A DNA stretch of 64,000 nt from NCBI RefSeq assembly GCF_000745345.1, contig NZ_JQNR01000005.1, positions 930,001 through 994,000 on the forward strand. The letters run 5' to 3'. This DNA comes from Actinacidiphila yeochonensis CN732 (lineage in GTDB: Bacteria > Actinomycetota > Actinomycetes > Streptomycetales > Streptomycetaceae). Of the stretch, positions 1 to 64,000 are shown piece after piece. Numbering within the stretch: the first letter of the stretch is position 1; each line of letters begins with the position of its first letter. The notes under the pieces were generated by a model. The model saw only the letters and a program-made list of their open reading frames with translations. It was not told where the DNA came from and ran no database searches. Both the position numbers and the translations under genes were made by a program.

Positions 1-98
1 GCCGGGGGCCGCTGGGCCGCCGGTGCACTGGGCCACTGGTGCACTGGTCTGCTGGTCTGCTGGTCGCCACGAACGTGCCGGTCCGCCGGAACATGCCG

Positions 99-133
99 AA
101 GGGGTGCCCCTCCGCGGTGGAGGGGCACCCCTT
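99..133 (-). terminator. Hairpin terminator after the small secreted protein gene
   Basis: Perfect 15-bp inverted repeat (99-113 with 119-133) and a 5-base loop, lying 25 bases past the stop codon of the leftward gene at 158-424. There is no T-run, which is normal for Streptomyces hairpin terminators. Confidence 0.7.
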
Positions 134-157
134 CGGTGCTGTGGACGCGGGAGCTGG

Positions 158-424
158 TCAGCCGTTGACCAGCTGGTTGCCCGCGCTCACCACCTGGGCG
201 CCGCCCTGCACGGCCTGGTTCACGTCGGCCATCTTGGAGCCGACGCCGGACTGCTGGAGCACGCTGGAGGCGGCACCGCCCGCCTGCTGTCCCGCGTCCG
301 CGGCGGTCAGCGCGGTGCCGGTCAGGGTGGAGCTGAGGTCGGCCGCCTGAGCGGCGACGGGGACGGCGGCGGCCATCGCGAAGGCTCCGAGGGCGGCGGT
401 GGTGATGGTGCGGAATACGTTCAT
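158..424 (-). CDS. Small secreted hypothetical protein (88 aa)
   Basis: The first ~28 residues form a clear Sec signal peptide: MNVFR, then an alanine-rich hydrophobic stretch ending AAQA before ADLSS. The mature part is about 60 residues, rich in Ala, Gly, Gln and Val, with no cysteine and no motif I recognise. It is therefore probably an exported small protein of unknown role. A strong hairpin follows the stop, so it looks monocistronic. The opposite strand carries longer open frames, but they lack a signal peptide or domain and are shadows. The existence of the gene is fairly sure; the function is unknown. Confidence 0.75.
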   Translation of the reverse strand: MNVFRTITTAALGAFAMAAAVPVAAQAADLSSTLTGTALTAADAGQQAGGAASSVLQQSGVGSKMADVNQAVQGGAQVVSAGNQLVNG

Positions 425-703
425 GGCCCGTACAACGCCCGCGCGGTCCTCAGGGCACGCCCCGGACGGCCAGCCGTCAGCACCCGTACGCGGACTTCAC
501 CCGCGCGGGGCCGCCGGGCTCACCCGGACAGCCCATCAGGCGAGCTTGGCCCACCACCCCGGGCCGGCGCATCCCCTGTTGCCAGGTCGTGACAACCGCC
601 TTACACCGTCGGGAAATCGGCGCCGCACCCTGCTGGCAGGGACCGACTCGCCGTGCCCGGCACGGCGCCCGCACGCGACCGCACCGCTTCCAGGGGGAAC
701 CTC

Positions 704-1852
704 ATGTCCGCGAACGCCACCAGACGCCGCACCACCGCCATCGCCCTCGCGGCCGGCCTCACCGCGGGGGCGACCCTCGCCCTGTGCGGCTGCGGCTCGA
801 AGGGCGGCTCCGACGCCGCCGCGTCCAGCGCGGCGTCGCCCAGGACCTCGGCCTCGACCCCGGCCGACACCGCGTCCGCGACCGCCTCCCCGTCCGCCTC
901 CCCGTCCGCCTCCCCGTCCGCCTCCGGCACGGCCGGCGCGGGCAGCGGGGGCAGTGCGGCCAGCGCGCCCGGGCAGAGCGCCCGTACCGCCGCGTCGACC
1001 GCACCCCTCAACGGCACCAAGGGCACCGGCCTGACCATCAGCGACGGCAGCCGGTACGTCGTGATGAACGGCACCCGGGTGGACTTCGGCACCCCCGTAC
1101 GGGACCTGTCCTGGTCCCCGGACGGCCGCCGCGCCGCCTTCGTGGACGGTGCCGGCGACCTCGCCGTCAGCCGCCCGGACGGCACCGGCCGGGTGGTCGT
1201 GGCCCGCGACACCGGCGGCCAGGTCTGGTCGCACCCGGCGTGGCTGACCCGTGCGGCGTCCCCGCAGGACAGCCTGCCCCCGCTGGACGAACTCGTCTTC
1301 ACCGCTGCCGGGCCCGGGGCCGGCGGCACCACCCGCCTGTACTCCGTGCCCGCGTCCGGCGGCACCCCGCAGCTCCTCGGCCTGAGCGGCGAGCCCGGCG
1401 GCTCCGACGTCAAACCGCTGCCGAAGACCGGCAACACCTGGGCCGCCGGGGGCGGCGACGCGGGCACCATCGTCTACGAGAACACCGCCGACGGGCAGGT
1501 CTACATCCGCGACGACAACCTGCGCCAGCAGGGCTCCGCCCTCACCAAGGGCTCCGAACCGACGCTCGCGGGCGGCGAGAACGCGGACGACGAGGGATCG
1601 GAGATCGTCTTCGTCCGCTCGGTCGACGGGCACGACCACCTCTTCGCCGGGCACTTCACCGCCGACGGCCCCGTCTACCAGGACCTCACCCCGCACGCGG
1701 CCACCAACTACGCCGAGCCCGCGCTCTCCCCCGACGGCCGGCAGATCGCCGCCCGCACCCCCGACGGCGTCGTCGTCCTGCCCGCCGACGGCTCGGCCGC
1801 CCCGGTGCGCGTCTCCGGCTACCACGGCCTCCCGGCCTACCGTCGCTCCTGA
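704..1852 (+). CDS. Exported TolB/WD40-like beta-propeller protein
   Basis: The start is the ATG at 704, 5 bases after an AGGGGGA ribosome binding site; an upstream in-frame ATG at 653 has no such site. The 382-aa product begins with Arg residues and a hydrophobic segment ending LALCGCGS, so it is either a lipoprotein with an imperfect lipobox or a secreted protein. Residues ~35-95 are a Ser/Ala/Pro linker; three exact 12-bp repeats at 889-924 encode Pro-Ser-Ala-Ser. The rest has repeated blade motifs typical of TolB-like propellers, such as LSWSPDGRRAAFVDGAGD and ALSPDGRQIAA. It is likely a cell-surface protein; the ligand is unknown. Its 3' end overlaps the convergent gene by 16 bases. Confidence 0.85.
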   Translation: MSANATRRRTTAIALAAGLTAGATLALCGCGSKGGSDAAASSAASPRTSASTPADTASATASPSASPSASPSASGTAGAGSGGSAASAPGQSARTAASTAPLNGTKGTGLTISDGSRYVVMNGTRVDFGTPVRDLSWSPDGRRAAFVDGAGDLAVSRPDGTGRVVVARDTGGQVWSHPAWLTRAASPQDSLPPLDELVFTAAGPGAGGTTRLYSVPASGGTPQLLGLSGEPGGSDVKPLPKTGNTWAAGGGDAGTIVYENTADGQVYIRDDNLRQQGSALTKGSEPTLAGGENADDEGSEIVFVRSVDGHDHLFAGHFTADGPVYQDLTPHAATNYAEPALSPDGRQIAARTPDGVVVLPADGSAAPVRVSGYHGLPAYRRS

Positions 1853-2430
1853 CCGCCGCGGGCCAACTCGGCCCGCAGCTCCGCCAGGAGGGTGTCGGAC
1901 GTGTCGTAGGGCAGGAACTCCAGCACGTCCAGGAAACGGAACAGCGTGCGGTTCGCGGTCACCGCGAACTCGTACTCGGCGAACCCCACCACCGCGCCCA
2001 GCGCCCCCCGCGCCGTGCCCCGCACCACGTGCGAGGTCAGCTCGTCGGGGTGCTCGGCGCCCACCCCGCGGCGGGCGTTGGGCCGGGCGAGGTAGGGGCA
2101 GACCATCGCGGCGTAGAGCATGCACGCCCGGTGGCCCGGCCCCTCGGAGGTCGGCGCCATGTTGCGGTACGGCAGCCCGGCGGCCAGCGCGGCGCCGACC
2201 GCCCCGGCCTCGGTGGCGCCCACCACCCGCCACACCGGGCCGCGCGGCATCAGCGTGCCGCACACCGAGCACAGCCGCTCCCGCGCGCACTCGGCGCTGC
2301 GGCCGTGGTCGGTGAGGGCGAACCTGGGCTCCTCGCCGACCCACGGGGTGATCGCCGGCACCGGGTAGCCGCGGGCGTCACGCGGCCGGGCCCCGACGGC
2401 GTCCGGCCGCGGTACGGCGTCGAATCGCAC
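1837..2430 (-). CDS. Conserved-looking hypothetical protein with cysteine pairs (197 aa)
   Basis: GTG start at 2430 with GGGAGG close upstream. The protein has a CSVCG pair near residue 54 followed by a Pro/Arg-rich turn, and further cysteines at HRACMLYAAMVCPYL near residues 102-116. These could form a small metal-binding fold. There is no signal peptide or membrane segment, so it should be cytoplasmic. I do not recognise the family. The stop overlaps the end of the convergent propeller gene by 16 bases. The next gene upstream on the same strand (2532-2951) is about 100 bases away, so the two could be co-transcribed. Confidence 0.75.
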   Translation of the reverse strand: MRFDAVPRPDAVGARPRDARGYPVPAITPWVGEEPRFALTDHGRSAECARERLCSVCGTLMPRGPVWRVVGATEAGAVGAALAAGLPYRNMAPTSEGPGHRACMLYAAMVCPYLARPNARRGVGAEHPDELTSHVVRGTARGALGAVVGFAEYEFAVTANRTLFRFLDVLEFLPYDTSDTLLAELRAELARGGQERR

Positions 2431-2531
2431 GACCCTCCCCTGTCAGCGGCGGGCGCCCGCGGTCAGCCCCTCGCCTGCACCGCGTGCCCGGCCACGGTCG
2501 GTCCTCGCCCACGTCGCGTGCCCGTCCGCGG

Positions 2532-2951
2532 TCAGGACGCGGCCGGCCCGCCCTCGGCCCGGCCCTCGCGCCACTCGGCGACGATCTGCTCGACGTCGAA
2601 GGGCGCCAGGTTCAGCGGCGGCCCCTCGGGCGGCCGGCGGATCGCCTCCCTGATCCGCTCGTTGACCTTCTCCAGGACGCGCCGCACCTGGACCTCGGTA
2701 CCGGCCGCGCGCGCCTCGGCGAGGGCGTCCTCCGCCTCCTTGCGCAGCACCAGCGACGGCGGCAGGAAGGACAGGCCCTCCCGCCGCATCTTGTCCTTGA
2801 CCCACCACAGTTCGTCGTAGGCGGCTCCGGACGACGGGAGCGGCTTGCCCAGCCCGGCCAGCCCCTCGAAGGCGCCGCGCTGCTCCGCCTCCCGGATCTG
2901 CCGGTCCGCCCACGTCTCGAAGGGGACGCCGGGCGGCTTCCGTTCGGTCAT
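2532..2951 (-). CDS. DUF1992 (DnaJ-C28-like) domain protein
   Basis: The 139-aa protein opens with the hallmark of DUF1992: WADRQIREAEQRGAFEGLAG followed by LGKPL, near residues 14-38, and then YDELWWVKDKMRREGLSFLPP. In eukaryotes this domain occurs in DNAJC28; in bacteria its role is not established. The sequence is soluble, highly charged and mostly helical. The ATG start has an ideal GAGGAG 5 bases upstream. The family call is confident; no function can be assigned. Confidence 0.88.
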   Translation of the reverse strand: MTERKPPGVPFETWADRQIREAEQRGAFEGLAGLGKPLPSSGAAYDELWWVKDKMRREGLSFLPPSLVLRKEAEDALAEARAAGTEVQVRRVLEKVNERIREAIRRPPEGPPLNLAPFDVEQIVAEWREGRAEGGPAAS

Positions 2952-3075
2952 GCGGACTCCTCACCCCTCGTGATCCGCAGAGTTCCCCTCCGAGGTTAAC
3001 AACCCGCCCGTCCCTCCGGCAGGGTCCCGTGGCCCCTCTCCCGTTCCCGGGGCGGCCCGGTGGTGAGGGGGCGCC

Positions 3076-4800
3076 TCAGCCCAGCGGCGGCATGAAGACG
3101 GCGCGGGCGGCGAGGAGGGCGACGTCGTCCTCGGTCGGGCCTGGGGCCAGGCGGTGGACGACGCGGGCCAGCAGGGCGTCGAGCGGGCCGTCGGCCTGCT
3201 GGAGGCGCAGCCCGGCGAGGCGGGCGAGCGAGGTGTCGATGTCCTCGGTGCGGCGTTCCACCAGGCCGTCCGTGTAGAGCAGCAGCACGTCGCCCCGCTC
3301 CCACTCGACGGCCACGGTGGCGTAGCCGCCGCCCAGGTCGGCGCCGAGGGGCGGCCCCGGGGGGACGTCGAGCAGGGTCACCGTGCCGACGGCGGTGACG
3401 CGGGCCGGCGGGAGGTGGCCGGCGGCCGCGAACCAGGCCGTACGGCGGCGCGGGTCGACCACCCCGAGCAGGCAGGTACCGGGCCGGCCGGTGCCGCCGG
3501 CCGACAGCAGGGCGTCGATCCGGTTGAGCATCAGGTGCGGCGCGTCCTCCTCGGCGGCCACCACCCGCAGCATCGACCGGTAGCGGCTCATCTCGACCGC
3601 CGCCTCGACCCCGTGGCCCATCACGTCCCCCAGGGCCAGCAGCGTCCGTCCGCCCGGCATCGCCAGCACGTCGAACCAGTCGCCTCCCACCAGGTCCGTC
3701 TCGCCGGCCGGCAGGTAGCGGGTGGCCACGTCGACGTTCGGCCCCGGCAGACCCGGTTCGGCCAGCAGCGCCCGTTGGAGCTCCACGGCGATGGCGTGCT
3801 CCCTGCTGTAGCGGCGCGCGTTGTCCAGGCTGATCGCGGCCCGCTCGGCGAGCGCCCGGGCCACCGCGACGTCCTCCTCGTCGAAGCCGGGCGACGTGCC
3901 GGCCCGCACCATGCTGACCGTGCCGATCCGGGCGCCGCGGGCCGCGAGCGGTACGACCAGCGCCGAGTGGATGCCCGCCTTCCGGTAGGCGCCGACCCGT
4001 TCCACGTTGGGCGCGGAGCGGCCCAGCTCCTCGTCCGGCAGCAGGTTCAGGACGATCGGGCGGCCGCTCTCCAGGCAGCGCGGGATCGCCGAGTCCGGCT
4101 GGTAGTCGACGTACTCGCCGGGTCGGCCGAAGTCCCCCACCTTGCCGTGCAGCACCGGGCGCGAGCTCATCGCGGCCCGCCGCAGCCGGACGGTGCCCTC
4201 GGGCGGCGGGCGCATCCCGTCCTGGTCGCCGCTGGAGAGCACCTCGACCGTCGCGGTGTCCGCCAGCACCTCCACCAGCAGGTCGCACAGCTCCTGGCAG
4301 GTCCGGTCCATCTCCAGGGTGGAGCCGATCCGCACCGCCGCCGCGTCCAGCACCAGCAGCCGCTCCCGGGCCCGTTCCAGCTCGTGGTGGGAGGCCCGGT
4401 CGGCGCTCACCTCCACCAGGACCGCGCCGAGGCCGAGCACTCTTCCGTCCGGGGCCTCCATCCGGTGGTAGCTGCTGTGCCAGTAGCGGCGGACGTGCTC
4501 GGAGTCGGCGCGGGTCTGGCCGCTGGTGTCGCCGGCCCGGGGCACGCCGTCGGCCAGCACCCGGCGCATCATGCCCTCGTCCGCGTGCACGCCCGGCACC
4601 ACCTCGCTGATGAGCCGGCCGACGTGCTCGGCCGCCGGCACGCCGTTCATCCGGGCCAGCGCCGGGTTGACCCAGACGTAGCGCAACCCGGTGTCCAGCA
4701 GTGCCACCCCGGCCTGCGTGCCGTCCAGCAGGGTCCGCCACGGGTCGCCGCCGAGGGCCCGCCACATGCCGCTGCCGGGTGGGCCGCCTTCCGCACCCAT
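3076..4800 (-). CDS. PAS-GAF-PP2C (SpoIIE-type) serine/threonine phosphatase
   Basis: The start is the ATG at 4800 with GGAGGA 6-7 bases upstream; an in-frame upstream ATG at 4851 lacks a site. The 574-aa protein has a PAS-like sensor (about residues 20-120), a GAF domain (about 130-330) and a C-terminal PP2C/SpoIIE phosphatase (about 350-570). The metal-binding motifs GGDWFD (about 372-377), GDVMGHG (about 390), LLLYTDGLVER and TEDDVALL are intact, so it should be active. Members of this family dephosphorylate anti-anti-sigma factors in partner-switching pathways. No partner gene is adjacent. No membrane segment is present, so a cytoplasmic signal is likely sensed by PAS or GAF. Confidence 0.92.
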   Translation of the reverse strand: MGAEGGPPGSGMWRALGGDPWRTLLDGTQAGVALLDTGLRYVWVNPALARMNGVPAAEHVGRLISEVVPGVHADEGMMRRVLADGVPRAGDTSGQTRADSEHVRRYWHSSYHRMEAPDGRVLGLGAVLVEVSADRASHHELERARERLLVLDAAAVRIGSTLEMDRTCQELCDLLVEVLADTATVEVLSSGDQDGMRPPPEGTVRLRRAAMSSRPVLHGKVGDFGRPGEYVDYQPDSAIPRCLESGRPIVLNLLPDEELGRSAPNVERVGAYRKAGIHSALVVPLAARGARIGTVSMVRAGTSPGFDEEDVAVARALAERAAISLDNARRYSREHAIAVELQRALLAEPGLPGPNVDVATRYLPAGETDLVGGDWFDVLAMPGGRTLLALGDVMGHGVEAAVEMSRYRSMLRVVAAEEDAPHLMLNRIDALLSAGGTGRPGTCLLGVVDPRRRTAWFAAAGHLPPARVTAVGTVTLLDVPPGPPLGADLGGGYATVAVEWERGDVLLLYTDGLVERRTEDIDTSLARLAGLRLQQADGPLDALLARVVHRLAPGPTEDDVALLAARAVFMPPLG

Positions 4801-5106
4801 CGGCAGTCCTCCTCCCGCGTCCGCCGACCCGCCTGGTCGCCGCCGGCGCACCCTTTGCTCCCGGTCCGTCCCGTGCTGTGCTCCGTGCCCTGTGCCCTGT
4901 CCGCCGTACGCCCCCTGTGCCCTGTGATCACCGTGGCCGTTCGCGTGCCGCCGTCCGGGAGCGCCGGGCGGGTGGGCCCGCGGCGGTCCCGGACGGCGGC
5001 ACGTTCTCCTGCCACCCTGCCCGGAGCGCGACGATTCGGCGATTCAGGGGGATTCGTCCGGCCGACCGGCCGGGCGTCGAGGCTGCACCCGGTTGCGCCG
5101 GGCCGG
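4801..5106. other. Intergenic region without a supported gene
   Basis: About 300 bases between the divergent phosphatase gene and the small gene at 5119. It holds degenerate GTGCCCTGT-type direct repeats near 4870-4925 and presumably promoters for both directions. No open frame here has a plausible start and protein-like composition. Confidence 0.6.
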
Positions 5107-5112
5107 TAGGCT
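5107..5112 (+). promoter_or_regulatory. -10 box of a leaderless promoter (TAGGCT)
   Basis: TAGGCT lies 6 bases before the GTG at 5119, so transcription should begin at the start codon. There is no Shine-Dalgarno sequence. The same arrangement occurs upstream of several other genes in this window. Confidence 0.6.
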
Positions 5113-5118
5113 TTCCGT

Positions 5119-5415
5119 GTGATCTTCAAGCGCATCGGACAGGGGCGGCCGTACCCCGACCACGGCCGGGTGAGCACGCGCGACTGGGCGGAGGTCGCCC
5201 CCCGTCCTGTGCGGCTGGACCAGCTGGTGACCACCAAGGGCCAGCTCGACCTGGAGACACTGCTGGCCGAGGACTCCACCTTCTACGGCGATCTGTTCGC
5301 CCACGTAGTGAAGTGGCAGGGCGACCTGTACCTGGAGGACGGTCTGCACCGGGCGGTACGCGCGGCGCTCCAGCAGCGTCAAGTGCTGCATGCCCGGGTC
5401 CTGGAGATGGACTGA
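5119..5415 (+). CDS. Small conserved actinobacterial protein, unknown function (98 aa)
   Basis: Starts MIFKRIGQGRPYPDHGR with a GTG codon and no ribosome binding site; a TAGGCT -10 box 6 bases upstream suggests a leaderless mRNA. The protein is soluble. It has a middle part LDQLVTTKGQLDLETLLAEDSTFYGDLFAHVVKWQGDLYLEDGLHRAVRAALQ that resembles the fold of ParB/Srx-like nuclease-related domains (query-like YLEDGLHRAVRA motif). Such proteins are sometimes labelled VapB-family antitoxins automatically, but no toxin gene is adjacent, so I do not support that. It is followed 21 bases later by the LytR_C gene. Confidence 0.8.
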   Translation: MIFKRIGQGRPYPDHGRVSTRDWAEVAPRPVRLDQLVTTKGQLDLETLLAEDSTFYGDLFAHVVKWQGDLYLEDGLHRAVRAALQQRQVLHARVLEMD

Positions 5416-5436
5416 CAATCCGCTTACGCTGCGCAT

Positions 5437-6144
5437 ATGAGCATGCTGACCCCCTCGGGGATGGGCGGGAAGTACCGGATCACGGGCACCGCGTACCCGC
5501 GTATGCGCCCACCCCGGCGGCGCGGACGCGTGGTGGCGGTCCTGTGCGCCGCTGTCGTCGCCCTCGGCCTGCTGGGCTGGGGCGGGCTCCAGCTCTACTC
5601 CGTCTTCACCGGCCGCGGCGGCGACAAGAAGGCGAGCGCCGCCCCCCAGGACCGCCCGTCGTGCGCCCCCACGACCCCGCCGGCCGCCAGCGGCAAGCCG
5701 CTCGTCCTGCCGCAGCCCGAGAAGGTGGTGATGAACGTCTACAACGCCACCGAACACGGCGGCCTGGCCAAGGCCACCGCCGACGAACTGGCCAGCCGGG
5801 GCTTCAAGGTGGCGAAGTTCGGCAACGCGCCCGTGGCCTACATCACGAAGATCCCCCAGTCGGCCCTGGTGCTGGCGGGCCCGGCCGGCGAGGCGGCGGC
5901 CCGCGAGGCGGGCACCCAGGTGGCGGGCTCGCTGGTGAAGATCGACCCGAACCGCAAGGGCGACACCGTCGATCTGATGATCGGCAACACCTTCGGCAAG
6001 CTCGCCACGCCCGCACAGGCCGCGGCGGCCCGGGTGACAGCGGCCAACCCGCCCGCGCCCAAGCCCAGCTGCGCCCCGACCACCGGGAGCGGCAAGAGCA
6101 GCGCGAGCGGCAAGAACGACACGGCTCGGACCACCAAGCACTGA
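5437..6144 (+). CDS. Membrane-anchored LytR C-terminal domain protein
   Basis: This 235-aa protein has a short basic cytoplasmic N-terminus, one membrane segment (about residues 32-56) and an extracytoplasmic part. The segment VVMNVYNATEHGGLAKATADELASRGFKV (about 97-126) is the typical LytR_C motif, in which an N-x-T beta strand is followed by a helix. LytR_C domains are found next to or fused with LytR-CpsA-Psr wall-polymer ligases; this one stands alone. Mature cysteines at PSCAPTT recur near both ends of the domain. A TACGCT box 6 bases before the ATG suggests a leaderless start. It converges with upp and shares its terminator. Confidence 0.88.
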   Translation: MSMLTPSGMGGKYRITGTAYPRMRPPRRRGRVVAVLCAAVVALGLLGWGGLQLYSVFTGRGGDKKASAAPQDRPSCAPTTPPAASGKPLVLPQPEKVVMNVYNATEHGGLAKATADELASRGFKVAKFGNAPVAYITKIPQSALVLAGPAGEAAAREAGTQVAGSLVKIDPNRKGDTVDLMIGNTFGKLATPAQAAAARVTAANPPAPKPSCAPTTGSGKSSASGKNDTARTTKH

Positions 6145-6217
6145 CGCCCGGCGGCTCCGCGACCGACCGGACCCGGGAGTCCCGCCGCCGACCGGACCCG
6201 ATGGTCCCTCAAACGGC

Positions 6218-6249
6218 CGGGCCCGCACCCCCGAACGGGTGCGGGCCCG
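6218..6249. terminator. Bidirectional terminator between the LytR_C gene and upp
   Basis: Perfect 13-bp stem (6218-6230 with 6237-6249) with a 6-base loop. It lies between two convergent stop codons, so it can serve both transcripts. Confidence 0.8.
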
Positions 6250-6295
6250 ATGTCCTCGATCCGCGTGCCCCGGCAAGCCCACCGGGGCGGATTCC

Positions 6296-6931
6296 TCAGC
6301 CGGCCGCGCCGTAGAGGCGGTCGCCCGCGTCCCCGAGGCCGGGGACGATGAAGCCCTGCTCGTCCAGCCGCTCGTCCACGGCCGCGGTGACGACGGTGAC
6401 CGGCTGGCCGGCCAGCTCGCGCTCCATCAGCGCCACGCCCTCCGGCGCGGCCAGCAGGCACAGCGCCGTCACGTCGTCGGCGCCGCGCTCGATCAGCAGG
6501 CGGATCGCCGCGACGAGCGTGCCGCCGGTGGCCAGCATCGGGTCGACCACGTACACCTGCCGGCCGGACAGGTCCTCCGGCATCCGGGTGGCGTAGGTCT
6601 CGGCCTGGAGGGTGTCCTCGTTGCGGACCATGCCGAGGAAGCCGACCTCGGCGGTGGGCAGCAGCCGGACCATGCCGTCGAGCATGCCGAGGCCCGCCCG
6701 GAGGATCGGTACGACCATGGGGCGCGGGTGGGACAGCCGCACACCCGTGGTCGCGGCGACCGGGGTGCGGATGTCGACCTGCTCGGTGCGCACGTCCCTG
6801 GTCGCCTCGTAGGCGAGGAGCGTGACCAGCTCGTCGGCGAGCCGCCGGAAGGTCGGGGAGTCGGTGCGCTGGTCGCGCAGGGTGGTGAGCTTGTGCGCGA
6901 CCAGCGGGTGGTCGACGACGTGGAGACGCAT
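6296..6931 (-). CDS. upp: Uracil phosphoribosyltransferase
   Basis: Converts uracil and PRPP to UMP in pyrimidine salvage, in the cytoplasm. The 211-aa length from the ATG at 6931 ([20 protein letters not shown]) matches the family. Recognisable parts are the [12 protein letters not shown] hood region, [14 protein letters not shown], and the PRPP loop [12 protein letters not shown] near residue 130. The C-terminal uracil-binding segment [15 protein letters not shown] is present. A TACAGT -10 box ends 7 bases before the ATG, so the mRNA is probably leaderless; the longer frame to 7012 is not used. Monocistronic, with a shared terminator downstream. Confidence 0.97.
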
Positions 6932-7229
6932 GGGAACGACTGTAACCGGCCCGCCGGGCTGTCGTGCCCGGAGCCCGGCGGGCCCGGACGGCCGCCGGGG
7001 ACGCTGCCGCACCTGGTCGTCGGGGGCGTCGCAGCCCCGCCCGCCGCGTTCGCGAGCCAGTCATGGGCCAGTCCTGAGCCAGCCATATGGTCTTATCCGC
7101 GCTGATCCGGCCCCCCTTGCGACCCGGTGGCGGCTTCGCGGTAGCCCCCCTTTGCGACCGGCCCCGGGGTAAACGGGCCGAACGGGGGAAACAGCCTGTC
7201 GTACACCCGTGACAGCCAGGACGGTGACC

Positions 7230-7538
7230 ATGCCGGAGCCGGACAGCAGCAGCCGCACCAGCCGCATCAGCGGCGAGGAGAGCGTCGAGGAGGCCGGAGG
7301 CCGGGTACGCGAGGCCGGGGAGCCGTCCCGCGAGGACGCCCACGAGGACGCCCCGGGGGAAACCCGGGAGCGCGGCCAGGAGGGCGACCAGGAGCGGGAC
7401 CGGGAGCGCCGCAGCCGGCGCGCGGCCTTCCTGCGGGAGCTCAGCGAGGCACGGGCGCTGCGCGACCGGGTGCAGCCGCGGCGGGCGAAGTCGGTCCGGC
7501 TGCGCCAGCAGATGCGGATGCGTACGTTCCGCTGGTGA
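7230..7538 (+). CDS. Small highly charged hypothetical protein (102 aa)
   Basis: The start chosen is the ATG at 7230 (MPEPDSSSRTSRISGEESVEE), preceded by AGGACGG; an in-frame GTG at 7209 is possible. The first half is acidic and likely disordered. The second half (RRSRRAAFLRELSEARALRDRVQPRRAKSVRLRQQMRMRTFRW) is basic and helical and could bind nucleic acid or a membrane surface. No known domain is visible. The ~300 bases before it hold no gene, only a degenerate repeat of CCCCCTTGCGACC. Confidence 0.6.
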   Translation: MPEPDSSSRTSRISGEESVEEAGGRVREAGEPSREDAHEDAPGETRERGQEGDQERDRERRSRRAAFLRELSEARALRDRVQPRRAKSVRLRQQMRMRTFRW

Positions 7539-7884
7539 GCACCGCCCGCCGTCCGGACGGGGCCCGCGCCGGGCCGCGACCGGGCCGTGGAGGGTCCGCC
7601 CGCGCCCCCGGCGACCGTGGTCCGTCCGGAGGCGCGGGCCGGCCACGGGGCCGCCGACGACGGCTCCCGACGCGCCGGGCCAGCCCTTCGGCTGCCCGCC
7701 ATGGTCGCGGTTTTCCGCGGAAGTGACCAAGTCCTGGCACGTCGCGGTGGCGAAGACCTCTCGCGACGCCCCTGTTTCTGCCACGATGCCGAGTGGGTGG
7801 GAGCGTCATGGACCCCTCGTCCAGTACCCGGGGACCATGGGCCCCGTCCGGTCCGGACGGCCTGAGAACTGTGGGAGAGTCACG

Positions 7885-8430
7885 GTGTACTTCGCCGCAC
7901 TGCTCGCGCGCACCGAGGACGGTTGGCAAGCGAGCGAACCCGATCTCGACGATGTTGAAACCCTCGCCGACCTGAGCGATCTGGCTCGCGCGGCCGCCGA
8001 CGAGGAGGAAACGGTTCTGGTCTTCATCGAGCAGGAGGACGCCTGGTTCGGCGTCGTCCGGGTCGACGGGGAGGACGATCCCAGGATCTACGTGTCCGAC
8101 GCGGCCGCCGCCGCCCGCAGCTCCTACGGGGAGATCCTGCTCACCGACGAGGTGCTGGGACGCGACCCGGAGGACCTCAGGCTCGACGAGCTGGTGGACC
8201 TCGACGGCACCGAGGACGGTGAGGACGGCGACTCCGACGACGCGGCCGCCGACCTCTCCGAGGAGCACGTGCCGGCCGGCCCGGTCGGCGAGACCGACCT
8301 GCTGGCCGACCTCGGCATGAGCGCGGCCGACCTGCTGGCGCTCAGCGGGGACGGCGCGCTCACCGGGGAGGCGCTGGGCGAGATCGCGGACGCGCTGGGC
8401 GCCGCCGACGTACTGGAGGCGGTCCGCTGA
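7885..8430 (+). CDS. Putative tRNA adenosine deaminase-associated protein
   Basis: Start at the GTG at 7885 (MYFAALLARTEDGWQASEPD) with GGGAGAG 5 bases upstream; the frame is open further upstream but without a site. The 181-aa protein is strongly acidic with an N-terminal alpha/beta part and a C-terminal helical tail (LLADLGMSAADLLALSGD). It matches the actinobacterial family found next to tadA, and tadA follows here directly. Its role is not established; association with TadA or tRNA is inferred from conserved gene order. Confidence 0.88.
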   Translation: MYFAALLARTEDGWQASEPDLDDVETLADLSDLARAAADEEETVLVFIEQEDAWFGVVRVDGEDDPRIYVSDAAAAARSSYGEILLTDEVLGRDPEDLRLDELVDLDGTEDGEDGDSDDAAADLSEEHVPAGPVGETDLLADLGMSAADLLALSGDGALTGEALGEIADALGAADVLEAVR

Positions 8431-8492
8431 GGTCTTCCGACCCGCCCGCGGGCGGCGTTCCCGATGGTCCCGACGTCCTGCGCGACCCCTGG

Positions 8493-8936
8493 GTGCCGGC
8501 CATGCGGCTGGCCCTGGCGGAGGCCGAGCGCGCCCCGCTCACCGGCGACGTGCCGGTGGGCGCGGTCGTGCTGGCCGCCGACGGCACGCTGCTGGCCCGG
8601 GCCCGCAACGAGCGGGAGGCCACCGGCGATCCGACCGCCCACGCCGAGGTGCTGGCCATCCGCCGGGCGGCGGCCGTCCTGGGCAGCTGGCGGCTGACCG
8701 GCTGCACCCTGGCGGTCACCCTCGAACCGTGCACGATGTGCGCGGGGGCGATCGTGCTCTCACGCCTTGACCGGGTCGTCTACGCGGCCCCCGACCCCAA
8801 GGCGGGCGCGGCCGGCTCCCTGTGGGACCTGGTGCGCGACCGCCGCCTCAACCACCGCCCCGAGGTCGTCGCCGAGGTGCTCCCCGAGCCCGCCTCGGCG
8901 CTCCTCACCCACTTCTTCCGTCCAAAGGATTTCTGA
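8493..8936 (+). CDS. tadA: tRNA adenosine(34) deaminase
   Basis: Deaminates A34 to inosine in the wobble position of tRNA-Arg(ACG). That tRNA is encoded in this same window at 24909-24981. The 147-aa cytidine/deoxycytidylate-deaminase fold shows the zinc and catalytic motif TAHAEVLAIRRA (His and Glu near residues 50-52) and the second zinc motif LEPCTMCAGAIVLSR (about 78-92). The start is uncertain: GTG at 8493 or ATG at 8502, neither with a convincing ribosome binding site, and the frame stays open upstream. Translation may be helped by coupling to the gene ending at 8430. Confidence 0.95.
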   Translation: MPAMRLALAEAERAPLTGDVPVGAVVLAADGTLLARARNEREATGDPTAHAEVLAIRRAAAVLGSWRLTGCTLAVTLEPCTMCAGAIVLSRLDRVVYAAPDPKAGAAGSLWDLVRDRRLNHRPEVVAEVLPEPASALLTHFFRPKDF

Positions 8937-8954
8937 GCACACCCTCACGTGGGA

Positions 8955-8960
8955 TAGGCT
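8955..8960 (+). promoter_or_regulatory. -10 box of the tRNA-Ser(CGA) gene
   Basis: TAGGCT 7 bases before the first base of the tRNA, so the primary transcript should begin at or close to the mature 5' end. Confidence 0.5.
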
Positions 8961-8967
8961 CTGCCTC

Positions 8968-9054
8968 GGTAGCGTGTCCGAGCGGCCTAAGGAGCACGCC
9001 TCGAAAGCGTGTGAGGGGGCAACTCCTCCGTGGGTTCAAATCCCACCGCTACCG
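8968..9054 (+). tRNA. tRNA-Ser (anticodon CGA)
   Basis: 87-nt class II tRNA. The acceptor stem GGTAGCG pairs with CGCTACC (9047-9053), and G9054 is the discriminator. The anticodon loop CTCGAAA gives CGA, reading UCG. A long variable arm (about GTGAGGGGGCAACTCCTC) and the T loop GGTTCAAATCC are present. CCA is not encoded. Confidence 0.95.
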
Positions 9055-9066
9055 CTCTGAGCAGTA

Positions 9067-9106
9067 CGGACGCCGGTTCCCTCCACCAGGAGGGGGCCGG
9101 CGTCCG
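9067..9106 (+). terminator. Terminator of tRNA-Ser(CGA)
   Basis: Perfect 10-bp outer stem (9067-9076 with 9097-9106) with an additional inner CTCC/GGAG pairing, followed by CATTTCC. It lies 13 bases after the tRNA. Confidence 0.75.
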
Positions 9107-9169
9107 CATTTCCGCCGACGGGCGGTTCACAGGGGGAGGCCGCGCCGCGCGCCGGCCGGGGGAGGGACC

Positions 9170-9721
9170 TTGTCCGAGACCGGGCTCACGGCGGACGCCG
9201 CCGTCGAACACTTCCGCCGGCTGTTCGAGGCCCGCACCGAGGGCAGGCCGTACACCGTCGAGCGCGTCGAGGACGGGTTGCTCCTCCGGCTCGACGTCCA
9301 GGACCTGGCCTGGCGAACGTTCCTGCACGCGCAGGGCATCTCCACCGACTACCGGATCATGCTCCGATTCGACACGGCGAACCGCACGTACACGCGCGAG
9401 CAGCAGATCCACGACATGAGGTGGCGGGCCGGCGCCGGCGCGGGAGGGGTCGGCGCGGAATTCGTCCAGCGGACCGCGCGGGGCACCTTCGTGACCAAGG
9501 AGTACCGCCGTTACACCGCCGTGGGGCCGGGCGGCACGGGGACGGTGGAGTACCGCTTCGACAGCACAGAGATGACGGCGCTGGTCGCCGAGGTCATGGA
9601 CGGCACCGGGTGGACCCGCAAGACCGACCCGGGCACCCGCCTGGGGCTCGTCATCGCCGGCTCGGTACTCGGCGGGATCGTCCTCGCGGGGCTCGTCGTC
9701 CTGGCCGTCCTGCTGCTCTGA
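9170..9721 (+). CDS. Hypothetical protein with C-terminal membrane anchor
   Basis: The best start is the TTG at 9170, preceded by an ideal GGAGGGA 2-8 bases upstream; earlier codons in this frame run through the tRNA terminator. The 183-aa protein (MSETGLTADAAVEHFRRLFE) has a soluble N-terminal domain of about 150 residues with a beta-rich pattern and a single C-terminal transmembrane segment (LGLVIAGSVLGGIVLAGLVVLAVLLL), as in tail-anchored proteins. I do not recognise the family. The use of TTG is less common but well supported by the site. Confidence 0.75.
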   Translation: MSETGLTADAAVEHFRRLFEARTEGRPYTVERVEDGLLLRLDVQDLAWRTFLHAQGISTDYRIMLRFDTANRTYTREQQIHDMRWRAGAGAGGVGAEFVQRTARGTFVTKEYRRYTAVGPGGTGTVEYRFDSTEMTALVAEVMDGTGWTRKTDPGTRLGLVIAGSVLGGIVLAGLVVLAVLLL

Positions 9722-9940
9722 ACCACGCATGACGGTCTGACAGCCCGGGTACCGGACAGCCCGGCGCCCGGCACCACCCGGCGCCATGGCCGGCTGTCGC
9801 CCCAACCGGCAGGCGTTCATCGCATGAGCGGATAACCACGTGAGAGTGTGGTCATCTCGGTGCACCGTACGGCGTAATAGACTCCGGCGGTTGCGCACCT
9901 GCGACCGCTCGTGCCGCGCGCGGTGGGGAGGAGAAGGGGC

Positions 9941-10105
9941 ATGGCGCAGGCAAGGAAGATCGTCACCTGGGTGGTGCTGGCCTTCGTCCTCTACACGATC
10001 ATCGACCAGCCCGCCCGGGCCGCCGACCTCGTCCAGGTAGGGTTCGTGGGGATTTCCAACGGTGCCAAGAGCATCGGGCAGTTCATGCACGACCTGGCCG
10101 ACTGA
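9941..10105 (+). CDS. Small single-pass membrane protein (54 aa)
   Basis: ATG at 9941 with GGAGGAGAAGG upstream. The product MAQARKIVTWVVLAFVLYTI... has one hydrophobic segment near residues 7-20 and a short amphipathic tail. It could be a membrane anchor or a weak signal peptide (QPARAADL). It sits 23 bases before the Dabb gene and probably shares its transcript. The function is unknown. Confidence 0.75.
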   Translation: MAQARKIVTWVVLAFVLYTIIDQPARAADLVQVGFVGISNGAKSIGQFMHDLAD

Positions 10106-10128
10106 CGGCCTGCCCGCGAGGAGTGGTG

Positions 10129-10422
10129 ATGATCCGTCATCTGGTGTTGTTCAAGCTGAACGAGGGCGTGGACCGCGCCGAGGAGCGCGTGGTGCGCGGC
10201 GCCCGCGCCTTCGCCGAGCTCGGCGGCCAGGTGCCCGACGTGGCCTCCTGGGAGTGCGGGTGGAACATCTCCGACCGCGCCATCGCCTACGACTTCGCGA
10301 TCAACTCCGCCGCCGAGGACGCCGACGCCCTCCAGCGGTACCTGGACCACCCGGCCCACCAGGCGGCCGTGGCGCAGTGGCGGGAGTTCGCCACCTGGGT
10401 GGTGGCGGACTACCAGTTCTGA
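10129..10422 (+). CDS. Dabb-family (stress-responsive A/B barrel) protein
   Basis: The 97-aa protein begins MIRHLVLFKLNEGV and has the dimeric alpha-beta barrel pattern with a conserved His and the HPAHQAAVAQWREF segment near residues 78-91. The ATG at 10129 has GAGGA 6 bases upstream; two in-frame GTG codons precede it. Dabb proteins are often linked to stress responses or act as small cyclases/decarboxylases, but no substrate can be inferred. It is followed by a strong hairpin. Confidence 0.88.
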   Translation: MIRHLVLFKLNEGVDRAEERVVRGARAFAELGGQVPDVASWECGWNISDRAIAYDFAINSAAEDADALQRYLDHPAHQAAVAQWREFATWVVADYQF

Positions 10423-10484
10423 CCCGGACGACGGCCCCGCGTTCACCCGCCCGGCCGCGCACGTCCGTCCGATTCACCCCGCGA

Positions 10485-10515
10485 GCCCCCCGCGCCGCCT
10501 GTCGGCACGGGGGGC
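10485..10515 (+). terminator. Terminator after the Dabb gene
   Basis: 8-bp perfect G/C stem (10485-10492 with 10508-10515), extended by a G-T pair and followed by TTCGT. Confidence 0.6.
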
Positions 10516-10653
10516 TTCGTCGTGTCGTTCACCCCTGCCCGTTCGTACAACACGGCAATATGCGGTGCTTGCACAAGGCGCACATGAATTGTGATGCTAT
10601 GACCGCTTTTGACGGACAGGGCAAGTGCTGGAGTGGACCGATAGGGAGTGGGT

Positions 10654-11886
10654 GTGCCGGTGTCGGCCCGTACAGCGTCAGCGTCGCCGTCCGCACCAGA
10701 CCCGGCCGCCCCACCCACGCCCGGCCCAACCGCCCTGCCCGCGCCGGACTCACCCGCCCCGTCGACGCGGGGGGCATGGCGCCCGGCCGGCCCCGTTCCC
10801 GACCGTACGGACGCCTCCCGGGCGGTGCCCGGGCCCGTACCCGCCCCGGACCCCGGCGGCGCCTTCGACGGCGCTTCCAGCGGCTCTGAGGGCCCCGCCC
10901 CGGCGGACGCCGACGGAGGGACAGACGGCGGCGCGGACGGCGGAGGGACGGACGGCGGCGCCGAGGACGGACCGGGCACCGAGGACGTGCTCGTGGCGGA
11001 GGAGTTCCGCGCCGAGGACGCGTTCGAGGAGGCCGAGCCGGCGCCCGGCACCGAGGTCCGGCGCCCCTTCCCGCCCCCGCCCGGCACGCCGCACCCCCGT
11101 GGCCGCGCCAAGGCGCCGAACAGCAACGCGGCCGACGCCCGGGCCCTCACCCAGGTGCTCTTCGAGCAGCTCGCCGTCCTGGAGCCGGGCGGCGCGGAGC
11201 ACACCCGGGTGCGCGCCGCGCTGATCGAGGTCAACCTGCCGCTGGTCCGGTACGCCGCCGCCCGCTTCCGCAGCCGCAACGAGCCGATGGAGGACGTGGT
11301 CCAGGTCGGCACCATCGGTCTGATCAACGCCATCGACCGGTTCGACCCGGACCGGGGCGTCCAGTTCCCCACCTTCGCCATGCCCACCGTCGTCGGCGAG
11401 ATCAAGCGCTACTTCCGGGACAACGTCCGCACCGTCCATGTACCGCGGCGGCTGCACGAGCTGTGGGTCCAGGTCAGCGGTGCCATCGAGGATCTGACCG
11501 TGCTCAACGGCCGCTCCCCGACCACGGCCGAGATCGCCGAGCGGCTGCGGCTGTCCGAGGAGGAGGTGCTGGCCTGCCTGGAGGCCGGCCGCGCCTACCA
11601 CGCGACCTCCCTGGAAGCCGCCCAGGAGGGCGACGGCGCCCCCGGGCTGCTGGACCGGCTCGGGTACGAGGACCCGGCCCTCAGCGGCGTCGAGCACCGC
11701 GACCTCGTCCGGCACCTGCTGGTGCAACTCCCCGAACGGGAGCGGCGCATCCTGCTGCTGCGCTACTTCGGCAACCTGACGCAGTCCCAGATCAGCGCGG
11801 AACTCGGCGTCTCCCAGATGCACGTGAGCCGGCTGCTGTCGCGCAGCTTCGCCCGCCTGAGGTCCGCAAACCAGATCGACGTGTAG
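10654..11886 (+). CDS. sigF: RNA polymerase sigma factor of the SigB/SigF family
   Basis: Directs RNA polymerase to stress and sporulation promoters. Regions are clear: sigma-70 region 2 ([39 protein letters not shown]), region 3 ([11 protein letters not shown] to [13 protein letters not shown]) and region 4 ([41 protein letters not shown]). A Pro/Ala/Gly-rich N-terminal extension of about 150 residues is unusual for the family. The start is uncertain: GTG at 10654 suits the GGGAG at 10644-10648, and GTG at 10648 is the alternative. The call as SigF rests on the adjacent SigN-like paralogue, an order known from Streptomyces coelicolor. No anti-sigma gene is adjacent. I looked for a WhiG-type promoter and did not find a convincing one. 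Confidence 0.9.
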
Positions 11887-12053
11887 CCCCGGGGAATGAG
11901 GCGTCCTGCGAAGATAAGTCGACTTGGCACTACAGCGTGTTGCCGACATGTGACATTCTGCGGGGAGCGCGTTTGTGACGGCCGGACCTCCGGTATGCCA
12001 GAGGAGGAACAACCGTCGCTCGCAACGCCCTTCCGCGACCTCAAGGGGGTGGC

Positions 12054-13037
12054 ATGTCCGTACAGGTGGGCAGTCCCAAGGTGCTCCGTACCGCGGCAAC
12101 CGACCCGGCCGTCGACCCTGTCGACGTCCTCGACCCCGTCCGCGGCGGCCCCGCCGACAGGGCCGACAGCGCCGACAGTGCCGCCGCCGGTGTCGACGTG
12201 CTCGACGCGGCCCCGTCCGGGGCGCCGCGCGGCGCCCTCACCGACGGCCCGCCCGGCGTCGCGCCGTCCCAGGCCATCGACACCCGCACCCTGTCCCGCT
12301 CGCTCTTCCTGCGACTCGCGGAGCTGCGCGCCGACAGCCCGGAGCGGGCGTACGTGCGGGACACCCTGATCGAGCTGAACCTCCCGCTGGTCCGGTACGC
12401 GGCCGCGCGCTTCCGCAGCCGCAACGAGCCGATGGAGGACATCGTCCAGGTCGGCACCATCGGCCTGATCAAGGCGATCGACCGGTTCGACTGCGAGCGG
12501 GGTGTGGAGTTCCCCACCTTCGCGATGCCCACGATCGTCGGCGAGGTCAAGCGGTTCTTCCGCGACACCTCCTGGTCGGTGCGGGTGCCGCGGCGCCTCC
12601 AGGAGCTGCGGCTGGCCCTGACCAAGGCGAGCGACGAGCTCTCGCAGCGGCTGGACCGCTCGCCCACGGTCGCCGAACTGGCCGGCTGCCTCGGCGTCTC
12701 CGAGGAGGACGTGGTCGACGGACTCGCCGTCGGCAACGCCTACACCGCCAGTTCGCTGGACTCCCCGCCCCCGGAGGACGACGGCGGCGAGGGCACGCTG
12801 GCCGACCGGCTCGGCTACGAGGACTCCGCCCTGGAGGGCGTCGAGTACCGCGAGTCGCTGAAGCCGCTGCTGGCCCAGCTGCCGCCGCGCGAACGGCAGA
12901 TCATCATGCTGCGGTTCTTCGCGAACATGACGCAGTCGCAGATCGGCGAGGAGGTCGGCATCTCGCAGATGCACGTCTCCCGGCTGCTGACGCGGACCCT
13001 GGCCCAGCTGCGCGAGGGCCTGACCGCGGAGGCGTGA
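12054..13037 (+). CDS. sigN: RNA polymerase sigma factor of the SigB family, SigN-like
   Basis: The 327-aa protein is a close paralogue of the preceding sigma factor: region 2 is nearly identical ([20 protein letters not shown]) and region 4 ends [19 protein letters not shown]. Its N-terminal extension is shorter (~75 residues). The ATG at 12054 follows AAGGGGG. The 167-base spacer after sigF contains lower-GC DNA around 11905-11965, suggesting its own promoter. In S. coelicolor sigN follows sigF and acts in differentiation; assignment here is by order and family, since both are too similar to separate by motif alone. Confidence 0.88.
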   Translation: MSVQVGSPKVLRTAATDPAVDPVDVLDPVRGGPADRADSADSAAAGVDVLDAAPSGAPRGALTDGPPGVAPSQAIDTRTLSRSLFLRLAELRADSPERAYVRDTLIELNLPLVRYAAARFRSRNEPMEDIVQVGTIGLIKAIDRFDCERGVEFPTFAMPTIVGEVKRFFRDTSWSVRVPRRLQELRLALTKASDELSQRLDRSPTVAELAGCLGVSEEDVVDGLAVGNAYTASSLDSPPPEDDGGEGTLADRLGYEDSALEGVEYRESLKPLLAQLPPRERQIIMLRFFANMTQSQIGEEVGISQMHVSRLLTRTLAQLREGLTAEA

Positions 13038-13142
13038 GGAGGAGGCGGAGTGGTCGCGGGGCCGCGGCCCCGCGGCGGGCTGCCCGGTACGTCCGGGGCT
13101 GCCGCGCCCCGCCCGCCGGCAGGCGGCCCGCCGTCCGCGGGC

Positions 13143-13349
13143 TCACTTCATGGCGAGCGCGACCACTCCGACGACGACCACCACGGCGACGACGATGCCG
13201 ATGACCAGACCGGCCCGGCTGCGGGTCTGCTCCCGCTGCGCCTGCTGGGCCTGTGCCGGCGGCGGCTGCTCGTCGACGAAGGCCCGGAACATCTGGGTGC
13301 TGCCGGCCGGGTCGTAGTTGTTGTCAGGGTTGGGCGAGGTGTTCGACAT
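13143..13349 (-). CDS. Small tail-anchored membrane protein (68 aa)
   Basis: The start is the ATG at 13349 (MSNTSPNPDNNYDPAGSTQMFRAF), with TAGGGT 8 bases upstream on the same strand, so it is probably leaderless; the longer frame is not used. The N-terminal 45 residues are hydrophilic with PPPAQAQQAQ, followed by one membrane segment (GLVIGIVVAVVVVVGVVALAMK) at the very C-terminus. The function is unknown. Confidence 0.78.
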   Translation of the reverse strand: MSNTSPNPDNNYDPAGSTQMFRAFVDEQPPPAQAQQAQREQTRSRAGLVIGIVVAVVVVVGVVALAMK

Positions 13350-13408
13350 GGCGCCTGACCCTAGCGTGTCGGCGGAATACCCCGCACCCCCCACCGGTTG
13401 CGTCAGTT

Positions 13409-14347
13409 ATGGCACGCATCGGCAGATCAGAACTGGACGTCTTCCCGCTCGCCCTCGGCGGCAACGTCTTCGGCTGGACCGCGGACGAGGCGCAGTCCTT
13501 CGCCGTCCTCGACGCGTACACCGCCGCCGGCGGCGACTTCGTGGACACCGCTGACGTGTACTCGGCCTGGGTGCCGGGGAACTCCGGCGGCGAGTCGGAG
13601 ACCGTCATCGGCAGGTGGCTGGCCCGGCGCGGCCGGCGCGACGACGTGGTGGTGGCCACCAAGGTCGGCGCGCACGCCGAGGCCAAGGGCCTGCGTCCGG
13701 AGACCATCCGCAAGGGCGTCGAGGCGTCCCTGCGCCGGCTGGGCACCGAGCACATCGACGTCTACTACACCCACTTCGACGACACGTCCGTGCCGGTCGA
13801 GGAGATCGTGACCACCCTCGACGCCCTGGTCAAGGAGGGCAAGGTCCGGGTGCTGGGCGCCTCCAACCTCTCCGCCGAGCGGCTGGCCGCCTCGCTGGAC
13901 TTCGCCGAGCGCGAGGGCCTGGCCCGCTACGAGATCCTCCAGCCGGAGTACAACCTGGTGGCGCGCGACTCCTACGAGGGCCCGCTGGCCGATCTGGTCG
14001 CCGAGCGCGGCCTGTCCGCCGCGCCGTACTACGGCCTGGCCTCCGGCTTCCTCACCGGCAAGTACCGGCCGGGCGCCGCCCCGGTGGACAGCGCCCGCGC
14101 CGGACGCGCTGCCGGGTACCTGGCGGAGCCGCGCGGCGTGAAGGTGCTGGAGGCGCTCGACGAGGTGGCCGCGGCGCACCGGGCCGAGGTGGCCACGGTG
14201 GCACTGGCCTGGCTGGCCGCGCAGCCCACCGTCGTCGCGCCGATCGCCAGCGCCCGCACGCCCGAGCACGTCCCCGCGCTCACGGCGGTCGCCGACCTCA
14301 AGCTCACCGCCGACGAGGTGGCCGCGCTCACCGCCGCCTCGGTCTGA
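13409..14347 (+). CDS. Aldo/keto reductase family oxidoreductase
   Basis: NADPH-dependent reduction of an unidentified carbonyl, cytoplasmic. The 312-aa TIM barrel starts MARIGRSELDVFPLALGGNV. It shows the catalytic Asp and Tyr in FVDTADVYS (about residues 42-50), Lys in VVVATKVG (about 80-87), the strand IDVYYTHFDD, and the C-terminal cofactor-binding TPEHV motif near 293. The ATG at 13409 has no ribosome binding site and lies only 59 bases from the divergent start at 13349, so it is probably leaderless or has a very short leader. A hairpin follows the stop. Confidence 0.93.
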   Translation: MARIGRSELDVFPLALGGNVFGWTADEAQSFAVLDAYTAAGGDFVDTADVYSAWVPGNSGGESETVIGRWLARRGRRDDVVVATKVGAHAEAKGLRPETIRKGVEASLRRLGTEHIDVYYTHFDDTSVPVEEIVTTLDALVKEGKVRVLGASNLSAERLAASLDFAEREGLARYEILQPEYNLVARDSYEGPLADLVAERGLSAAPYYGLASGFLTGKYRPGAAPVDSARAGRAAGYLAEPRGVKVLEALDEVAAAHRAEVATVALAWLAAQPTVVAPIASARTPEHVPALTAVADLKLTADEVAALTAASV

Positions 14348-14379
14348 GGCGCGCCTCCTCGGTCCGGCTCGCCGCCCCC

Positions 14380-14412
14380 GGCCCCGCCCCCGCACCTGCC
14401 GCGGGCGGGGCC
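14380..14412 (+). terminator. Terminator after the aldo/keto reductase gene
   Basis: Perfect 10-bp G/C stem (14380-14389 with 14403-14412), 33 bases past the stop. Confidence 0.65.
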
Positions 14413-14446
14413 GCAGGCGCGGTCCGGGTGCTGTCCCGGTCGTGAC

Positions 14447-14491
14447 GTGCCAGGAGGTACCGGCCCGGACCGTTCCGGTACCTTCTGGCAC
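14447..14491. other. 17-bp stem hairpin in a gene-free interval
   Basis: Arms 14447-14463 and 14475-14491 pair over 17 bp with one G-T pair, loop of 11. It lies 35 bases after a separate terminator hairpin, in a 480-base gap (14348-14829) with no supported gene. It could be a second terminator or part of a small transcript. Confidence 0.5.
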
Positions 14492-14829
14492 TTGCGGTGG
14501 GGCGGACCCCGTCCGTATCGTTGCTTTAGGCAACCATGAGGGCGGGACGTCCGCCCCGACGACAGCCACCCGGGACGGCTCGCACCGCCCAGGGTCACCC
14601 GGTCGTACGGCCCGCGCCCGCAGCGGAGAGGTCCGGGACGACGGCTCGGGGTACGGGTCCCGGTGACGGCCGGAGCAGGGGACGGCCGAGGCCGACGCCG
14701 GGACCCCCAACACGGACCCGCACCGCTTCGGCGGGGGCGGGGACGACGGCCGGGTCGGCGCAGGACCAGCGGCCGGGACGGCCACGCGGCCACCGGCCGG
14801 GAGCGGAGGCCGGCGCTAGGGTTTCCGGT

Positions 14830-15291
14830 ATGGCTCCCAACATCGCCACCAACACCACCGTGGACCTCGACGGACTGCTGGAGTTCGTCCGGCCCCGGCA
14901 CCGCGCGATCCTGCTCACCACGCGCGCCGACGGCCGCCCGCAGGGGTCGCCGCTCACCTGCGGCGTCGACGACTCGGGCCGGATCGTCGTGTCCACCTAC
15001 CCCGAACGGGCCAAGACCCGCAACGCGCGCCGCGACGAGCGCGTCAGCCTCATCGTGCTCTCGGACGACTGGAACGGGCCCTGGGTCCAGGTCGACGGCA
15101 CCGCCGAGGTGCTGGACGTGCCGGAGTCGGTGGAGCCGCTCGTCGAGTACTTCCGGAACATCTCCGGCGAGCACCCGGACTGGGCCGAGTACCGCGAGGC
15201 GATGGTCCGCCAGGGCAAGTCGCTGATCCGGGTGACGCCGGAGCGGTGGAGCCCGGTGGCGACCGGCGGCTTCCCGGCCCGCCTGGCCTGA
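14830..15291 (+). CDS. PPOX-class F420- or FMN-dependent oxidoreductase
   Basis: The 153-aa split-barrel flavoprotein starts MAPNIATNTTVDLDGLLEFV at the ATG at 14830; TAGGGT 7 bases upstream indicates a leaderless mRNA. The family pattern is clear: FVRPRHRAILLTTRADGRPQGSPLTCGVDD, then VVSTYPERAKTRNARRDERVSLIVLSDDW. Actinobacterial members of this subgroup commonly use F420, but the cofactor cannot be settled from the sequence. It converges with the GT39 gene across a strong terminator. Confidence 0.9.
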   Translation: MAPNIATNTTVDLDGLLEFVRPRHRAILLTTRADGRPQGSPLTCGVDDSGRIVVSTYPERAKTRNARRDERVSLIVLSDDWNGPWVQVDGTAEVLDVPESVEPLVEYFRNISGEHPDWAEYREAMVRQGKSLIRVTPERWSPVATGGFPARLA

Positions 15292-15331
15292 CGCGGCGCC
15301 GACGGGCCCCGCGGCCCCGCGAGCCGCGCAC

Positions 15332-15373
15332 CGGGGGCGGTCGGACGGAGGGCTCTCCGTCCGACCGCCCCCG
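15332..15373. terminator. Bidirectional terminator between two convergent genes
   Basis: Perfect 18-bp stem (15332-15349 with 15356-15373), 6-base loop, between the stops at 15291 and 15399. Confidence 0.85.
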
Positions 15374-15398
15374 TTCCCGTCCGGCGCCGCGGGTCAGT

Positions 15399-17727
15399 TC
15401 ACTTCGGGTCGGTCAGGTCGTACACGGTGGTGCCGCCGACCGTCTTCGCCGTGTAGTGCGCCTCGACCCAGGACTGGATCTGCGAGGCCGTACCCGAACC
15501 GCCCTGGCCGCCCTGGCCGCCCTGGCCGCCGCCGAACCCGCCACCGAAGCCACCGCCGCCGATCAGGTAGTGGATGCGGCCGGCGGCGACGTACTTCTCG
15601 AACTGGGCCAGCGTCGGCGAGGGGTCGGTGCCGTTGAAGCCGCCGATCGCCATCACCGGCTTCCGCGTGGACAGCTGGTAGCTCGCCTGGTTCTGGGAGC
15701 CGACCGCGGCGGCGACCCAGGTGTAGCGGTCGGCGTCCGCCAGCAGCAGTTTCTTCATGGCAGCGGACACCTCGGTGCCGTTGAGCAGGCCGTTCATGCC
15801 GCCACCTGCCGTGCCGCCGGGGCGCCGCCGCCCTCCGCACCGAACGGACCGCCGGCCGTACCCGACCCCGTCCCGCCGTTCTGCGTACCCTGACCACCCG
15901 GGAAGCCCTGCCCGCCCGGGAAGCCCGGGAAGCCCTGGCCGTTCTGCGCACCCTGGCCGCCGGGGCCCCGAACTGGCCCTGGCCCTGGCCAGTGGAGCCG
16001 CCGGTGGAGTTCGGGCCGCCCGCGCCGCCGGGCATCCCGCCGGCCGGCGCCCCCGTGCCGCCACGCATGCCGCCCTGACCGCCGCCGGGGAAACCGCCTC
16101 CGCCGCCCGGACCACCCATGGCGCCCTGCACCGCGGGGCCGGCGGTGATGATCGAGCCCTCGTGGCCGACCGACACGGTTTCGAGGGTGTAGGCCGCCGG
16201 CCCGCCCAGCATCGCGACCACCCCGGCCGCCGCGGCAACGGCCGACAACCGCCCCCGGGCCCGCGCGCCGGCCGTCGCCGGCAGGGTGCCGGCCAGCACC
16301 GCGAGCGCGGCCAGCAGCCCCGCGGCCACCACCACGTACCGCAGCCACGGGTGCCATCCGGCGGACCGGCCCAGCAGTTCGGCCGCCCACACCCCGGTAC
16401 CCAGCACGACGGCGGCCAGCACCACGGCGGCGGGCAGCCGGTCCCGGCGCCGCCACAGCAGGGCGCCGCCCATACCGGTCAGCGCCGCGATGTAGGGCGC
16501 CAGGGCGATGTTGTAGTACTGGTGGAAGATCCCCGACATGAAGCTGAAGGTCACGAAGGTGGCGAGCAGCGCCCCGCCCCAGACCAGGAACGCCGCCCGG
16601 CGCTCCCCGGTGCGCGGCTCCCGCCGGGTGATCCACAGCCCCGCCACGAGCAGGGCGAACGCGGCCGGCAGCAGCCAGGCGATCTGCCCGCCCATGTCCG
16701 TGCCGAACAGTCGGCCGATGCCGGTCCGGCCCCACATACCGCCACCGGCACCGCCCGGGCCGCCCGCTCCGCCGCCGCCGACGCTGCCGGTCTCGTTCCC
16801 GGTGATCCGGCCGAAGCCGTTGTAGCCGAAGGTCAGCGAGAGGAAGTCGTTGTCCTGCGAACCGCCGATGTACGGCCGGGAGGACGCCGGCCACAGCTCG
16901 ACGATCGCCACCCACCAGCCGCCCGCCAGCACCATCGCACCGCCCGCGGCCAGCAGTTGCAGCAGGCGGCGGCGCGGCGCGGTCGGCGCGCACACGGCGT
17001 ACACGACGGCCAGCGGCGGCAGGATCAGCCACGCCTGGAGCGTCTTGGTGAGGAACGCCAGCCCGAAGACCGCGCCCGCCGCGAGCAGCCAGCGCAGCCG
17101 GGCGTCCTCCAGTGCCCGCAGCACGAAGTAGAGAGCCGCGACCATGAGCAGCGCCAGCAGCGCGTCGGGGTTGTTGAAGCGGAACATCAGCGTCGCGACC
17201 GGGGTGAGCGCCAGCACCACCGCCGCGGTCAACCCCGCGCCGGGCCCGAACCGGCGCCGTACCGCCGCGTACAGCAGCCCCACCGTCGCGGCGCCCATGA
17301 GCGCCTCGGGCACCAGGATCTGCCAGGAGCCGAGGCCGAACAGCCGCACCGACAGCGCCATCGGCCACAGCGCGGCCGGCGGCTTGTCCACGGTGATCGA
17401 GTTGGCGGCGTCGGAGGAGCCGAAGAAGAACGCCTTCCAGCTCTGGCTGCCCGCCTGGACCGCCGCCGAGTAGAAGGAGTTGGCGTAGCCGGACGCCCCG
17501 AGGTCGTACAGGTACAGCACCAGGGCGGCGACGAGCACCGCCAGCAGCGCGGGCCGGGCCCAGGCCGGGTCCTCCTCGTGGCCCCGCCACAGCCGTCGCG
17601 GCAGCCCCGCCGCGGTACGGCGCAGGGTCGTCGCGGTACGGCGCAGGGTCGTCGCGGCGGACGCGGCCGGTCCGGCGGACGGGGCCGGTGGCAGGCCGGA
17701 CGGCAGCAGGTGGCTGGGTGTGCTCAT
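15399..17727 (-). pseudogene. GT39-family membrane glycosyltransferase, two frameshifts
   Basis: ArnT/PMT-type polytopic transferase that moves a sugar from a polyprenyl-phosphate donor outside the membrane. From the ATG at 17727 the frame has the conserved first-loop motif DKPPAALWP (about residue 116) and about ten membrane segments. It then enters a Gly/Pro-rich linker and loses frame twice, near 15960-15965 and 15817-15822. Both sites are GCCGCCGGGGC; adding one base to each restores a 776-aa protein with the family tail LLNGTEVSAAMKKLLLADAD and YVAAGRIHYLIGGGG. I infer sequencing error. The ATG overlaps the stop of the upstream GT2-GtrA gene (ATGA), so the two are translationally coupled. 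Confidence 0.88.
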
Positions 17728-19223
17728 CGGGCGCTCCCGGATTCGGTGCCGGATTCGGTGTGGGATTCGGCACCGGATTCGGTACCGGATTCGCTGTCGG
17801 CGGTCCCCGCTGGACCGGTCGTCCCGGCGGGGCGTGCGGGGCTGGCGTCAGCGAACTCAGCGGAGCCGGTGGGGCCGGTGGGGCCGGTGGAGTCAGCGGG
17901 TCCTACAGCGCCGACGGGGCCTCCGTCGGCCGGCTCGGCGAACAGCCAGACCCGGAAGAGCAGGAACCGGACAACCGTGGCGGCCAGGTTGGCCACGACG
18001 AGGACCCCGAGTTCGGTGTGGTGCGGGGGATGGGCCACCGCGATGTGCAGGGCCGCCAGCGACCCGCTGGTCAGCACCAGCCCGACCGCGAACACCACCA
18101 GCCCCTGGGCCTGGTGGCGCACCGCCCGATCCCTGCCGCGCACCCCGAAGGTCAGCCGCCGGTTGGCCGCGGTGTTCCCCAGCGCCGACAGCAGCAGCGC
18201 CAGCGCGTTGGCGGCCTGGGCCGGCACCACCGCGCGCAGCGCCATGTACAGCGCCAGGTAGACGAGGGTGCTGAGCACGCCGACCGCGCAGAACCCGACG
18301 AGCTGGCGGGCCAGTCCGACCGGCACCCCGGTCAGCGCCCGGTCGCGCGGGTCGTCCCCGAACGGACGGCGCAGCCGCTCCAGCGGCAGCCGGCCGGTGG
18401 CCAGCGCCCTGCCCACCCGCCACATGCCGCGCAGGTCCTCGGCGGCGGTGCGCGCCACGTCCACCTTGCTGTCGGGGTCGTCGACCCAGTCCACCGGCAC
18501 CTCGTGGATACGCAGGCCGGCCCGTTCGGCCAGCACGAGCAGCTCGGTGTCGAAGAACCAGCCGCCGTCCTCGACCAGCGGCAGCAGCTGCTCGGCGACG
18601 TCCGCGCGGATCGCCTTGAACCCGCACTGGGCGTCGGAGAACCGGGCGGCCAGCGAGCCGCGCAGCAGCATGTTGTAGCCACGGGAGACCAGTTCCCGCT
18701 TGGTGCCGCGCACCACCCGCGACGAGCGGGCCAGCCGGGTGCCGATCGCCAGGTCGGAGTGGCCGGAGATCAACGGCGCGACCAGCGGCAGCAGCGCGTT
18801 GAGGTCGGTGGACAGGTCGACGTCCATGTACGCGAGCACCGGCGCGTCCGAAGCCGCCCACACGGCGCGCAGCGCCCGACCGCGGCCCTTCTGCTCCAGC
18901 CGGAACGACTCGACCTCCGGCAACTCGACGGCGAGGATCGCGGCCTGCTGCGGCGTCAGGTCGGTGCTGGCGTTGTCCGCGACGGTGATCCGGAACGGAT
19001 AGGGGAACGTCGCCGCCAGGTGCGCGTGCAGCCGGCGGACGCAGGGCCCGAGGTCGTCCTGCTCGTTGTAGACGGGCACCACGACGTCGAGCACGGGTGG
19101 GGCGGTCCGGCCGGGGGACCGGCCGTCGGCGCGGGGGCCGCCGCGGAGTACGGCAGGCGGCCGACAGCCGGGAGGTGCATCCGGACGGGAAGGCTTCCGT
19201 GGTCGGTACGCATGTTCCGACAC
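17724..19223 (-). CDS. GT2 glycosyltransferase fused to a GtrA-like membrane domain
   Basis: GTG start at 19223. Residues ~45-270 are a GT2 (dolichyl-phosphate mannose synthase type) domain, with LDVVVPVYNEQDDL, DNASTD, the metal-binding MDVDLSTD, and SDAQCGFKAIR. Residues ~310-440 are a four-helix GtrA domain (RQLVGFCAVGVLSTLVYLALY). It probably makes or flips a polyprenyl-phosphate sugar for the GT39 transferase that follows with a 4-base overlap. The last ~24 residues are a Glu/Ser/Gly/Thr tail from a 12-bp tandem repeat. It lies 15 bases after the histidine kinase gene, in one operon. Confidence 0.93.
   Translation of the reverse strand: MSEHAYRPRKPSRPDAPPGCRPPAVLRGGPRADGRSPGRTAPPVLDVVVPVYNEQDDLGPCVRRLHAHLAATFPYPFRITVADNASTDLTPQQAAILAVELPEVESFRLEQKGRGRALRAVWAASDAPVLAYMDVDLSTDLNALLPLVAPLISGHSDLAIGTRLARSSRVVRGTKRELVSRGYNMLLRGSLAARFSDAQCGFKAIRADVAEQLLPLVEDGGWFFDTELLVLAERAGLRIHEVPVDWVDDPDSKVDVARTAAEDLRGMWRVGRALATGRLPLERLRRPFGDDPRDRALTGVPVGLARQLVGFCAVGVLSTLVYLALYMALRAVVPAQAANALALLLSALGNTAANRRLTFGVRGRDRAVRHQAQGLVVFAVGLVLTSGSLAALHIAVAHPPHHTELGVLVVANLAATVVRFLLFRVWLFAEPADGGPVGAVGPADSTGPTGPTGSAEFADASPARPAGTTGPAGTADSESGTESGAESHTESGTESGSAR
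17738..17797. repeat. Five 12-bp tandem repeats
   Basis: Units like CGGATTCGGTGC, encoding the acidic Ser/Glu tail of the GT2-GtrA protein. Likely to vary in copy number between strains. Confidence 0.85.
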
Positions 19224-19238
19224 TCGGCGCCCCGCCTG

Positions 19239-20926
19239 TCACAGGCGTGTGCTGAACCTTGGTCCGGCCTGTGGAAGTCGGGCCGGCGCTGATTCGGGGA
19301 GCAGCACCTGGAAGACGGTGCGGCCCGGTTCCGACTCCACCGTCACCCGGCCGCCGTGCGCGGTGACCACCGAGGCGACGATGGCCAGGCCGAGTCCGGT
19401 GCTGCCGGCGACCCGTGAACGGGAGGCGTCGCCGCGGGCGAACCGCTCGAAGACGTGCGCCTGGAGGTCCGGCGGGATGCCGGGCCCGTCGTCCTCGACC
19501 TCCAGCAGCACCGTGCCCAGGCCGCGGCGGACCCGGGCGGTGACGGTGGTGCCGGGCGGCGTGTGCGTACGGGCGTTGGCGAGCAGGTTGGCGAGCACCT
19601 GCTGGACCCGGGGGGCGTCGCCGTGCAGCAGGGCCGGGTCGTCGGGCAGGTCCAGCCGCCAGACATGGTCCCGGCCGGCCGCCCGCGCGTCGCTGACGGC
19701 GTCCACCACCAGCGGCGACAGGTCGATCTCGGCCCGCTCCACCGGACGGCCCGCGTCGAGCCGGGCGAGCAGCAGCAGGTCCTCCACCAGGGTGGTCATC
19801 CGGGCTGCCTCGGACTCGATCCGGCCCAGCGCGTGCCGGGTGTCGGGGCCGACCGGCTCGCGGCCGCGGCGGGTCAGTTCGGCGTAGCCGCGGATGGAGG
19901 CGAGCGGTGTGCGCAGCTCGTGGCTGGCGTCGGCGACGAACCGGCGGACCCTGGTCTCGCTCTCCTGCCGGGCGTGCAGCGCCGAACCCACGTGGCCGAG
20001 CATCCGGTTGAGGGCCGCACCGACCTGCCCGACCTCCGTCCGGGGGTCGGTGCCGTCGTCGGGCACGCGCTCGTGCAGGGCCACCTCGCCGCGGTGCAGG
20101 GGCAGTTCGGAGACCCGGGTGGCGGTCGCGGCGACCCGGCGCAGCGGCTCCAGGGCGATCCGGACCAGCGCGGCCCCGGCCAGCCCGGCCGCCACCAGGC
20201 CGGCCGCGGCCACCGAGACCTCCACCCAGAGGAGGGTGGACAGCGTGTCCTCGGTGCCGGCGGTGCTCAGGCCGACCAGGGTGATCGTCCCGTCGGCGAC
20301 GGCGGCGGCCGACTCCACGCGGTACTCACCCAGACCGGGTACCCGCAGCGTGTGCGGGTGGCCGTCACGGGGGACGCCGGCGAAGGCCGCGGCCTGGGAC
20401 GCGCTGAGGTAGTCCGGGCCTATCTGCCCGGTGGTGGGGTTGGTGGCGCTGACCGCGGCCCGCGTGACCTGGCCGGCGGCGGTGACGGTGGCGGCGACGC
20501 TCTCCCCCGGCTGGCCGCCGCCGGCCAGGAACACGAAGGCGAGCGCGTCCGGGCGCTGGCCGCCGGGCAGGGCGCCACCGCCATGGTCGGTCGGGGCGCG
20601 GCCGGGCTCGCCGCCGCCCGCCTGGGGCCGCCGGGGCCCTCCGCGCGTACGGCGGTGTCGTGCACCTTCGAGTCGAGCTGGTCGTAGAGGAAGTCGTGCA
20701 GCGCGAAGATGGTGACGGCGCCGATCACCGCGCACACGGCGGCGACCAGGGCGACACACGAGGCGACCAGGCGGCGGCGCAGCGACCACCTGGCCATGGG
20801 CCGGCCTGCCCATCGCGGCGGGAAGGCCCACCGGCCCCGCCGGAGGCGCGCTGGGCGCGGGGAGGCGTCCGCATCCTCCGGCGGGGCCGGCGGGCCGGCG
20901 GCGACGGGCCGGCCGGACCGGGTCAC
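19239..20926 (-). pseudogene. Two-component sensor histidine kinase, one frameshift
   Basis: Membrane sensor paired with the response regulator directly upstream. The GTG at 20926 overlaps the regulator's stop (GTGA), giving a 42-residue basic N-terminus; the ATG at 20797 is the alternative start. The parts are a first membrane helix (LVASCVALVAAVCAVIGAV), an extracellular domain, a second helix, a HAMP domain, the H-box FVADASHELRTPLAS, and the N and G boxes of the ATPase (LANLLANARTH, DDGPGIP, GSTGLGLAI). The frame breaks between about 20560 and 20660, most likely in the GGGG at 20593-20596; one added base restores 562 aa. I infer a sequencing error. It controls, or is co-expressed with, the glycosyltransferases downstream. 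Confidence 0.88.
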
Positions 20927-21744
20927 GCCGGGTCGCCTGGCTTGATCAGGTAGCCCGCGCCGCGGCGGGTGTGGATCATCGGCGAACGGCCCGCGTCGAT
21001 CTTGCGGCGCAGATAGGAGATGTACAGCTCGACGACGTTGGCCTGGCCGCCGAAGTCGTACGACCACACGCGGTCGAGGATCTGCGCCTTGCTCAGCACC
21101 CGGCGCGGGTTGCGCATCAGGTAGCGCAGCAGCTCGAACTCGGTCGCCGTCAGGTGGATGTCGGTACCGCCCCGGCTGACCTCGTGGCTGTCCTCGTTGA
21201 GCACCAGGTCGCCGACGACCAGCATCGACTCGTTGCGGACGGCGGCCGCACCCGAACGGCGCAGCAGCCCCCGCAGGCGCGCCACGACCTCCTCCAGGCT
21301 GAACGGCTTGGTGACGTAGTCGTCGCCACCCGCCGTCAGCCCGGCGATGCGGTCCTCGACCGCGTCCTTCGCGGTCAGGAAGAGCACCGGCACGTCCGGG
21401 GTCTCCCTGCGCAGCCGGGCCAGCACCTCCAGTCCGTCCATGTCGGGCAGCATCACGTCGAGCACGACCGCGTCGGGACGGTTCTCCCGGGCCGCGCGCA
21501 GCGCGCTCGCGCCGTCCGCCTCGGTCCGCACCTGCCAGCCCTCGTAGCGCAGGGCCATGGACAGCAGGTCGGCGAGCGGGGTCTCGTCGTCGACCACGAG
21601 GACGCGGACCGGCGAACCGTCCGGCCTGGCCAACTCGCCCGCCGGAGCAGTTGAGTTCACGGCAGGAGGCGCGGCGGCGGGAGCGGGGACTGCGGAAACG
21701 GGGGGCGCGGTCTGCGGGGCGGCCGCGGAGGAGGTCGTAGCCAT
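20923..21744 (-). CDS. OmpR/PhoB-family response regulator
   Basis: The 273-aa protein has a Pro/Ala-rich N-terminal extension of ~45 residues, then a receiver domain (VRVLVVDDETPL with acidic pair, phospho-acceptor in VVLDVMLPDMDG, FLTAKDA, YVTKPFS with Lys). A winged-helix DNA-binding domain (LTATEFELLRYLMRNPRRVLSK, VVELYISYLRRKID, RRGAGYLIK) ends the protein. The start is the ATG at 21744, with AGGG 8 bases upstream; a GTG and an ATG just upstream are alternatives. It is first in a leftward operon with its kinase and two membrane glycosyltransferases. Confidence 0.95.
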   Translation of the reverse strand: MATTSSAAAPQTAPPVSAVPAPAAAPPAVNSTAPAGELARPDGSPVRVLVVDDETPLADLLSMALRYEGWQVRTEADGASALRAARENRPDAVVLDVMLPDMDGLEVLARLRRETPDVPVLFLTAKDAVEDRIAGLTAGGDDYVTKPFSLEEVVARLRGLLRRSGAAAVRNESMLVVGDLVLNEDSHEVSRGGTDIHLTATEFELLRYLMRNPRRVLSKAQILDRVWSYDFGGQANVVELYISYLRRKIDAGRSPMIHTRRGAGYLIKPGDPA

Positions 21745-22042
21745 GCACATCACCCTGTGGGCGACCTATGAGATCCGCCTTGTCCGAATCTGTGAAAACT
21801 CTGAGAATCCTGATGCGCCTCCTGTCTCCGTGCCGGGCTGTGCCCTGCCGGATGGCTCCTCCGGACGTCCTGAGGCCGTGTGCGGCGGCACGCGGCGCGG
21901 CCCCCTTCGGACGGCGGCCGTCCGTACAGCGGGCGTACGACCCTGCGCCACGGTGTTCCCGCTCGGGAGAGCGGTTCGCCCAAGGCGGTCAGTGTCCCCG
22001 GTACGGTCGGCCGCCGCGCTGCTCAGGCAGCTCGGGTGGACG

Positions 22043-24325
22043 TCATGGCGCCTCCCCCGCCGCCGCGTCGTCCGCCGTGTCCGAGTTCACGCCCTGCCGC
22101 TGAGGCGGGAGGTGGCTCAGGTCAGCGGGCAGGTCGGGGACGCTTCGGCGGTCCTGGTACTGGTCCGCCTGCATGCGGTACATCGCCGCGTACCGGCCGC
22201 CCAGCCGCATGAGGCTGTCGTGGTCTCCCTGTTCGGCCAGTCGTCCCTTGTGCAGCACGTAGATCACGTCCGCGTGCCGGACAGCGGCCATCCGGTGGGT
22301 GACCAGAACCACGGTCTGGTCGCCTTCGGCCATGGCCCGAATCCGCTCGAACGCGGCGATCTCAGCGGCCGGGTCCAGCGCCGAGGTCGGCTCGTCCGCG
22401 ACGACCAGGCGGGCGCGCCGGTAGGCGGTGCGGGCGATGCCGATCTTCTGCCACTGCCCGCCGGAGAGTTCGGCGCCTCGGCGGAACTGCCGGGCCAGCA
22501 GGGTCTCCATCCCCTCCGGGAGGGTGGCGACCACCTCGTCCGCCCCGGAGTAGGCGGCCGCCCGGCCGAGGTCATCGGGCGCCGGACGGTCGCCCGGCCG
22601 GTCGCAGGGTCTGCCGATGCCGATGTTGGCCGCCGCGGTGAACGGCCACCGCTCGAACTCCTGGTTCAGCAGGGACACCTGGGCGAACACCTGGGCGCGG
22701 TCCGCCTCCGCCACGTCGACGCCGTCCCACTCGATCCGCCCGGAGTCCGGGAGGTGCAGCCCCGTCAGGAGCTTGACCAGAGTGCTCTTGCCGGAGCCGT
22801 TCTCGCCGACCAGGGCCACGACACGACCCGCCGGGATGTCCAGGGAGACCTCGTCGACCGCGGGAGCGTCCCGGCCGGGATAGGTGAAGCTCACGTCGTG
22901 GAACCGCACGGACCGCACCCGCTGCGGCAGGTCGCGCCCGCCGTCGGGGACGGACTGCCGCGCCGCCTCCGCGAGGAACCGGTCGAGGTCGGCCACGTAC
23001 AGGGACTGCTCGTGCATGGAGTTGACGTTCTGCACCAGGGCGCCCAGCGCCGCCGAACCCGTGCGGACGGCCAGCACCGCCGTGGCTCCCGCCGCGATCT
23101 CCACATGCCCGGAGAGGATCAGCGCCAGCAGCGTGGCGTACGTGGCCAGCGACGCCAGCCCGCCGAAGGCAGCCGCGAGCAGCTCGGTGAGCGCCTTGTC
23201 CCTGGCGAGGCGGGTGTGCTCCTCCTCCGCGGCCTCCGCCATCGACCGGTAGTGGCGCAGCACCCAGCCGCCGACCCCGTGGACGCGCACCTCCTGGGCC
23301 GCGGTGCGGGAGGTGAGCAGTTGGCTCAGCACCCGCTGTGCCCTGGAGTGCTCCACCCACTGCATCATCGAGACGTATCGGCGTTGGGACACCCGCATCG
23401 CGCCCCACCCGCGCGGCAGCACGATCAGCAGCAGCATCGGCAGCAGGACCGGGTGCAGGACGGTGAGCACGCTGCCCACCGCGACCAGCGAGAAGACGCC
23501 GTTGACGGCGGCCACCCAGGACCCGACCATGCGGCGGGCCTCCGCCGCGGAGAACTGCACGGTGTCGACCAGCCGTTGGAACGCCGCGTCCTCCACGGCG
23601 ACCAGCTCCACCCGCGCGGCCCCGGCCAGGTACAGCTCCGAGACGGACCGCTCGATCTGCGGCTCCAGCCGTCCCGCCGAGGCAGTGGACAGCGAGGCGA
23701 GCACCGCGTTCACGACCGCGATCGCCGCGACGGTGACCAGCGCGGGCAGCGCCGCGTGCAGTCGGTCCGCGACCGGGCCGCCGGCGAACAGCTGCCGCAG
23801 CACCCGGCTGAGGGCGAGGTAGCTGAACGCCCCGGCGAGCCCCTGCCCGACCTCCGTCACCGCGATCGTGGTCAGCGCCCGCCGGTCCGTCCGCCAGGCC
23901 AGCCGCAGCACGGAGGTCACGTTCCTCGGCAGGGACCGGAGCGTGCCCAACAGCGTGGCCTCCAGCCGCGCGTACTCGTGCCGCGTCCAGCCGGCATCCC
24001 ACCGCAGCGGACCGCCGAAGAGCTCCTCCTCGCTGCGCGAGACCGCCCCTTCGACCACCTCCGGCCGCCTCACCAGCCGCAGTAACCCGTGCGACCCCGC
24101 GCCCTTCCCGCGCCGACCGGCGCCGGACCCTCGCCTCTCCTCCGCAGGCCGTCGCAGGCGGTCCCCGCCCGCCTCCTTCGCCTCCTTCACCGTGTCCGCC
24201 AGCTTCGCCTCGTCCCCTTCGTCCACGTCACCCACGTCGCCCCTGGGATCCCCGTCGTCCACGTCGCTCGCCTCGCTCGCCTCGACCGGTTCGCGTGCGT
24301 CAGCCACGTCCCGTGTGTCGTCCAC
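22043..24325 (-). CDS. ABC exporter, fused permease and ATPase
   Basis: The 760-aa half-transporter starts at the GTG at 24325, with AAAGGGG 6 bases upstream. The first ~135 residues are an acidic then basic hydrophilic extension (VDDTRDVADAREPVEASEAS), which is not usual. Residues ~150-480 form the six-helix exporter domain, and the last ~250 are the ATPase: Walker A GENGSGKSTL, signature ELSGGQWQKIGIART, Walker B LVVADEPTSALD, and the switch His in VLVTHRM. The cargo is unknown; peptide or lipid export is typical of this type. No partner half-transporter is adjacent, so it may act as a homodimer. Confidence 0.92.
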   Translation of the reverse strand: MDDTRDVADAREPVEASEASDVDDGDPRGDVGDVDEGDEAKLADTVKEAKEAGGDRLRRPAEERRGSGAGRRGKGAGSHGLLRLVRRPEVVEGAVSRSEEELFGGPLRWDAGWTRHEYARLEATLLGTLRSLPRNVTSVLRLAWRTDRRALTTIAVTEVGQGLAGAFSYLALSRVLRQLFAGGPVADRLHAALPALVTVAAIAVVNAVLASLSTASAGRLEPQIERSVSELYLAGAARVELVAVEDAAFQRLVDTVQFSAAEARRMVGSWVAAVNGVFSLVAVGSVLTVLHPVLLPMLLLIVLPRGWGAMRVSQRRYVSMMQWVEHSRAQRVLSQLLTSRTAAQEVRVHGVGGWVLRHYRSMAEAAEEEHTRLARDKALTELLAAAFGGLASLATYATLLALILSGHVEIAAGATAVLAVRTGSAALGALVQNVNSMHEQSLYVADLDRFLAEAARQSVPDGGRDLPQRVRSVRFHDVSFTYPGRDAPAVDEVSLDIPAGRVVALVGENGSGKSTLVKLLTGLHLPDSGRIEWDGVDVAEADRAQVFAQVSLLNQEFERWPFTAAANIGIGRPCDRPGDRPAPDDLGRAAAYSGADEVVATLPEGMETLLARQFRRGAELSGGQWQKIGIARTAYRRARLVVADEPTSALDPAAEIAAFERIRAMAEGDQTVVLVTHRMAAVRHADVIYVLHKGRLAEQGDHDSLMRLGGRYAAMYRMQADQYQDRRSVPDLPADLSHLPPQRQGVNSDTADDAAAGEAP

Positions 24326-24868
24326 GACAACCCCTTTCATCACTCAACACGTCCGCTCGAACTCACTGCGTAACCATCGCACGCACCACTGACACTCGGC
24401 CTCGGGTTATCCACAGACCCCCGCGCCCTCGGTCCTCGCCGTCGACCACCAGCGGGCGCGGAGAACCCTCAACAGGGCAGACAACGCGGGCAGGTCATCG
24501 GGAGACGACGCACGACTCCGTCGAACACGGCGGAACGAGCCTCCCGGCACGCCGATCGGGAGACCCCGCACTCGCGGACGCTCAGCGAGCCACGAACCTG
24601 GAGCCGCCCCCGGAGCTCTCTCCGACGCCGCCCGGGAGCCCGGATACAGCGGACCCGGCCATCAGGGGCGGTACAGGCGGGCCCGGGGCGTGGCAGGGGA
24701 CGACGACGCCGGTCGGATCACCGGCCGCCGACCGGCCGTACTCCTCCGCTGCGGGGTGGAGGTCCGGCGGGGGCGCTCAGGGCGCCGGTTCCACAAGGAC
24801 CGGGTACCGGCCGCGAGATCCGGCGCCCCGGCTGCCTTGCGGACACCGGCTCCCCTCGCACAACGCGA
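24326..24868. other. Intergenic region without a supported gene
   Basis: About 540 bases. It contains the promoter region of the ABC exporter and one DnaA-box-like TTATCCACA at 24417-24425. The long rightward open frame across it runs antisense through the tRNA and is not protein-like. Confidence 0.6.
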
Positions 24869-24899
24869 AGAGGCCCCCGGATGATCTCCAGGGGCCTCT
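24869..24899 (-). terminator. Terminator of tRNA-Arg(ACG)
   Basis: 9-bp stem (24869-24877 with 24891-24899), 10 bases past the 3' end of the tRNA. Confidence 0.65.
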
Positions 24900-24908
24900 C
24901 GATTGCTG

Positions 24909-24981
24909 TGCACTCGGCAGGATTCGAACCTGCAACCTTCTGATCCGTAGTCAGATGCTCTATCCGTTGAGCTACGAGTGC
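24909..24981 (-). tRNA. tRNA-Arg (anticodon ACG)
   Basis: 73 nt on the minus strand. GCACTCG pairs with CGAGTGC, with A as discriminator. The anticodon stem TCTGA/TCAGA has loop CTACGGA, giving ACG, which is read as ICG after deamination by TadA (encoded at 8493-8936). The T loop GGTTCGAATCC is present and CCA is not encoded. Confidence 0.95.
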
Positions 24982-25236
24982 TTGTGCTTCCCGGTTTGCT
25001 TTCTGCCCGGTCGGCGTTGCGTGGACAACATTACATGAGGGTGCGCGGGAGGCGAAATCGATTGAGCCGACCGACTCTGACCTGCGGAAACGCGACCACC
25101 CAGGGCGTGGCGCCGAGGCGGGAGGCAGCCTCGGGGGGGCGGCCGTGGGGGCAGGTGGAGCGGGCCGGGTGGAGCCGGCACAGAGGGCTCGCGGGAGCGG
25201 GGAGGGCCGCTGCGGCGGGTCCGGGGGAAAAGAAAA

Positions 25237-25267
25237 GGAGCCCCGGCCGTGTGAACGACGGGGCTCC
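25237..25267 (-). terminator. Rho-independent terminator of tRNA-Ser(GCT)
   Basis: 9-bp perfect stem (25237-25245 with 25259-25267) followed on the minus strand by TTTTCTTTT. It is a classical intrinsic terminator, rare in this GC range. Confidence 0.85.
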
Positions 25268-25279
25268 CTGAAGAGCTGG

Positions 25280-25370
25280 CGGAGGCGGAGGGATTTGAAC
25301 CCTCGATGGACGGTAAAGCCCAAACCGCATTAGCAGTGCGGCGCCATAGACCGGACTAGGCGACGCCTCC
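25280..25370 (-). tRNA. tRNA-Ser (anticodon GCT)
   Basis: 91-nt class II tRNA on the minus strand. The acceptor stem GGAGGCG pairs with CGCCTCC. The anticodon arm CCGCA-CTGCTAA-TGCGG gives GCT, reading AGC and AGU. Long variable arm and T loop GGTTCAAATCC present. Confidence 0.95.
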
Positions 25371-26169
25371 ATGGTCACGAGACCGCGTTACCGCGGGCGC
25401 GTGGGGAAATGATGGCACAGCCTGGAGGGCTGCGACCAATCCGAGGCTACGGTACAAGGCCGCACCCGGGCGGAGCAAAGGGGTTGGCCCGCAAGCCTCG
25501 GCGCGCCGGTCCACGCCGAACCCCCTTCCCCCGCATCCGACCCCGCCGCCCCACTCCCCACCGCGCCGCCCCATGCCCCTGGCCCAGGCCGCCGGCGCCG
25601 ACGGCCTGGGCGGTTCAAGGCAGGCGCGCCGAAGGCCCCGTACGCCGAAGAGCCCGTGCACCAAGGCCCCGTACGCCAAGGGTCCCGCCACACCGAAGGA
25701 CCCGCGCGCCCGCCACCCCCGCGCCACCCGAAAGGGCGACCCGCGCCGACCGCGGGTCGCGACCCGCGGGCCGCCGCCCGGCGGCACCCTCCCGGACAGG
25801 CCCCCAGGCCACACGGCCGATGGTGACGTACACCACATCTCCACCGGGTGATCGTCAACCTCTCACCCCATGGGGGGACATGGGCCGCAACAGCCACAGC
25901 GGGAGGCCCGACCCGTACACTCGGTCTAGTGACAGGGCCCGGGGGCGGCGGGAAGATGAGCCGCCCGTGATGTCGGCAGACCGCACCGGGCGACCTGGCC
26001 GGGCTCGGCGGAAGGGACTGGGGTGGACCGGCGTCCACTCCCTCGTTCCGGACAGCCGTCCCGGGGTAAAGCACCCCGGGAGCGCCCGTGGGTCGTCGGC
26101 TGCTCGGCCGGCGTTCCCGAGCGCAGACCGAGCGGAACAGCACATGCGGTAACAGGGAGGACGCGTCTC
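25371..26169. other. Intergenic region without a supported gene
   Basis: About 800 bases of very C-rich DNA between tRNA-Ser(GCT) and the hybrid sensor gene. It holds a perfect 9-bp hairpin at 26059-26081, 90 bases before the sensor start. Open frames on both strands are low-complexity Pro/Arg/Gly translations without ribosome binding sites. Confidence 0.55.
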
Positions 26170-29100
26170 GTGAGCAGCAGGCCATCCCGAGGCGCTGCTC
26201 GCCTCGCCTCGATACTCGACGCCCTCCCGGACGCGCTGCTGCTGGTCAACGCGAACGGCACCGTGGTGAACGCCAACGCCATCGCGTTGGAGACCTTCGA
26301 GACCCCGGGCACCGCCCTGGTGGGGCGCGGCCTGCTCGACCTCCTGCCGTCCTTCGACCCCAAGCGCATCCCCGGGTCCATGCGCAGCCCGCAGGAGGCG
26401 GCCGAGGACACCCGGACGAAGCCCACCCGGATGACGGCACGCCGCACCGACGGCACCGAGTTCCCCGTCCAGGTGACCAGCGCCAACCTGGAGGACGGCC
26501 GTACCCCCTACGCGGACTACGGCGACGGCGTGCCGCACTACACCGGCAACGAGTTGCTGATGCTGGTGGTGCGCGACCTGAGCGGCACCGTGGACACCGA
26601 GGCCGAACTCGCCCGTCAGCAGCGGCAGACGGAGATGATCCTGCGGGCCGCCGCCGAGGGCGTGGTCGGCGTGGACACCGCCGGCAAGATCGTGCTGGTG
26701 AACCCGTCGGCCGCACAGATCCTCGGCCACCGTGCCACCGACCTCGGCGGCAAGGAGCTCCACCCCCTCGTCCACCACTCGCGCCCGGACGGCTCGCCGC
26801 TGGCGTACGAGGAGACCCCGCTCGCCGACACCCTGCGCTCCGGCCGCAAGCACCGGGTGCGCGGGCAGGTGCTGTGGCGCAAGGACGGCAAGGCCGTACC
26901 GGTGGACCTGACGACGGCTCCGGTGCGCGACGGCGACCAACTGGTCGGCGCGGTCATGACGTTCACCGACCGCAGCGGGCCCGACGCGATGGCCGCCCGC
27001 AACGAGCAGCTGCGCGCGCTGCTGGACGTCTCGCTGCGCGGGCCACTGGCCCAGTTGCACGGCGACCTGTCCGGTCTGGCCGCCGACCCGGCGGGGCAGT
27101 TGTGGCCCGAGGCGAACCAGATCCTGCACCACCTGTCGGCCGGGTACTCGCGGATCACCGCCCTGATCGACAACGTGCTGGACTACCAGCGCCTGGACCG
27201 GGGCGAGGACAAGCTGCGGCCCGAGCCGGTCGGCATGGACGACGTGCTGGCCGCGGCGGTCGAGGGCGCGGTCGAGCTGATCGGGCCGGGACGGGCCCAG
27301 TTCGCGGTGCACGCGGCGCCGGTCCGGGTGTCGGTCGACGGCCCCCGGATGGCCCAGGCGCTGGCCCATCTGATCGCCGACGTCGCCGGGGTGGACGCCA
27401 CGGGCAACTCCGTCTCGTTCGCCGGCGACTCCACCATCGTGGTGGCCGCCGCCCAGCGCGGCAAGGTGGTCCGCATCGACGTACGCGGCCCGAGCGCGGG
27501 CGGCGACCCGGTCCATCTGCCGCTGGCCCGCGGCGTCATCGAGCACCACGGCGGCGTGCTCCAGACCCACGACGTGCCCGGCCAGGGCAGCGCCTACGTC
27601 CTGGAGGTGCCGCTCGGCCTGGACCCGGAGGAGGCGTCAGCCGACGCGGACCAGGGTTCCCAGGCCGACGGTCCCGACGGCCGGAGCGGGGGCGGGGCGC
27701 GCACGGCGCAGCGGCCCGCGCTCAGGGCGGTTCCGCGCGCGGGGGCGCGCACTCCACGAAACGAGCCGGCGGGAAAGCTCCCGCGCTCCCGCCGTCCAGG
27801 GAAGGGTCCGCACCCTCCTCGGTGCCCGGCCCCCGCCCCGAGACGCCCGGCACCGCGGCGGACCGCAAGCCCCGGGACGCCGGGGACGAGCGGCCGACCG
27901 CCGCGGAAGGGCCCGGCGGGCTTCGCGGGCCGGTCCGGCCCGAGCAGCCGTACGACGGGGACACCGGCACGGTCGTCGCGCCGTGGGCGATCCCGGCCGC
28001 CGCCGACCAGGGCGCGGCGCCGACCGGCCGCCGCCGCGCGCTGCGCCACCCCGATGACGCCGTCCAGGGCGACGAGTCCGAGGTGGCCGCCGCGGCACTG
28101 GAGGCCGTGGGCCAGGCCGCCCCGCCGGGCGCCGGGGGCGGCGTGCCCGGCCCGCCTCGGAGGAGCAGGAAGCCGCCGAGGTGCGGGAACTGGCCGCACC
28201 CCGCATCCCCAACGCCCTGCCGCCCGCGGGCACTCCGACGACCGTCCCTGACCACTTGGGCGGCGGGGCCGAACCCGGCGCCCAGGGCGGCGGCTCCCCG
28301 ACGCGCGCCCCGGTGCTCCGGAGCCGGCTCCCGGCACCGGCCGCCGTGGCCGCCGCCCCGTGGAGGCCGCGCCGTCGCCCGTCCCCGGCCCGCCGTACGC
28401 GATCGAACCGCCGCAGCCGCCGGCCTGGCCGCAGCCGGGCGGAGCGACCGCGGCCGACGCCTCGGACGGGGCCCCACCGCCCCGAACGGACCCGCCGCCC
28501 CGGCCGGACCCACCGCCTCGAACGGACCCACCGCCTCGGACGGACCGCGCCCGGATGCCGAGCCGACCGCTCCGAGCGCAGGCCCGGCCGAGGCCGCCGG
28601 GCACTCCCCCGCGTCCGCCCCCGTGCGCCACACCGCGTGGCCCGACGCCGAGCAGTCGCAGGCCAGGCTCGGCCCCGCCCAGTGGCCCGCGCCGGCCGAC
28701 CAGGCCGCGCCGCACGGTCCCGCCCTTCCCGGCGGGGGCGGTGGCCGCGTCCAGCAGGGCTACCAGGATCCGCACGGCCAGCACAGCCAGCACGGTCAGC
28801 AGGGAATGCCGGACCCGTCGCTGCAGAGCCACGGCCGCGCGATCAGCGTGCGCGCTCTCGGGCAGGGCACGCCGCCCTTCGGCGGCGACCCCGGTGAGCA
28901 GACCCCGACGCAGGCCGCGCAGGCGCAGCACCCCAACGGCCTGCCCGCGCAGGTCGCGGCGGGCGGCTCCGGCCGTCGGCGGCGGCTCGCCGCGCCGCAG
29001 GACGGACCGTCGGTGAGCGCGCTGCCGCTCGTGCCCAGCCAGCCGGGAGCCCAGACGGGAGCCCAGACCGCCTCGCAGGCCGGCGTGCGGGTCGGACAGC

Positions 29101-30257
29101 CAGGGCCGCAGCCCGGAGCCCAGCCCGTCGCTCCGGCAGGAACGCAGCCCGCCGACCGTCCGGGCGCGCCGGGCAGCGACCGCGAGGCCCGCCAGCACCC
29201 GCAGGCAGACCCGGACAGCGGCCAGCTCCCCGTCCGCAGGACCGGCACGCCGTCGGACGTCCCGTCCGGCACCGCCCCGGAGACGGCGTCGACGCGCCCG
29301 GTACCGGCCGAGCCGGGCCCCCGGGCCCAGGGCGGGCGCGCCTACGCGATCGGCGCTCCGGCGGCTGGCGCGGCCGAGGGGCCCGAGCCGTTGGACGGCC
29401 CGAACGGCGCGATCGACGTGACCGACACCATGGGCCACGAGCCCGTGGGCAGCCACGGGCCCCACCCGCGCGTCGGCTTCGGTCCCGCTGTCGGCCCCGG
29501 CGCGGTGCCCGACGTCCGCGACGCGGCCGACGACCACCCCGACATCCCGCTCGACGAGCCCCGCCGCCTCCTGGTGTGGCCCGAGCCCGACGTCTCCACC
29601 CGGCAGGCGCTGACCGACCGGGGGTACCGTCCGGTGACCGTACGGTCGCGTGAGGAGGTCGACGCGCAGGTGGCCGAGCCGCCGGCCGCACTCTTCGTCG
29701 ACCCGCTGACCGGGCCGATCACCCGTACGGCGCTCCAGTCGCTGCGCCAGGCCGCGGCCGCCGCCGAGGTGCCCGTCCTGGTCACCGCGGGGCTGGGCCA
29801 GGCCACCCGGGAAGCCGCCTACGGCGCCGATCCCGCGGTGCTGCTGAAGGCCCTGGCGCCGCGCGACAGCGACCAGCACCCGCCGCGGGTGCTGCTGGTG
29901 GAGGGCCACGACCCGATCGCCGACGCCTTCTCCGCGACCCTGGAGCGGCGGGGGATGCAGGTCACGCACGCGGACTCGGAGTCCGACGCGATGACGAAGG
30001 CCGCGCAGGTCCACCCCAACCTGGTGGTGATGGACCTGATGCTGATCCGGCGCCGCCGCCAGGGCATCGTGGACTGGCTGCGCGGCAACTCCCGGCTCAA
30101 CAGCACGCCCCTGGTCGTCTACACCTCCGCGGACATCGACCCGGACCAGCTGTCGCGGCTGGCGTCCGGCGAGACGGTGCTCTTCCTGGCCGAGCGCTCC
30201 ACGAGCCCGGACGTGCAGTCCAGGATCGTCGACCTGTTGGGCAAGATCGGGGCGTAG
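26170..30257 (+). pseudogene. Very large PAS-type hybrid sensor protein, four frameshifts
   Basis: GTG start at 26170 with GGGAGG. The first frame gives two PAS domains (LLVNANGTVVNANAIALETF; GVVGVDTAGKIVLVNPSAAQ), a kinase-like dimer region and an ATPase-like domain to about residue 490. A Pro/Gln/Ala linker of ~700 residues follows, then a receiver-like domain (VLLVEGHDP, VVMDLML, VVYTSAD). The frame slips four times in the linker, near 27741-27745, 28151-28153, 28356-28359 and 28468-28471. Each is a G or C run, and one added base at each gives a single 1363-aa protein. I infer sequencing error. The H-box reads SLRGPLAQL without His, and the receiver lacks the acidic pair and conserved Lys, so phosphotransfer is doubtful. 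Confidence 0.82.
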
Positions 30258-30320
30258 CGGGGCGTAGCAGCCACTCCTCGGACCCTCTCCGCCGCTGAAC
30301 CGCGCGGCCGAGGATCCGGG

Positions 30321-30420
30321 GAACGGACCGGGGCCGGGGACGGGCCAGGGGACGGGGCAGGGAACGGCCGGGGCAGGCCGGTCGGGGCCGGTCGGGGACG
30401 GCCGGGGCCGGAGACGTCGG
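30321..30420. repeat. G-rich degenerate tandem repeat
   Basis: Imperfect repeats of GGGGACGGGCC/GGCCGGGG in the 293-base gap between two convergent genes. Several runs of four G on the plus strand could form quadruplexes. No gene is seen in the gap. Confidence 0.6.
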
Positions 30421-30550
30421 GGTCCAGGGGCGTGGCCGGGAGCCTGGGGGTCGGCAGGCGGTCCGGGAGGTGTGGGGTCCGGGTGCCGGTGCCGGTGCCG
30501 GGGTCCGGGTGCGCGGGCGGAGGCTCGGGGGTCGGATCCGGGTTCGGGGG

Positions 30551-32200
30551 TCAGATCCGGGTGACGTCCAACTCGCCGTCGGCGTAGGACTTGCGGATCA
30601 CCTTCTTGTCGAACTTGCCGACGCTCGTCTTCGGCACCGCCGACAGCGTCGCCCACCGGTCGGGCAGTTGCCAGCGCGCGACCCGTTCGGCGAGGAAGTC
30701 CCGCAGCCCCTCGAAGCCGGCGGCCGCGCCCTCGCGCAGGACGACCGTGGCGAGCGGGCGTTCGCCCCAGCGGTCGTCTGGCACCGCCACCACCGCGGCC
30801 TCGACCACGTCGGGATGGGCCATGAGGTGGTTCTCCAGGTCGACCGAGGAGATCCACTCACCACCCGACTTGATCACGTCCTTCACCCGGTCGGTGATGG
30901 TGAGGAAGCCGTCCTGCGAGATGGTGCCCACGTCGCCGGTGCGCAGCCAGCCGTCCGGGCTGAACCTGTCCTCGGGACGGTCGGGCTCACCGTCCGCGCC
31001 GCCGAAGTACGCGCCGGCGATCCACGGCCCGCGTACCTCCAACTCGCCCGCCGACCGGCCGTCCCACGGCAGCACCGAGCCGTCCGGGCCGACCAGCCGG
31101 GGCTCGACGGAGGCGGGGAAGCGCCCCTGGGTGACCCGGTACGCCCACTCCTCCTCCGGCCCGACGCCCGCCGGCGGGTGCGCGGTGGTGCCCAGGGGAG
31201 AGGTCTCGGTCATCCCCCAGGCGTGGCACAACCGCACCCCCAACTGCTCGTCGAACGCCTTCATCAGCGACGGCGGGCACGCCGAGCCGCCGATGGTGAC
31301 CTGCCGCAGCGAGCGGACCTCGCGCGGCCTGGCGGTCAGTTCGGCGAGCAGGCCCTGCCAGATGGTGGGGACGGCCGCGGCGTGGGTGGGGCGCTCGCTC
31401 TCGATCATCTCGGCCAGCGGGCCGGGCTGGAGGAAGCGGTCGGGCATCAGCAGGTTCACGCCCGACATGAAGGCGGCGTGAGGGACGCCCCACGAGTGGA
31501 CGTGGAACATGGGCACGATGAGCAGCGAGACGTCGCGACAGGTCAGGCCCATCGACTCGGTGGCGTTGACCTGCATGGAGTGCAGGTAGACCGAACGGTG
31601 GCTGAACACCACGCCCTTGGGGTTGCCCGTGGTGCCCGAGGTGTAGCACATGGCGGCGGCCTCCCGCTCGTCCAGCTCGGGCCAGTCGTACGTGGCCGGG
31701 CGGTCGGCGATCAGCTCCTCGTAGGTGTGCACGGCCGGACGGCAGCCGTCGAGCGGTGACAGGTCCGCCGGACCGACGACGACCACGTGCTCGACCGGCG
31801 CCATGGCCGGCAGCAGCGGGGCGAGCAGCGGCACGAGGGTGCCGTCGACCAGGATCACCCGATCGGCGGCATGGTTGACGATCCAGGTGAGCTGGTCCAC
31901 GGGCAGCCGCAGGTTGAGGGTGTGCAGCACCGCGCCCATGGACGGGATCGCCAGATACGCCTCAAGGTGCACGCTGTTGTTCCACATGAGGGTCGCCACC
32001 CGCTCGCCCCGGCCGACGCCGAGTTCGCCGCGCAGCGCGTTGGCGAGCCGGGCCGCCCGGTCGCCGATCTCCCGGAAGGTACGGCGCCGCGGCTGCTCCC
32101 CTCCGGTCCAGGTCGTGACGGTGGACCGCCCGTGCACGGACCGGCCGTGCTCCACGATGCGGCTCACGAGCAGCGGGACGTCCTGCATGGTGCTCAGCAC
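30551..32200 (-). CDS. Long- or medium-chain acyl-CoA synthetase (AMP-forming)
   Basis: Activates a fatty acid with ATP and CoA; cytoplasmic or membrane-associated. The GTG at 32200 has GGAGG 5-6 bases upstream, giving 549 aa (MLSTMQDVPLLVSRIVEHG). The AMP-binding P-loop CYTSGTTGNPKGVVFSHRS (about residues 178-196), the A5 motif HAWGMTETSPLG, the A8 hinge DGWLRTGDVGTISQDGFLTITDRVKDVIKSGGEWIS and the A10 Lys in KTSVGKFDKKVIRK are complete. A 16-bp palindrome upstream suggests control by a TetR-like repressor. Family members also use aromatic acids, so chain length is uncertain. Confidence 0.94.
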   Translation of the reverse strand: MLSTMQDVPLLVSRIVEHGRSVHGRSTVTTWTGGEQPRRRTFREIGDRAARLANALRGELGVGRGERVATLMWNNSVHLEAYLAIPSMGAVLHTLNLRLPVDQLTWIVNHAADRVILVDGTLVPLLAPLLPAMAPVEHVVVVGPADLSPLDGCRPAVHTYEELIADRPATYDWPELDEREAAAMCYTSGTTGNPKGVVFSHRSVYLHSMQVNATESMGLTCRDVSLLIVPMFHVHSWGVPHAAFMSGVNLLMPDRFLQPGPLAEMIESERPTHAAAVPTIWQGLLAELTARPREVRSLRQVTIGGSACPPSLMKAFDEQLGVRLCHAWGMTETSPLGTTAHPPAGVGPEEEWAYRVTQGRFPASVEPRLVGPDGSVLPWDGRSAGELEVRGPWIAGAYFGGADGEPDRPEDRFSPDGWLRTGDVGTISQDGFLTITDRVKDVIKSGGEWISSVDLENHLMAHPDVVEAAVVAVPDDRWGERPLATVVLREGAAAGFEGLRDFLAERVARWQLPDRWATLSAVPKTSVGKFDKKVIRKSYADGELDVTRI

Positions 32201-32246
32201 GCGGGCCTCCGGAGGCGGCGACGGCGGTATCCCGCGATTGTGCTTG

Positions 32247-32262
32247 CATACCGAGTGGTATG
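32247..32262 (-). promoter_or_regulatory. Palindromic operator in the acyl-CoA synthetase promoter
   Basis: CATACC-GAGT-GGTATG, perfect 6-4-6 palindrome, 47-62 bases before the GTG. On the minus strand it lies inside the spacer of GTGACA-18 bases-CACAAT, a plausible promoter. Binding there would block polymerase. The shape resembles TetR-family operators; no regulator gene is adjacent. Confidence 0.55.
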
Positions 32263-32282
32263 TCACTACCTCTCACACGGAC

Positions 32283-32336
32283 GTGTCCGGTCCCGCGACG
32301 TGTCCGATCCCGCGACGGCGTGTCCGGTCCCGCGAC
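32283..32336. repeat. Three direct repeats of 17 bp
   Basis: GTGTCCGGTCCCGCGAC at 32283, 32300 (one change) and 32320, between the acyl-CoA synthetase operator and the 3' end of the sigma factor gene. Confidence 0.8.
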
Positions 32337-32379
32337 GGCGCCGGAGCTTCGAGGACCGTGCCCGCCCGGGCGCACTGCT

Positions 32380-32901
32380 TCAGACGACCGAGAGTTCGAG
32401 CTCCGGATCGTCCCGCAGCTTGCCCAGCGCGCGCGAGACCGCGCTCTTGACCGTCCCGACCGAGACCCCCAGCGCCTCGGCGGTCTGCACCTCGCTCATG
32501 TCCTCGTAGTACCGCAGCACGACCATGGCGCGCTGACGCGGTGGAAGCCTGCCCACCGCCCGCAGCAGCGCGTCCCGTTGGGCCTGCTGCTCGACGATGT
32601 CGGGCCCGGACACGGCGCGCTCCGGCAACTCGTCCGTGGTGAACTCGTCGACCTTGCGCTTGCGCCACTGCGACGTACGGGTGTTCACCAGGGTGCGGCG
32701 GACGTAGCCGTCGACCGCCCGGTGGTCGTCGATGCGGTGCCAGGCCAGGTAGGTCTTGGTCAGCGCCGTCTGCAGCAGGTCCTCCGCGTCGGCGGGGTTG
32801 GGCGTCAGCGAGCGCGCGGTGCGCAGCAGCGTGGGGCCCTTGCTGCGGACGTAGGTCGTGAACTGTCTCGTGTCGGCGCTGCCGCGCACAGACGTGGTCA
32901 T
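32380..32901 (-). CDS. SigE-family (ECF-like) RNA polymerase sigma factor
   Basis: The 173-aa protein (MTTSVRGSADTRQFTTYVRS) has sigma region 2 (PTLLRTARSLTPNPADAEDLLQTALTKTYLAW) and region 4 (LPPRQRAMVVLRYYEDMSEVQTAEALGVSVGTVKSAVSRAL). It fits the actinobacterial SigE-type group. The ATG at 32901 has TAGCGT ending 7 bases upstream on the same strand, so it is probably leaderless; the longer frame to 32964 is not used. No anti-sigma gene is adjacent. The promoters it recognises cannot be inferred. Confidence 0.92.
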   Translation of the reverse strand: MTTSVRGSADTRQFTTYVRSKGPTLLRTARSLTPNPADAEDLLQTALTKTYLAWHRIDDHRAVDGYVRRTLVNTRTSQWRKRKVDEFTTDELPERAVSGPDIVEQQAQRDALLRAVGRLPPRQRAMVVLRYYEDMSEVQTAEALGVSVGTVKSAVSRALGKLRDDPELELSVV

Positions 32902-33108
32902 GGCTCCCACGCTAGGAGCAGTCCGCGCCCGGCGGATCGGCCGCAAGTGCCGAAGAGAAATCACCCTCAGGTCGTAGGAGGGGGGTTGTCCGCACCACCC
33001 CGGGGTGGAGCAGGCCGGCGCCTACCCTGAGGGGTCACCCGAGGGGGGTCGGGGTCGGCCGTACCCGAGCCGGTCCCGGGGCGCGGGCTGCTGGCGTCCC
33101 GGCCACGG

Positions 33109-33203
33109 TCCCGGCTCACGTCCGGGCTCAAGTGCCGGCTCAAGTGCCGGCTCAGGTCCCGGCTCACGCAAGGCTCACGTCCCGGCTCACGTCCGGGCTC
33201 AGG
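33109..33203. repeat. Eight degenerate 12-bp tandem repeats
   Basis: Units like TCCCGGCTCACG (one of 11 bp) downstream of the DUF1906 gene, in the ~335-base interval 32902-33236 that holds no supported gene. Confidence 0.85.
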
Positions 33204-33236
33204 TCCTCGGGTCGGCGGCGGGAGCGACCGTGGCGG

Positions 33237-34163
33237 TCATCGGATGACGGCCACGGGGGCGTCCACCAGGTCCCGGTCCACGGTGAGCTGTCGACCGCCG
33301 TGGGTCTCCGTGACGGCTCCCGCGTACTGGTGGACCCGCTCGTGCGGGCTCCAGGCGCCCTCGGCCAGCACGGGCTCCCGGGTGACGCCGGCGGCTGCGC
33401 CCCAACGGGCGTACCAGAGCACGTCCGGCAGGTGCGTCATCCCCCGCTCGCGGGCGCGTTCGAGGTCCGCCGCCCCGGAATCGGCGCTGCTGTAGAAGCC
33501 CGCCAGGTAGCCGGCCCGCGTCACCCTCTCGTCCCAGGCGCGGATGAACGCCAGTGTGGTGCGCGCACAGCGGGCCTTCCCCGTGTCGTACGCCTCCATG
33601 TCCAGGTACAGCGGGCTGCCGGGGGCGATCGCCAGGGCCCGTGCCCGCTCGACGGCGTCGGCCGCCTCCTCGGCTCCCTGGCCGGCGGGCCGCGCCGAGT
33701 CGATCGGGTGCGGGTTCGCCCGGCCCCCTCCGGCGCAGGGACTCTGCGAACCGGCGTAGACCGGCAACAGGTGCCAGCCGTCCGCGTCCGTGCGGCGCAC
33801 CCAGTCGGCGGTCAGGTAGGTCTGCTTGGCGCAGGCCCGCGAGCGCCCGCCGAAGTAGATGCCGACGGCGCGGTACGCGGAATGCCTCCGCCACGCCTCC
33901 ATGGTGGCCGGATCCGGAGCCTGGCATGCGTCGAACCCGGCGCCTTGGAAGACGCGCGGAGAGGTGCGGATGTCCGCGTGCTCGGCCGCGAAGACGGAGG
34001 CGGGGGCGTAGGCGGAAGCGGAGGCGGAGGCAAAGGCAGCCGAGACGGAGGCGGCCGACGTGGAGGCGGAGGCCGACGGAGCCGTCGGCAACAGCAGCCC
34101 TGTCCACCCCAGTACCGCAGCGGCAACGGCTACGAAGCGGGTGATCATCCTCTTATCGCCCAT
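33237..34163 (-). CDS. Secreted DUF1906 (glycoside-hydrolase-like) protein
   Basis: The start is the ATG at 34163 (MGDKRMITRFVAVAAAVLGW) or the ATG at 34148; neither has a well-spaced ribosome binding site. A Sec signal of ~35 residues is followed by a Ser/Ala linker. The DUF1906 TIM-barrel-like domain then begins GAGFDACQAPDPATMEAWRR and continues YRAVGIYFGGRSRACAKQTYLT, LLPVYAGSQSPC, YLDMEAYD and GFYSSADSG, ending VDRDLVDAP. This fold is related to GH25 lysozymes, and the Asp/Glu of LDMEAYD are candidate catalytic residues. It is probably a cell-wall-acting or wall-associated secreted protein. Confidence 0.88.
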   Translation of the reverse strand: MGDKRMITRFVAVAAAVLGWTGLLLPTAPSASASTSAASVSAAFASASASAYAPASVFAAEHADIRTSPRVFQGAGFDACQAPDPATMEAWRRHSAYRAVGIYFGGRSRACAKQTYLTADWVRRTDADGWHLLPVYAGSQSPCAGGGRANPHPIDSARPAGQGAEEAADAVERARALAIAPGSPLYLDMEAYDTGKARCARTTLAFIRAWDERVTRAGYLAGFYSSADSGAADLERARERGMTHLPDVLWYARWGAAAGVTREPVLAEGAWSPHERVHQYAGAVTETHGGRQLTVDRDLVDAPVAVIR

Positions 34164-34652
34164 TGGGCGAGTGAACGACGCCGCACGCGCCGGACAGCGC
34201 AGACACGCCGCCCGCCACCCGACTGCCGGACAGCGCCCCCACCCGCGCCGAGTCGCCCCTCGCGACCTCACCTCCTCCTGGGCGACCGAACCTTCCTCAC
34301 CTTCCTCGCTCCTGCTCGCCCCCATGGGGCCGGCCCTCTTCCCCTCGGGCCGACCCCACTTCCCCCCTTTCCGCGCCGCACCCCCGATCAGCCCCCACCC
34401 CTCGGACCGGCCCTCTTCGTGCCCCCCTTCGGCCCCGGCTGGCCCCGCCAGCCTCCTTCCGCCCCTCTGATGCCTCCTTCTGCCCCGCCCCAGGGTCACC
34501 CGGCCGTTCCCCCGGGTCCGGACCGGCCGGCCCCACCCCCCAACACCCCCTCGACAGCGGACACGTCGCGTCGGCGCGGCATCGGACGGCGCCGGAACCG
34601 CCCCCGCCTCGGCGCCGTCCAGGCGATCCCCCACACCCGAAACAGCCGCGCG

Positions 34653-34681
34653 TTCTTTGTCCACACCCTGTGGACAAAGAA
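34653..34681. promoter_or_regulatory. Inverted pair of DnaA boxes inside a perfect 13-bp hairpin
   Basis: Arms 34653-34665 and 34669-34681, 3-base loop. Each arm contains the 9-mer TTGTCCACA (34657-34665 and, inverted, 34669-34677), which is the Streptomyces DnaA box. It lies in a ~620-base C-rich interval (34164-34784) without a supported gene. It could instead be the terminator of the small leftward gene at 34785. Confidence 0.6.
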
Positions 34682-34784
34682 TCCCCTTCCGCAACCACCC
34701 GCTTTCCCGCCCCGAGAACAGCGACGGCATGGCGGTACCGCAGCCGTGGCGCACTCTCCCCCCGGAGAGGTCGCCGGTCCCCCC

Positions 34785-35066
34785 TCATTCCCCCGCCGGC
34801 AGCGTCGGCGGCGCCCGCCAGGCCGCCCGTGTTCTCCCGACCCCCGACACCACGGCCGCCCGCGGTCGCGGAGCCGTCGGCGTGGCCCCGGAACGCGAGT
34901 CGAGCACGGCGCGGCGGAAACCGCTCACCGACACCGCCTGGAAGCGGGCCTCCGCGAACACCCGCACCCGGGCGGCCGGCAGCACGGCCGACCCACCCGT
35001 GAGCGGCAGCGCGGCAAGAGGCGCAAGGACTCGGACGGTACTGAGAACGGTGGGGAAACCTGCCAT
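34785..35066 (-). CDS. Possible small exported protein (93 aa)
   Basis: ATG at 35066 with an excellent GGAGGA 6 bases upstream. The product MAGFPTVLSTVRVLAPLAAL... starts with a hydrophobic stretch that could be a signal peptide, followed by a basic, Ala/Arg-rich remainder with no recognised motif. Support is mainly the ribosome binding site and the hydrophobic start; the C-terminal half looks like non-coding GC-rich translation. A hairpin lies 104 bases past the stop. Confidence 0.4.
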   Translation of the reverse strand: MAGFPTVLSTVRVLAPLAALPLTGGSAVLPAARVRVFAEARFQAVSVSGFRRAVLDSRSGATPTAPRPRAAVVSGVGRTRAAWRAPPTLPAGE

Positions 35067-35353
35067 GACAATCCTCCAGGAACGGTGGGCCTCGGCGCAC
35101 CGACGGGCTTCCGGCCTTCCGTCCCGCCGGAGGCCCTGTCGTCGCCAGGAGCAGAACTGCCCACCCCAGCCCGGCGAATGCGGCCGCCCGATCCCTTTCC
35201 CTCGGACGCGTGACGGACCGACGCCAAACCTCAACGAGGCCGCGTCCTGGATCACCCGCGCCCACTCGCACGCCCCGCACCACGCCGCGCGCCCCGCCAT
35301 CAGAGCGACAACCCGTCACCTCAGAGGCTTCGCGGTGTCCTTCGGCTCCTGGA

Positions 35354-36175
35354 TCAGCCGATCCCCCGCAGGTGGCCGACGTCCCCCCGCGCCACCAGAC
35401 GCATCGTCGTACCGTCACCGTCCCAGCGGGTCACCGAGGCGTTGGGGACCGGCACAAGGTCCGGCGGCGGAGCGCCGACCCCCGCCAGCACCTGGTCGAC
35501 CGCCATCACCACCGCGTCGTGCGCCACCAGGGCCACATGCCGCCCGGACGCTCCCTCCCCCAGCTCGCGGAGCAGGTCACGCACCCTTACGGTGACGTCC
35601 GCCAACGACTCACCGCCCGGCGGCCGGTAGTACCAATCACCCACCAGGTCGCGCCGTTCGGCCTCCCGGGGCGCGTACGCACGTACGGCCGGTGGCGTCA
35701 TCAACTCGATAACGCCCGTCTCCCGGTCCCGCAACCGCTCGTCCACCAGCGGCTCGGGGCAGGCCGCCCACTCCCCACGAGCGGCCTCGGCCAACACCTC
35801 CCACGTCCGCCGGGCCCGGACGTACGGCGAGCACACCACGATCTGCGGCCGGTCCGAGGGCTCCAGCCCGGCCAGCCATTCCCCGGTCGCCGCCGCCTGC
35901 CGGACGCCGAACGGCGAGAGGCCCACCCGGATGTCGATCCCCTCGGGAACGGTGAGGTCCGGATCGTTCTCCCGCTCGGCCCGCGCGAAGAGGACGTTGG
36001 CGGTGCTCTGCCCGTGGCGGATCAGCGTCAGCCGCCCCAGCGCACACCGGAAGGGCAACGGGCGCGCGCCAGCCGCACCCCTTCCAGCCTCCACCCCCGC
36101 CCCAGCACGGCTCGCGCCTTCCACCCCGGCGCCCCGACCCCCCACCCCGTCGCCCTGAGTCCCGTCCGCCCGCAT
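35354..36175 (-). CDS. Histidine phosphatase family protein
   Basis: The ATG at 36175 follows GGGAGG at 9 bases and gives 273 aa. After a ~55-residue Gly/Ala-rich stretch the domain starts with the RHG motif LTLIRHGQSTAN, in which the His is phosphorylated. The rest of the active site is visible: Arg in CSPYVRARRTWEVL, Glu in RETGVIELM, and the second His in LVAHDAVVMAV. Substrates of the family include phosphosugars and nucleotides, so the role is open. An upstream extension to 36553 is open but lacks protein-like composition. Confidence 0.9.
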   Translation of the reverse strand: MRADGTQGDGVGGRGAGVEGASRAGAGVEAGRGAAGARPLPFRCALGRLTLIRHGQSTANVLFARAERENDPDLTVPEGIDIRVGLSPFGVRQAAATGEWLAGLEPSDRPQIVVCSPYVRARRTWEVLAEAARGEWAACPEPLVDERLRDRETGVIELMTPPAVRAYAPREAERRDLVGDWYYRPPGGESLADVTVRVRDLLRELGEGASGRHVALVAHDAVVMAVDQVLAGVGAPPPDLVPVPNASVTRWDGDGTTMRLVARGDVGHLRGIG

Positions 36176-36525
36176 CGCGCGCCGCCTCCCGGAGCCCGTC
36201 GCCCTACCTCCGCCCCTGCTTACCACGCACCCCCGCCTGAAGCACCCCACCCGGAACCCAGCCGACCGAACCCGCCAGCAGCACCCCCCCCACCCCGAAG
36301 ACGACCCGCCACCCTCCCCTCCCGCGAGCTCCCGTCCCGCCGAGAACCACCGGTCGCCACAGAGGGGCACAACTCCAGAGCCGTGGGGATCACGCGCCGT
36401 CGGCGATGGAACGCGGTGCCCCCGTCGAACTGGCGACCACCAGGGCCTGGAGTCCGCTCCACGCCTGGTCCACGCACTGGCCAACAGGGGTCCGCACACG
36501 CCCCACCATGGGACCGCCACAACGC
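36176..36525. other. Intergenic region without a supported gene
   Basis: About 350 C-rich bases between the histidine phosphatase start and the tRNA-Ser(TGA) terminator. I see no convincing start codon with ribosome binding site and no repeat. Confidence 0.5.
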
Positions 36526-36560
36526 AGAGCGGGTGCCCCGAGACTCGGGGCACCCGCTCT
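36526..36560 (-). terminator. Terminator of tRNA-Ser(TGA)
   Basis: Perfect 16-bp stem (36526-36541 with 36545-36560) and 3-base loop, 24 bases past the 3' end of the tRNA. Confidence 0.85.
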
Positions 36561-36584
36561 GACGTGCTGCAAGAACTACCTGCG

Positions 36585-36671
36585 CGGAGGCTGTGGGATT
36601 TGAACCCACGGTGACATCGCTGCCACGACGGTTTTCAAGACCGTTCCCTTCGGCCGCTCGGGCAAGCCTCC
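36585..36671 (-). tRNA. tRNA-Ser (anticodon TGA)
   Basis: 87-nt class II tRNA on the minus strand. GGAGGCT pairs with AGCCTCC, G is the discriminator, and the anticodon arm ACGGT-CTTGAAA-ACCGT gives TGA, reading UCA. Long variable arm and T loop GGTTCAAATCC present. Confidence 0.95.
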
Positions 36672-36718
36672 CCCTGGGCGCCCGGGGTGGGGCGCCCTAG
36701 GGGAGATAGCGTAACGGG

Positions 36719-38616
36719 TCAGCTGTCGCTGTCGCCGATGCGGCTGCCAAGGGTGAGCGTCGCGGTGTGGCTGGAACCGTCGCGGGTGTAGGTGACGGTG
36801 ACCTTGTCGCCCGGCTGGTGCTGCCAGATCTCGCCGATCAGGGTCTCACCGCTGTCGATCATCGTGCCGTCGAACTTGGTGATCACGTCGCCCGACTTCA
36901 GGCCGGCCGCGGCGCCGGGGCCGCCCGCGGTGATGGCCGTGCTGGGGTCGGTGGAGATCTCCGCGCCGTCGCCGCTGTACTGGGTGTCCAGCTGGACGCC
37001 GATCACCGGGTAGACCGGCTTGCCGGTCTTGATCAGCTGTTCCGCGACCCGCTTCGCCTGGTTGATCGGGATCGCGAAGCCCAGGCCGACGCTGCCGCCC
37101 TGGCTGCCGTCCGTCGAGCTGCCGCCGGGCTGGATGGCCGAGTTGATGCCGATCACCGCGCCGCTGGCGTTGAGCAGCGGGCCGCCGGAGTTGCCGGGGT
37201 TGATGGAGGCGTCCGTCTGGATCGCGCTCATGTAGGAGGCGCTGGACCCCTCGCCGTCGCTGGAGGCCACCGGTCGGTGGACCGCGGAGACGATGCCGGT
37301 GGTGACGGTGCCCGACAGGCCGTAGGGGGCGCCGACCGCGATGGTGGCGTCGCCGACGGCGGCACGGTCGGAGTCGGCGAGCGGCAGCGGGGAGAGCTTG
37401 ATGCTGCCGGCGTTCTTGAGCTTGATCACGGCGACGTCGTAGCCCTGTGCGCGGCCGACGATCGAGGCGTCGTAGGTGGTGCCGTTGGAGAAGGTGACCG
37501 TCAGCTTGCCGCTGTCGGCGGCTGCGGCCACGACGTGGTTGTTGGTGAGGATGTGGCCCTGCGTGTCGAAGACGAAGCCGGTGCCGGTGTCGCTCTCCTG
37601 GCCGTTCTGCGCCTTGATCGTCACGACGCTGGGCAGTACGCGGTTGGCGATTCCGGCCACCGAGGTGGGTGCCCGGTTGAGCGCCTTGCTGGCAGCAGGC
37701 GCGGAGATGGTGGTGGAGCCGGAGTTGTCGTTGTGCTTGGCGGCAAAGTAGCCGACACCGCCACCGATGCCGCCCGCCACCACCGCGGCCACCAGCACCG
37801 CGGCCACGAGGCGGCCGATGCCGCGTCGGCCGCCGCGGCCGCCCTCGGGGGAGCCGGGCGAGCCGGGGGCATCGGGGTGCCCCAGCCCGGGCCGCCGGGC
37901 TGGCCGGGGCCGCCGGGGCCGGGCTGCGGCGTGGCGTACGCGGGCGTGGACGGCACCGCGTACGGGTCGTGGACGGGGTGCGGCGCCGGGTTCTCGCCCT
38001 GCGGGCCGCCGGCGGGCGGCTGCTCGGAGGCGAAGACGGCGGCCGGTGCCGCGTCCTGCGGCTGCCCGGCGGGGGCACCGTAACCGGCAGGGGCCTCGTG
38101 TCCGGCGGGGGCGCCGTACGTCGGAGCAGCGGGCTGATGCGGCTGCGGCTGCGGGGCGTTCGGCGGGGTGTCCTGAGGGGTCGCGGAGTACACCGGGGCG
38201 GCGTACGCGGGAGCTGCCTGCGGGGGCACCGGAGGGGCCGGCGGGTGCGGGATCTCGTACGGCGCCGGAGCCGGTGCCGACGCCTGGGCCGGGGCCGGGG
38301 CGGCAGGCTGCTGGTGGGCGAGCTGCGCGGGCGGCGCACCGTAGGGCGACGGCGGACCGACCGGCGGCGGGGCCTGGGGCGCGACCGCCTCCGCGCGCTC
38401 CTCGGCGGGCCGCGCGGCCTGAGCCGGGATGTGGTCGGACCCCGGCGTGCCGGCCTGGTCGGACGACCCCGCCGACCCCGACGGGCCGGACAGGTGCGCG
38501 GGGCCGTCGGACGGAGCGGAGGGAGCCGGGGGAACCGGGGCCGCCGGGGCACCGTCGGGCGCCACCGCCGACTCCGCAGCCGGCTCCGTGGACCCGGCCT
38601 CGTTCTCGGTGCTCAC
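36719..38616 (-). pseudogene. HtrA/DegP-like membrane serine protease, one frameshift
   Basis: The GTG at 38616 has GAGGAG 7 bases upstream. The N-terminal ~250 residues are a cytoplasmic Pro/Ala/Gln-rich region. The frame breaks near 37863-37869, in CCGGGGG; one added base (CCCGGGGG) joins it to a membrane helix (LVAAVLVAAVVAGGIGGGVGYF) and the protease, 632 aa in all. The catalytic His (ILTNNHVV), Asp (GYDVAVIKL) and Ser (NPGNSGGPL) are intact, followed by a PDZ domain (GGPGAAAGLKSGDVITKFDGTMI). It should be an extracytoplasmic quality-control protease. I infer sequencing error, since the protease part is fully conserved. Confidence 0.9.
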
Positions 38617-38826
38617 AGCGTTACTCCTCAGGGTCATGACCAATCAAACAGCGACAGGCAGCCGTCGGCCGGCCACCACGTCGTACACCACAGCATTTCC
38701 CACGGCGTGTCGGACCGCCGTAAGGCGTAGCTGTGTACCACGCGGCACCGGCTGCCCGGTCCCGCGGCCGCGCCCGGGACGGCGAGCTCGGCACGGCGGC
38801 CCGCCGCACGGTGGCACCATGGCTCG

Positions 38827-39663
38827 GTGACCTCCGCACACGTGGCCCCGGCTCCGCACCTGGAGGGACGACCGGTCCAGGTCGTCGCCCACCGGGGCGC
38901 TTCCGAGGATGTACCAGAACATACGCTCGCCGCGTACCGGAAGGCCATCGAGGACGGCGCGGACGCGCTGGAGTGCGACGTACGGCTGACCGCCGACGGG
39001 GAGCTGGTGTGCGTCCACGACTGGCGGGTGAACCGGACCTCCAACGGGCGCGGGGCGGTCTCGTCGCTGGAGCTGGCGGACCTCGCGGCGCTGGACTTCG
39101 GCTCCTGGAAGGGCCAGCAGGGCGACTCCGAGGCGCCCGAGCGCTTCGACCCCGGTGAGCGCAGCCGGGTACTGACGCTGCGCCGCCTGCTGGAGCTGGT
39201 CGCCGACACCGAGCGCAGGGTTGAGCTGGCCATCGAGACGAAGCACCCCACCCGCTGGGCCGGACAGGTGGAGGAGCGGCTGCTCGACCTTCTGGGCCAC
39301 TTCGGCCTGGACCACCGCTCCCCGGACGGTGCTCCTTCGGCTGTCCGGGTGATGAGTTTCTCAGTGCGCTCACTGCGCCGGGTGCGGGCCGCGGCGCCCG
39401 GGCTGCCGACGGTCCACCTCACGCAGTACGTCCTGCCCCGCTACCGCGACGGCCGCCTCCCGCTGGGGGCGACGATCGCGGGTCCCGGCGTGCGGGTGCT
39501 GCGGGCCCACCCCGGCTACGTCGAACGGGCGCATCAGGCGGGCCATCCGGTGCACGTCTGGACGGTGGACCGTCCGGAGGACGTCGAGTTGTGCGTACGC
39601 CTCGGTGTGGACGCGATCATCACCAACCGGCCGCGGCAGGTGCTCGCCCAGCTCGGGCGTTGA
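38827..39663 (+). CDS. Glycerophosphodiester phosphodiesterase
   Basis: Hydrolyses glycerophosphodiesters to glycerol-3-phosphate and an alcohol. The 278-aa protein starts at the GTG at 38827. It has the family's HRGAS motif (QVVAHRGASEDVPEHTLAAY, about residues 19-38), ECDVRLTADGELVCVHDW with the metal ligands, and IETKHPTRW. The C-terminal HVWTVDRPEDVELCVRLGVDAIITNRP is typical. There is no signal peptide, so it is a cytoplasmic (UgpQ-like) enzyme. It is divergent from the HtrA gene. Confidence 0.94.
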   Translation: MTSAHVAPAPHLEGRPVQVVAHRGASEDVPEHTLAAYRKAIEDGADALECDVRLTADGELVCVHDWRVNRTSNGRGAVSSLELADLAALDFGSWKGQQGDSEAPERFDPGERSRVLTLRRLLELVADTERRVELAIETKHPTRWAGQVEERLLDLLGHFGLDHRSPDGAPSAVRVMSFSVRSLRRVRAAAPGLPTVHLTQYVLPRYRDGRLPLGATIAGPGVRVLRAHPGYVERAHQAGHPVHVWTVDRPEDVELCVRLGVDAIITNRPRQVLAQLGR

Positions 39664-39999
39664 GCCGGCGGCGCCCGACAGCTCCCTGTCCGCCCCCGTC
39701 CCGCGTCCGTCCCCGTAACCGCCGCCTTCCCACCCTGGGGCGCGTTCCCTGGAGCGCGTTCTTGGGGCACCTTCCTTGTGCCTCCCCTGGGCCCCCTCTG
39801 AGCGTCACCTAGACGTTGTCTGGGCATCGTCTGGGCATCGCCCGAGCCCTCGGATCACTGCCCAGCGCGGCATGCACGCCATGGGCGGCCTTTCGACGGC
39901 CGCCGGGCTCCGGCGGAGGCGGAAGACCGCCGCAGTCCGTGCCATTGGCATAGGCCACGGGCCGACTGTCAGGGAGGCGCAAAAGATCGCGGTTGGGCC
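39664..39999. other. Intergenic region without a supported gene
   Basis: Holds short direct repeats (GTCTGGGCATC near 39820-39840 and GGCGCGTTCCCTGGAGCGCGTTC near 39740). No convincing gene or terminator seen. Confidence 0.5.
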
Positions 40000-40025
40000 G
40001 TTTCCGGTCGAGTTCCAAAGGGCAT
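40000..40025 (+). promoter_or_regulatory. Candidate SigB/SigF-type promoter
   Basis: GTTT-16 bases-GGGCAT, close to the SigB-family consensus GTTT-N14-16-GGGTAT. Transcription would begin about 30 bases before the GTG of the RsbW-like ATPase. Confidence 0.45.
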
Positions 40026-40060
40026 TCACCCTGTGGCGTGGGGTGAAGGAGGTCTCGGGG

Positions 40061-40663
40061 GTGTCGTTGATGGTGGCGCAGCGAGTGCCGACGTCCACGA
40101 TCATGGCCCTGCCCCATGGTCCGACGGGTGTCGCGGACGCGAGAAGGCGACTGCGCTCGGACCTGGGTGCCCAGGGCGTGCCGGAGTCGGTGATGGACGA
40201 CGCCGTCCTTATCGTCTCCGAGCTGATCAGCAACTCCTGTCGGCATGCCCGCCCCCTCGGGGAGGCGCTGGCGGAGCGTGTGGGCGACGGCGCAGGACGG
40301 TTTCCGGCGGATGCCCGGGGGGCTGCGGACCCGCTGCCGGGCGGGATAAGAGCCGCGTGGTCGGTGGGCCAGGACGGGCTGCTCGTGCTGGAGGTCACCG
40401 ACGGCGGCGGGCCGACGCGCCCCCGCCCGGCCAGCCCTTCCCTGACGGCACGGGGCGGCCGCGGGCTCGGCATCGTGGAGAGCCTCGCCCTGCGATGGGG
40501 CGTCCGGGACGCCCCGGGCGAGGTGACGGTGTGGGCGGTGCTGCCGGTGCGGGGCCGCCACGCACGGCGCGACGGCAGCCCCGGCACCGGGCTCGGCCTG
40601 CCCTTGGGGGTCCCGATCGGGCTGCCGCTGGACCTCGCCGAGTCGCTGGACGACCTGGCGTAG
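40061..40663 (+). CDS. RsbW-like anti-sigma ATPase (HATPase_c_2)
   Basis: The GTG at 40061 has AAGGAGG 9 bases upstream, giving 200 aa; the open frame to 39776 is non-coding. The single GHKL domain has the N-box VSELISNSCRHARP (about residues 50-63), the G1 motif LEVTDGGGPTRPRP and the G2 motif ARGGRGLGIVE. Proteins of this type bind sigma factors or phosphorylate anti-anti-sigma factors in partner switching. A stretch of about 30 residues is inserted between the N and G1 boxes (RVGDGAGRFPADARGAADPLPGG). The upstream SigB-type promoter motif hints at autoregulation. Confidence 0.88.
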   Translation: MSLMVAQRVPTSTIMALPHGPTGVADARRRLRSDLGAQGVPESVMDDAVLIVSELISNSCRHARPLGEALAERVGDGAGRFPADARGAADPLPGGIRAAWSVGQDGLLVLEVTDGGGPTRPRPASPSLTARGGRGLGIVESLALRWGVRDAPGEVTVWAVLPVRGRHARRDGSPGTGLGLPLGVPIGLPLDLAESLDDLA

Positions 40664-40668
40664 GCGCC

Positions 40669-40731
40669 TTGCTCATATTGCTCACATTGATCACATCGCT
40701 CGGGTTGCTCACGTTGCTCGCGTTGCCCGCA
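40669..40731. repeat. Seven degenerate 9-bp tandem repeats
   Basis: Units like TTGCTCACA/TTGCTCACG, directly after the stop at 40663. The remainder of the ~620-base gap to 41281 holds a 10-bp direct repeat GTACGAGCCA near 40863-40895 and no supported gene. Confidence 0.85.
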
Positions 40732-41281
40732 CAGGCGTCCTGCTCGTGCAGGCCGCGTGGCGGCATAGGCGCGTCGGTGGCGCGGCAGCCGGGTCGTCGG
40801 CGTCCGATCCCTGGTGCCGAGGCTCGCTCGGGGTGCGTGGTCGCAAGCCGAGCTGTTCGAGCCGGTACGAGCCAGTACGAGCCAGTACGAGCTGAACCGG
40901 ACCGGACCAAGCCCGTCCCATCCGGACCGCCGGACGGAGCCGGGTGGGCCGGCAAGCGGGCCCCAGCGGGACGGTGGTCGTACCTGCCCCCGGACGCCCG
41001 TCCGTTCGCCCGAAGGGGCTGCCGTGCGCCGTCCGCCCTGCCCGCCGGACCGCGCACGTCACCTCGACGCCCGCCGGCGCACGCCCCGGAGCGGTCCTCC
41101 GGTCCCCGCTCTCCCGGCCCCAGCCCCGCGCCCCGCCGCAGCGTGGCCCACCCGCCCCGCGCGGACGGTCCGGAACGGCCCCTCGGTAGCGCTAGGCTCG
41201 CCGCCGAAGACCGGAAGAGCCGTAGACCGGAAGAACCGCCGCACCGGCGCCGTACCGGGAGAGACCGGGAGAGAACGAGCC

Positions 41282-42250
41282 ATGGCCAAGAAGCGCGCCA
41301 CCGCCACCAAGCCCAGCCCCAAGGCCGCCCCGGGCGACGCCGTGCCGGTCGTCGGCGCGCGCGAGCCCTGCCCGTGCGGCTCCGGCCGCCGGTACAAGGC
41401 ATGCCATGGGCGTGAGGCGGCGCACGCCGTGACCGAGCTGGTGCGCCGGCCGTTCGAGGGGCTGCCCAACGAGTGCGACTGGGTGGCGCTGCGCGAGCTG
41501 GTGCCGGCCGCCACGGTGCCGCTGAAACTGAAGGACGGCCTGCCCGAGGGCGTACCGTCCGTCACCCTGGCCACCGTGCTCCCCATGGCCTGGCCGGCGC
41601 TGCGCCGGGACACCGGCGCGGTCCTGCTCGGACTGCAGAACGACGCCGCCTCCGGCGACATCAGCCGCGACCTCGCCGGCACCCTGCTGCGCGCGCTCGC
41701 CGCCGAGCCGGGCAACCCGGTGGAGGGCGCCCGCCCGGCCGCCGACGGGCCCCGGCTCCAGGACCTGCTCGACCTGACGGCACCGTTCGAGCCGGAGGTG
41801 CACACCGGGTTCGGGTTCTGGCTGGAGGATGCCGAGGCGGCCACGGGCGAGGTGGCGGCCTCGCTCGAACGGGCCAACGAGGCGGCCATCCCGACCGTGC
41901 GGCTGTCCGGGCTCGATGCCGCGTACTGGTGCGAGACGCCGGAGAAGAACCACCTGCGCTGGGTGATGCCGCACGCCGAGGAGGGGCTGCTGGACGCGCT
42001 GGCCCGGCTGCACGCCGCAGGCGCGTCCTCGCTGGGCGAGGGCACCCGCCTGGTCGGCTCCTTCCGGGCGCACGGCCTGGTGGTGCCGGTCTGGGACCTG
42101 CCGACCGGGATGTCCGCGGACGACGTGGAGAAGCCGGCCGCGGCCTTCGGCGAGCGTCTGGCCGAGGTCCTGGAGCGCACGGAGCCGCTGACGGCCGAGG
42201 AGCGCAGGGCCCGTAGCGGGTTCACCAACCGGCAGATCACGCTGAGCTGA
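41282..42250 (+). CDS. SEC-C motif DUF5926 family protein
   Basis: The 322-aa protein starts MAKKRATATKPSPKAAPG at the ATG at 41282, preceded by GGGAGAG. A zinc-binding SEC-C motif EPCPCGSGRRYKACHG lies at about residues 29-44, as found at the end of SecA and in many uncharacterised proteins. The rest is the actinobacterial DUF5926 region, including GFWLEDAEAATGEVAASLERANEAA and a C-terminal EERRARSGFTNRQITL. It is cytoplasmic and of unknown function. Two successive hairpin terminators follow. Confidence 0.9.
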   Translation: MAKKRATATKPSPKAAPGDAVPVVGAREPCPCGSGRRYKACHGREAAHAVTELVRRPFEGLPNECDWVALRELVPAATVPLKLKDGLPEGVPSVTLATVLPMAWPALRRDTGAVLLGLQNDAASGDISRDLAGTLLRALAAEPGNPVEGARPAADGPRLQDLLDLTAPFEPEVHTGFGFWLEDAEAATGEVAASLERANEAAIPTVRLSGLDAAYWCETPEKNHLRWVMPHAEEGLLDALARLHAAGASSLGEGTRLVGSFRAHGLVVPVWDLPTGMSADDVEKPAAAFGERLAEVLERTEPLTAEERRARSGFTNRQITLS

Positions 42251-42256
42251 CGCCCA

Positions 42257-42291
42257 GGTCCGGGTCGGCCTGCTTGGGACCGACCCGGACC
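42257..42291 (+). terminator. First terminator after the DUF5926 gene
   Basis: Perfect 12-bp stem (42257-42268 with 42280-42291), 6 bases past the stop. Confidence 0.75.
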
Positions 42292-42330
42292 GCCGAGTCA
42301 GCGCCGGGGTCCTCTCGGGCCCTGGCCTTC

Positions 42331-42382
42331 CCGGACCGAGGAGACCGGGCGCCGCCGGCGGCGCCCGGTCTCCTCGGTCCGG
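42331..42382. terminator. Perfect 52-bp palindrome, second terminator
   Basis: Two 26-base arms meet at 42356/42357 without a loop and without a mismatch. By position it is a terminator, but it is far longer than needed. Confidence 0.75.
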
Positions 42383-42503
42383 CCTGCGAACGGGGCACAC
42401 GGGCAGACCGAGAGGGATTCCGTACCAAGCGGTCGGTCAGTGAGTCTGATCACAACACCATTGAAAACGCCGGGTCATGGCCCTCTGGGCCTGAAGAGTG
42501 AAT

Positions 42504-42584
42504 TTGCGATCAGCCGAAGTCTTGTTACCGTTTGAACAGCCCGGTCGCTGGTGCATCCCCCGTCGCCAGCGATCGGGCCTTTTC
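42504..42584 (+). ncRNA. Candidate small RNA or attenuator with C-rich loop hairpin
   Basis: In DNA of clearly lower GC than the surroundings (about 42430-42540), TTGCGA-16 bases-TACCGT (42504 and 42526) resembles a vegetative promoter. It is followed by a 15-bp stem (42539-42553 with 42564-42578), a loop containing CCCCC, and TTTT. No open frame is initiated here. The hairpin with a C-run in the loop recalls actinobacterial small RNAs such as 6C, but only one such hairpin is present, so I do not assign it. Confidence 0.45.
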
Positions 42585-42795
42585 ATGCCCGCGACCGGCT
42601 CGCGCGCCCGCGCCCACGTCCGAGCCCCCGTCCGCCCGCACCCACGTCCGCGCCCACGACCTGGCGGCAGGCTGTCGGCGACAGCGACCTCGCCCGAAGA
42701 TGTACGGCGGCCTCGCCGATGCCTCCGTGGCGCCGCCCTGGGAGAGGGATCAGCCCAGGCCCATGAGCGCACCGGCGCAGGGCAACCGGGCCGGC

Positions 42796-43242
42796 TCAGT
42801 GGTCGCCGGCAGACGGTACGGACCGGTGCTCCGCCGCGCTCTGCCCGACACCCCCGTGACGCCCGTCGCCACTCCCGTGCTCCGCGCCGGCCGCCGCGAC
42901 CGCGAGCGGCAGCACGACGGCGAGCGCGGCCGCGCTGGCCATCGCCACCCGGCGCAGCCCGGCCACCCGCATCCGCTCCTGCTCGTCCGACGCCGCCGCG
43001 GCGCGCACGGCACCCGCGTCGGCCGCCGAGAAGGGCGGGGACACCGCGGGCGGCGGGGACGGCGGGGACGACGCCGACAGCGAAGCCGGCGAGGCGAAGG
43101 AGGACTTCCCGGAGTAAGGGCTCACGGATGCGGGACTCACAGATGACGGGCTCACGGAGAGGGAGTTCGCGGTAGGGACGTTCGACGTCAAAGGGCACAC
43201 CTGGACTCTGCGGCGACCGGCACCCCCCGCACGGTCGAACAT
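42796..43242 (-). CDS. Hypothetical protein with one membrane segment (148 aa)
   Basis: The start taken is the ATG at 43242 (MFDRAGGAGRRRVQVCPLTS). The first ~70 residues are Ser/Pro-rich with Val-Ser-Pro repeats, then a charged helix (AAASDEQERMRVAGLRRVAM) leads into one membrane segment (ASAAALAVVLPLAVAAAG) and a short His/Gly tail. The charged helix next to a membrane segment looks like genuine protein, but the repeat-rich half and lack of a clear ribosome binding site leave doubt. No family recognised. Confidence 0.5.
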   Translation of the reverse strand: MFDRAGGAGRRRVQVCPLTSNVPTANSLSVSPSSVSPASVSPYSGKSSFASPASLSASSPPSPPPAVSPPFSAADAGAVRAAAASDEQERMRVAGLRRVAMASAAALAVVLPLAVAAAGAEHGSGDGRHGGVGQSAAEHRSVPSAGDH

Positions 43243-43386
43243 AACGCGACCCCGGCGCCGCATCAGGCGACACTCCGACAGCTGTGCGAAGTCATCCGGC
43301 CCATCCGGCTCATGGGGCCCGCGGGGTTCACCGGCCTCACCACGTCCGCACGGTTCACAGGGCTCACAGGAGGGCCGCCAGAGGCC

Positions 43387-44073
43387 TCAGTACGTCAGCC
43401 GGTCGCCGTCGGGCGCGCTGCACCCCGCCCGCACCAGCGCGTCCACGAGAACGTCGATCCTCGGCAGCCAGGGCGCGCGCCCGCCGTCGGGGACCGCGGG
43501 CGGCCGGACCCAGTACGGCGCCCCGGGACATTCGGCGGCCGGGGGCAGGACCACGTAGCCGCCCTCACCGTGGAAGCGCAGCGACGTGGGCACCCAGTCG
43601 CAGGTGTCGAGCAGTTCGCCGAGCTCGGCCAGGGAGTAGGGCGCGACGAGGAAGACGTACCGGCTCGACGTGGCCAGCACCGGGCCGAGGCGCACCCCCA
43701 GCCGTTCCATGGCGTCGAGGGCGGGAGGGCCGGCGGAAGCGGGCAGGCTCGCCGCCGAGACCCGGTCGCCGGTGGCGAGCACGATCGGTGCCTCGGGCCT
43801 GCGGGTCCACCACCAGCGCACCATGCGCTCGTCGCGGGTCGCGGCGAGCAGGCCCGGGTCGAGGGGGTGCGCTCCGGGGACCGGGCAGCCGCGCCGCCCG
43901 CAGGAGCAGGCGGCGGGACCGAGCGCACGCCGGGCGGCTCTGCGGTCGGGGCCGACGCCGGGCACCACGCGCCAGCGCCACCCGGCGGCGTAGCCCAGGG
44001 CCGCGTCGAGATACGCGGTCCGTGCCCTCCGCCGGAGAGAGATCTTGCGTCGCCTTCCGAGGATCTCGCGCAT
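43387..44073 (-). CDS. Bifunctional DNA primase/polymerase (prim-pol) domain protein
   Basis: ATG at 44073 with AAAGGA 10 bases upstream; 228 aa. The order of segments fits the actinobacterial prim-pol N-domain family: ALGYAAGWRWRVVPGVG, CSCGRRGCPVPGAHPLDP, TRRPEAPIVLATGDRV, VPTSLRFHGEGGYVVLPP. Cysteines at ACSCGRRGC could bind zinc. The canonical polymerase acidic residues (DxD) are not evident, and no helicase domain is attached, so replication activity is doubtful. Members are common in Streptomyces chromosomes with unknown function. Confidence 0.8.
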   Translation of the reverse strand: MREILGRRRKISLRRRARTAYLDAALGYAAGWRWRVVPGVGPDRRAARRALGPAACSCGRRGCPVPGAHPLDPGLLAATRDERMVRWWWTRRPEAPIVLATGDRVSAASLPASAGPPALDAMERLGVRLGPVLATSSRYVFLVAPYSLAELGELLDTCDWVPTSLRFHGEGGYVVLPPAAECPGAPYWVRPPAVPDGGRAPWLPRIDVLVDALVRAGCSAPDGDRLTY

Positions 44074-44570
44074 CAGCGCTCGTTCCTTTCCGTTAACGCC
44101 CAGGGATCTGCCCACTGCACACAACGTAACTGTCGAGCACACCGCACATGAGGCGGCACTTGCGCCGCCGGCCGAGCGTGGAACGTGGCGGAGGGGTGTG
44201 CACGTGCGCACACCTGGTGGTCCTGTTCTCGCGGCGCCCTGAGCGCGGGCCTCGCATGGTCCGCGTGGGACGCGGCGCTCCCTCGCCCCTCGGGGTTGGG
44301 CCGGCCGTCACCTGTATACGTACTTACGACGCGTGGACCTGACGTCGGGTTCCTACCCAGCGCCCGGGAGTTGACGCGCCGTCGGCTGCGCACAGTCGAC
44401 CGTGCGCATACCCGGGGCAGGGCTCTTTCCGGCCAACCTTCTTCGCACCCCGCCGTGTCATGACATCACCCGACACCACTGGCTCTACCCGGACAATCCT
44501 GGACTTGCCCGTGAACGTACGTTAGAAGTGGGGTCCTTGATAGCGCCGCAGCACGACCTGGGGGTTCGCG
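44074..44570. other. Divergent intergenic region with two promoters
   Basis: About 500 bases between the prim-pol gene and the PP2C-like gene. It holds a 10-bp palindrome AACGTACGTT at 44514-44523, 48 bases before the leader ORF, which could be an operator. No gene supported. Confidence 0.55.
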
Positions 44571-44660
44571 ATGCTGTTCACGCAGGTGCTCCGCGTTCCG
44601 CCGCCCGGGAGCATCCTTCGCCACGCCAGCAGGCCGCCGTCCGGAAGCCGTCAGCCGTGA
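44571..44660 (+). CDS. Putative 29-aa leader peptide coupled to the PP2C-like gene
   Basis: MLFTQVLRVPPPGSILRHAS... starts at the ATG at 44571 with GGGGG 7 bases upstream. Its TGA overlaps the GTG of the phosphatase-like gene (GTGA at 44657-44660). It may be a translation-coupling leader. It could also be the true N-terminus of the next protein if a base is missing here, since other genes in the window have lost bases. Confidence 0.45.
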   Translation: MLFTQVLRVPPPGSILRHASRPPSGSRQP

Positions 44661-46243
44661 GCCCGGTCCGCCACGGAAAAGTGGCTGGAAACGAGCCCGC
44701 CGCCGGCGCCCCGGCGCACACTGCGGCCCCTTCCGCACCACCTCCGGTCGCCGGGGCGCCGGCTGAGCCGTCGGCCGCGCTGCCCGCCGCACCGCTCGCC
44801 CCGCCACCCGACGGCCACCCTGCCGGGGGCCTGTCCGGACGTCCCCCCGCTCCCACCGCCCCCACCGGTCCGGCGCACCACGCCGCCACGGCGCTCACAC
44901 CGCCCTCGGCGGTGTCCCCGTCCCCGGCGGCGGCGGTCGTGCGGATCCCGCCGCTGCCCCGCTCGGCAGCGGTACCCGCGCAGGGCGCTCCCGGCACCGC
45001 GCCCGCCGCGGTACAGCGCCGCCTCGCCTCCTGGGTGTGCGACCTGGCGCTCCTGCACGAGCTCGGCGAGCGGCTGGCCCGCACCTCCGACCTGTCCGAC
45101 GCCCTGCACGAGGTGCTGCGCGCCGGAGCCGACCTGCTCGGTGCCCGCCGGGGCCTGCTGATCCTGGAGCCGGCCGACGGCCTGGGCCCCCACACGAGCG
45201 TCGGACTCGGCCTGGGCCGCAGCGACCTGGGCGCCCTGGAGACCGTCCCCCGGATGGGTGCGGAAACTCCCGGCCACCGGGACCTGCTGCACGAGCCCGG
45301 CCTGGCGCCGCGCCACCGCGAGGTCGCACTCCAGCTCGGGTTGGCCGCCAGCTTCTGCGCGCCCCTCGTGCCGGACACCCGCGCCGCCCTGGGCGCGGCC
45401 GTGTGGTTCTACGACGAACCCGCCGTGCCCTCGGAGCAGCGCTTCCACCTGGTCGACCGCTACCTGCGGCTCGCCGTCGAGCACGTGGCCCGCTGCCTGG
45501 AGCTGGACCGGACCCGCCGGGCCGCCGCCACCCTGGCCGCGGAGCTGCTGCCGCCGCGACTCCCGCGGGTGCCCGGGGTGCGGACCGCGGTACGGCACAC
45601 GGCGGGCCCGCGCGGCGGCGGCGACTGGTACGACGTCCTGCCGCTGCCGGAGGGGGCGTTCGGCCTCGCCGTGGGCGGGGTGACCGGGGCCGGACCGGGC
45701 GCGGTGGCGGCCATGGGACGGCTGCGGGCCTCGCTGCGCGCCTACGCGGTGATGGAGGGCGAGGACCCGGTCGCCGTCCTGTCCGACCTGGAGCTGCTGC
45801 TGCGCACGGCCGAGCCGGCCCGTTCGGCGACGGCTCTGTTCGTGCACGCGGACGCGCTGCCCGGCGGAGGGTGCCGGCTGGCGCTCGCCGGGGCCGGCCA
45901 CTGCCCGCCGCTGTTGGTGGGGGAGCGGCACTGCGAGTTCGTCGAGACCTCGCTCTCGGCACCGCTGAACATGCTCAGCTGCTGGGAGGCGCCCGGCGTG
46001 GAGCTGCGGGTCCAGCCGGGGGAGAGCCTGCTGCTGTTCACCGACGGCCTGCTGCACCGTACGGGTGACCCCGCCGACCAGGCCTTCGCCCGGCTGCGGG
46101 AGGCCGCGGCGGACGCCCCCGCCGCTGTACGGGGGGACCCCGAGCTGCTGGCCGACCACGTGACGCGGACCCTGCTGCCCGACGGCCGCGACCAGGCCGA
46201 CGACCCGGAGGACCTGGTCCTGCTGGCGGCGTGCTTCGACTGA
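44657..46243 (+). CDS. GAF-PP2C (SpoIIE-like) protein lacking a metal-binding Asp
   Basis: Start taken at the GTG at 44657 (MSPVRHGKVAGNEPAAG), which overlaps the stop of a 29-aa leader ORF; 528 aa. A Pro/Ala-rich stretch (to ~115) is followed by a GAF-like domain (~125-290) and a SpoIIE/PP2C domain (~300-528). GGDWYDV (~321-327), LLLFTDGLLHR and DDPEDLVLLAA are present. The metal motif usually read GDVxGHG is VGGVTGAG (~339-346), so an Asp and the His are lost. It may be an inactive, binding-only relative of the phosphatase at 3076-4800. The two RsbW-like ATPases nearby are possible partners. Confidence 0.88.
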   Translation: MSPVRHGKVAGNEPAAGAPAHTAAPSAPPPVAGAPAEPSAALPAAPLAPPPDGHPAGGLSGRPPAPTAPTGPAHHAATALTPPSAVSPSPAAAVVRIPPLPRSAAVPAQGAPGTAPAAVQRRLASWVCDLALLHELGERLARTSDLSDALHEVLRAGADLLGARRGLLILEPADGLGPHTSVGLGLGRSDLGALETVPRMGAETPGHRDLLHEPGLAPRHREVALQLGLAASFCAPLVPDTRAALGAAVWFYDEPAVPSEQRFHLVDRYLRLAVEHVARCLELDRTRRAAATLAAELLPPRLPRVPGVRTAVRHTAGPRGGGDWYDVLPLPEGAFGLAVGGVTGAGPGAVAAMGRLRASLRAYAVMEGEDPVAVLSDLELLLRTAEPARSATALFVHADALPGGGCRLALAGAGHCPPLLVGERHCEFVETSLSAPLNMLSCWEAPGVELRVQPGESLLLFTDGLLHRTGDPADQAFARLREAAADAPAAVRGDPELLADHVTRTLLPDGRDQADDPEDLVLLAACFD

Positions 46244-46274
46244 CGGCGTCGAGGTCCGTCGTACCGCCGTCCGG

Positions 46275-46306
46275 GTGAACCGGAGGCCGGGTGAACCGGA
46301 GGCCGG
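46275..46306. repeat. Tandem duplication of 16 bp
   Basis: GTGAACCGGAGGCCGG twice in a row, in the ~380-base gap between the PP2C-like gene and pepP. A TACGAT at 46590-46595 in the same gap could be the -10 box of pepP. Confidence 0.8.
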
Positions 46307-46625
46307 GACCGGGCGCCGGCCCGGGCGCCCGGCCCCGGCGCGGTCGCGGTCGTGCGGCCGCCGACGTGACTTTGCCCTCCCGCCCGCCGCCGGTTCCAGC
46401 ACCGGCCTGCACCGTGCGGAAGGCCGCCTCCCGTCCCCCGTCCGCCCGGTAACCCCGCGACGTCCGAGTCGTGTTGGAGCCCCGGGCGGCCGGCCGGGGA
46501 GCCGCCGCGGGCCGCCGCGACCGGCCGGGGAGCGGGCCCGGGCGAGGTTCACGGCCACAGTGCCCCCTTCCGCTGACCGTGCTCCCCCATACGATGGGCG
46601 GAGGTTCATTCTGAGGAGGCATGAC

Positions 46626-48149
46626 GTGGCGGAGGCCGAGGTCAGGCAGGACGTCCAGGACGAGAAGGGCACCCCTGAGGGCGTCCAGGACGGCACCCGG
46701 GAGGAGTCCGCCGGCGGTCCCGCCGAGGACAAGCCGGTCAAGCAGCGCAAGAACGGCCTCTACCCCGCCGTCTCCGACGAGCTGGCCGCCGTCATGAAGT
46801 CGGGCTGGGCGGACACCGAGCGGCACGGCCTGGAGCCGATACCGCAGGCCGCGTACGTCGCGTCCCGGCGGGCGGCGCTGTCGGCCCGCTTCCCCGGCGA
46901 GCGCATCGTGGTGCCCGCGGGCACCCTGCGCACCCGCGCCAACGACACGGAGTACCCCTTCCGGGCCGGCACCGAGTACGTCCACCTCACCGGCGACCAG
47001 ACCCAGGACGCGGTCCTGGTCATGGAGCCGCTGGCCGAGGGCGGCCACGCCGCGACCGCCTACCTGCTGCCGCGCTCCAACCGGGAGAACGGCGAGTTCT
47101 GGCTGGACGGCCAGGGCGAGCTGTGGGTCGGCCGGCGCAACAGCCTGGCCGAGGGCGAGCAGCTGCTCGGCATGCCCTGCGTGGACGTCCGCACCGTCGG
47201 CGACGTGCTGCGCGAGGCGACCGGTCCGGTCCGCGTGGTGCGCGGCTACGACGCCGGTGTGGAGGCCGCCCTCCAGGACAAGGTGACCGCCGAGCGGGAC
47301 GCCGAGCTGAAGACGTACCTCGCGGAGCTGCGCCTCATCAAGGACGAGTTCGAGGTCGCCCAGCTGGAGCAGGCGTGCGAGTCCACCGCCCGCGGCTTCG
47401 AGGACGTGGTGCGGGTGCTGGACCGCGCCGAGGCCACCTCGGAGCGCTACATCGAGGGCACCTTCTTCCTGCGCGCCCGGGTGGAGGGCAACGACGTCGG
47501 CTACGGCTCGATCTGCGCCTCCGGCCCGCACGCCACCACGCTGCACTGGGTGCGCAACGACGGCCCGGTCCGCCCCGGCGACCTGCTGCTCCTGGACGCG
47601 GGCGTGGAGACGAACGAGCTCTACACCGCCGACGTCACCCGCACCCTCCCGGTGGACGGCACCTTCACGCCGCTCCAGCGGAAGATCTACGACGCGGTGT
47701 ACGACGCCCAGCAGGCGGGCATCGAGGCGGTCAAGCCCGGCGCCGCCTACCGCGACTTCCACGAGGCCGCCCAGCGGGTGCTGGCGGAGCGGCTGGTGGA
47801 GTGGGGCCTGGTGGAGGGCCCGGTCGAGCGGGTGCTCGAACTCGCCCTCCAGCGCCGCTGGACCCTGCACGGCACCGGCCACATGCTCGGCCTCGACGTC
47901 CACGACTGCGCCCAGGCGCGCACCGAGACGTACGTGGGTTGCACGCTGGAGCCCGGCATGGTGCTGACGGTGGAGCCCGGGCTGTACTTCCAGGCCGACG
48001 ACCTGACGGTGCCGGAGGAGTACCGCGGCATCGGGGTGCGGATCGAGGACGACATCCTGGTCACCGAGAGCGGCAACCGCAACCTCTCCGCGGGGCTGCC
48101 GCGGCGCTCCGACGAGATCGAGGCGTGGATGGCCGGCCTGCGCGGCTGA
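46626..48149 (+). CDS. pepP: Xaa-Pro aminopeptidase (aminopeptidase P)
   Basis: Removes N-terminal residues preceding proline; cytoplasmic, two Mn ions. The GTG at 46626 has GAGGAGG 6-7 bases upstream; 507 aa. After a charged ~45-residue leader come the N-terminal domain (VPAGTLRTRANDTEYPFRAGTEYVHLTGD) and the pita-bread catalytic domain. All five metal ligands are visible: Asp in LLLDAGVE, Asp in ADVTRTLPVDG, His in HGTGHMLGLDVHD, Glu in VEPGLYF, Glu in GVRIEDDILVTE. A fully intact, typical enzyme. Confidence 0.96.
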   Translation: MAEAEVRQDVQDEKGTPEGVQDGTREESAGGPAEDKPVKQRKNGLYPAVSDELAAVMKSGWADTERHGLEPIPQAAYVASRRAALSARFPGERIVVPAGTLRTRANDTEYPFRAGTEYVHLTGDQTQDAVLVMEPLAEGGHAATAYLLPRSNRENGEFWLDGQGELWVGRRNSLAEGEQLLGMPCVDVRTVGDVLREATGPVRVVRGYDAGVEAALQDKVTAERDAELKTYLAELRLIKDEFEVAQLEQACESTARGFEDVVRVLDRAEATSERYIEGTFFLRARVEGNDVGYGSICASGPHATTLHWVRNDGPVRPGDLLLLDAGVETNELYTADVTRTLPVDGTFTPLQRKIYDAVYDAQQAGIEAVKPGAAYRDFHEAAQRVLAERLVEWGLVEGPVERVLELALQRRWTLHGTGHMLGLDVHDCAQARTETYVGCTLEPGMVLTVEPGLYFQADDLTVPEEYRGIGVRIEDDILVTESGNRNLSAGLPRRSDEIEAWMAGLRG

Positions 48150-48353
48150 GCGGCGCCCGAGCCGACGCCTCCCGTCCGGGACGGCGGGCCTCACCAGAGG
48201 CCCGAACGGTCCCGGCCGGGGCTCGGCTGCCCGGCTGGGATCAAGCGGCCCGGCCGGGGAAGAGCGGACGGGCAGCTGCGCGCAGAACGGTCAGCGGCAG
48301 GCCAGGGACGGTCAGGTCCGGTCGGAATTCGGTCGGGATACCGTCGGGGACGG

Positions 48354-48797
48354 TCAGGACGCCTTCAGCAGGGCGTCCTCCCGCCACTTCAGCACTTTGT
48401 CGAAGGACACGACCGTGCCGTGGCCGGGGCGGTCGTGGAAGTGGACGTGGTCGACGAGGGCCTCGATCAGGAAGAGCCCTCGTCCGTGTTCGGCGTGCGG
48501 GCCGCGCATGGCGAGCGGGCGGCCGGTGCCCCGGAAGGGGTCGCGCGGCAGGCCCGGGCCGGAGTCGGCCACCTCGATACGGCAGCGGTCGCCCTCGATC
48601 CGGGCGGTGACGCTGTAACCGCTGGCGGTGCCGGCGTGCTCGACGGCGTTGGCGCAGGCCTCGGTGAGGGCGACCGAGAGGTCGAAGGAGATGTCGGGGT
48701 CCACCCCGGCGGTCTCCATCGTTCCCAGCAGCAGCCTTCGGGCCAACGGAACGCTCGCAGCCTCGCGCCGCAAATGGAGTGACCACCAGATGCTCAT
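48354..48797 (-). CDS. RsbW-like ATP-binding regulatory protein
   Basis: 147 aa from the ATG at 48797, with AGGAGG 7 bases upstream. GHKL ATPase motifs: LSVALTEACANAVEHAG (N-box, ~41-57), IEVADSGPGLP (G1) and HGRGLFLIEALVDHV (G2). Such small ATPases in Streptomyces act as anti-sigma factors or kinases of anti-anti-sigma proteins. Compared with the ATPase at 40061-40663 it is compact, with no insert. It is convergent with pepP. Confidence 0.9.
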   Translation of the reverse strand: MSIWWSLHLRREAASVPLARRLLLGTMETAGVDPDISFDLSVALTEACANAVEHAGTASGYSVTARIEGDRCRIEVADSGPGLPRDPFRGTGRPLAMRGPHAEHGRGLFLIEALVDHVHFHDRPGHGTVVSFDKVLKWREDALLKAS

Positions 48798-48950
48798 GCT
48801 CCAGCCTCCTGGCTGCGGCTCGACATACGGTTACGTATTGCCGCGAATGGCAGTGCGTAAGCGTGGCGTTGACGTGATGCCGCTCATTCGGCGGATGCGT
48901 CGATGCGGTGGGCCGGTGTAAGCGGCAGAACGTGCCCCGTTCAGCCCCCT

Positions 48951-49035
48951 CCATGCCCTCCCCGTGCCCTCTCCGTGCCCTCGGCGTGCCCTCCATACGC
49001 CGTCCGTGCCCCTTCGGCATGCCGTCCGTGCCCCG
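48951..49035. repeat. Degenerate GTGCCCTCC-type tandem repeats
   Basis: Units of 10-11 bp (CCGTGCCCTCT, CGGCGTGCCCT and similar) in a ~560-base gap (48798-49358) with no supported gene. Confidence 0.7.
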
Positions 49036-49123
49036 GCACGCCCTTGACGCGTACTCGGAACGCCTCCCAGGCTGTCCGCAGCCGGCTTGGCCGAGCACCC
49101 CACCAGGTGCTTCCCCTGCCCGT

Positions 49124-49186
49124 CGGCCGATGGCCACGGCTGTCCGGCCGATGACCACGGCCGTCCGGCCGACTGCCACGCCCCGG
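49124..49186. repeat. Three 21-bp tandem repeats
   Basis: CGGCCGATGGCCACGGCTGT and two diverged copies in the same gene-free gap before the membrane protein at 49359. Confidence 0.85.
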
Positions 49187-49358
49187 CGGCCGGCTGCCCG
49201 CGCCTCTCCAGCCGGCTGCCGCGCCCGGTGGCCCGGCCGTCCCAGAACGCCACCGGCCGCCCCGAGACACCGCCCAGCCGCACCGCCTGCCCCAGGTCGC
49301 TCCGCCGCCCCAGGGTGGCCGAAACCCGGCGTTCGCCCGGATTTCCGGCAGTGAGAGG

Positions 49359-50330
49359 ATGACGGTCGTCATGTCTGCGCCCCGCCGCACCGGCCGCCCC
49401 GGTCCGCTCGGCCGCGGCCGGCCGGGGACCGCCCGCCGGACCGGCCGGGCCGTACTGCGTGCGCCCGGGGAGCGGCCGGTGCGGGCCGGTGCCGGAATGC
49501 GGCTGCTGCGCGCCGCTGTCTTCGCCGCGGTCTGCGTGCTGCTGGCCGCCGCGGGCCACACTCTGGCGTCCGGCCGTACCGTGCCCGTGCTGTCACTGCT
49601 GCTGGGCTGGGGCGCGCTGTTCGCGTTCACCGCGCCGCTGGCCGGCCGCGAACGGCGGCTGCCCGGGATCGCGGGGCTGCTCGCGGGCGGGCAACTCGCC
49701 CTGCACGTGGTGTTCAGCACCGGCCAGATGTGCTCGGCGGTGGCCTCCTCTCCGCAACGGGGGTCGGCGGACGCGCTGGTGGCCGTGGCCGCCCGGCTGG
49801 TGTGCGGCGGCAAGGCCGCCCCGCTCACCCCCGCGGCGGCCCGGCAGCTCCTCGCGCAGGCCGGGCTGTCGCCCTCCGCGGCGATCGCCGGCCATGCGGG
49901 AATCTCGGGAGCGGCGGGAACGGCCGGAACAGCGGGCATGGCGGGCATGGCGATGCCCGGCGGGCACCCCGGCGGCACGCTGCCCCCGGTCTCCTCCTCG
50001 GTCTCCATGCTGCTGGCGATGTGCTCGCCGGCGATGCTGGTGGGCCACCTGCTGGCCGCGGTGGCGGCCGGATGGCTGCTGCGGCGCGGTGAGGCGGCGC
50101 TGTGGCGGCTGGTCGGGCTCTCGGTGCGCGGCGCCGCCGGGCTGGGCGCGCTGACGCCCGCCGCGGCGCTGCGCGCGTACGCGCTGCTGGCCGCGCTGAC
50201 CGCGGCCGGGACGCCGGGGCCGCGGCGGCGGCCGCGCGCCTGCCGTCCGGTCCCGGCCCGGCACCGGACGGTCTGGCTGCGGCACTGCCTGGCCCGGCGG
50301 GGGCCGCCCGCCCTGGTGCTCGCGGCCTGA
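49359..50330 (+). CDS. Polytopic membrane protein with Met/His-rich loop, next to copper genes
   Basis: Start at the ATG at 49359 or 49371; both are weakly supported by GAGAGG. The 323-aa product has a basic Arg-rich N-terminus, then about five or six membrane helices (LLRAAVFAAVCVLLAAAGHTLASG, VPVLSLLLGWGALFAFTAPLAG, GIAGLLAGGQLALHVVFSTGQM). A loop at about residues 195-212 reads AGMAGMAMPGGHPGG, rich in Met and His, and a later helix carries MLLAMCSPAMLVGHLLA. Met/His clusters of this kind are typical of proteins that handle copper outside the membrane. It directly precedes the YcnI-Sco-PCuAC-CopCD-DtpA genes. I infer a copper-related role; no family is recognised. Confidence 0.75.
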   Translation: MTVVMSAPRRTGRPGPLGRGRPGTARRTGRAVLRAPGERPVRAGAGMRLLRAAVFAAVCVLLAAAGHTLASGRTVPVLSLLLGWGALFAFTAPLAGRERRLPGIAGLLAGGQLALHVVFSTGQMCSAVASSPQRGSADALVAVAARLVCGGKAAPLTPAAARQLLAQAGLSPSAAIAGHAGISGAAGTAGTAGMAGMAMPGGHPGGTLPPVSSSVSMLLAMCSPAMLVGHLLAAVAAGWLLRRGEAALWRLVGLSVRGAAGLGALTPAAALRAYALLAALTAAGTPGPRRRPRACRPVPARHRTVWLRHCLARRGPPALVLAA

Positions 50331-50630
50331 CGCGGCGTCGGCCCCGGTGGGGGGTGCGGCGGACCGCTCGGGCCGCCCGGCCGTCGTCCGGCCGCACGTG
50401 CCCGGCATATCCAGGTCCCTAAGTGCCCGCTTTCTTCCGATACTCCGCTTTTCGTCCTGCGGTCTGCCCTCCCAGGAGGGCCGAGTCGCGGCGAAACGCG
50501 GCCCCCGGGTGCGTCAGGGACGGCGGGCAGCCATGCGCGTGCCGTGGGCGGCGGGCGACCGTGCCGCACGCCCCGCGCCCACGCGCGTCCACCGTCAACG
50601 CACCACTTCACCGTGGAGACAACTCCTGCC

Positions 50631-51410
50631 ATGAGCAGTTCCCGTATGCGCCGCCGCGCGGCCGCCGTCGCCGCGCTCGCCGGCACCGCCGTCGTCCTGG
50701 CCGCCGTTCCCGCGTTCGCGCACGTCACCGTGCAGCCGGACGCGGCGGCCAAGGGCAGCTACGCCACCGTCAGCTTCAAGGTGCCCTGCGAGGAGGACGA
50801 CGCCTCGACGGTCAAGCTGGAGGTGGCCCTCCCGACCGACCACCCGATCGCCTCGGTGTCGATCCAGCCGGTGCCGGGCTGGACCGCCAAGGTGGCCACG
50901 ACCAAGCTGGCCAAGCCGTTGACGACCGACGACGGGACCGTGGACACGGCGGTGTCCACGATCACCTGGACCGGGGGGAAGATCGCCCCCGGGCAGTTCC
51001 AGCAGTTCCCGGTCTCCCTCGGCCCGCTGCCCGACGACGCCTCGTCGCTGGCCTTCAAGGCGCTCCAGACCTACAGCAACGGCGACGTCGTGCGCTGGAT
51101 CGAGGTGCCGCAGAGCGGGCAGCCCGAACCGCAGAACCCCGCGCCCGTGCTGCGGCTCACCGCCGCCTCCGGTGACTCGGCCGACGCCGCCGCGACCCCG
51201 TCGGCCACCGGCAGCCCGGCCGCCGCCCCCGCTGACGACTCCGGCACCAAGGCGTCGGCCGCGGGCTCCGACGGCACCGACGGCACCGCCCGCGCCCTCG
51301 GCATCGCGGGCATCGTCGTCGGCGCCGCGGGCGTGGCCTTCGGCGTCCTCGCCGGCCGGCGGCGGGGACCGGACGACCGGCCGGCCGGCACCTCCTCGTC
51401 CTCCTCCTGA
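50631..51410 (+). CDS. YcnI-like (DUF1775) copper-binding protein
   Basis: 259 aa: Sec signal (residues 1-31) cleaved before HVTVQPDAAAKGSYATVSFKVPC, so the mature N-terminus is His. In YcnI proteins that His binds copper together with the conserved Trp region (PVPGWTAKVAT, ~82-92). A Ser/Ala/Asp linker and a C-terminal membrane helix (GIAGIVVGAAGVAFGVLAG) anchor it to the outside of the membrane. It is first of the extracytoplasmic copper genes. The ATG at 50631 lacks a well-spaced site. The preceding 300 bases hold no supported gene. A terminator follows. Confidence 0.93.
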   Translation: MSSSRMRRRAAAVAALAGTAVVLAAVPAFAHVTVQPDAAAKGSYATVSFKVPCEEDDASTVKLEVALPTDHPIASVSIQPVPGWTAKVATTKLAKPLTTDDGTVDTAVSTITWTGGKIAPGQFQQFPVSLGPLPDDASSLAFKALQTYSNGDVVRWIEVPQSGQPEPQNPAPVLRLTAASGDSADAAATPSATGSPAAAPADDSGTKASAAGSDGTDGTARALGIAGIVVGAAGVAFGVLAGRRRGPDDRPAGTSSSSS

Positions 51411-51419
51411 CGGACGGCC

Positions 51420-51454
51420 GGGCCGGGCTCCGCCTCCGAGGCGGAGCCCGGCCC
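51420..51454 (+). terminator. Terminator after the YcnI-like gene
   Basis: Perfect 17-bp arms (51420-51436 with 51438-51454) almost without loop. It suggests that sco onwards has its own promoter. Confidence 0.75.
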
Positions 51455-51458
51455 CGCG

Positions 51459-51507
51459 CCGCCGGACCCGAACGGCCGCCCGCTCCGCCGGACCCGAACG
51501 GCCGCCC
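51459..51507. repeat. Perfect 23-bp direct repeat
   Basis: Copies at 51459-51481 and 51485-51507, 26-base period, between the terminator and the sco start; they could be paired regulator sites. Confidence 0.75.
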
Positions 51508-51573
51508 CGTACCGCCTCCCGCCACCGCCCTCCCGCCACACCAGCCCCGAGCACCCCGCGAACAGGAACCCGC

Positions 51574-52236
51574 ATGCGTACCACCGCCAAACTCGGCGCC
51601 GCCGCCCTGGCCGCCGCCACCGCCCTCGTCCTCACCGCCTGCGGAGGCTCGACCGGCAGCGGTTCCGCGGCCCCGGCCGCCTCGGTCTCCGTCGACGGCC
51701 AGGACTCGGCGCAGGGCACCGTCCTGGACACGCCGTTCACCAAGCCGGACCTCGTCCTGACCGACAACCACGGCAAGCCCTTCGACCTGACGCGGCAGAC
51801 CGCGGGCAAGCCGATGCTGCTCTACTTCGGCTACACCCACTGCCCGGACGTGTGCCCGACCACCATGAGCGACATCGCGCTGGCCAAGTCGAAGCTCCCG
51901 AAGGCCGAGCAGGACGAGCTGCGGGTGGTCTTCGTCAGCTCCGACCCGGTGCGGGACACCCCGGCCCGGCTCAACGCCTGGCTGGGCGCCATGGACAAGA
52001 GCTTCATCGGCCTGACCGGCACGTTCTCCACCATCCAGGCCGCCGCCCGGTCGGTGGGGGTGGGGATCTCGGCGCCCGTCAAGGAGAAGGACGGCTCCTA
52101 CACCGTCGACCACGGCGCCGAGGTGCTGGGCTTCTGGCCCAAGGACGACAAGGCGCACGTGCTGTTCATGTCGGGCACCACCGCGGCGGACTTCGGGCAC
52201 ACCCTGCCGAAGATCATCCGGAGCCAGAACCCGTGA
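51574..52236 (+). CDS. sco: Sco (SCO1/SenC) copper chaperone lipoprotein
   Basis: Delivers copper to extracytoplasmic cuproenzymes, classically the CuA site of cytochrome oxidase. 220 aa with lipobox LTAC. The thioredoxin fold has the copper-binding GYTHCPDVCPTTM (CxxxC, ~90-102) and the third ligand His in YTVDHGAEVLGFWP. Start at the ATG at 51574 with AGGAA. Its TGA overlaps the GTG of the next gene by 3 bases, so translation is coupled. In Streptomyces lividans the equivalent Sco is part of copper-dependent development with ECuC and DtpA. Confidence 0.95.
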   Translation: MRTTAKLGAAALAAATALVLTACGGSTGSGSAAPAASVSVDGQDSAQGTVLDTPFTKPDLVLTDNHGKPFDLTRQTAGKPMLLYFGYTHCPDVCPTTMSDIALAKSKLPKAEQDELRVVFVSSDPVRDTPARLNAWLGAMDKSFIGLTGTFSTIQAAARSVGVGISAPVKEKDGSYTVDHGAEVLGFWPKDDKAHVLFMSGTTAADFGHTLPKIIRSQNP

Positions 52237-52748
52237 GGCGGCCCGCCCGGCCCACCCGGCTCAGCGCCGCCGCGCTGGTGGCGCTGGCCGTCGCCGCCAC
52301 CGGTACCGGCTTCGCGCTCACCGGCTGCTCCTCCCCCGCCGGGGGCGGCTCCGCCGACGCCAAGGCGGCCGCCCCGGCCCACCTCACCGTGACCGGCGGC
52401 TACGTGCCGCGCCCGCTGCTCACCGACACGGCCGCGGCGTACTTCACCGTCACCAACTCCGGCGGCACCGCGGCCCGGCTGACCTCCGTCTCCACCCCGC
52501 TGGCCGCGCACGCCACCCTCAACACCACCACCGGCGCCACCATGACCCAGGTCGAGTCGCTGACGGTTCCCGCCGGCGGCCGGCTCACCCTGGCCACCGG
52601 AGGCGACCACGTGATGCTGGAGGACCTGTCCCGGAGGCCCGCCGTCGGCGACAAGGTCACCCTCACCCTGCGCTTCGACCACGCCACGCCCGCCACGGTG
52701 ACGATCACCGTGCCGGTGCGCCCCACGACGTACGTCCCAGGGAGCTGA
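52233..52748 (+). CDS. ecuC: PCu(A)C copper chaperone lipoprotein (ECuC-like)
   Basis: 171 aa from the GTG at 52233. Lipobox ALTGC near residue 31. The copper site follows the PCu(A)C pattern: His-x10-Met (HATLNTTTGATM, ~93-104) and later HVM in GGDHVMLEDL. It hands Cu(I) to Sco-type proteins outside the membrane. It overlaps the sco stop (GTGA) and precedes the CopC-CopD gene by 7 bases, so one transcript is likely. The symbol follows the S. lividans name for the same gene order. Confidence 0.93.
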   Translation: MRRPARPTRLSAAALVALAVAATGTGFALTGCSSPAGGGSADAKAAAPAHLTVTGGYVPRPLLTDTAAAYFTVTNSGGTAARLTSVSTPLAAHATLNTTTGATMTQVESLTVPAGGRLTLATGGDHVMLEDLSRRPAVGDKVTLTLRFDHATPATVTITVPVRPTTYVPGS

Positions 52749-52755
52749 GCGGCCG

Positions 52756-54926
52756 ATGAAGGAACGGTTGTCCACCCGGACCGCGGCGTCCGGACGGCCC
52801 GCGCGGGCCGTCCGGCGGCGCCGCCTCGCCGCCTTCGCGGTGGCGCTGGGCGCGCTGCTGGGCCTGCTGCTGGCCGGGGCCGCGCCGGCCTCGGCGCACG
52901 CGGCGCTGATCCGTACCGACCCCGCTGACGGCTCGGTGGTGAAGACGGCGCCCCAGCGGGTCGTCCTCACCTTCTCCGAGGGCGTGCTGCTGTCCGCGGA
53001 CTCGCTGCGGGTGCTCGACCCGCACGGCACCGACCAGGCGGCCGGCGCCCCCGGTCACGCCGCCGGCAAGGACTCCGGGGCCACCGCCACCGTCGCCCTC
53101 AAGCCGGGCCTGGGCGACGGCACGTACACGGTGGCGTGGCGGGCCATCTCGCAGGACAGCCACCCGGTCGCCGGCGCGTTCACCTTCTCCGTCGGCGCGC
53201 CCTCGAAGACGAGCGTCGACCTTTCGGGGGTGTCCGCCGTCGGCGGCAACGCGGCGGCCGTGCTGTACGGGATAGGCCGGTACGTCGCCTACGCCGGGTT
53301 CGCGCTGCTGGTCGGCGCGTCCGTCTTCCTGTCGGTGTGCTGGCCGCGCGGCGCGCTGCTGCGGCCGACGCGGCGGATCGCGGCCGGCGGCTGGGTGGCG
53401 ATGACCGCCTCGACGATCGCGCTCCTCCTGCTGCGCGGCCCCTACGCCGACGGCAAGGGGCTCGGGGAGGTCCTGGACACCGGCGTCATGCGCCAGCAGC
53501 TGGAGACCCGGCCGGGTGCCGCGCTGCTCTCCCGGCTGCTGCTGCTCGCCGCGGCGGCGGTCTTCCTCGCGGTGCTCTTCGGCTCCTACGCCCGCCGGGA
53601 GGACCCCGAGGAACGGGCGGACCTCGCCTGGGGGCTGGGCATCGGCGGCACCGTGGTCGCGGTCGGCCTCGCGGCCACCTGGGCGATGGCCGAGCACGCC
53701 TCGGTGGGCGTCCAGCACCAGGTCGCCATGCCGGTCGACGTCGTGCACCTGCTGTCCATGGCGGTCTGGCTCGGCGGCCTCGTCACCCTCCTCACGGCCC
53801 TCTGGGCGCCGTCGGCGGCGGACCGGCCCATCGAACCCTTCGCGGTACGGCGGTTCTCACTGCTCGCGCTGGCCTCGGTCACCCTGCTGGTGGGCACGGG
53901 CGTCTACCAGGCGTGGCGGCAGATGGGCAGTTGGAAGGCGTTCACCGGCACCTCGTACGGGAAGCTGCTGCTGGTCAAGATCGGCCTGGTGTGCGTACTG
54001 GTCGGGGCGGCGTGGGTCTCACGGCGCTGGACAGCGCGGCTGGGCCAGGCACCGACGGCGACGGCGACAGCGACGGCACCGCAGGCTTCGGCCCAGGTCC
54101 CGGAGCAGCCGACGGGGTCGGAGTCGGGGGCAGCCGCGCGGGCGGGGGAGGACGCCGACCCGCCGGCGAGCGACGGTGTGAAGGCCGCCACCGGGCAGTC
54201 GGCGGCGTCGGACACCGCTGGACCGGCTGGAGCTGCCGGTCCGGCCGCTTCCTCCGGTCCCGCCGGTCTCGCTGGTCCCGCCGGCTCCGCGCTCGCGGGC
54301 CCGGGGGAGCGGCCGGGGGTGTCGACGCGGGCCGGGCCGCCCAGCTGCGGCGCCAGCAGGCCGCCCGGACCGCCGCGCGCGCCCGGAAGGCCCTCACCGC
54401 CGACCCGGCCCGGTCCGGCCTGCGGCGCTCGGTGCTCGCCGAGGCCGGGGTGGCCGTGGCGCTGCTGGCCGTCACCACAGTGCTGTCCGGCTCGCAGCCG
54501 GGCCGGGCGGCGGAGGAGCAGAAGGGGCTGGCCGCCGCGCCGGCCGCGTCCTCGCCGGGGTCGGCCCCGGCTGCCCCGCGCGAGGTGGCCGTCACCGTCC
54601 CGTACGACACGGGTGGTGTGAACGGCAAGGGCGTGGCCGGTGTCACGCTGGCTCCGGCCGGTGCGAGCGCCGCCAACGCGGTACACCTGCTCCTGACGGA
54701 CGACTCCGGCAACCCCGTCGACGTACCAGAGGTGCGGGTGGCGTTCACACTGCCCGCCCAGCACCTGGGACCCATCCCGGTCACCCTGACCCGGGTGGAC
54801 AAGGGGCACTGGACGGCGGCCTCGGTCCGGCTGCCGCTGGCCGGCACCTGGCAGATGGCGGTGACCGTACGGACCTCGGACTTCGACGAGGTGACGGTGG
54901 ACCGGAACGTGAAGGTCGGCCCGTGA
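52756..54926 (+). pseudogene. CopC-CopD fusion copper import protein, one frameshift
   Basis: The ATG at 52756 begins with a signal peptide and a CopC domain whose mature N-terminal His is in ASAHAALIRTDPADG (copper ligand). A second His follows in SQDSHPVAGAFTF. It continues as a CopD-like eight-helix domain and, after a Gly/Ala/Ser linker, a final helix and a beta domain (VTVPYDTGGVNGKGVAGVTLAP). The frame is lost in the G run at 54315-54319; one added G gives 723 aa ending VDRNVKVGP. I infer sequencing error because the part beyond is well-formed. Transports or relays copper across the membrane within this cluster. Confidence 0.9.
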
Positions 54927-55077
54927 CCTGGGCGGCCCGGTGGGCACCGGGCACGGTCCCCGGTGGCGGGCCGGGAACGGCGGAGCGGCGCGGGGACCCC
55001 CGGGGCGCGGTGGAACCCGGGGAACCCGGGATGCGGACCCGGGATGCGGCCCCGGAATCGGACAGGGAGAACGGCAC

Positions 55078-56658
55078 GTGAGCAGCACCAGGAAGGGCGC
55101 GGCTGCCAGGGCCCCCAGGGCGGCGGAGCGTCCTGGGACGGCCGGAGCCACCGAGGCGACGGCGGCGGCCGGGGACGAGATCGCGGCCGGAGGGGCGGAG
55201 GGGGCTCACGGGTCGCGGGGCCGCGTCCGGAAGGGCCGATCCGGCTCCCTGGGAGGCCGGTCGCGCGTCCTAGGGGGCCAGGTGGGCTCCCTAGGAGGGC
55301 AGTCGGGCCCCCCGGAGGGTCGGGCGGACGCCCCGGACGGCGAACCCGGCACCCTGGGAAGCCGATCGGGCGCCCCGGCGCGCGAGCCGGCTTCCGGGGA
55401 GGGCCAGGAGGCCGTCCGAGGCCGCGGCGGCCCGGTCGTCACCCGCCGCCGGCTGATCGGCACCGCGGGGGCCGCCGGAGCCGCCGGGCTGGTCGTAGGC
55501 GGCGGGGCGGGCGTCGCGGCGGCGGCCGTGGCGCGGGACGAGCCCACCGCCCTGGCCTCGGTCGGCCGCGCGCACATCCCGTTCCAGGGCCCGCGGCAGG
55601 CCGGCATCGTGGAACCGGCCCAGGCCCGCGGCCATCTGGCCGCCTTCGACCTCGCGGCCGGCTCCGACCGGCGGGCCGCCGCCGCGCTGCTGCGGCGCTG
55701 GTCGGACGCGGTACGGGAGATGACCGCGGCCCGCCCGGCCACCCCGGCCGCCTACGACGACCAGGTCGCCGACGACGCCGGGCCGTCCTCCCTCACGGTG
55801 ACCTTCGGCTTCGGGCGCGGCTTCTTCACCCGTACGGGTCTGACGGCCCAACTCCCTGACGCGCTGGCACCGCTGCCGCACTTCCCCTCCGACGCGCTCG
55901 ACTCCGCCCGCAGCGACGGCGACCTATGGGTGCAGATCGGGGCGGACGACGCCCTGGTCGCGTTCCACGCGCTGCGGGTGCTCCAGAAGGCCGCAGGCGA
56001 CACGGCCCGCGTGCGCTGGCAGATGAACGGCTTCAACCGCACCCCCGGCGCCACCGACCGCCCGCGCACGGTCCGCAACCTCATGGGCCAGATCGACGGC
56101 ACCAACAACCCCAAGCCGTCGGACGCCGACTTCGACAAGCGGATCTTCGTACCGTCGCACGGCTCCCCCGCCTGGATGGCGGGCGGCTCGTACGCCGTCT
56201 TCCGCCGGATCAGGATGCTGCTGGACTCCTGGGACCACCTCTCCGTGGCCGCCCAGGAGCGGGTCATCGGACGCCGCAAGTCCGACGGCGCCCCGCTCTC
56301 CGGCGGCACCGAGACCACACCGGCGCAACTGGACGCGTTCAACCCGGACGGGTCCCTGGCCATCGCGGGGGACGCGCACATCCGGCTCGCGGCGCCGGCG
56401 TCCAACAGCGGCGCTGCCATGCTGCGCCGGGCGTTCTCGTACCACGACGGCATCTCCGCGGACGGCACACCGGACGCCGGCCTGCTCTTCGTGGCCTGGC
56501 AGGCCGATCCGATGACCGGCTTCGTCCCCGTGCAGCGCAAGCTGGACGGCGGCGACGGCCTGTCCCGGTTCCTGCGCCACGAGGCCAGCGGGCTCTTCGC
56601 GGTGCCCCCCGGCCCCGGCCCCGGCGAGTACGTCGGCCAGCGCCTCCTGGAGGGCTGA
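55078..56658 (+). CDS. dtpA: Dye-decolourising (Dyp-type) heme peroxidase, DtpA-like
   Basis: GTG start at 55078 with AGGGAGA; 526 aa. The catalytic fold shows the GxxDG motif in MGQIDGTNNPK, the proximal heme His in GDAHIRLAAP, and the conserved Arg in MLRRAFSYHDG. A Tat motif TRRRLIGTAGAAG is present, but near residue 123, after a long Gly/Ser/Arg-rich repeat extension. Either translation starts later (no clear internal start) or the extension is real. In S. lividans DtpA works with Sco and ECuC in copper-dependent development. Gene order here is the same. Confidence 0.93.
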   Translation: MSSTRKGAAARAPRAAERPGTAGATEATAAAGDEIAAGGAEGAHGSRGRVRKGRSGSLGGRSRVLGGQVGSLGGQSGPPEGRADAPDGEPGTLGSRSGAPAREPASGEGQEAVRGRGGPVVTRRRLIGTAGAAGAAGLVVGGGAGVAAAAVARDEPTALASVGRAHIPFQGPRQAGIVEPAQARGHLAAFDLAAGSDRRAAAALLRRWSDAVREMTAARPATPAAYDDQVADDAGPSSLTVTFGFGRGFFTRTGLTAQLPDALAPLPHFPSDALDSARSDGDLWVQIGADDALVAFHALRVLQKAAGDTARVRWQMNGFNRTPGATDRPRTVRNLMGQIDGTNNPKPSDADFDKRIFVPSHGSPAWMAGGSYAVFRRIRMLLDSWDHLSVAAQERVIGRRKSDGAPLSGGTETTPAQLDAFNPDGSLAIAGDAHIRLAAPASNSGAAMLRRAFSYHDGISADGTPDAGLLFVAWQADPMTGFVPVQRKLDGGDGLSRFLRHEASGLFAVPPGPGPGEYVGQRLLEG

Positions 56659-56759
56659 GGTGCGGGAGCCCGGCCGGCGAGCCCGCCGGTCTCACCCTCC
56701 GTACCCGCGTACGGGCGGACAGGTACGGCGTGCCGCCGCTGGGCCGATAGGCTGACGGC

Positions 56760-57689
56760 ATGTCATCGGCGAGCCGCTACACCTACCTGGGGCCTGAGGG
56801 CACCTTCACCGAGGCCGCGTTGCGCACCCTGCCGGAGGCGGCCACGCGCGAGCTGGTCCCGATGGTGTCGGTGCCGGCCGCGCTGGACGCGGTACGCGGC
56901 GGTGAGGCGGCGGCCGCCCTGGTGCCGATCGAGAACTCCGTGGAGGGCGGGATCACCACCACCCTCGACGAGTTGGCGTTCGGGCCGCCCCTGATGATCT
57001 ACCGCGAGGTGCTGCTGCCGATCGCCTTCGCGCTGCTGGTGCGCCCCGGCACCGCCCTGCCGGACGTCAAGACGGTGACCGGGCACCCGGCGGCCCAGGC
57101 GCAGGTGCGCCAGTGGCTCTCCGAGCACCTGCCGAACGCGGCGTGGGAGTCCTCCGCCTCCAACGCCGACGGCGCCCGCCTCGTGCAGGAGGGCCGCTAC
57201 GACGGCGCCTTCGCGGGAGAGTTCGCGGCGCCCACCTACGGGCTGGTACCACTGGCCACCGACATCCACGACGCCTCGAACGCCACCACCCGCTTCGTCC
57301 TGGTCGGCCGCCCCGCGCGGTTGGCGGCGCCGACCGGGGCGGACAAGACCACCGCGGTGTTCTGGCTCCGCGACAACCACCCGGGCGCGCTACTCGACCT
57401 GCTCCAGGAGTTCGCCGTCCGCGGGGTGAACCTGATGCGCATCGAGTCCCGGCCCACCGGTGAGGGCCTGGGCCAGTACTGCTTCTCGGTGGACGCCGAC
57501 GGGCACCTCACCGACCGGCGCGTCGGCGAGAGCCTGATGGGGCTGCACCGGCGCTGCCTCAGGGTGCGGTTCCTCGGCTCCTATCCGCGGGCCGGCGGGG
57601 AGGTGTCGGTCCCGCCGCGGGGCGCCGGGGACGCGGAGTTCAACGACGCCACGGACTGGCTGAACCGCGCCCTCGACGGACGCGTCTGA
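56760..57689 (+). CDS. pheA: Prephenate dehydratase
   Basis: Converts prephenate to phenylpyruvate in phenylalanine synthesis. 309 aa, MSSASRYTYLGPEGTFTEAAL. Catalytic-domain motifs: VPIENSVEGGITTTLDELAF (~58-77), VTGHPAAQAQ, and SNATTRFVLVGRPA with the catalytic Thr (~180). The C-terminal ACT domain (GALLDLLQEFAVRGVNLMRIESRPTG) gives feedback control by phenylalanine. TAGGCT 6 bases before the ATG indicates a leaderless mRNA. It is a stand-alone enzyme with no chorismate mutase domain, as in other actinobacteria. Confidence 0.97.
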   Translation: MSSASRYTYLGPEGTFTEAALRTLPEAATRELVPMVSVPAALDAVRGGEAAAALVPIENSVEGGITTTLDELAFGPPLMIYREVLLPIAFALLVRPGTALPDVKTVTGHPAAQAQVRQWLSEHLPNAAWESSASNADGARLVQEGRYDGAFAGEFAAPTYGLVPLATDIHDASNATTRFVLVGRPARLAAPTGADKTTAVFWLRDNHPGALLDLLQEFAVRGVNLMRIESRPTGEGLGQYCFSVDADGHLTDRRVGESLMGLHRRCLRVRFLGSYPRAGGEVSVPPRGAGDAEFNDATDWLNRALDGRV

Positions 57690-57859
57690 CCGCGTCCGGG
57701 GCCGCGGGAACCGGCGGAGCCGCCCCCTCCGGCCGGCAACCGGCGGCATCTGTGCGGGTGTTGCCGTCCCAGACGGCGCCGTCCGCAGCGCGTCACGGGC
57801 CCGCAACCCCGCAGCGGCCCCACGTCCACCAAGGCGCCGCCGACCTGCCATGTTCGCCT

Positions 57860-58254
57860 TTGTCCACCGGGTTATCCACAGGCTGGACGGCCGGCCTGTG
57901 GGTAACTGGGGACAAGTCGACAGTGGGCCGCGGTCTCGAAGGTGAAAAAATCGACAAACCGGCACACAGGCACCAGCTCGCCCCGGAGCACCCCAGGAGG
58001 CCCCTCGTCACCCCAATTCCCCCGCACCATACCCTCGAGTGAAGCGATCTCACTCGAAAGTGAGTGTGGAACGGGTTTGGACGGGGAATCCATGCCCGTT
58101 CACTCTCCAGCGGAAATGATCACCCCGGTTCTCCACAGATCTTCCCCACACCCTGTGGACAACGGACGTGAATTCCGCCTCACCCTGTGGATAACCCGGC
58201 GCCGGACGGCCTCGCGACCGCCTCGGCCCGCGTCGCCAACTCGGTTTCTCCACA
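57860..58254. promoter_or_regulatory. Cluster of DnaA-box-like 9-mers upstream of serS
   Basis: Within the 727-base gap 57690-58416 there are three perfect boxes: TTATCCACA 57872-57880, TTGTCCACA inverted 58154-58162, TTATCCACA inverted 58186-58194. Six near matches lie at 57860, 57897, 57907, 58129, 58142 and 58246. No gene is supported in the gap, which is lower in GC around 57930-58080. DnaA-box clusters outside oriC are known in Streptomyces coelicolor. Confidence 0.7.
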
Positions 58255-58416
58255 AGCCCGGTGACCCCGGGAGAGGGAGCGCCGGAATGCCGTTGACGAC
58301 CGAACTTACCCTTCGTTTCCCTCCTTTCCTCGGCTATTGCGTCGTAAGGGGCATAGCGGGCACCGCCCGCGGGTAATTCGTCATGTCCGGCGTCACCGAC
58401 CGGTAGCCTGGGCCCT

Positions 58417-59703
58417 GTGATCGACCTTCGCCTGCTTCGTGAGGACCCGGACCGCGTGCGTGCTTCCCAGCGCGCCCGAGGAGAGGACGTCGCCCTCGTC
58501 GACGAGCTGCTGTCCGCCGACGAACGGCGCAGGTCCGCCATCTCCCGCTTCGACGAGCTGCGCGCCGAGCAGCGGCAGCTCGGCAAGCAGATCCCCAAGG
58601 CGCAGGGGGAGGAGAAGACCGCGCTGCTGGCCCGCACCAAGGAGCTGGCCGAGGCCGTCAAGTCCGCCGACACCGAGCAGCAGCGGGCCGCCGACGACGC
58701 GCAGCAGCTCCTGCTCCGGCTGGGCAACCTGGTCCACCCCGACGCCCCGGTGGGCGGCGAGGAGGACTTCGTCGTCCTGGAGCAGATCGGCACCCCGCGC
58801 GACTTCGCCGCCGAGGGCTTCACCCCCAGGGACCACCTGGAGCTGGGCGAGATGCTCGGCGCCATCGACACCGAGCGCGGCGCCAAGGTCTCCGGCTCCC
58901 GCTTCTACTACCTCACCGGGATCGGCGCGCTGCTGGAGCTGGCCCTGGTCAACGCGGCGATCGCGCAGGCCACGGCGGCCGGCTTCACCCCCATGCTCAC
59001 GCCCAACCTCGTGCGCCCGGCGGCCATGGCCGGCACCGGCTACCTCGGCCAGGTCGAGGACGACGTCTACCGCCTGGAGAAGGACGACCTCTACCTGGTC
59101 GGTACCTCGGAAGTGCCGCTCGCGGCCTACCACATGGACGAGATCATCGAGGCGCCCCAGCTGCCGCTGCGGTACGCCGGCTTCTCCTCCTGCTACCGCC
59201 GCGAGGCCGGCTCCTACGGCAAGGACACCCGCGGCATCTTCCGGGTGCACCAGTTCGACAAGGTGGAGATGTTCGTCTACACCACGCCGGAGGAGGCGGA
59301 GGCCGAGCACCAGCGGCTGCTCGCCTGGGAGAAGCAGTGGCTCAGCTCGCTGGAGCTGCCCTTCCAGGTGATCGAGCTGGCCTCGGGCGACCTCGGCTCC
59401 TCGGCGTCCCGGAAGTTCGACTGCGAGGCGTGGGTCCCCACCCAGGGCAAGTACCGGGAGCTCACCTCCACCTCGAACACCACCCAGTTCCAGGCGCGGC
59501 GGCTGAACATCCGGCTCCGCGACAAGGAGGGCACCCGCCCCCTGGCCACCCTCAACGGCACCCTGTGCGCGGTCACCCGCACCATCGTCGCGCTGCTGGA
59601 GAACCACCAGCAGGCGGACGGCTCGGTCCGGGTGCCCGAGGTGCTCCGGCCCTACCTCGGCGGCCGGGAGGTCCTGGAGCCCGTCGCGGCAAGCCGCGCG
59701 TGA
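58417..59703 (+). CDS. serS: Serine--tRNA ligase
   Basis: Charges serine tRNAs, three of which lie in this window. The 428-aa class II enzyme begins [20 protein letters not shown]. It has the N-terminal coiled-coil arm (~30-105), motif 1 region ([15 protein letters not shown]), [16 protein letters not shown], motif 2 [19 protein letters not shown] and motif 3 [23 protein letters not shown] start with TAGCCT 7 bases upstream and no Shine-Dalgarno, so probably leaderless. I looked for a T-box leader and found none. The TGA overlaps the next GTG (GTGA). Confidence 0.98.
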
Positions 59704-60575
59704 CCGCCCCCTCCCGGACCACCGGCGCCGTCCCCGCGCCCGCGGTCCCCGAGAGCCCCGTCACCGGCGCGCCGCCCTACCGGCTCGTCGCCACCGACCT
59801 CGACGGCACCCTGCTGCGGCATGACGGCAGTGTCTCCGGCCGTACCCGCCGGGCGCTCGCCGCGGCTGTGGCGGCCGGCGCGGTCCACCTCGTGGTCACC
59901 GGGCGGTCGGCGCCCTGGGCTCGCGAGGTCCTCGACACCCTGGAGTACCGCGGGCTGGCCGTCTGCGGCCAGGGCGCACAGCTCTACGACGCCGGGGCCG
60001 ACCGGCTGCTCACCTCGGTGACGCTGGACCGGCGGACGGCCGCGCAGGCGCTGGCGCGGCTCGAAGAGGCGGTCGGACCGGTCGCCGCGGGCGCCAGCCG
60101 GGACGGCATCGCGGGTGAGGTGGTCATCCGCGATGGCTTCTCCCACGCCCACGACGATCTACCGGTCGTCACGGTACGGACGACCGACGAGCTGTGGGCC
60201 GAGCCGGTCAACAAGGTCTACGTCCAGCACTCCGTCCTCGACGACGACGCCCTCGCCCGCGCCGCCCGCGAGGTGGCCGGCGACCTGGTGGCCGTGGTGG
60301 TGTCGGGCCCGCGCATCGTGGAGATGCTGCCGCTGGGCCTGACCAAGGCGACCGGACTGTCACTGGCCGCCCGGCGGCTGGGCGTCACGGCCGCCGAGAC
60401 CATCGCCTTCGGCGACATGCCCAACGACGTGCCGATGCTCCGCTGGGCCGGCCGCGGCGTGGCCATGGCCAACGCCCACCCGGAGCTGATCGCCGTCGCC
60501 GACGAGGTCACCCTCTCCAACACCGAGGACGGCATCGCCGCCGTCCTGGAGCGGGAGTTCGGCTTCTCCGGCTGA
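59700..60575 (+). CDS. HAD-IIB (Cof-type) phosphatase
   Basis: 291 aa from the GTG at 59700 that overlaps the serS stop. HAD motifs: [12 protein letters not shown] (~35), [15 protein letters not shown] the Lys in [28 protein letters not shown]. The C2-type cap places it in the Cof subfamily, which acts on sugar phosphates, FMN or other phosphomonoesters. Translational coupling to serS is by overlap; a functional link is not evident. Confidence 0.93.
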
Positions 60576-60611
60576 CGCCGCTGACGCCGCTGATCCGGTG
60601 GGACGGTCGGC

Positions 60612-61451
60612 CTACTCGTCGGCGACCGGCTTGAGGACGCGCAGCCGCCGCGCCGCGTACCAGGTGGCCCCGACGGTGACGGCGAGCAGCAGCACCACGG
60701 CCGTCGGCAGGGAGACCGCGGAGCTCACCAGGTCGCCGCGGGCGGCCCGCGCGCCCACGGCGAGCGCCCACTGCTGGACGCTCAGGGTGCGCGCCCCGGG
60801 CACCAGGGAGCCGATCAGGGTCTCCCACACCAGCGCGTAGACCAGCCCGGCGACGACCGCGTGCCGGGTGACGACCGCCAGCAGCAGGAAGACGGCGCTG
60901 TAGGCGACCGAGGCCACGGCGGCCGACACCGCGTACGAGACGGCGAGGTCCTGCCCGTTGCCGTTGAGGACGAACCCGGCCACCAAGGTGGGCACGGCGG
61001 TGGCGGCCAGCGTCAGCGCGACCGCCACCAGCAGCTTCGTGGTGATGATCGTGCCGCGCCGCACCGGCTTGGACAGCAGGTAGACGATGGAGCCGTCCTC
61101 GATCTCCGGCCCGATCGCCCCGGTGCCCACGATGACTCCGGCCAGCGGCACCAGCGGGCTGAGCACGAAGCCGCGCAGCACGTCCTCGGCGGTGCCGTCG
61201 TCGGCGCCGCCGATCGCCCGCACGGCGGCCACGACGACCAGCAGCAGGACGACCAGTGCGCCCAGTGGCAGCGCCCGGCGCCCGAGCAGTCCGCGGGCGG
61301 TGAGGCGGGCGACGGTGGGGTGGTAGAGAGCCGACCGGGAGGCACGCGGCGCTCCCCCGGCGGGGGTCGCGGTCCACGCATCGGCGCGCGGGCCGGCGTC
61401 CCCGCCGGTGCCCACGCGGGTGTTCAGGCGGCTGTTCAGGCGGCTGTTCAT
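60612..61451 (-). CDS. ABC transporter permease
   Basis: Last gene of a leftward operon. Starts: ATG at 61451 with GGGAG 9-10 bases upstream (279 aa), or ATG at 61469, which overlaps the stop of the ATPase gene (ATGA). Six membrane helices (LPLGALVVLLLVVVAAVRAIG, VLSPLVPLAGVIVGTGAIG, LLVAVALTLAATAVPTLVAGFVL and further). The cytoplasmic GPEIEDGSIVYLLSKPVRRG motif is typical of ABC-2 type permeases in regulated export. It pairs with the ATPase immediately upstream; cargo unknown. A 12-bp repeat near 61430-61450 encodes the Asn-Ser-Arg-Leu start. Confidence 0.9.
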   Translation of the reverse strand: MNSRLNSRLNTRVGTGGDAGPRADAWTATPAGGAPRASRSALYHPTVARLTARGLLGRRALPLGALVVLLLVVVAAVRAIGGADDGTAEDVLRGFVLSPLVPLAGVIVGTGAIGPEIEDGSIVYLLSKPVRRGTIITTKLLVAVALTLAATAVPTLVAGFVLNGNGQDLAVSYAVSAAVASVAYSAVFLLLAVVTRHAVVAGLVYALVWETLIGSLVPGARTLSVQQWALAVGARAARGDLVSSAVSLPTAVVLLLAVTVGATWYAARRLRVLKPVADE

Positions 61452-61465
61452 GTGGCTCCGCTCCC

Positions 61466-62383
61466 TCATGCCGTGACCAGGTAGCTGAAGACGCTCTCCA
61501 GCGACTCGTCGGCAGGCGAGACCTCGAAGAGCCGGATGCCCTGGTCACGGGCGATCCGGGGCAGGTGGGCGGTGAATCCGTCGAAGTCGACCGCCCGCAC
61601 GCGCAGACCGCCGCCGGACCGGTCCACCTCGACGCCGGCCGTGGAGGGGTGCGCGATGAGCGCGGCGGCCAGCGCGCGGTCGTCGCTGGAGCGCAGCACG
61701 TAGTGGTGCGGGCGGTCGGTCATCAGCCGGCGAATCCGGCGGAAGTCCCCCGAGGCCGCGTGCCGCCCGGCCACCACCACCTCGATGTGGTGGGCGAGCT
61801 GCTCGACCTCCTCCAGGATGTGGGAGGAGAAGAGCACGGTGCGGCCCTCGGCACCCATCCCCCGCAGCAGCTCCATCAGGTGCAACCGCTGGCGCGGGTC
61901 CATCCCGTTGAACGGCTCGTCCAGCAGCAGCACCGAGGGGTTGTGCACCAGCGCCGAGGCCATCTTGGCCCGCTGCCGCATCCCCTTGCTGTACGTGCCG
62001 ATCCGGCGGTCCTGCGCGTACTCCATCTCCACGGCGGCCAGGGCGCGCCGGGCGGCGGCCCCCGGGTCGGCCAGGCCGTGCAGTTCGGCGTTGGCGAGGA
62101 CGAACTCCCGGGCGGTCAGGAAGTCGTAGACCGCCTCCCGTTCGGGCACGATGCCGATCTCGCGGTACACCTGCTCGTTGCGCCAGACGGGGGCGCCGTC
62201 GAGGGTGACGCTGCCGCTGGAAGGCGCGAGGAACCCGGCCATCATGGCGATCAGGGTGGACTTGCCGGCCCCGTTGGGCCCCAGCAGGCCGGTGACGCCG
62301 GGGCCGACGGCCATGGTGATGTCGTTGACGGCCACCACGTTGCCGAACCAGCGGGACGCGGCCCGCACGTCGAGGACGGTCAC
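61466..62383 (-). CDS. ABC transporter ATP-binding protein
   Basis: 305 aa; the GTG at 62383 overlaps the permease stop (GTGA). Walker A LLGPNGAGKSTL (~40), Q-loop region, signature YSKGMRQRAKM, Walker B VLLLDEPFNGMDP, switch His FSSHILEE. A C-terminal domain of ~80 residues (VDRSGGGLRVRAVDFDGF) follows, as in ABC-2 type ATPases. One of two ATPases in the operon, which alternates ATPase and permease genes. Confidence 0.95.
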   Translation of the reverse strand: MTVLDVRAASRWFGNVVAVNDITMAVGPGVTGLLGPNGAGKSTLIAMMAGFLAPSSGSVTLDGAPVWRNEQVYREIGIVPEREAVYDFLTAREFVLANAELHGLADPGAAARRALAAVEMEYAQDRRIGTYSKGMRQRAKMASALVHNPSVLLLDEPFNGMDPRQRLHLMELLRGMGAEGRTVLFSSHILEEVEQLAHHIEVVVAGRHAASGDFRRIRRLMTDRPHHYVLRSSDDRALAAALIAHPSTAGVEVDRSGGGLRVRAVDFDGFTAHLPRIARDQGIRLFEVSPADESLESVFSYLVTA

Positions 62384-63300
62384 AGCAGGCCCGCCTTCCG
62401 GTAGCGGCGCAGCAGCAGCCCGAAGCTCCCGGCGACGACGGCCGCCAGCACCACCAGGTAGACGGCTCCGGCGGCGGCGTCGGGGCCGGCTCCGTGCGGG
62501 AAGGCGGAGGACGCGTCCAGGAAGCGGCTCTGCAGTCCGTCGATCAGCGTGATGGGCGAGAACAGGCCGAGCCAGCCGACCACCTGCCGGTCCTCCTGGC
62601 GGTCGGCCACGAGTTGGAGGGCGGAGACGGCGCCATAGGTGACGGTGAAAAGTCCGATGACCGCCGCGACTCCCAGCCCGCGGCGCGGGGTGACGGCGGC
62701 GATGACCAGGCCGATACCGGCGAACAGCACGGACAGCAGGAGGACGGACACCAGGCCCTTCGCAAACCCGGCGGTCTGGTGGGCGAAGCCGAGCTTCCCC
62801 AGCAGCGCGCCGACGTAGAGGATCAGCAGGGGCAGCCCGGTCAGGGCCAGCAGTGCGGAGGAGAGCGCCGCGTACTTGGCCGCAACGTAGTCGACGGCCT
62901 CGATCGGCCGGGAGAAGTACAGCGGGGTGGTGCGGAAACGCAGGTCGCGTGAGACGGCCTGCGGAGCCTGGGCGGCCGTGAAGAGCGTGACCAGCGCCTG
63001 GGTGACGATCGCGTACCGGGTGTACTGGAGCGGCAGGTCGCCGCTCCCGGTGAACACCGTGACGGCCACGATGACCAGCGCGGGCACGCACACCCCCGCG
63101 AGCAGCAGCATCGGCAGCACCTTGGAGCGGGCGTTGCGGCCGAGCCCGAAGGCGCCGCGCAGGCTGTGCGCGTAGAGCGCGGCCCGGGCATGCGCGCGGC
63201 CCAACCGCGGGCCGCCGTAGGAGCGGAACCCGATGTCGTGGATGACGGCTGCGGACGGGGCGGAGGTCCCCTGCCCCGCCGCGGTTTCAGGTCGCGTCAC
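62380..63300 (-). CDS. ABC transporter permease
   Basis: 306 aa from the GTG at 63300, overlapping the preceding ATPase gene by 14 bases. Several membrane helices (LPMLLLAGVCVPALVIVAVTVF, LLALTGLPLLILYVGALLG, GLVSVLLLSVLFAGIGLVIAAV). The motif SRDLRFRTTPLYFSRPIEAVDYVAAKY is typical of ABC-2 type permeases of the kind associated with bacteriocin or membrane-stress export. The cargo cannot be read from sequence. Confidence 0.92.
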   Translation of the reverse strand: MTRPETAAGQGTSAPSAAVIHDIGFRSYGGPRLGRAHARAALYAHSLRGAFGLGRNARSKVLPMLLLAGVCVPALVIVAVTVFTGSGDLPLQYTRYAIVTQALVTLFTAAQAPQAVSRDLRFRTTPLYFSRPIEAVDYVAAKYAALSSALLALTGLPLLILYVGALLGKLGFAHQTAGFAKGLVSVLLLSVLFAGIGLVIAAVTPRRGLGVAAVIGLFTVTYGAVSALQLVADRQEDRQVVGWLGLFSPITLIDGLQSRFLDASSAFPHGAGPDAAAGAVYLVVLAAVVAGSFGLLLRRYRKAGLL

Positions 63301-64000
63301 GGTCCTGGCCGTCCTCTCCGGTGAACAGTTCGGCGATGCGGTGCCGGCGCCGCTCCATACGGACCAGCCCGACGCCGAGGGCGGCGACCGCGTCCCGCAC
63401 GGTGTCGTACGTGCCGTCGTCCGCCAGGTCGACCAGCAGCAGCGCCCCGGAGGGGCGTACGGCGAGCCCCGCGGCGGCCAGCGCCGCGCACAGCTCCTCC
63501 TCGCGGCCGGTGACCTCCACCGCGAGCGCCGCCGTGGCCTGCGTGAAGTCACCGGTGGAGGAGGAGCGCAGCAGCCGGCCGCCGTCGATCACGACGATGT
63601 GGTCGCTCGTGCGCTCCAACTCGCCGAGCAGGTGGGAGGTGACGAGGACGGAGATGCCGAAGTCCGTGTGGACGCGCCGGATCAGGTCGAGCATGTCGTC
63701 GCGGCCGGCCGGGTCGAGGCCGTTGGTCGGCTCGTCCAGCAGGACCAGCTCCGGGGCGTGCACCAGGGCCTGGGCGAGTTTCACCCGCTGCTTCATGCCC
63801 GTGGAGTAGCCGCCGATCGGCCGGTACCGCTCCTCGTAGAGGCCGACGTGGCGCAGCGTGTCGGCGGTGCGTTCGCGGGCGGCGGTGGCGGGCAGCCCCG
63901 ACATGCGGGCCATGTGGACCACGAACTCGGTGGCGGAGACGTCCGGCGGCAGGCAGTCGTGCTCGGGCATGTACCCGACGAGGGCGCGGATCTCGGCACC
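63287..64000 (-). CDS. ABC transporter ATP-binding protein (5' end beyond the window)
   Basis: Partial: the N-terminus with Walker A lies outside. Visible parts are VGYMPEHDCLPPDVSATEF, signature GYSTGMKQRVKLAQALVHAPELVLLDEPTNGLDP with Walker B, and VTSHLLGELER. About 237 residues are seen. It ends with a C-terminal extension (MERRRHRIAELFTGEDGQ). First visible gene of the leftward ATPase-permease-ATPase-permease operon. Confidence 0.94.
   Translation of the reverse strand, partial: GAEIRALVGYMPEHDCLPPDVSATEFVVHMARMSGLPATAARERTADTLRHVGLYEERYRPIGGYSTGMKQRVKLAQALVHAPELVLLDEPTNGLDPAGRDDMLDLIRRVHTDFGISVLVTSHLLGELERTSDHIVVIDGGRLLRSSSTGDFTQATAALAVEVTGREEELCAALAAAGLAVRPSGALLLVDLADDGTYDTVRDAVAALGVGLVRMERRRHRIAELFTGEDGQDRDAT

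Follow-up and report, generated by a model that had tools for sequence, protein, structure and literature searches.

The question raised by this locus is why the gap between pheA and serS, well outside the replication origin, should carry a dense group of DnaA boxes. The window analysed here, a 64-kb stretch of a 7.8 Mb genome (G000, contig C5, positions 930001–994000), was examined for the composition of this group, and relatives were compared for its conservation, spacing and position relative to oriC.

The box cluster in the pheA–serS gap

The pheA–serS gap spans positions 57690–58416 of the window (727 bp) with no apparent gene inside, and 57860–58254 within it contains nine DnaA-box-like 9-mers: three exact matches to TTRTCCACA, five with one mismatch and one with two (Table 1). 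The preliminary description had reported about nine boxes, three of them exact, in 400 bases, and the same count was found on recheck. It had also called the interval gene-free and lower in GC, in agreement with a GC content of 0.63 across the cluster vs 0.745 across the window, and the box density far above expectation. Shuffled over its full 64 kb, the window gave on average 0.04 exact matches and 5.0 with one mismatch, against three exact boxes and eight at no more than one mismatch in 395 bp (Poisson estimate about 2e-17), which agrees with that claim. The DnaA-box cluster is not due to chance.

The boxes fall into two half-sites, 57860–57915 and 58129–58194, plus the box at 58246–58254. 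An Rfam scan of the window matched tRNAs alone, and no parS sites were found within the window. Exact boxes were over-represented genome-wide, with 50 copies of TTGTCCACA vs 9 for the reversed motif and 41 copies of TTATCCACA vs 0.

Table 1. Boxes, conserved motifs and flanking genes of the pheA–serS gap (window positions)
Feature	Position	Strand	Evidence or remark
pheA, prephenate dehydratase, flanking gene	56760..57689	+	Pfam PDT and ACT
Weak DnaA box TTGTCCACC	57860..57868	+	12 bp upstream of box 2
DnaA box 2, exact TTATCCACA	57872..57880	+	Most conserved box; footprint aGTTATCCACAGG
Weak DnaA box TTACCCACA	57897..57905	-	25 bp from box 2
Weak DnaA box TTGTCCCCA	57907..57915	-	Motif match
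Conserved GTCGACA adjoining box; possible weak DnaA-box variant	57916..57922		Footprint
Second conserved (G)TCGACAAA motif, TTTGTCGAC on - strand	57950..57958		Footprint
Conserved 72-bp central block between half-sites	58020..58091		Conservation
Weak DnaA box TTCTCCACA	58129..58137	+	25 bp ahead of box 7
Two-mismatch DnaA box TTCCCCACA	58142..58150	+	Motif match
DnaA box 7, exact TTGTCCACA	58154..58162	-	Motif match
DnaA box 8, exact TTATCCACA	58186..58194	-	32 bp from box 7; 30–32 bp in most relatives
Weak DnaA box TTCTCCACA	58246..58254	+	Motif match
Conserved CCGGTAGCCTGG directly before serS GTG start	58400..58411	+	Footprint; putative promoter element
serS, seryl-tRNA synthetase, flanking gene	58417..59703	+	Pfam Seryl_tRNA_N and tRNA-synt_2b

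Conservation across the Streptomycetaceae and an unlikely role in serS control

A search with PheA was used to collect 80 named Streptomycetaceae loci for a survey of the gap, the nearest named relatives being Streptomyces sp. NRRL F-5123 and Actinacidiphila species. At all 80 loci serS was located downstream of pheA and the gap contained 2–4 exact and 4–8 total boxes. The density of exact boxes was 4.67 per kb in the gaps vs 0.022 per kb elsewhere in the same loci, and a reversed-motif control found 0 exact matches in the 80 gaps. A further 17 genomes, mostly one per genus, concurred, with the exception of rearrangements in two genera. The conservation check called for in the preliminary description therefore came out in its favour, as 80/80 gaps keep boxes and the 25-bp and 30–32-bp spacings are fixed.

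For comparison, the DNA upstream of serS was taken from other actinomycete families; none of 34 such regions contained an exact box, and in 17 of them pheA was inside the 2.5 kb retrieved. Because it is kept family-wide and the 34 other-family regions have no exact box, the cluster is a Streptomycetaceae feature as far as sampled. The survey widens the known range of such a cluster from a single species to the entire family, with absence from the other families tested.

The position of the cluster could suggest that serS (or pheA) is regulated through DnaA bound at these boxes, tying its expression to replication, as the preliminary description had proposed for serS. The cluster is upstream of serS in most species, DnaA acts as a transcription factor elsewhere (PMC8203912), and changes in the box-to-serS distance are somewhat periodic (mean cos 0.38 at 10.5 bp). 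However, a polysaccharide deacetylase gene was found between cluster and serS in Streptacidiphilus (L028, L036, L039) and similar genomes (G002, L152; G003, L150), and a PAP2/DAG-kinase-like gene, named by eye, in G015, where the boxes remain beside pheA. With another gene intervening in several genera, the cluster probably does not serve to control serS, and a role as a serS promoter element was rejected on the same grounds. Even within Streptomyces the last strong box also lies at widely varying distances from serS (approximately 120–340 bp), and other families keep pheA beside serS without an exact box. In addition, the conserved CCGGTAGCCTGG is likely the −10 element of a leaderless serS promoter, which would place the predicted promoter approximately 150 bp past the last box. 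Taken with these observations, regulation of serS or pheA is an improbable explanation, and the proposed tie between serS and replication fared poorly; given the residual phasing of the box-to-serS distance, the cluster may have a side effect on serS.

A different arrangement was observed in G004, a member of a large-genome genus (L151, L154), where pheA is followed by almost no boxes but preceded, at a distance of approximately 1.2 kb, by three exact ones, which gives the impression of a relocated cluster.

Position relative to oriC and a likely DnaA sink

In the genome of the window, dnaA is located at C5:1096412, 108.6 kb from the cluster, and oriC at C5:1097887–1098463, approximately 110 kb from it. 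The earlier statement that no dnaA is near therefore holds inside the window and fails beyond it; the statement that the cluster is not oriC was borne out, as an oriC with 13 near boxes, none exact, was found elsewhere. Proximity to the origin was general, with a serS–dnaA distance of 64–134 kb in 13 other Streptomycetaceae genomes in which a single contig carries both genes.

A secondary or former replication origin would be consistent with the origin-like number of boxes, but neither dnaA nor dnaN is present here, the true oriC lies outside the window, and even the AT-richest 40 bases here are 50% GC. With no AT-rich element and the true oriC elsewhere, this candidate was rejected as extremely improbable.

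A known counterpart could be the D78 cluster of S. coelicolor, which reportedly binds DnaA approximately eight times better than oriC and whose deletion is said to have raised initiation. Three clusters, H69, H24 and D78, reportedly occupy a short segment centred on oriC in that species (Smulczyk-Krawczyszyn et al. 2006, J Bacteriol 188:6184).

Strong clusters were sought by mapping all boxes around oriC in two genomes, that of the window and G225, and were few in both. For the genome of the window these were the serS cluster at −109 kb (8 boxes, 3 exact), a cluster at −35 kb (5, 2 exact) and one at +20 kb (4, all 4 exact), with an additional palindromic box pair at −132 kb. For G225 they were the serS cluster at −80 kb (6 boxes, 4 exact), one at −35 kb (5, 1 exact) and one at +32 kb (5, 4 exact), with an additional weak cluster at −5 kb. 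Three strong clusters flanking oriC are thus common to both genomes, at serS, at dnaB and on the opposite side of oriC, and the DNA flanking the −35 kb and + side clusters matches between them. In both genomes the cluster at −35 kb from dnaA precedes dnaB (C5:1061381–1061618 in that of the window, L100) and is likely the counterpart of H24. The +20 kb cluster (C5:1116084–1116381, L099), with its four exact boxes between rhomboid and DUF881 genes, is likely the counterpart of H69.

Like D78, the serS cluster is origin-proximal, outside oriC and one of three clusters in a segment with oriC at its centre, and its several strong boxes lie in non-coding DNA. Its boxes are also predicted to be stronger than those of oriC, with three exact boxes vs none as a sequence proxy for DnaA affinity. 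D78 was reportedly studied by DnaA binding and by deletion in S. coelicolor, the cluster in the window by sequence analysis. We consider it highly probable that the cluster is an origin-proximal, high-affinity DnaA-box cluster orthologous to D78 that acts as a DnaA sink delaying re-initiation and is probably looped. Within this explanation we infer that DnaA binds, that it is titrated or inactivated there, that a loop forms and that the cluster is the same as D78. Identity with D78 is most likely given the matching layout and the contents of cosmid D78, to which we take serS (SCO3961) to belong. The suggestion in the preliminary description of an equivalent or related DnaA-titrating site is strongly supported by the family-wide conservation, the origin-proximal position and the three-cluster layout.

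For the proposed mechanism, DnaA would bind both half-sites plus the box at 58246–58254. Because they are approximately 110 kb from oriC, the half-sites would be copied soon after initiation, leaving less free DnaA for the weak oriC boxes; the doubled sites would pull DnaA off these boxes and re-initiation would be delayed. In S. coelicolor, DnaA-box clusters are described as repressing untimely initiation (reviews PMC4585315 and PMC5742627), and one of these two reviews places them close to oriC. Likewise, several clusters outside the origin are found in Bacillus subtilis (Okumura et al. 2012), where removal of six DnaA-box clusters leads to early initiation (PMC5295017), although the B. subtilis system differs in having six redundant clusters with other genes and spacing. 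The cluster also resembles datA of Escherichia coli, for which no sequence homology is claimed, as a non-coding DnaA-box cluster restraining initiation with an oriC-relative position conserved between strains. The datA locus needs IHF and promotes DnaA-ATP hydrolysis, and the sequence of the serS cluster would fit titration and datA-like hydrolysis alike.

Half-site spacing and the central block

In most species 25 bp separate box 2 from its minus-strand partner, and 30–32 bp the two right-hand boxes. The partner of box 2 is the TTACCCACA box in the window's own genus and reads TTGTCCCCA in most Streptomyces, and a plus-strand box 12–13 bp upstream of box 2 was present in 35 of the gaps mapped. 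The separation between half-sites in 78 loci was 255–261, 267–274, 278–282, 290 or 301–302 bp. A second sample of 72 genomes, obtained by pattern search over 256–286 bp and possibly overlapping in part with the first, had 0 separations at 262–266 bp and two at 272–277 bp. On a tree of 68 loci, the larger changes in separation were 8–12 bp in 11 of 14 cases, 30 bp in two and 4 bp in one. Changes in half-site separation mostly amount to about one helical turn.

Helical phasing, expressed as mean cos, was 0.65 between the half-sites, compared to the 0.38 given above for cluster to serS and 0.08 for pheA to cluster. Relative to pooled flank changes this gave p = 0.006 at 10.5 bp and 0.13 at 11 bp, so that significance hinges on the null and the period chosen, and the serS-side flank control was partly positive. 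Because the half-sites keep their orientation around the helix relative to each other, DnaA bound to both would probably form one looped complex. Apparently new are the layout in two phased arms and the survey across the family, neither of which was found described in a limited literature search. Two phased half-sites with a central block provide a testable architecture, and the natural variants in spacing and gene neighbourhood allow DnaA titration, an ordered loop and gene regulation to be separated.

The block at 58020–58091 is conserved between the half-sites, and the spacer length changes by 10–11 bp. The block is apparently non-coding, as length changes of this size argue against coding, and RNAalifold predicted no RNA structure for it. 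A site for another protein is possible. In S. coelicolor, ScbR2 bound the serS upstream region in a gel shift, and a 28-nt serS site was printed for SCO3961 (PMC4595836). The exact 28-nt site was found in G225 alone among 395 genomes; the pheA–serS gap of G225 has 6 boxes, 4 of them exact, with the predicted ScbR2 site between the half-sites.

These observations bear on a reading that overlaps with the DnaA sink, in which the cluster would inactivate or reactivate DnaA, as datA or DARS does in E. coli, through an ordered complex that perhaps includes a third protein at the central block, instead of soaking up DnaA passively. The phasing of the half-sites and the conserved 72 bp between them are consistent with such a complex, as are the ScbR2 gel shift and the site in G225, but the letters of the ScbR2 site are not conserved in the window, and we regard this reading as possible though doubtful. 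A more specific version appears rather unlikely: here a two-arm, helically phased DnaA loop round the central block would form a Streptomycetaceae-specific switch acting on DnaA, which would be more than a passive sink and might take input from a gamma-butyrolactone receptor, for example ScbR2. If true, ScbR2-type input to a DnaA loop would link replication to development.

Elsewhere in the window, a perfect inverted repeat, TTCTTTGTCCACA-CCC-TGTGGACAAAGAA, was found at 34653–34681 with two exact DnaA boxes inside. It lies upstream of a minus-strand gene for an Rv2525c-like glycoside hydrolase and could be a hairpin or terminator, or a paired DnaA site.
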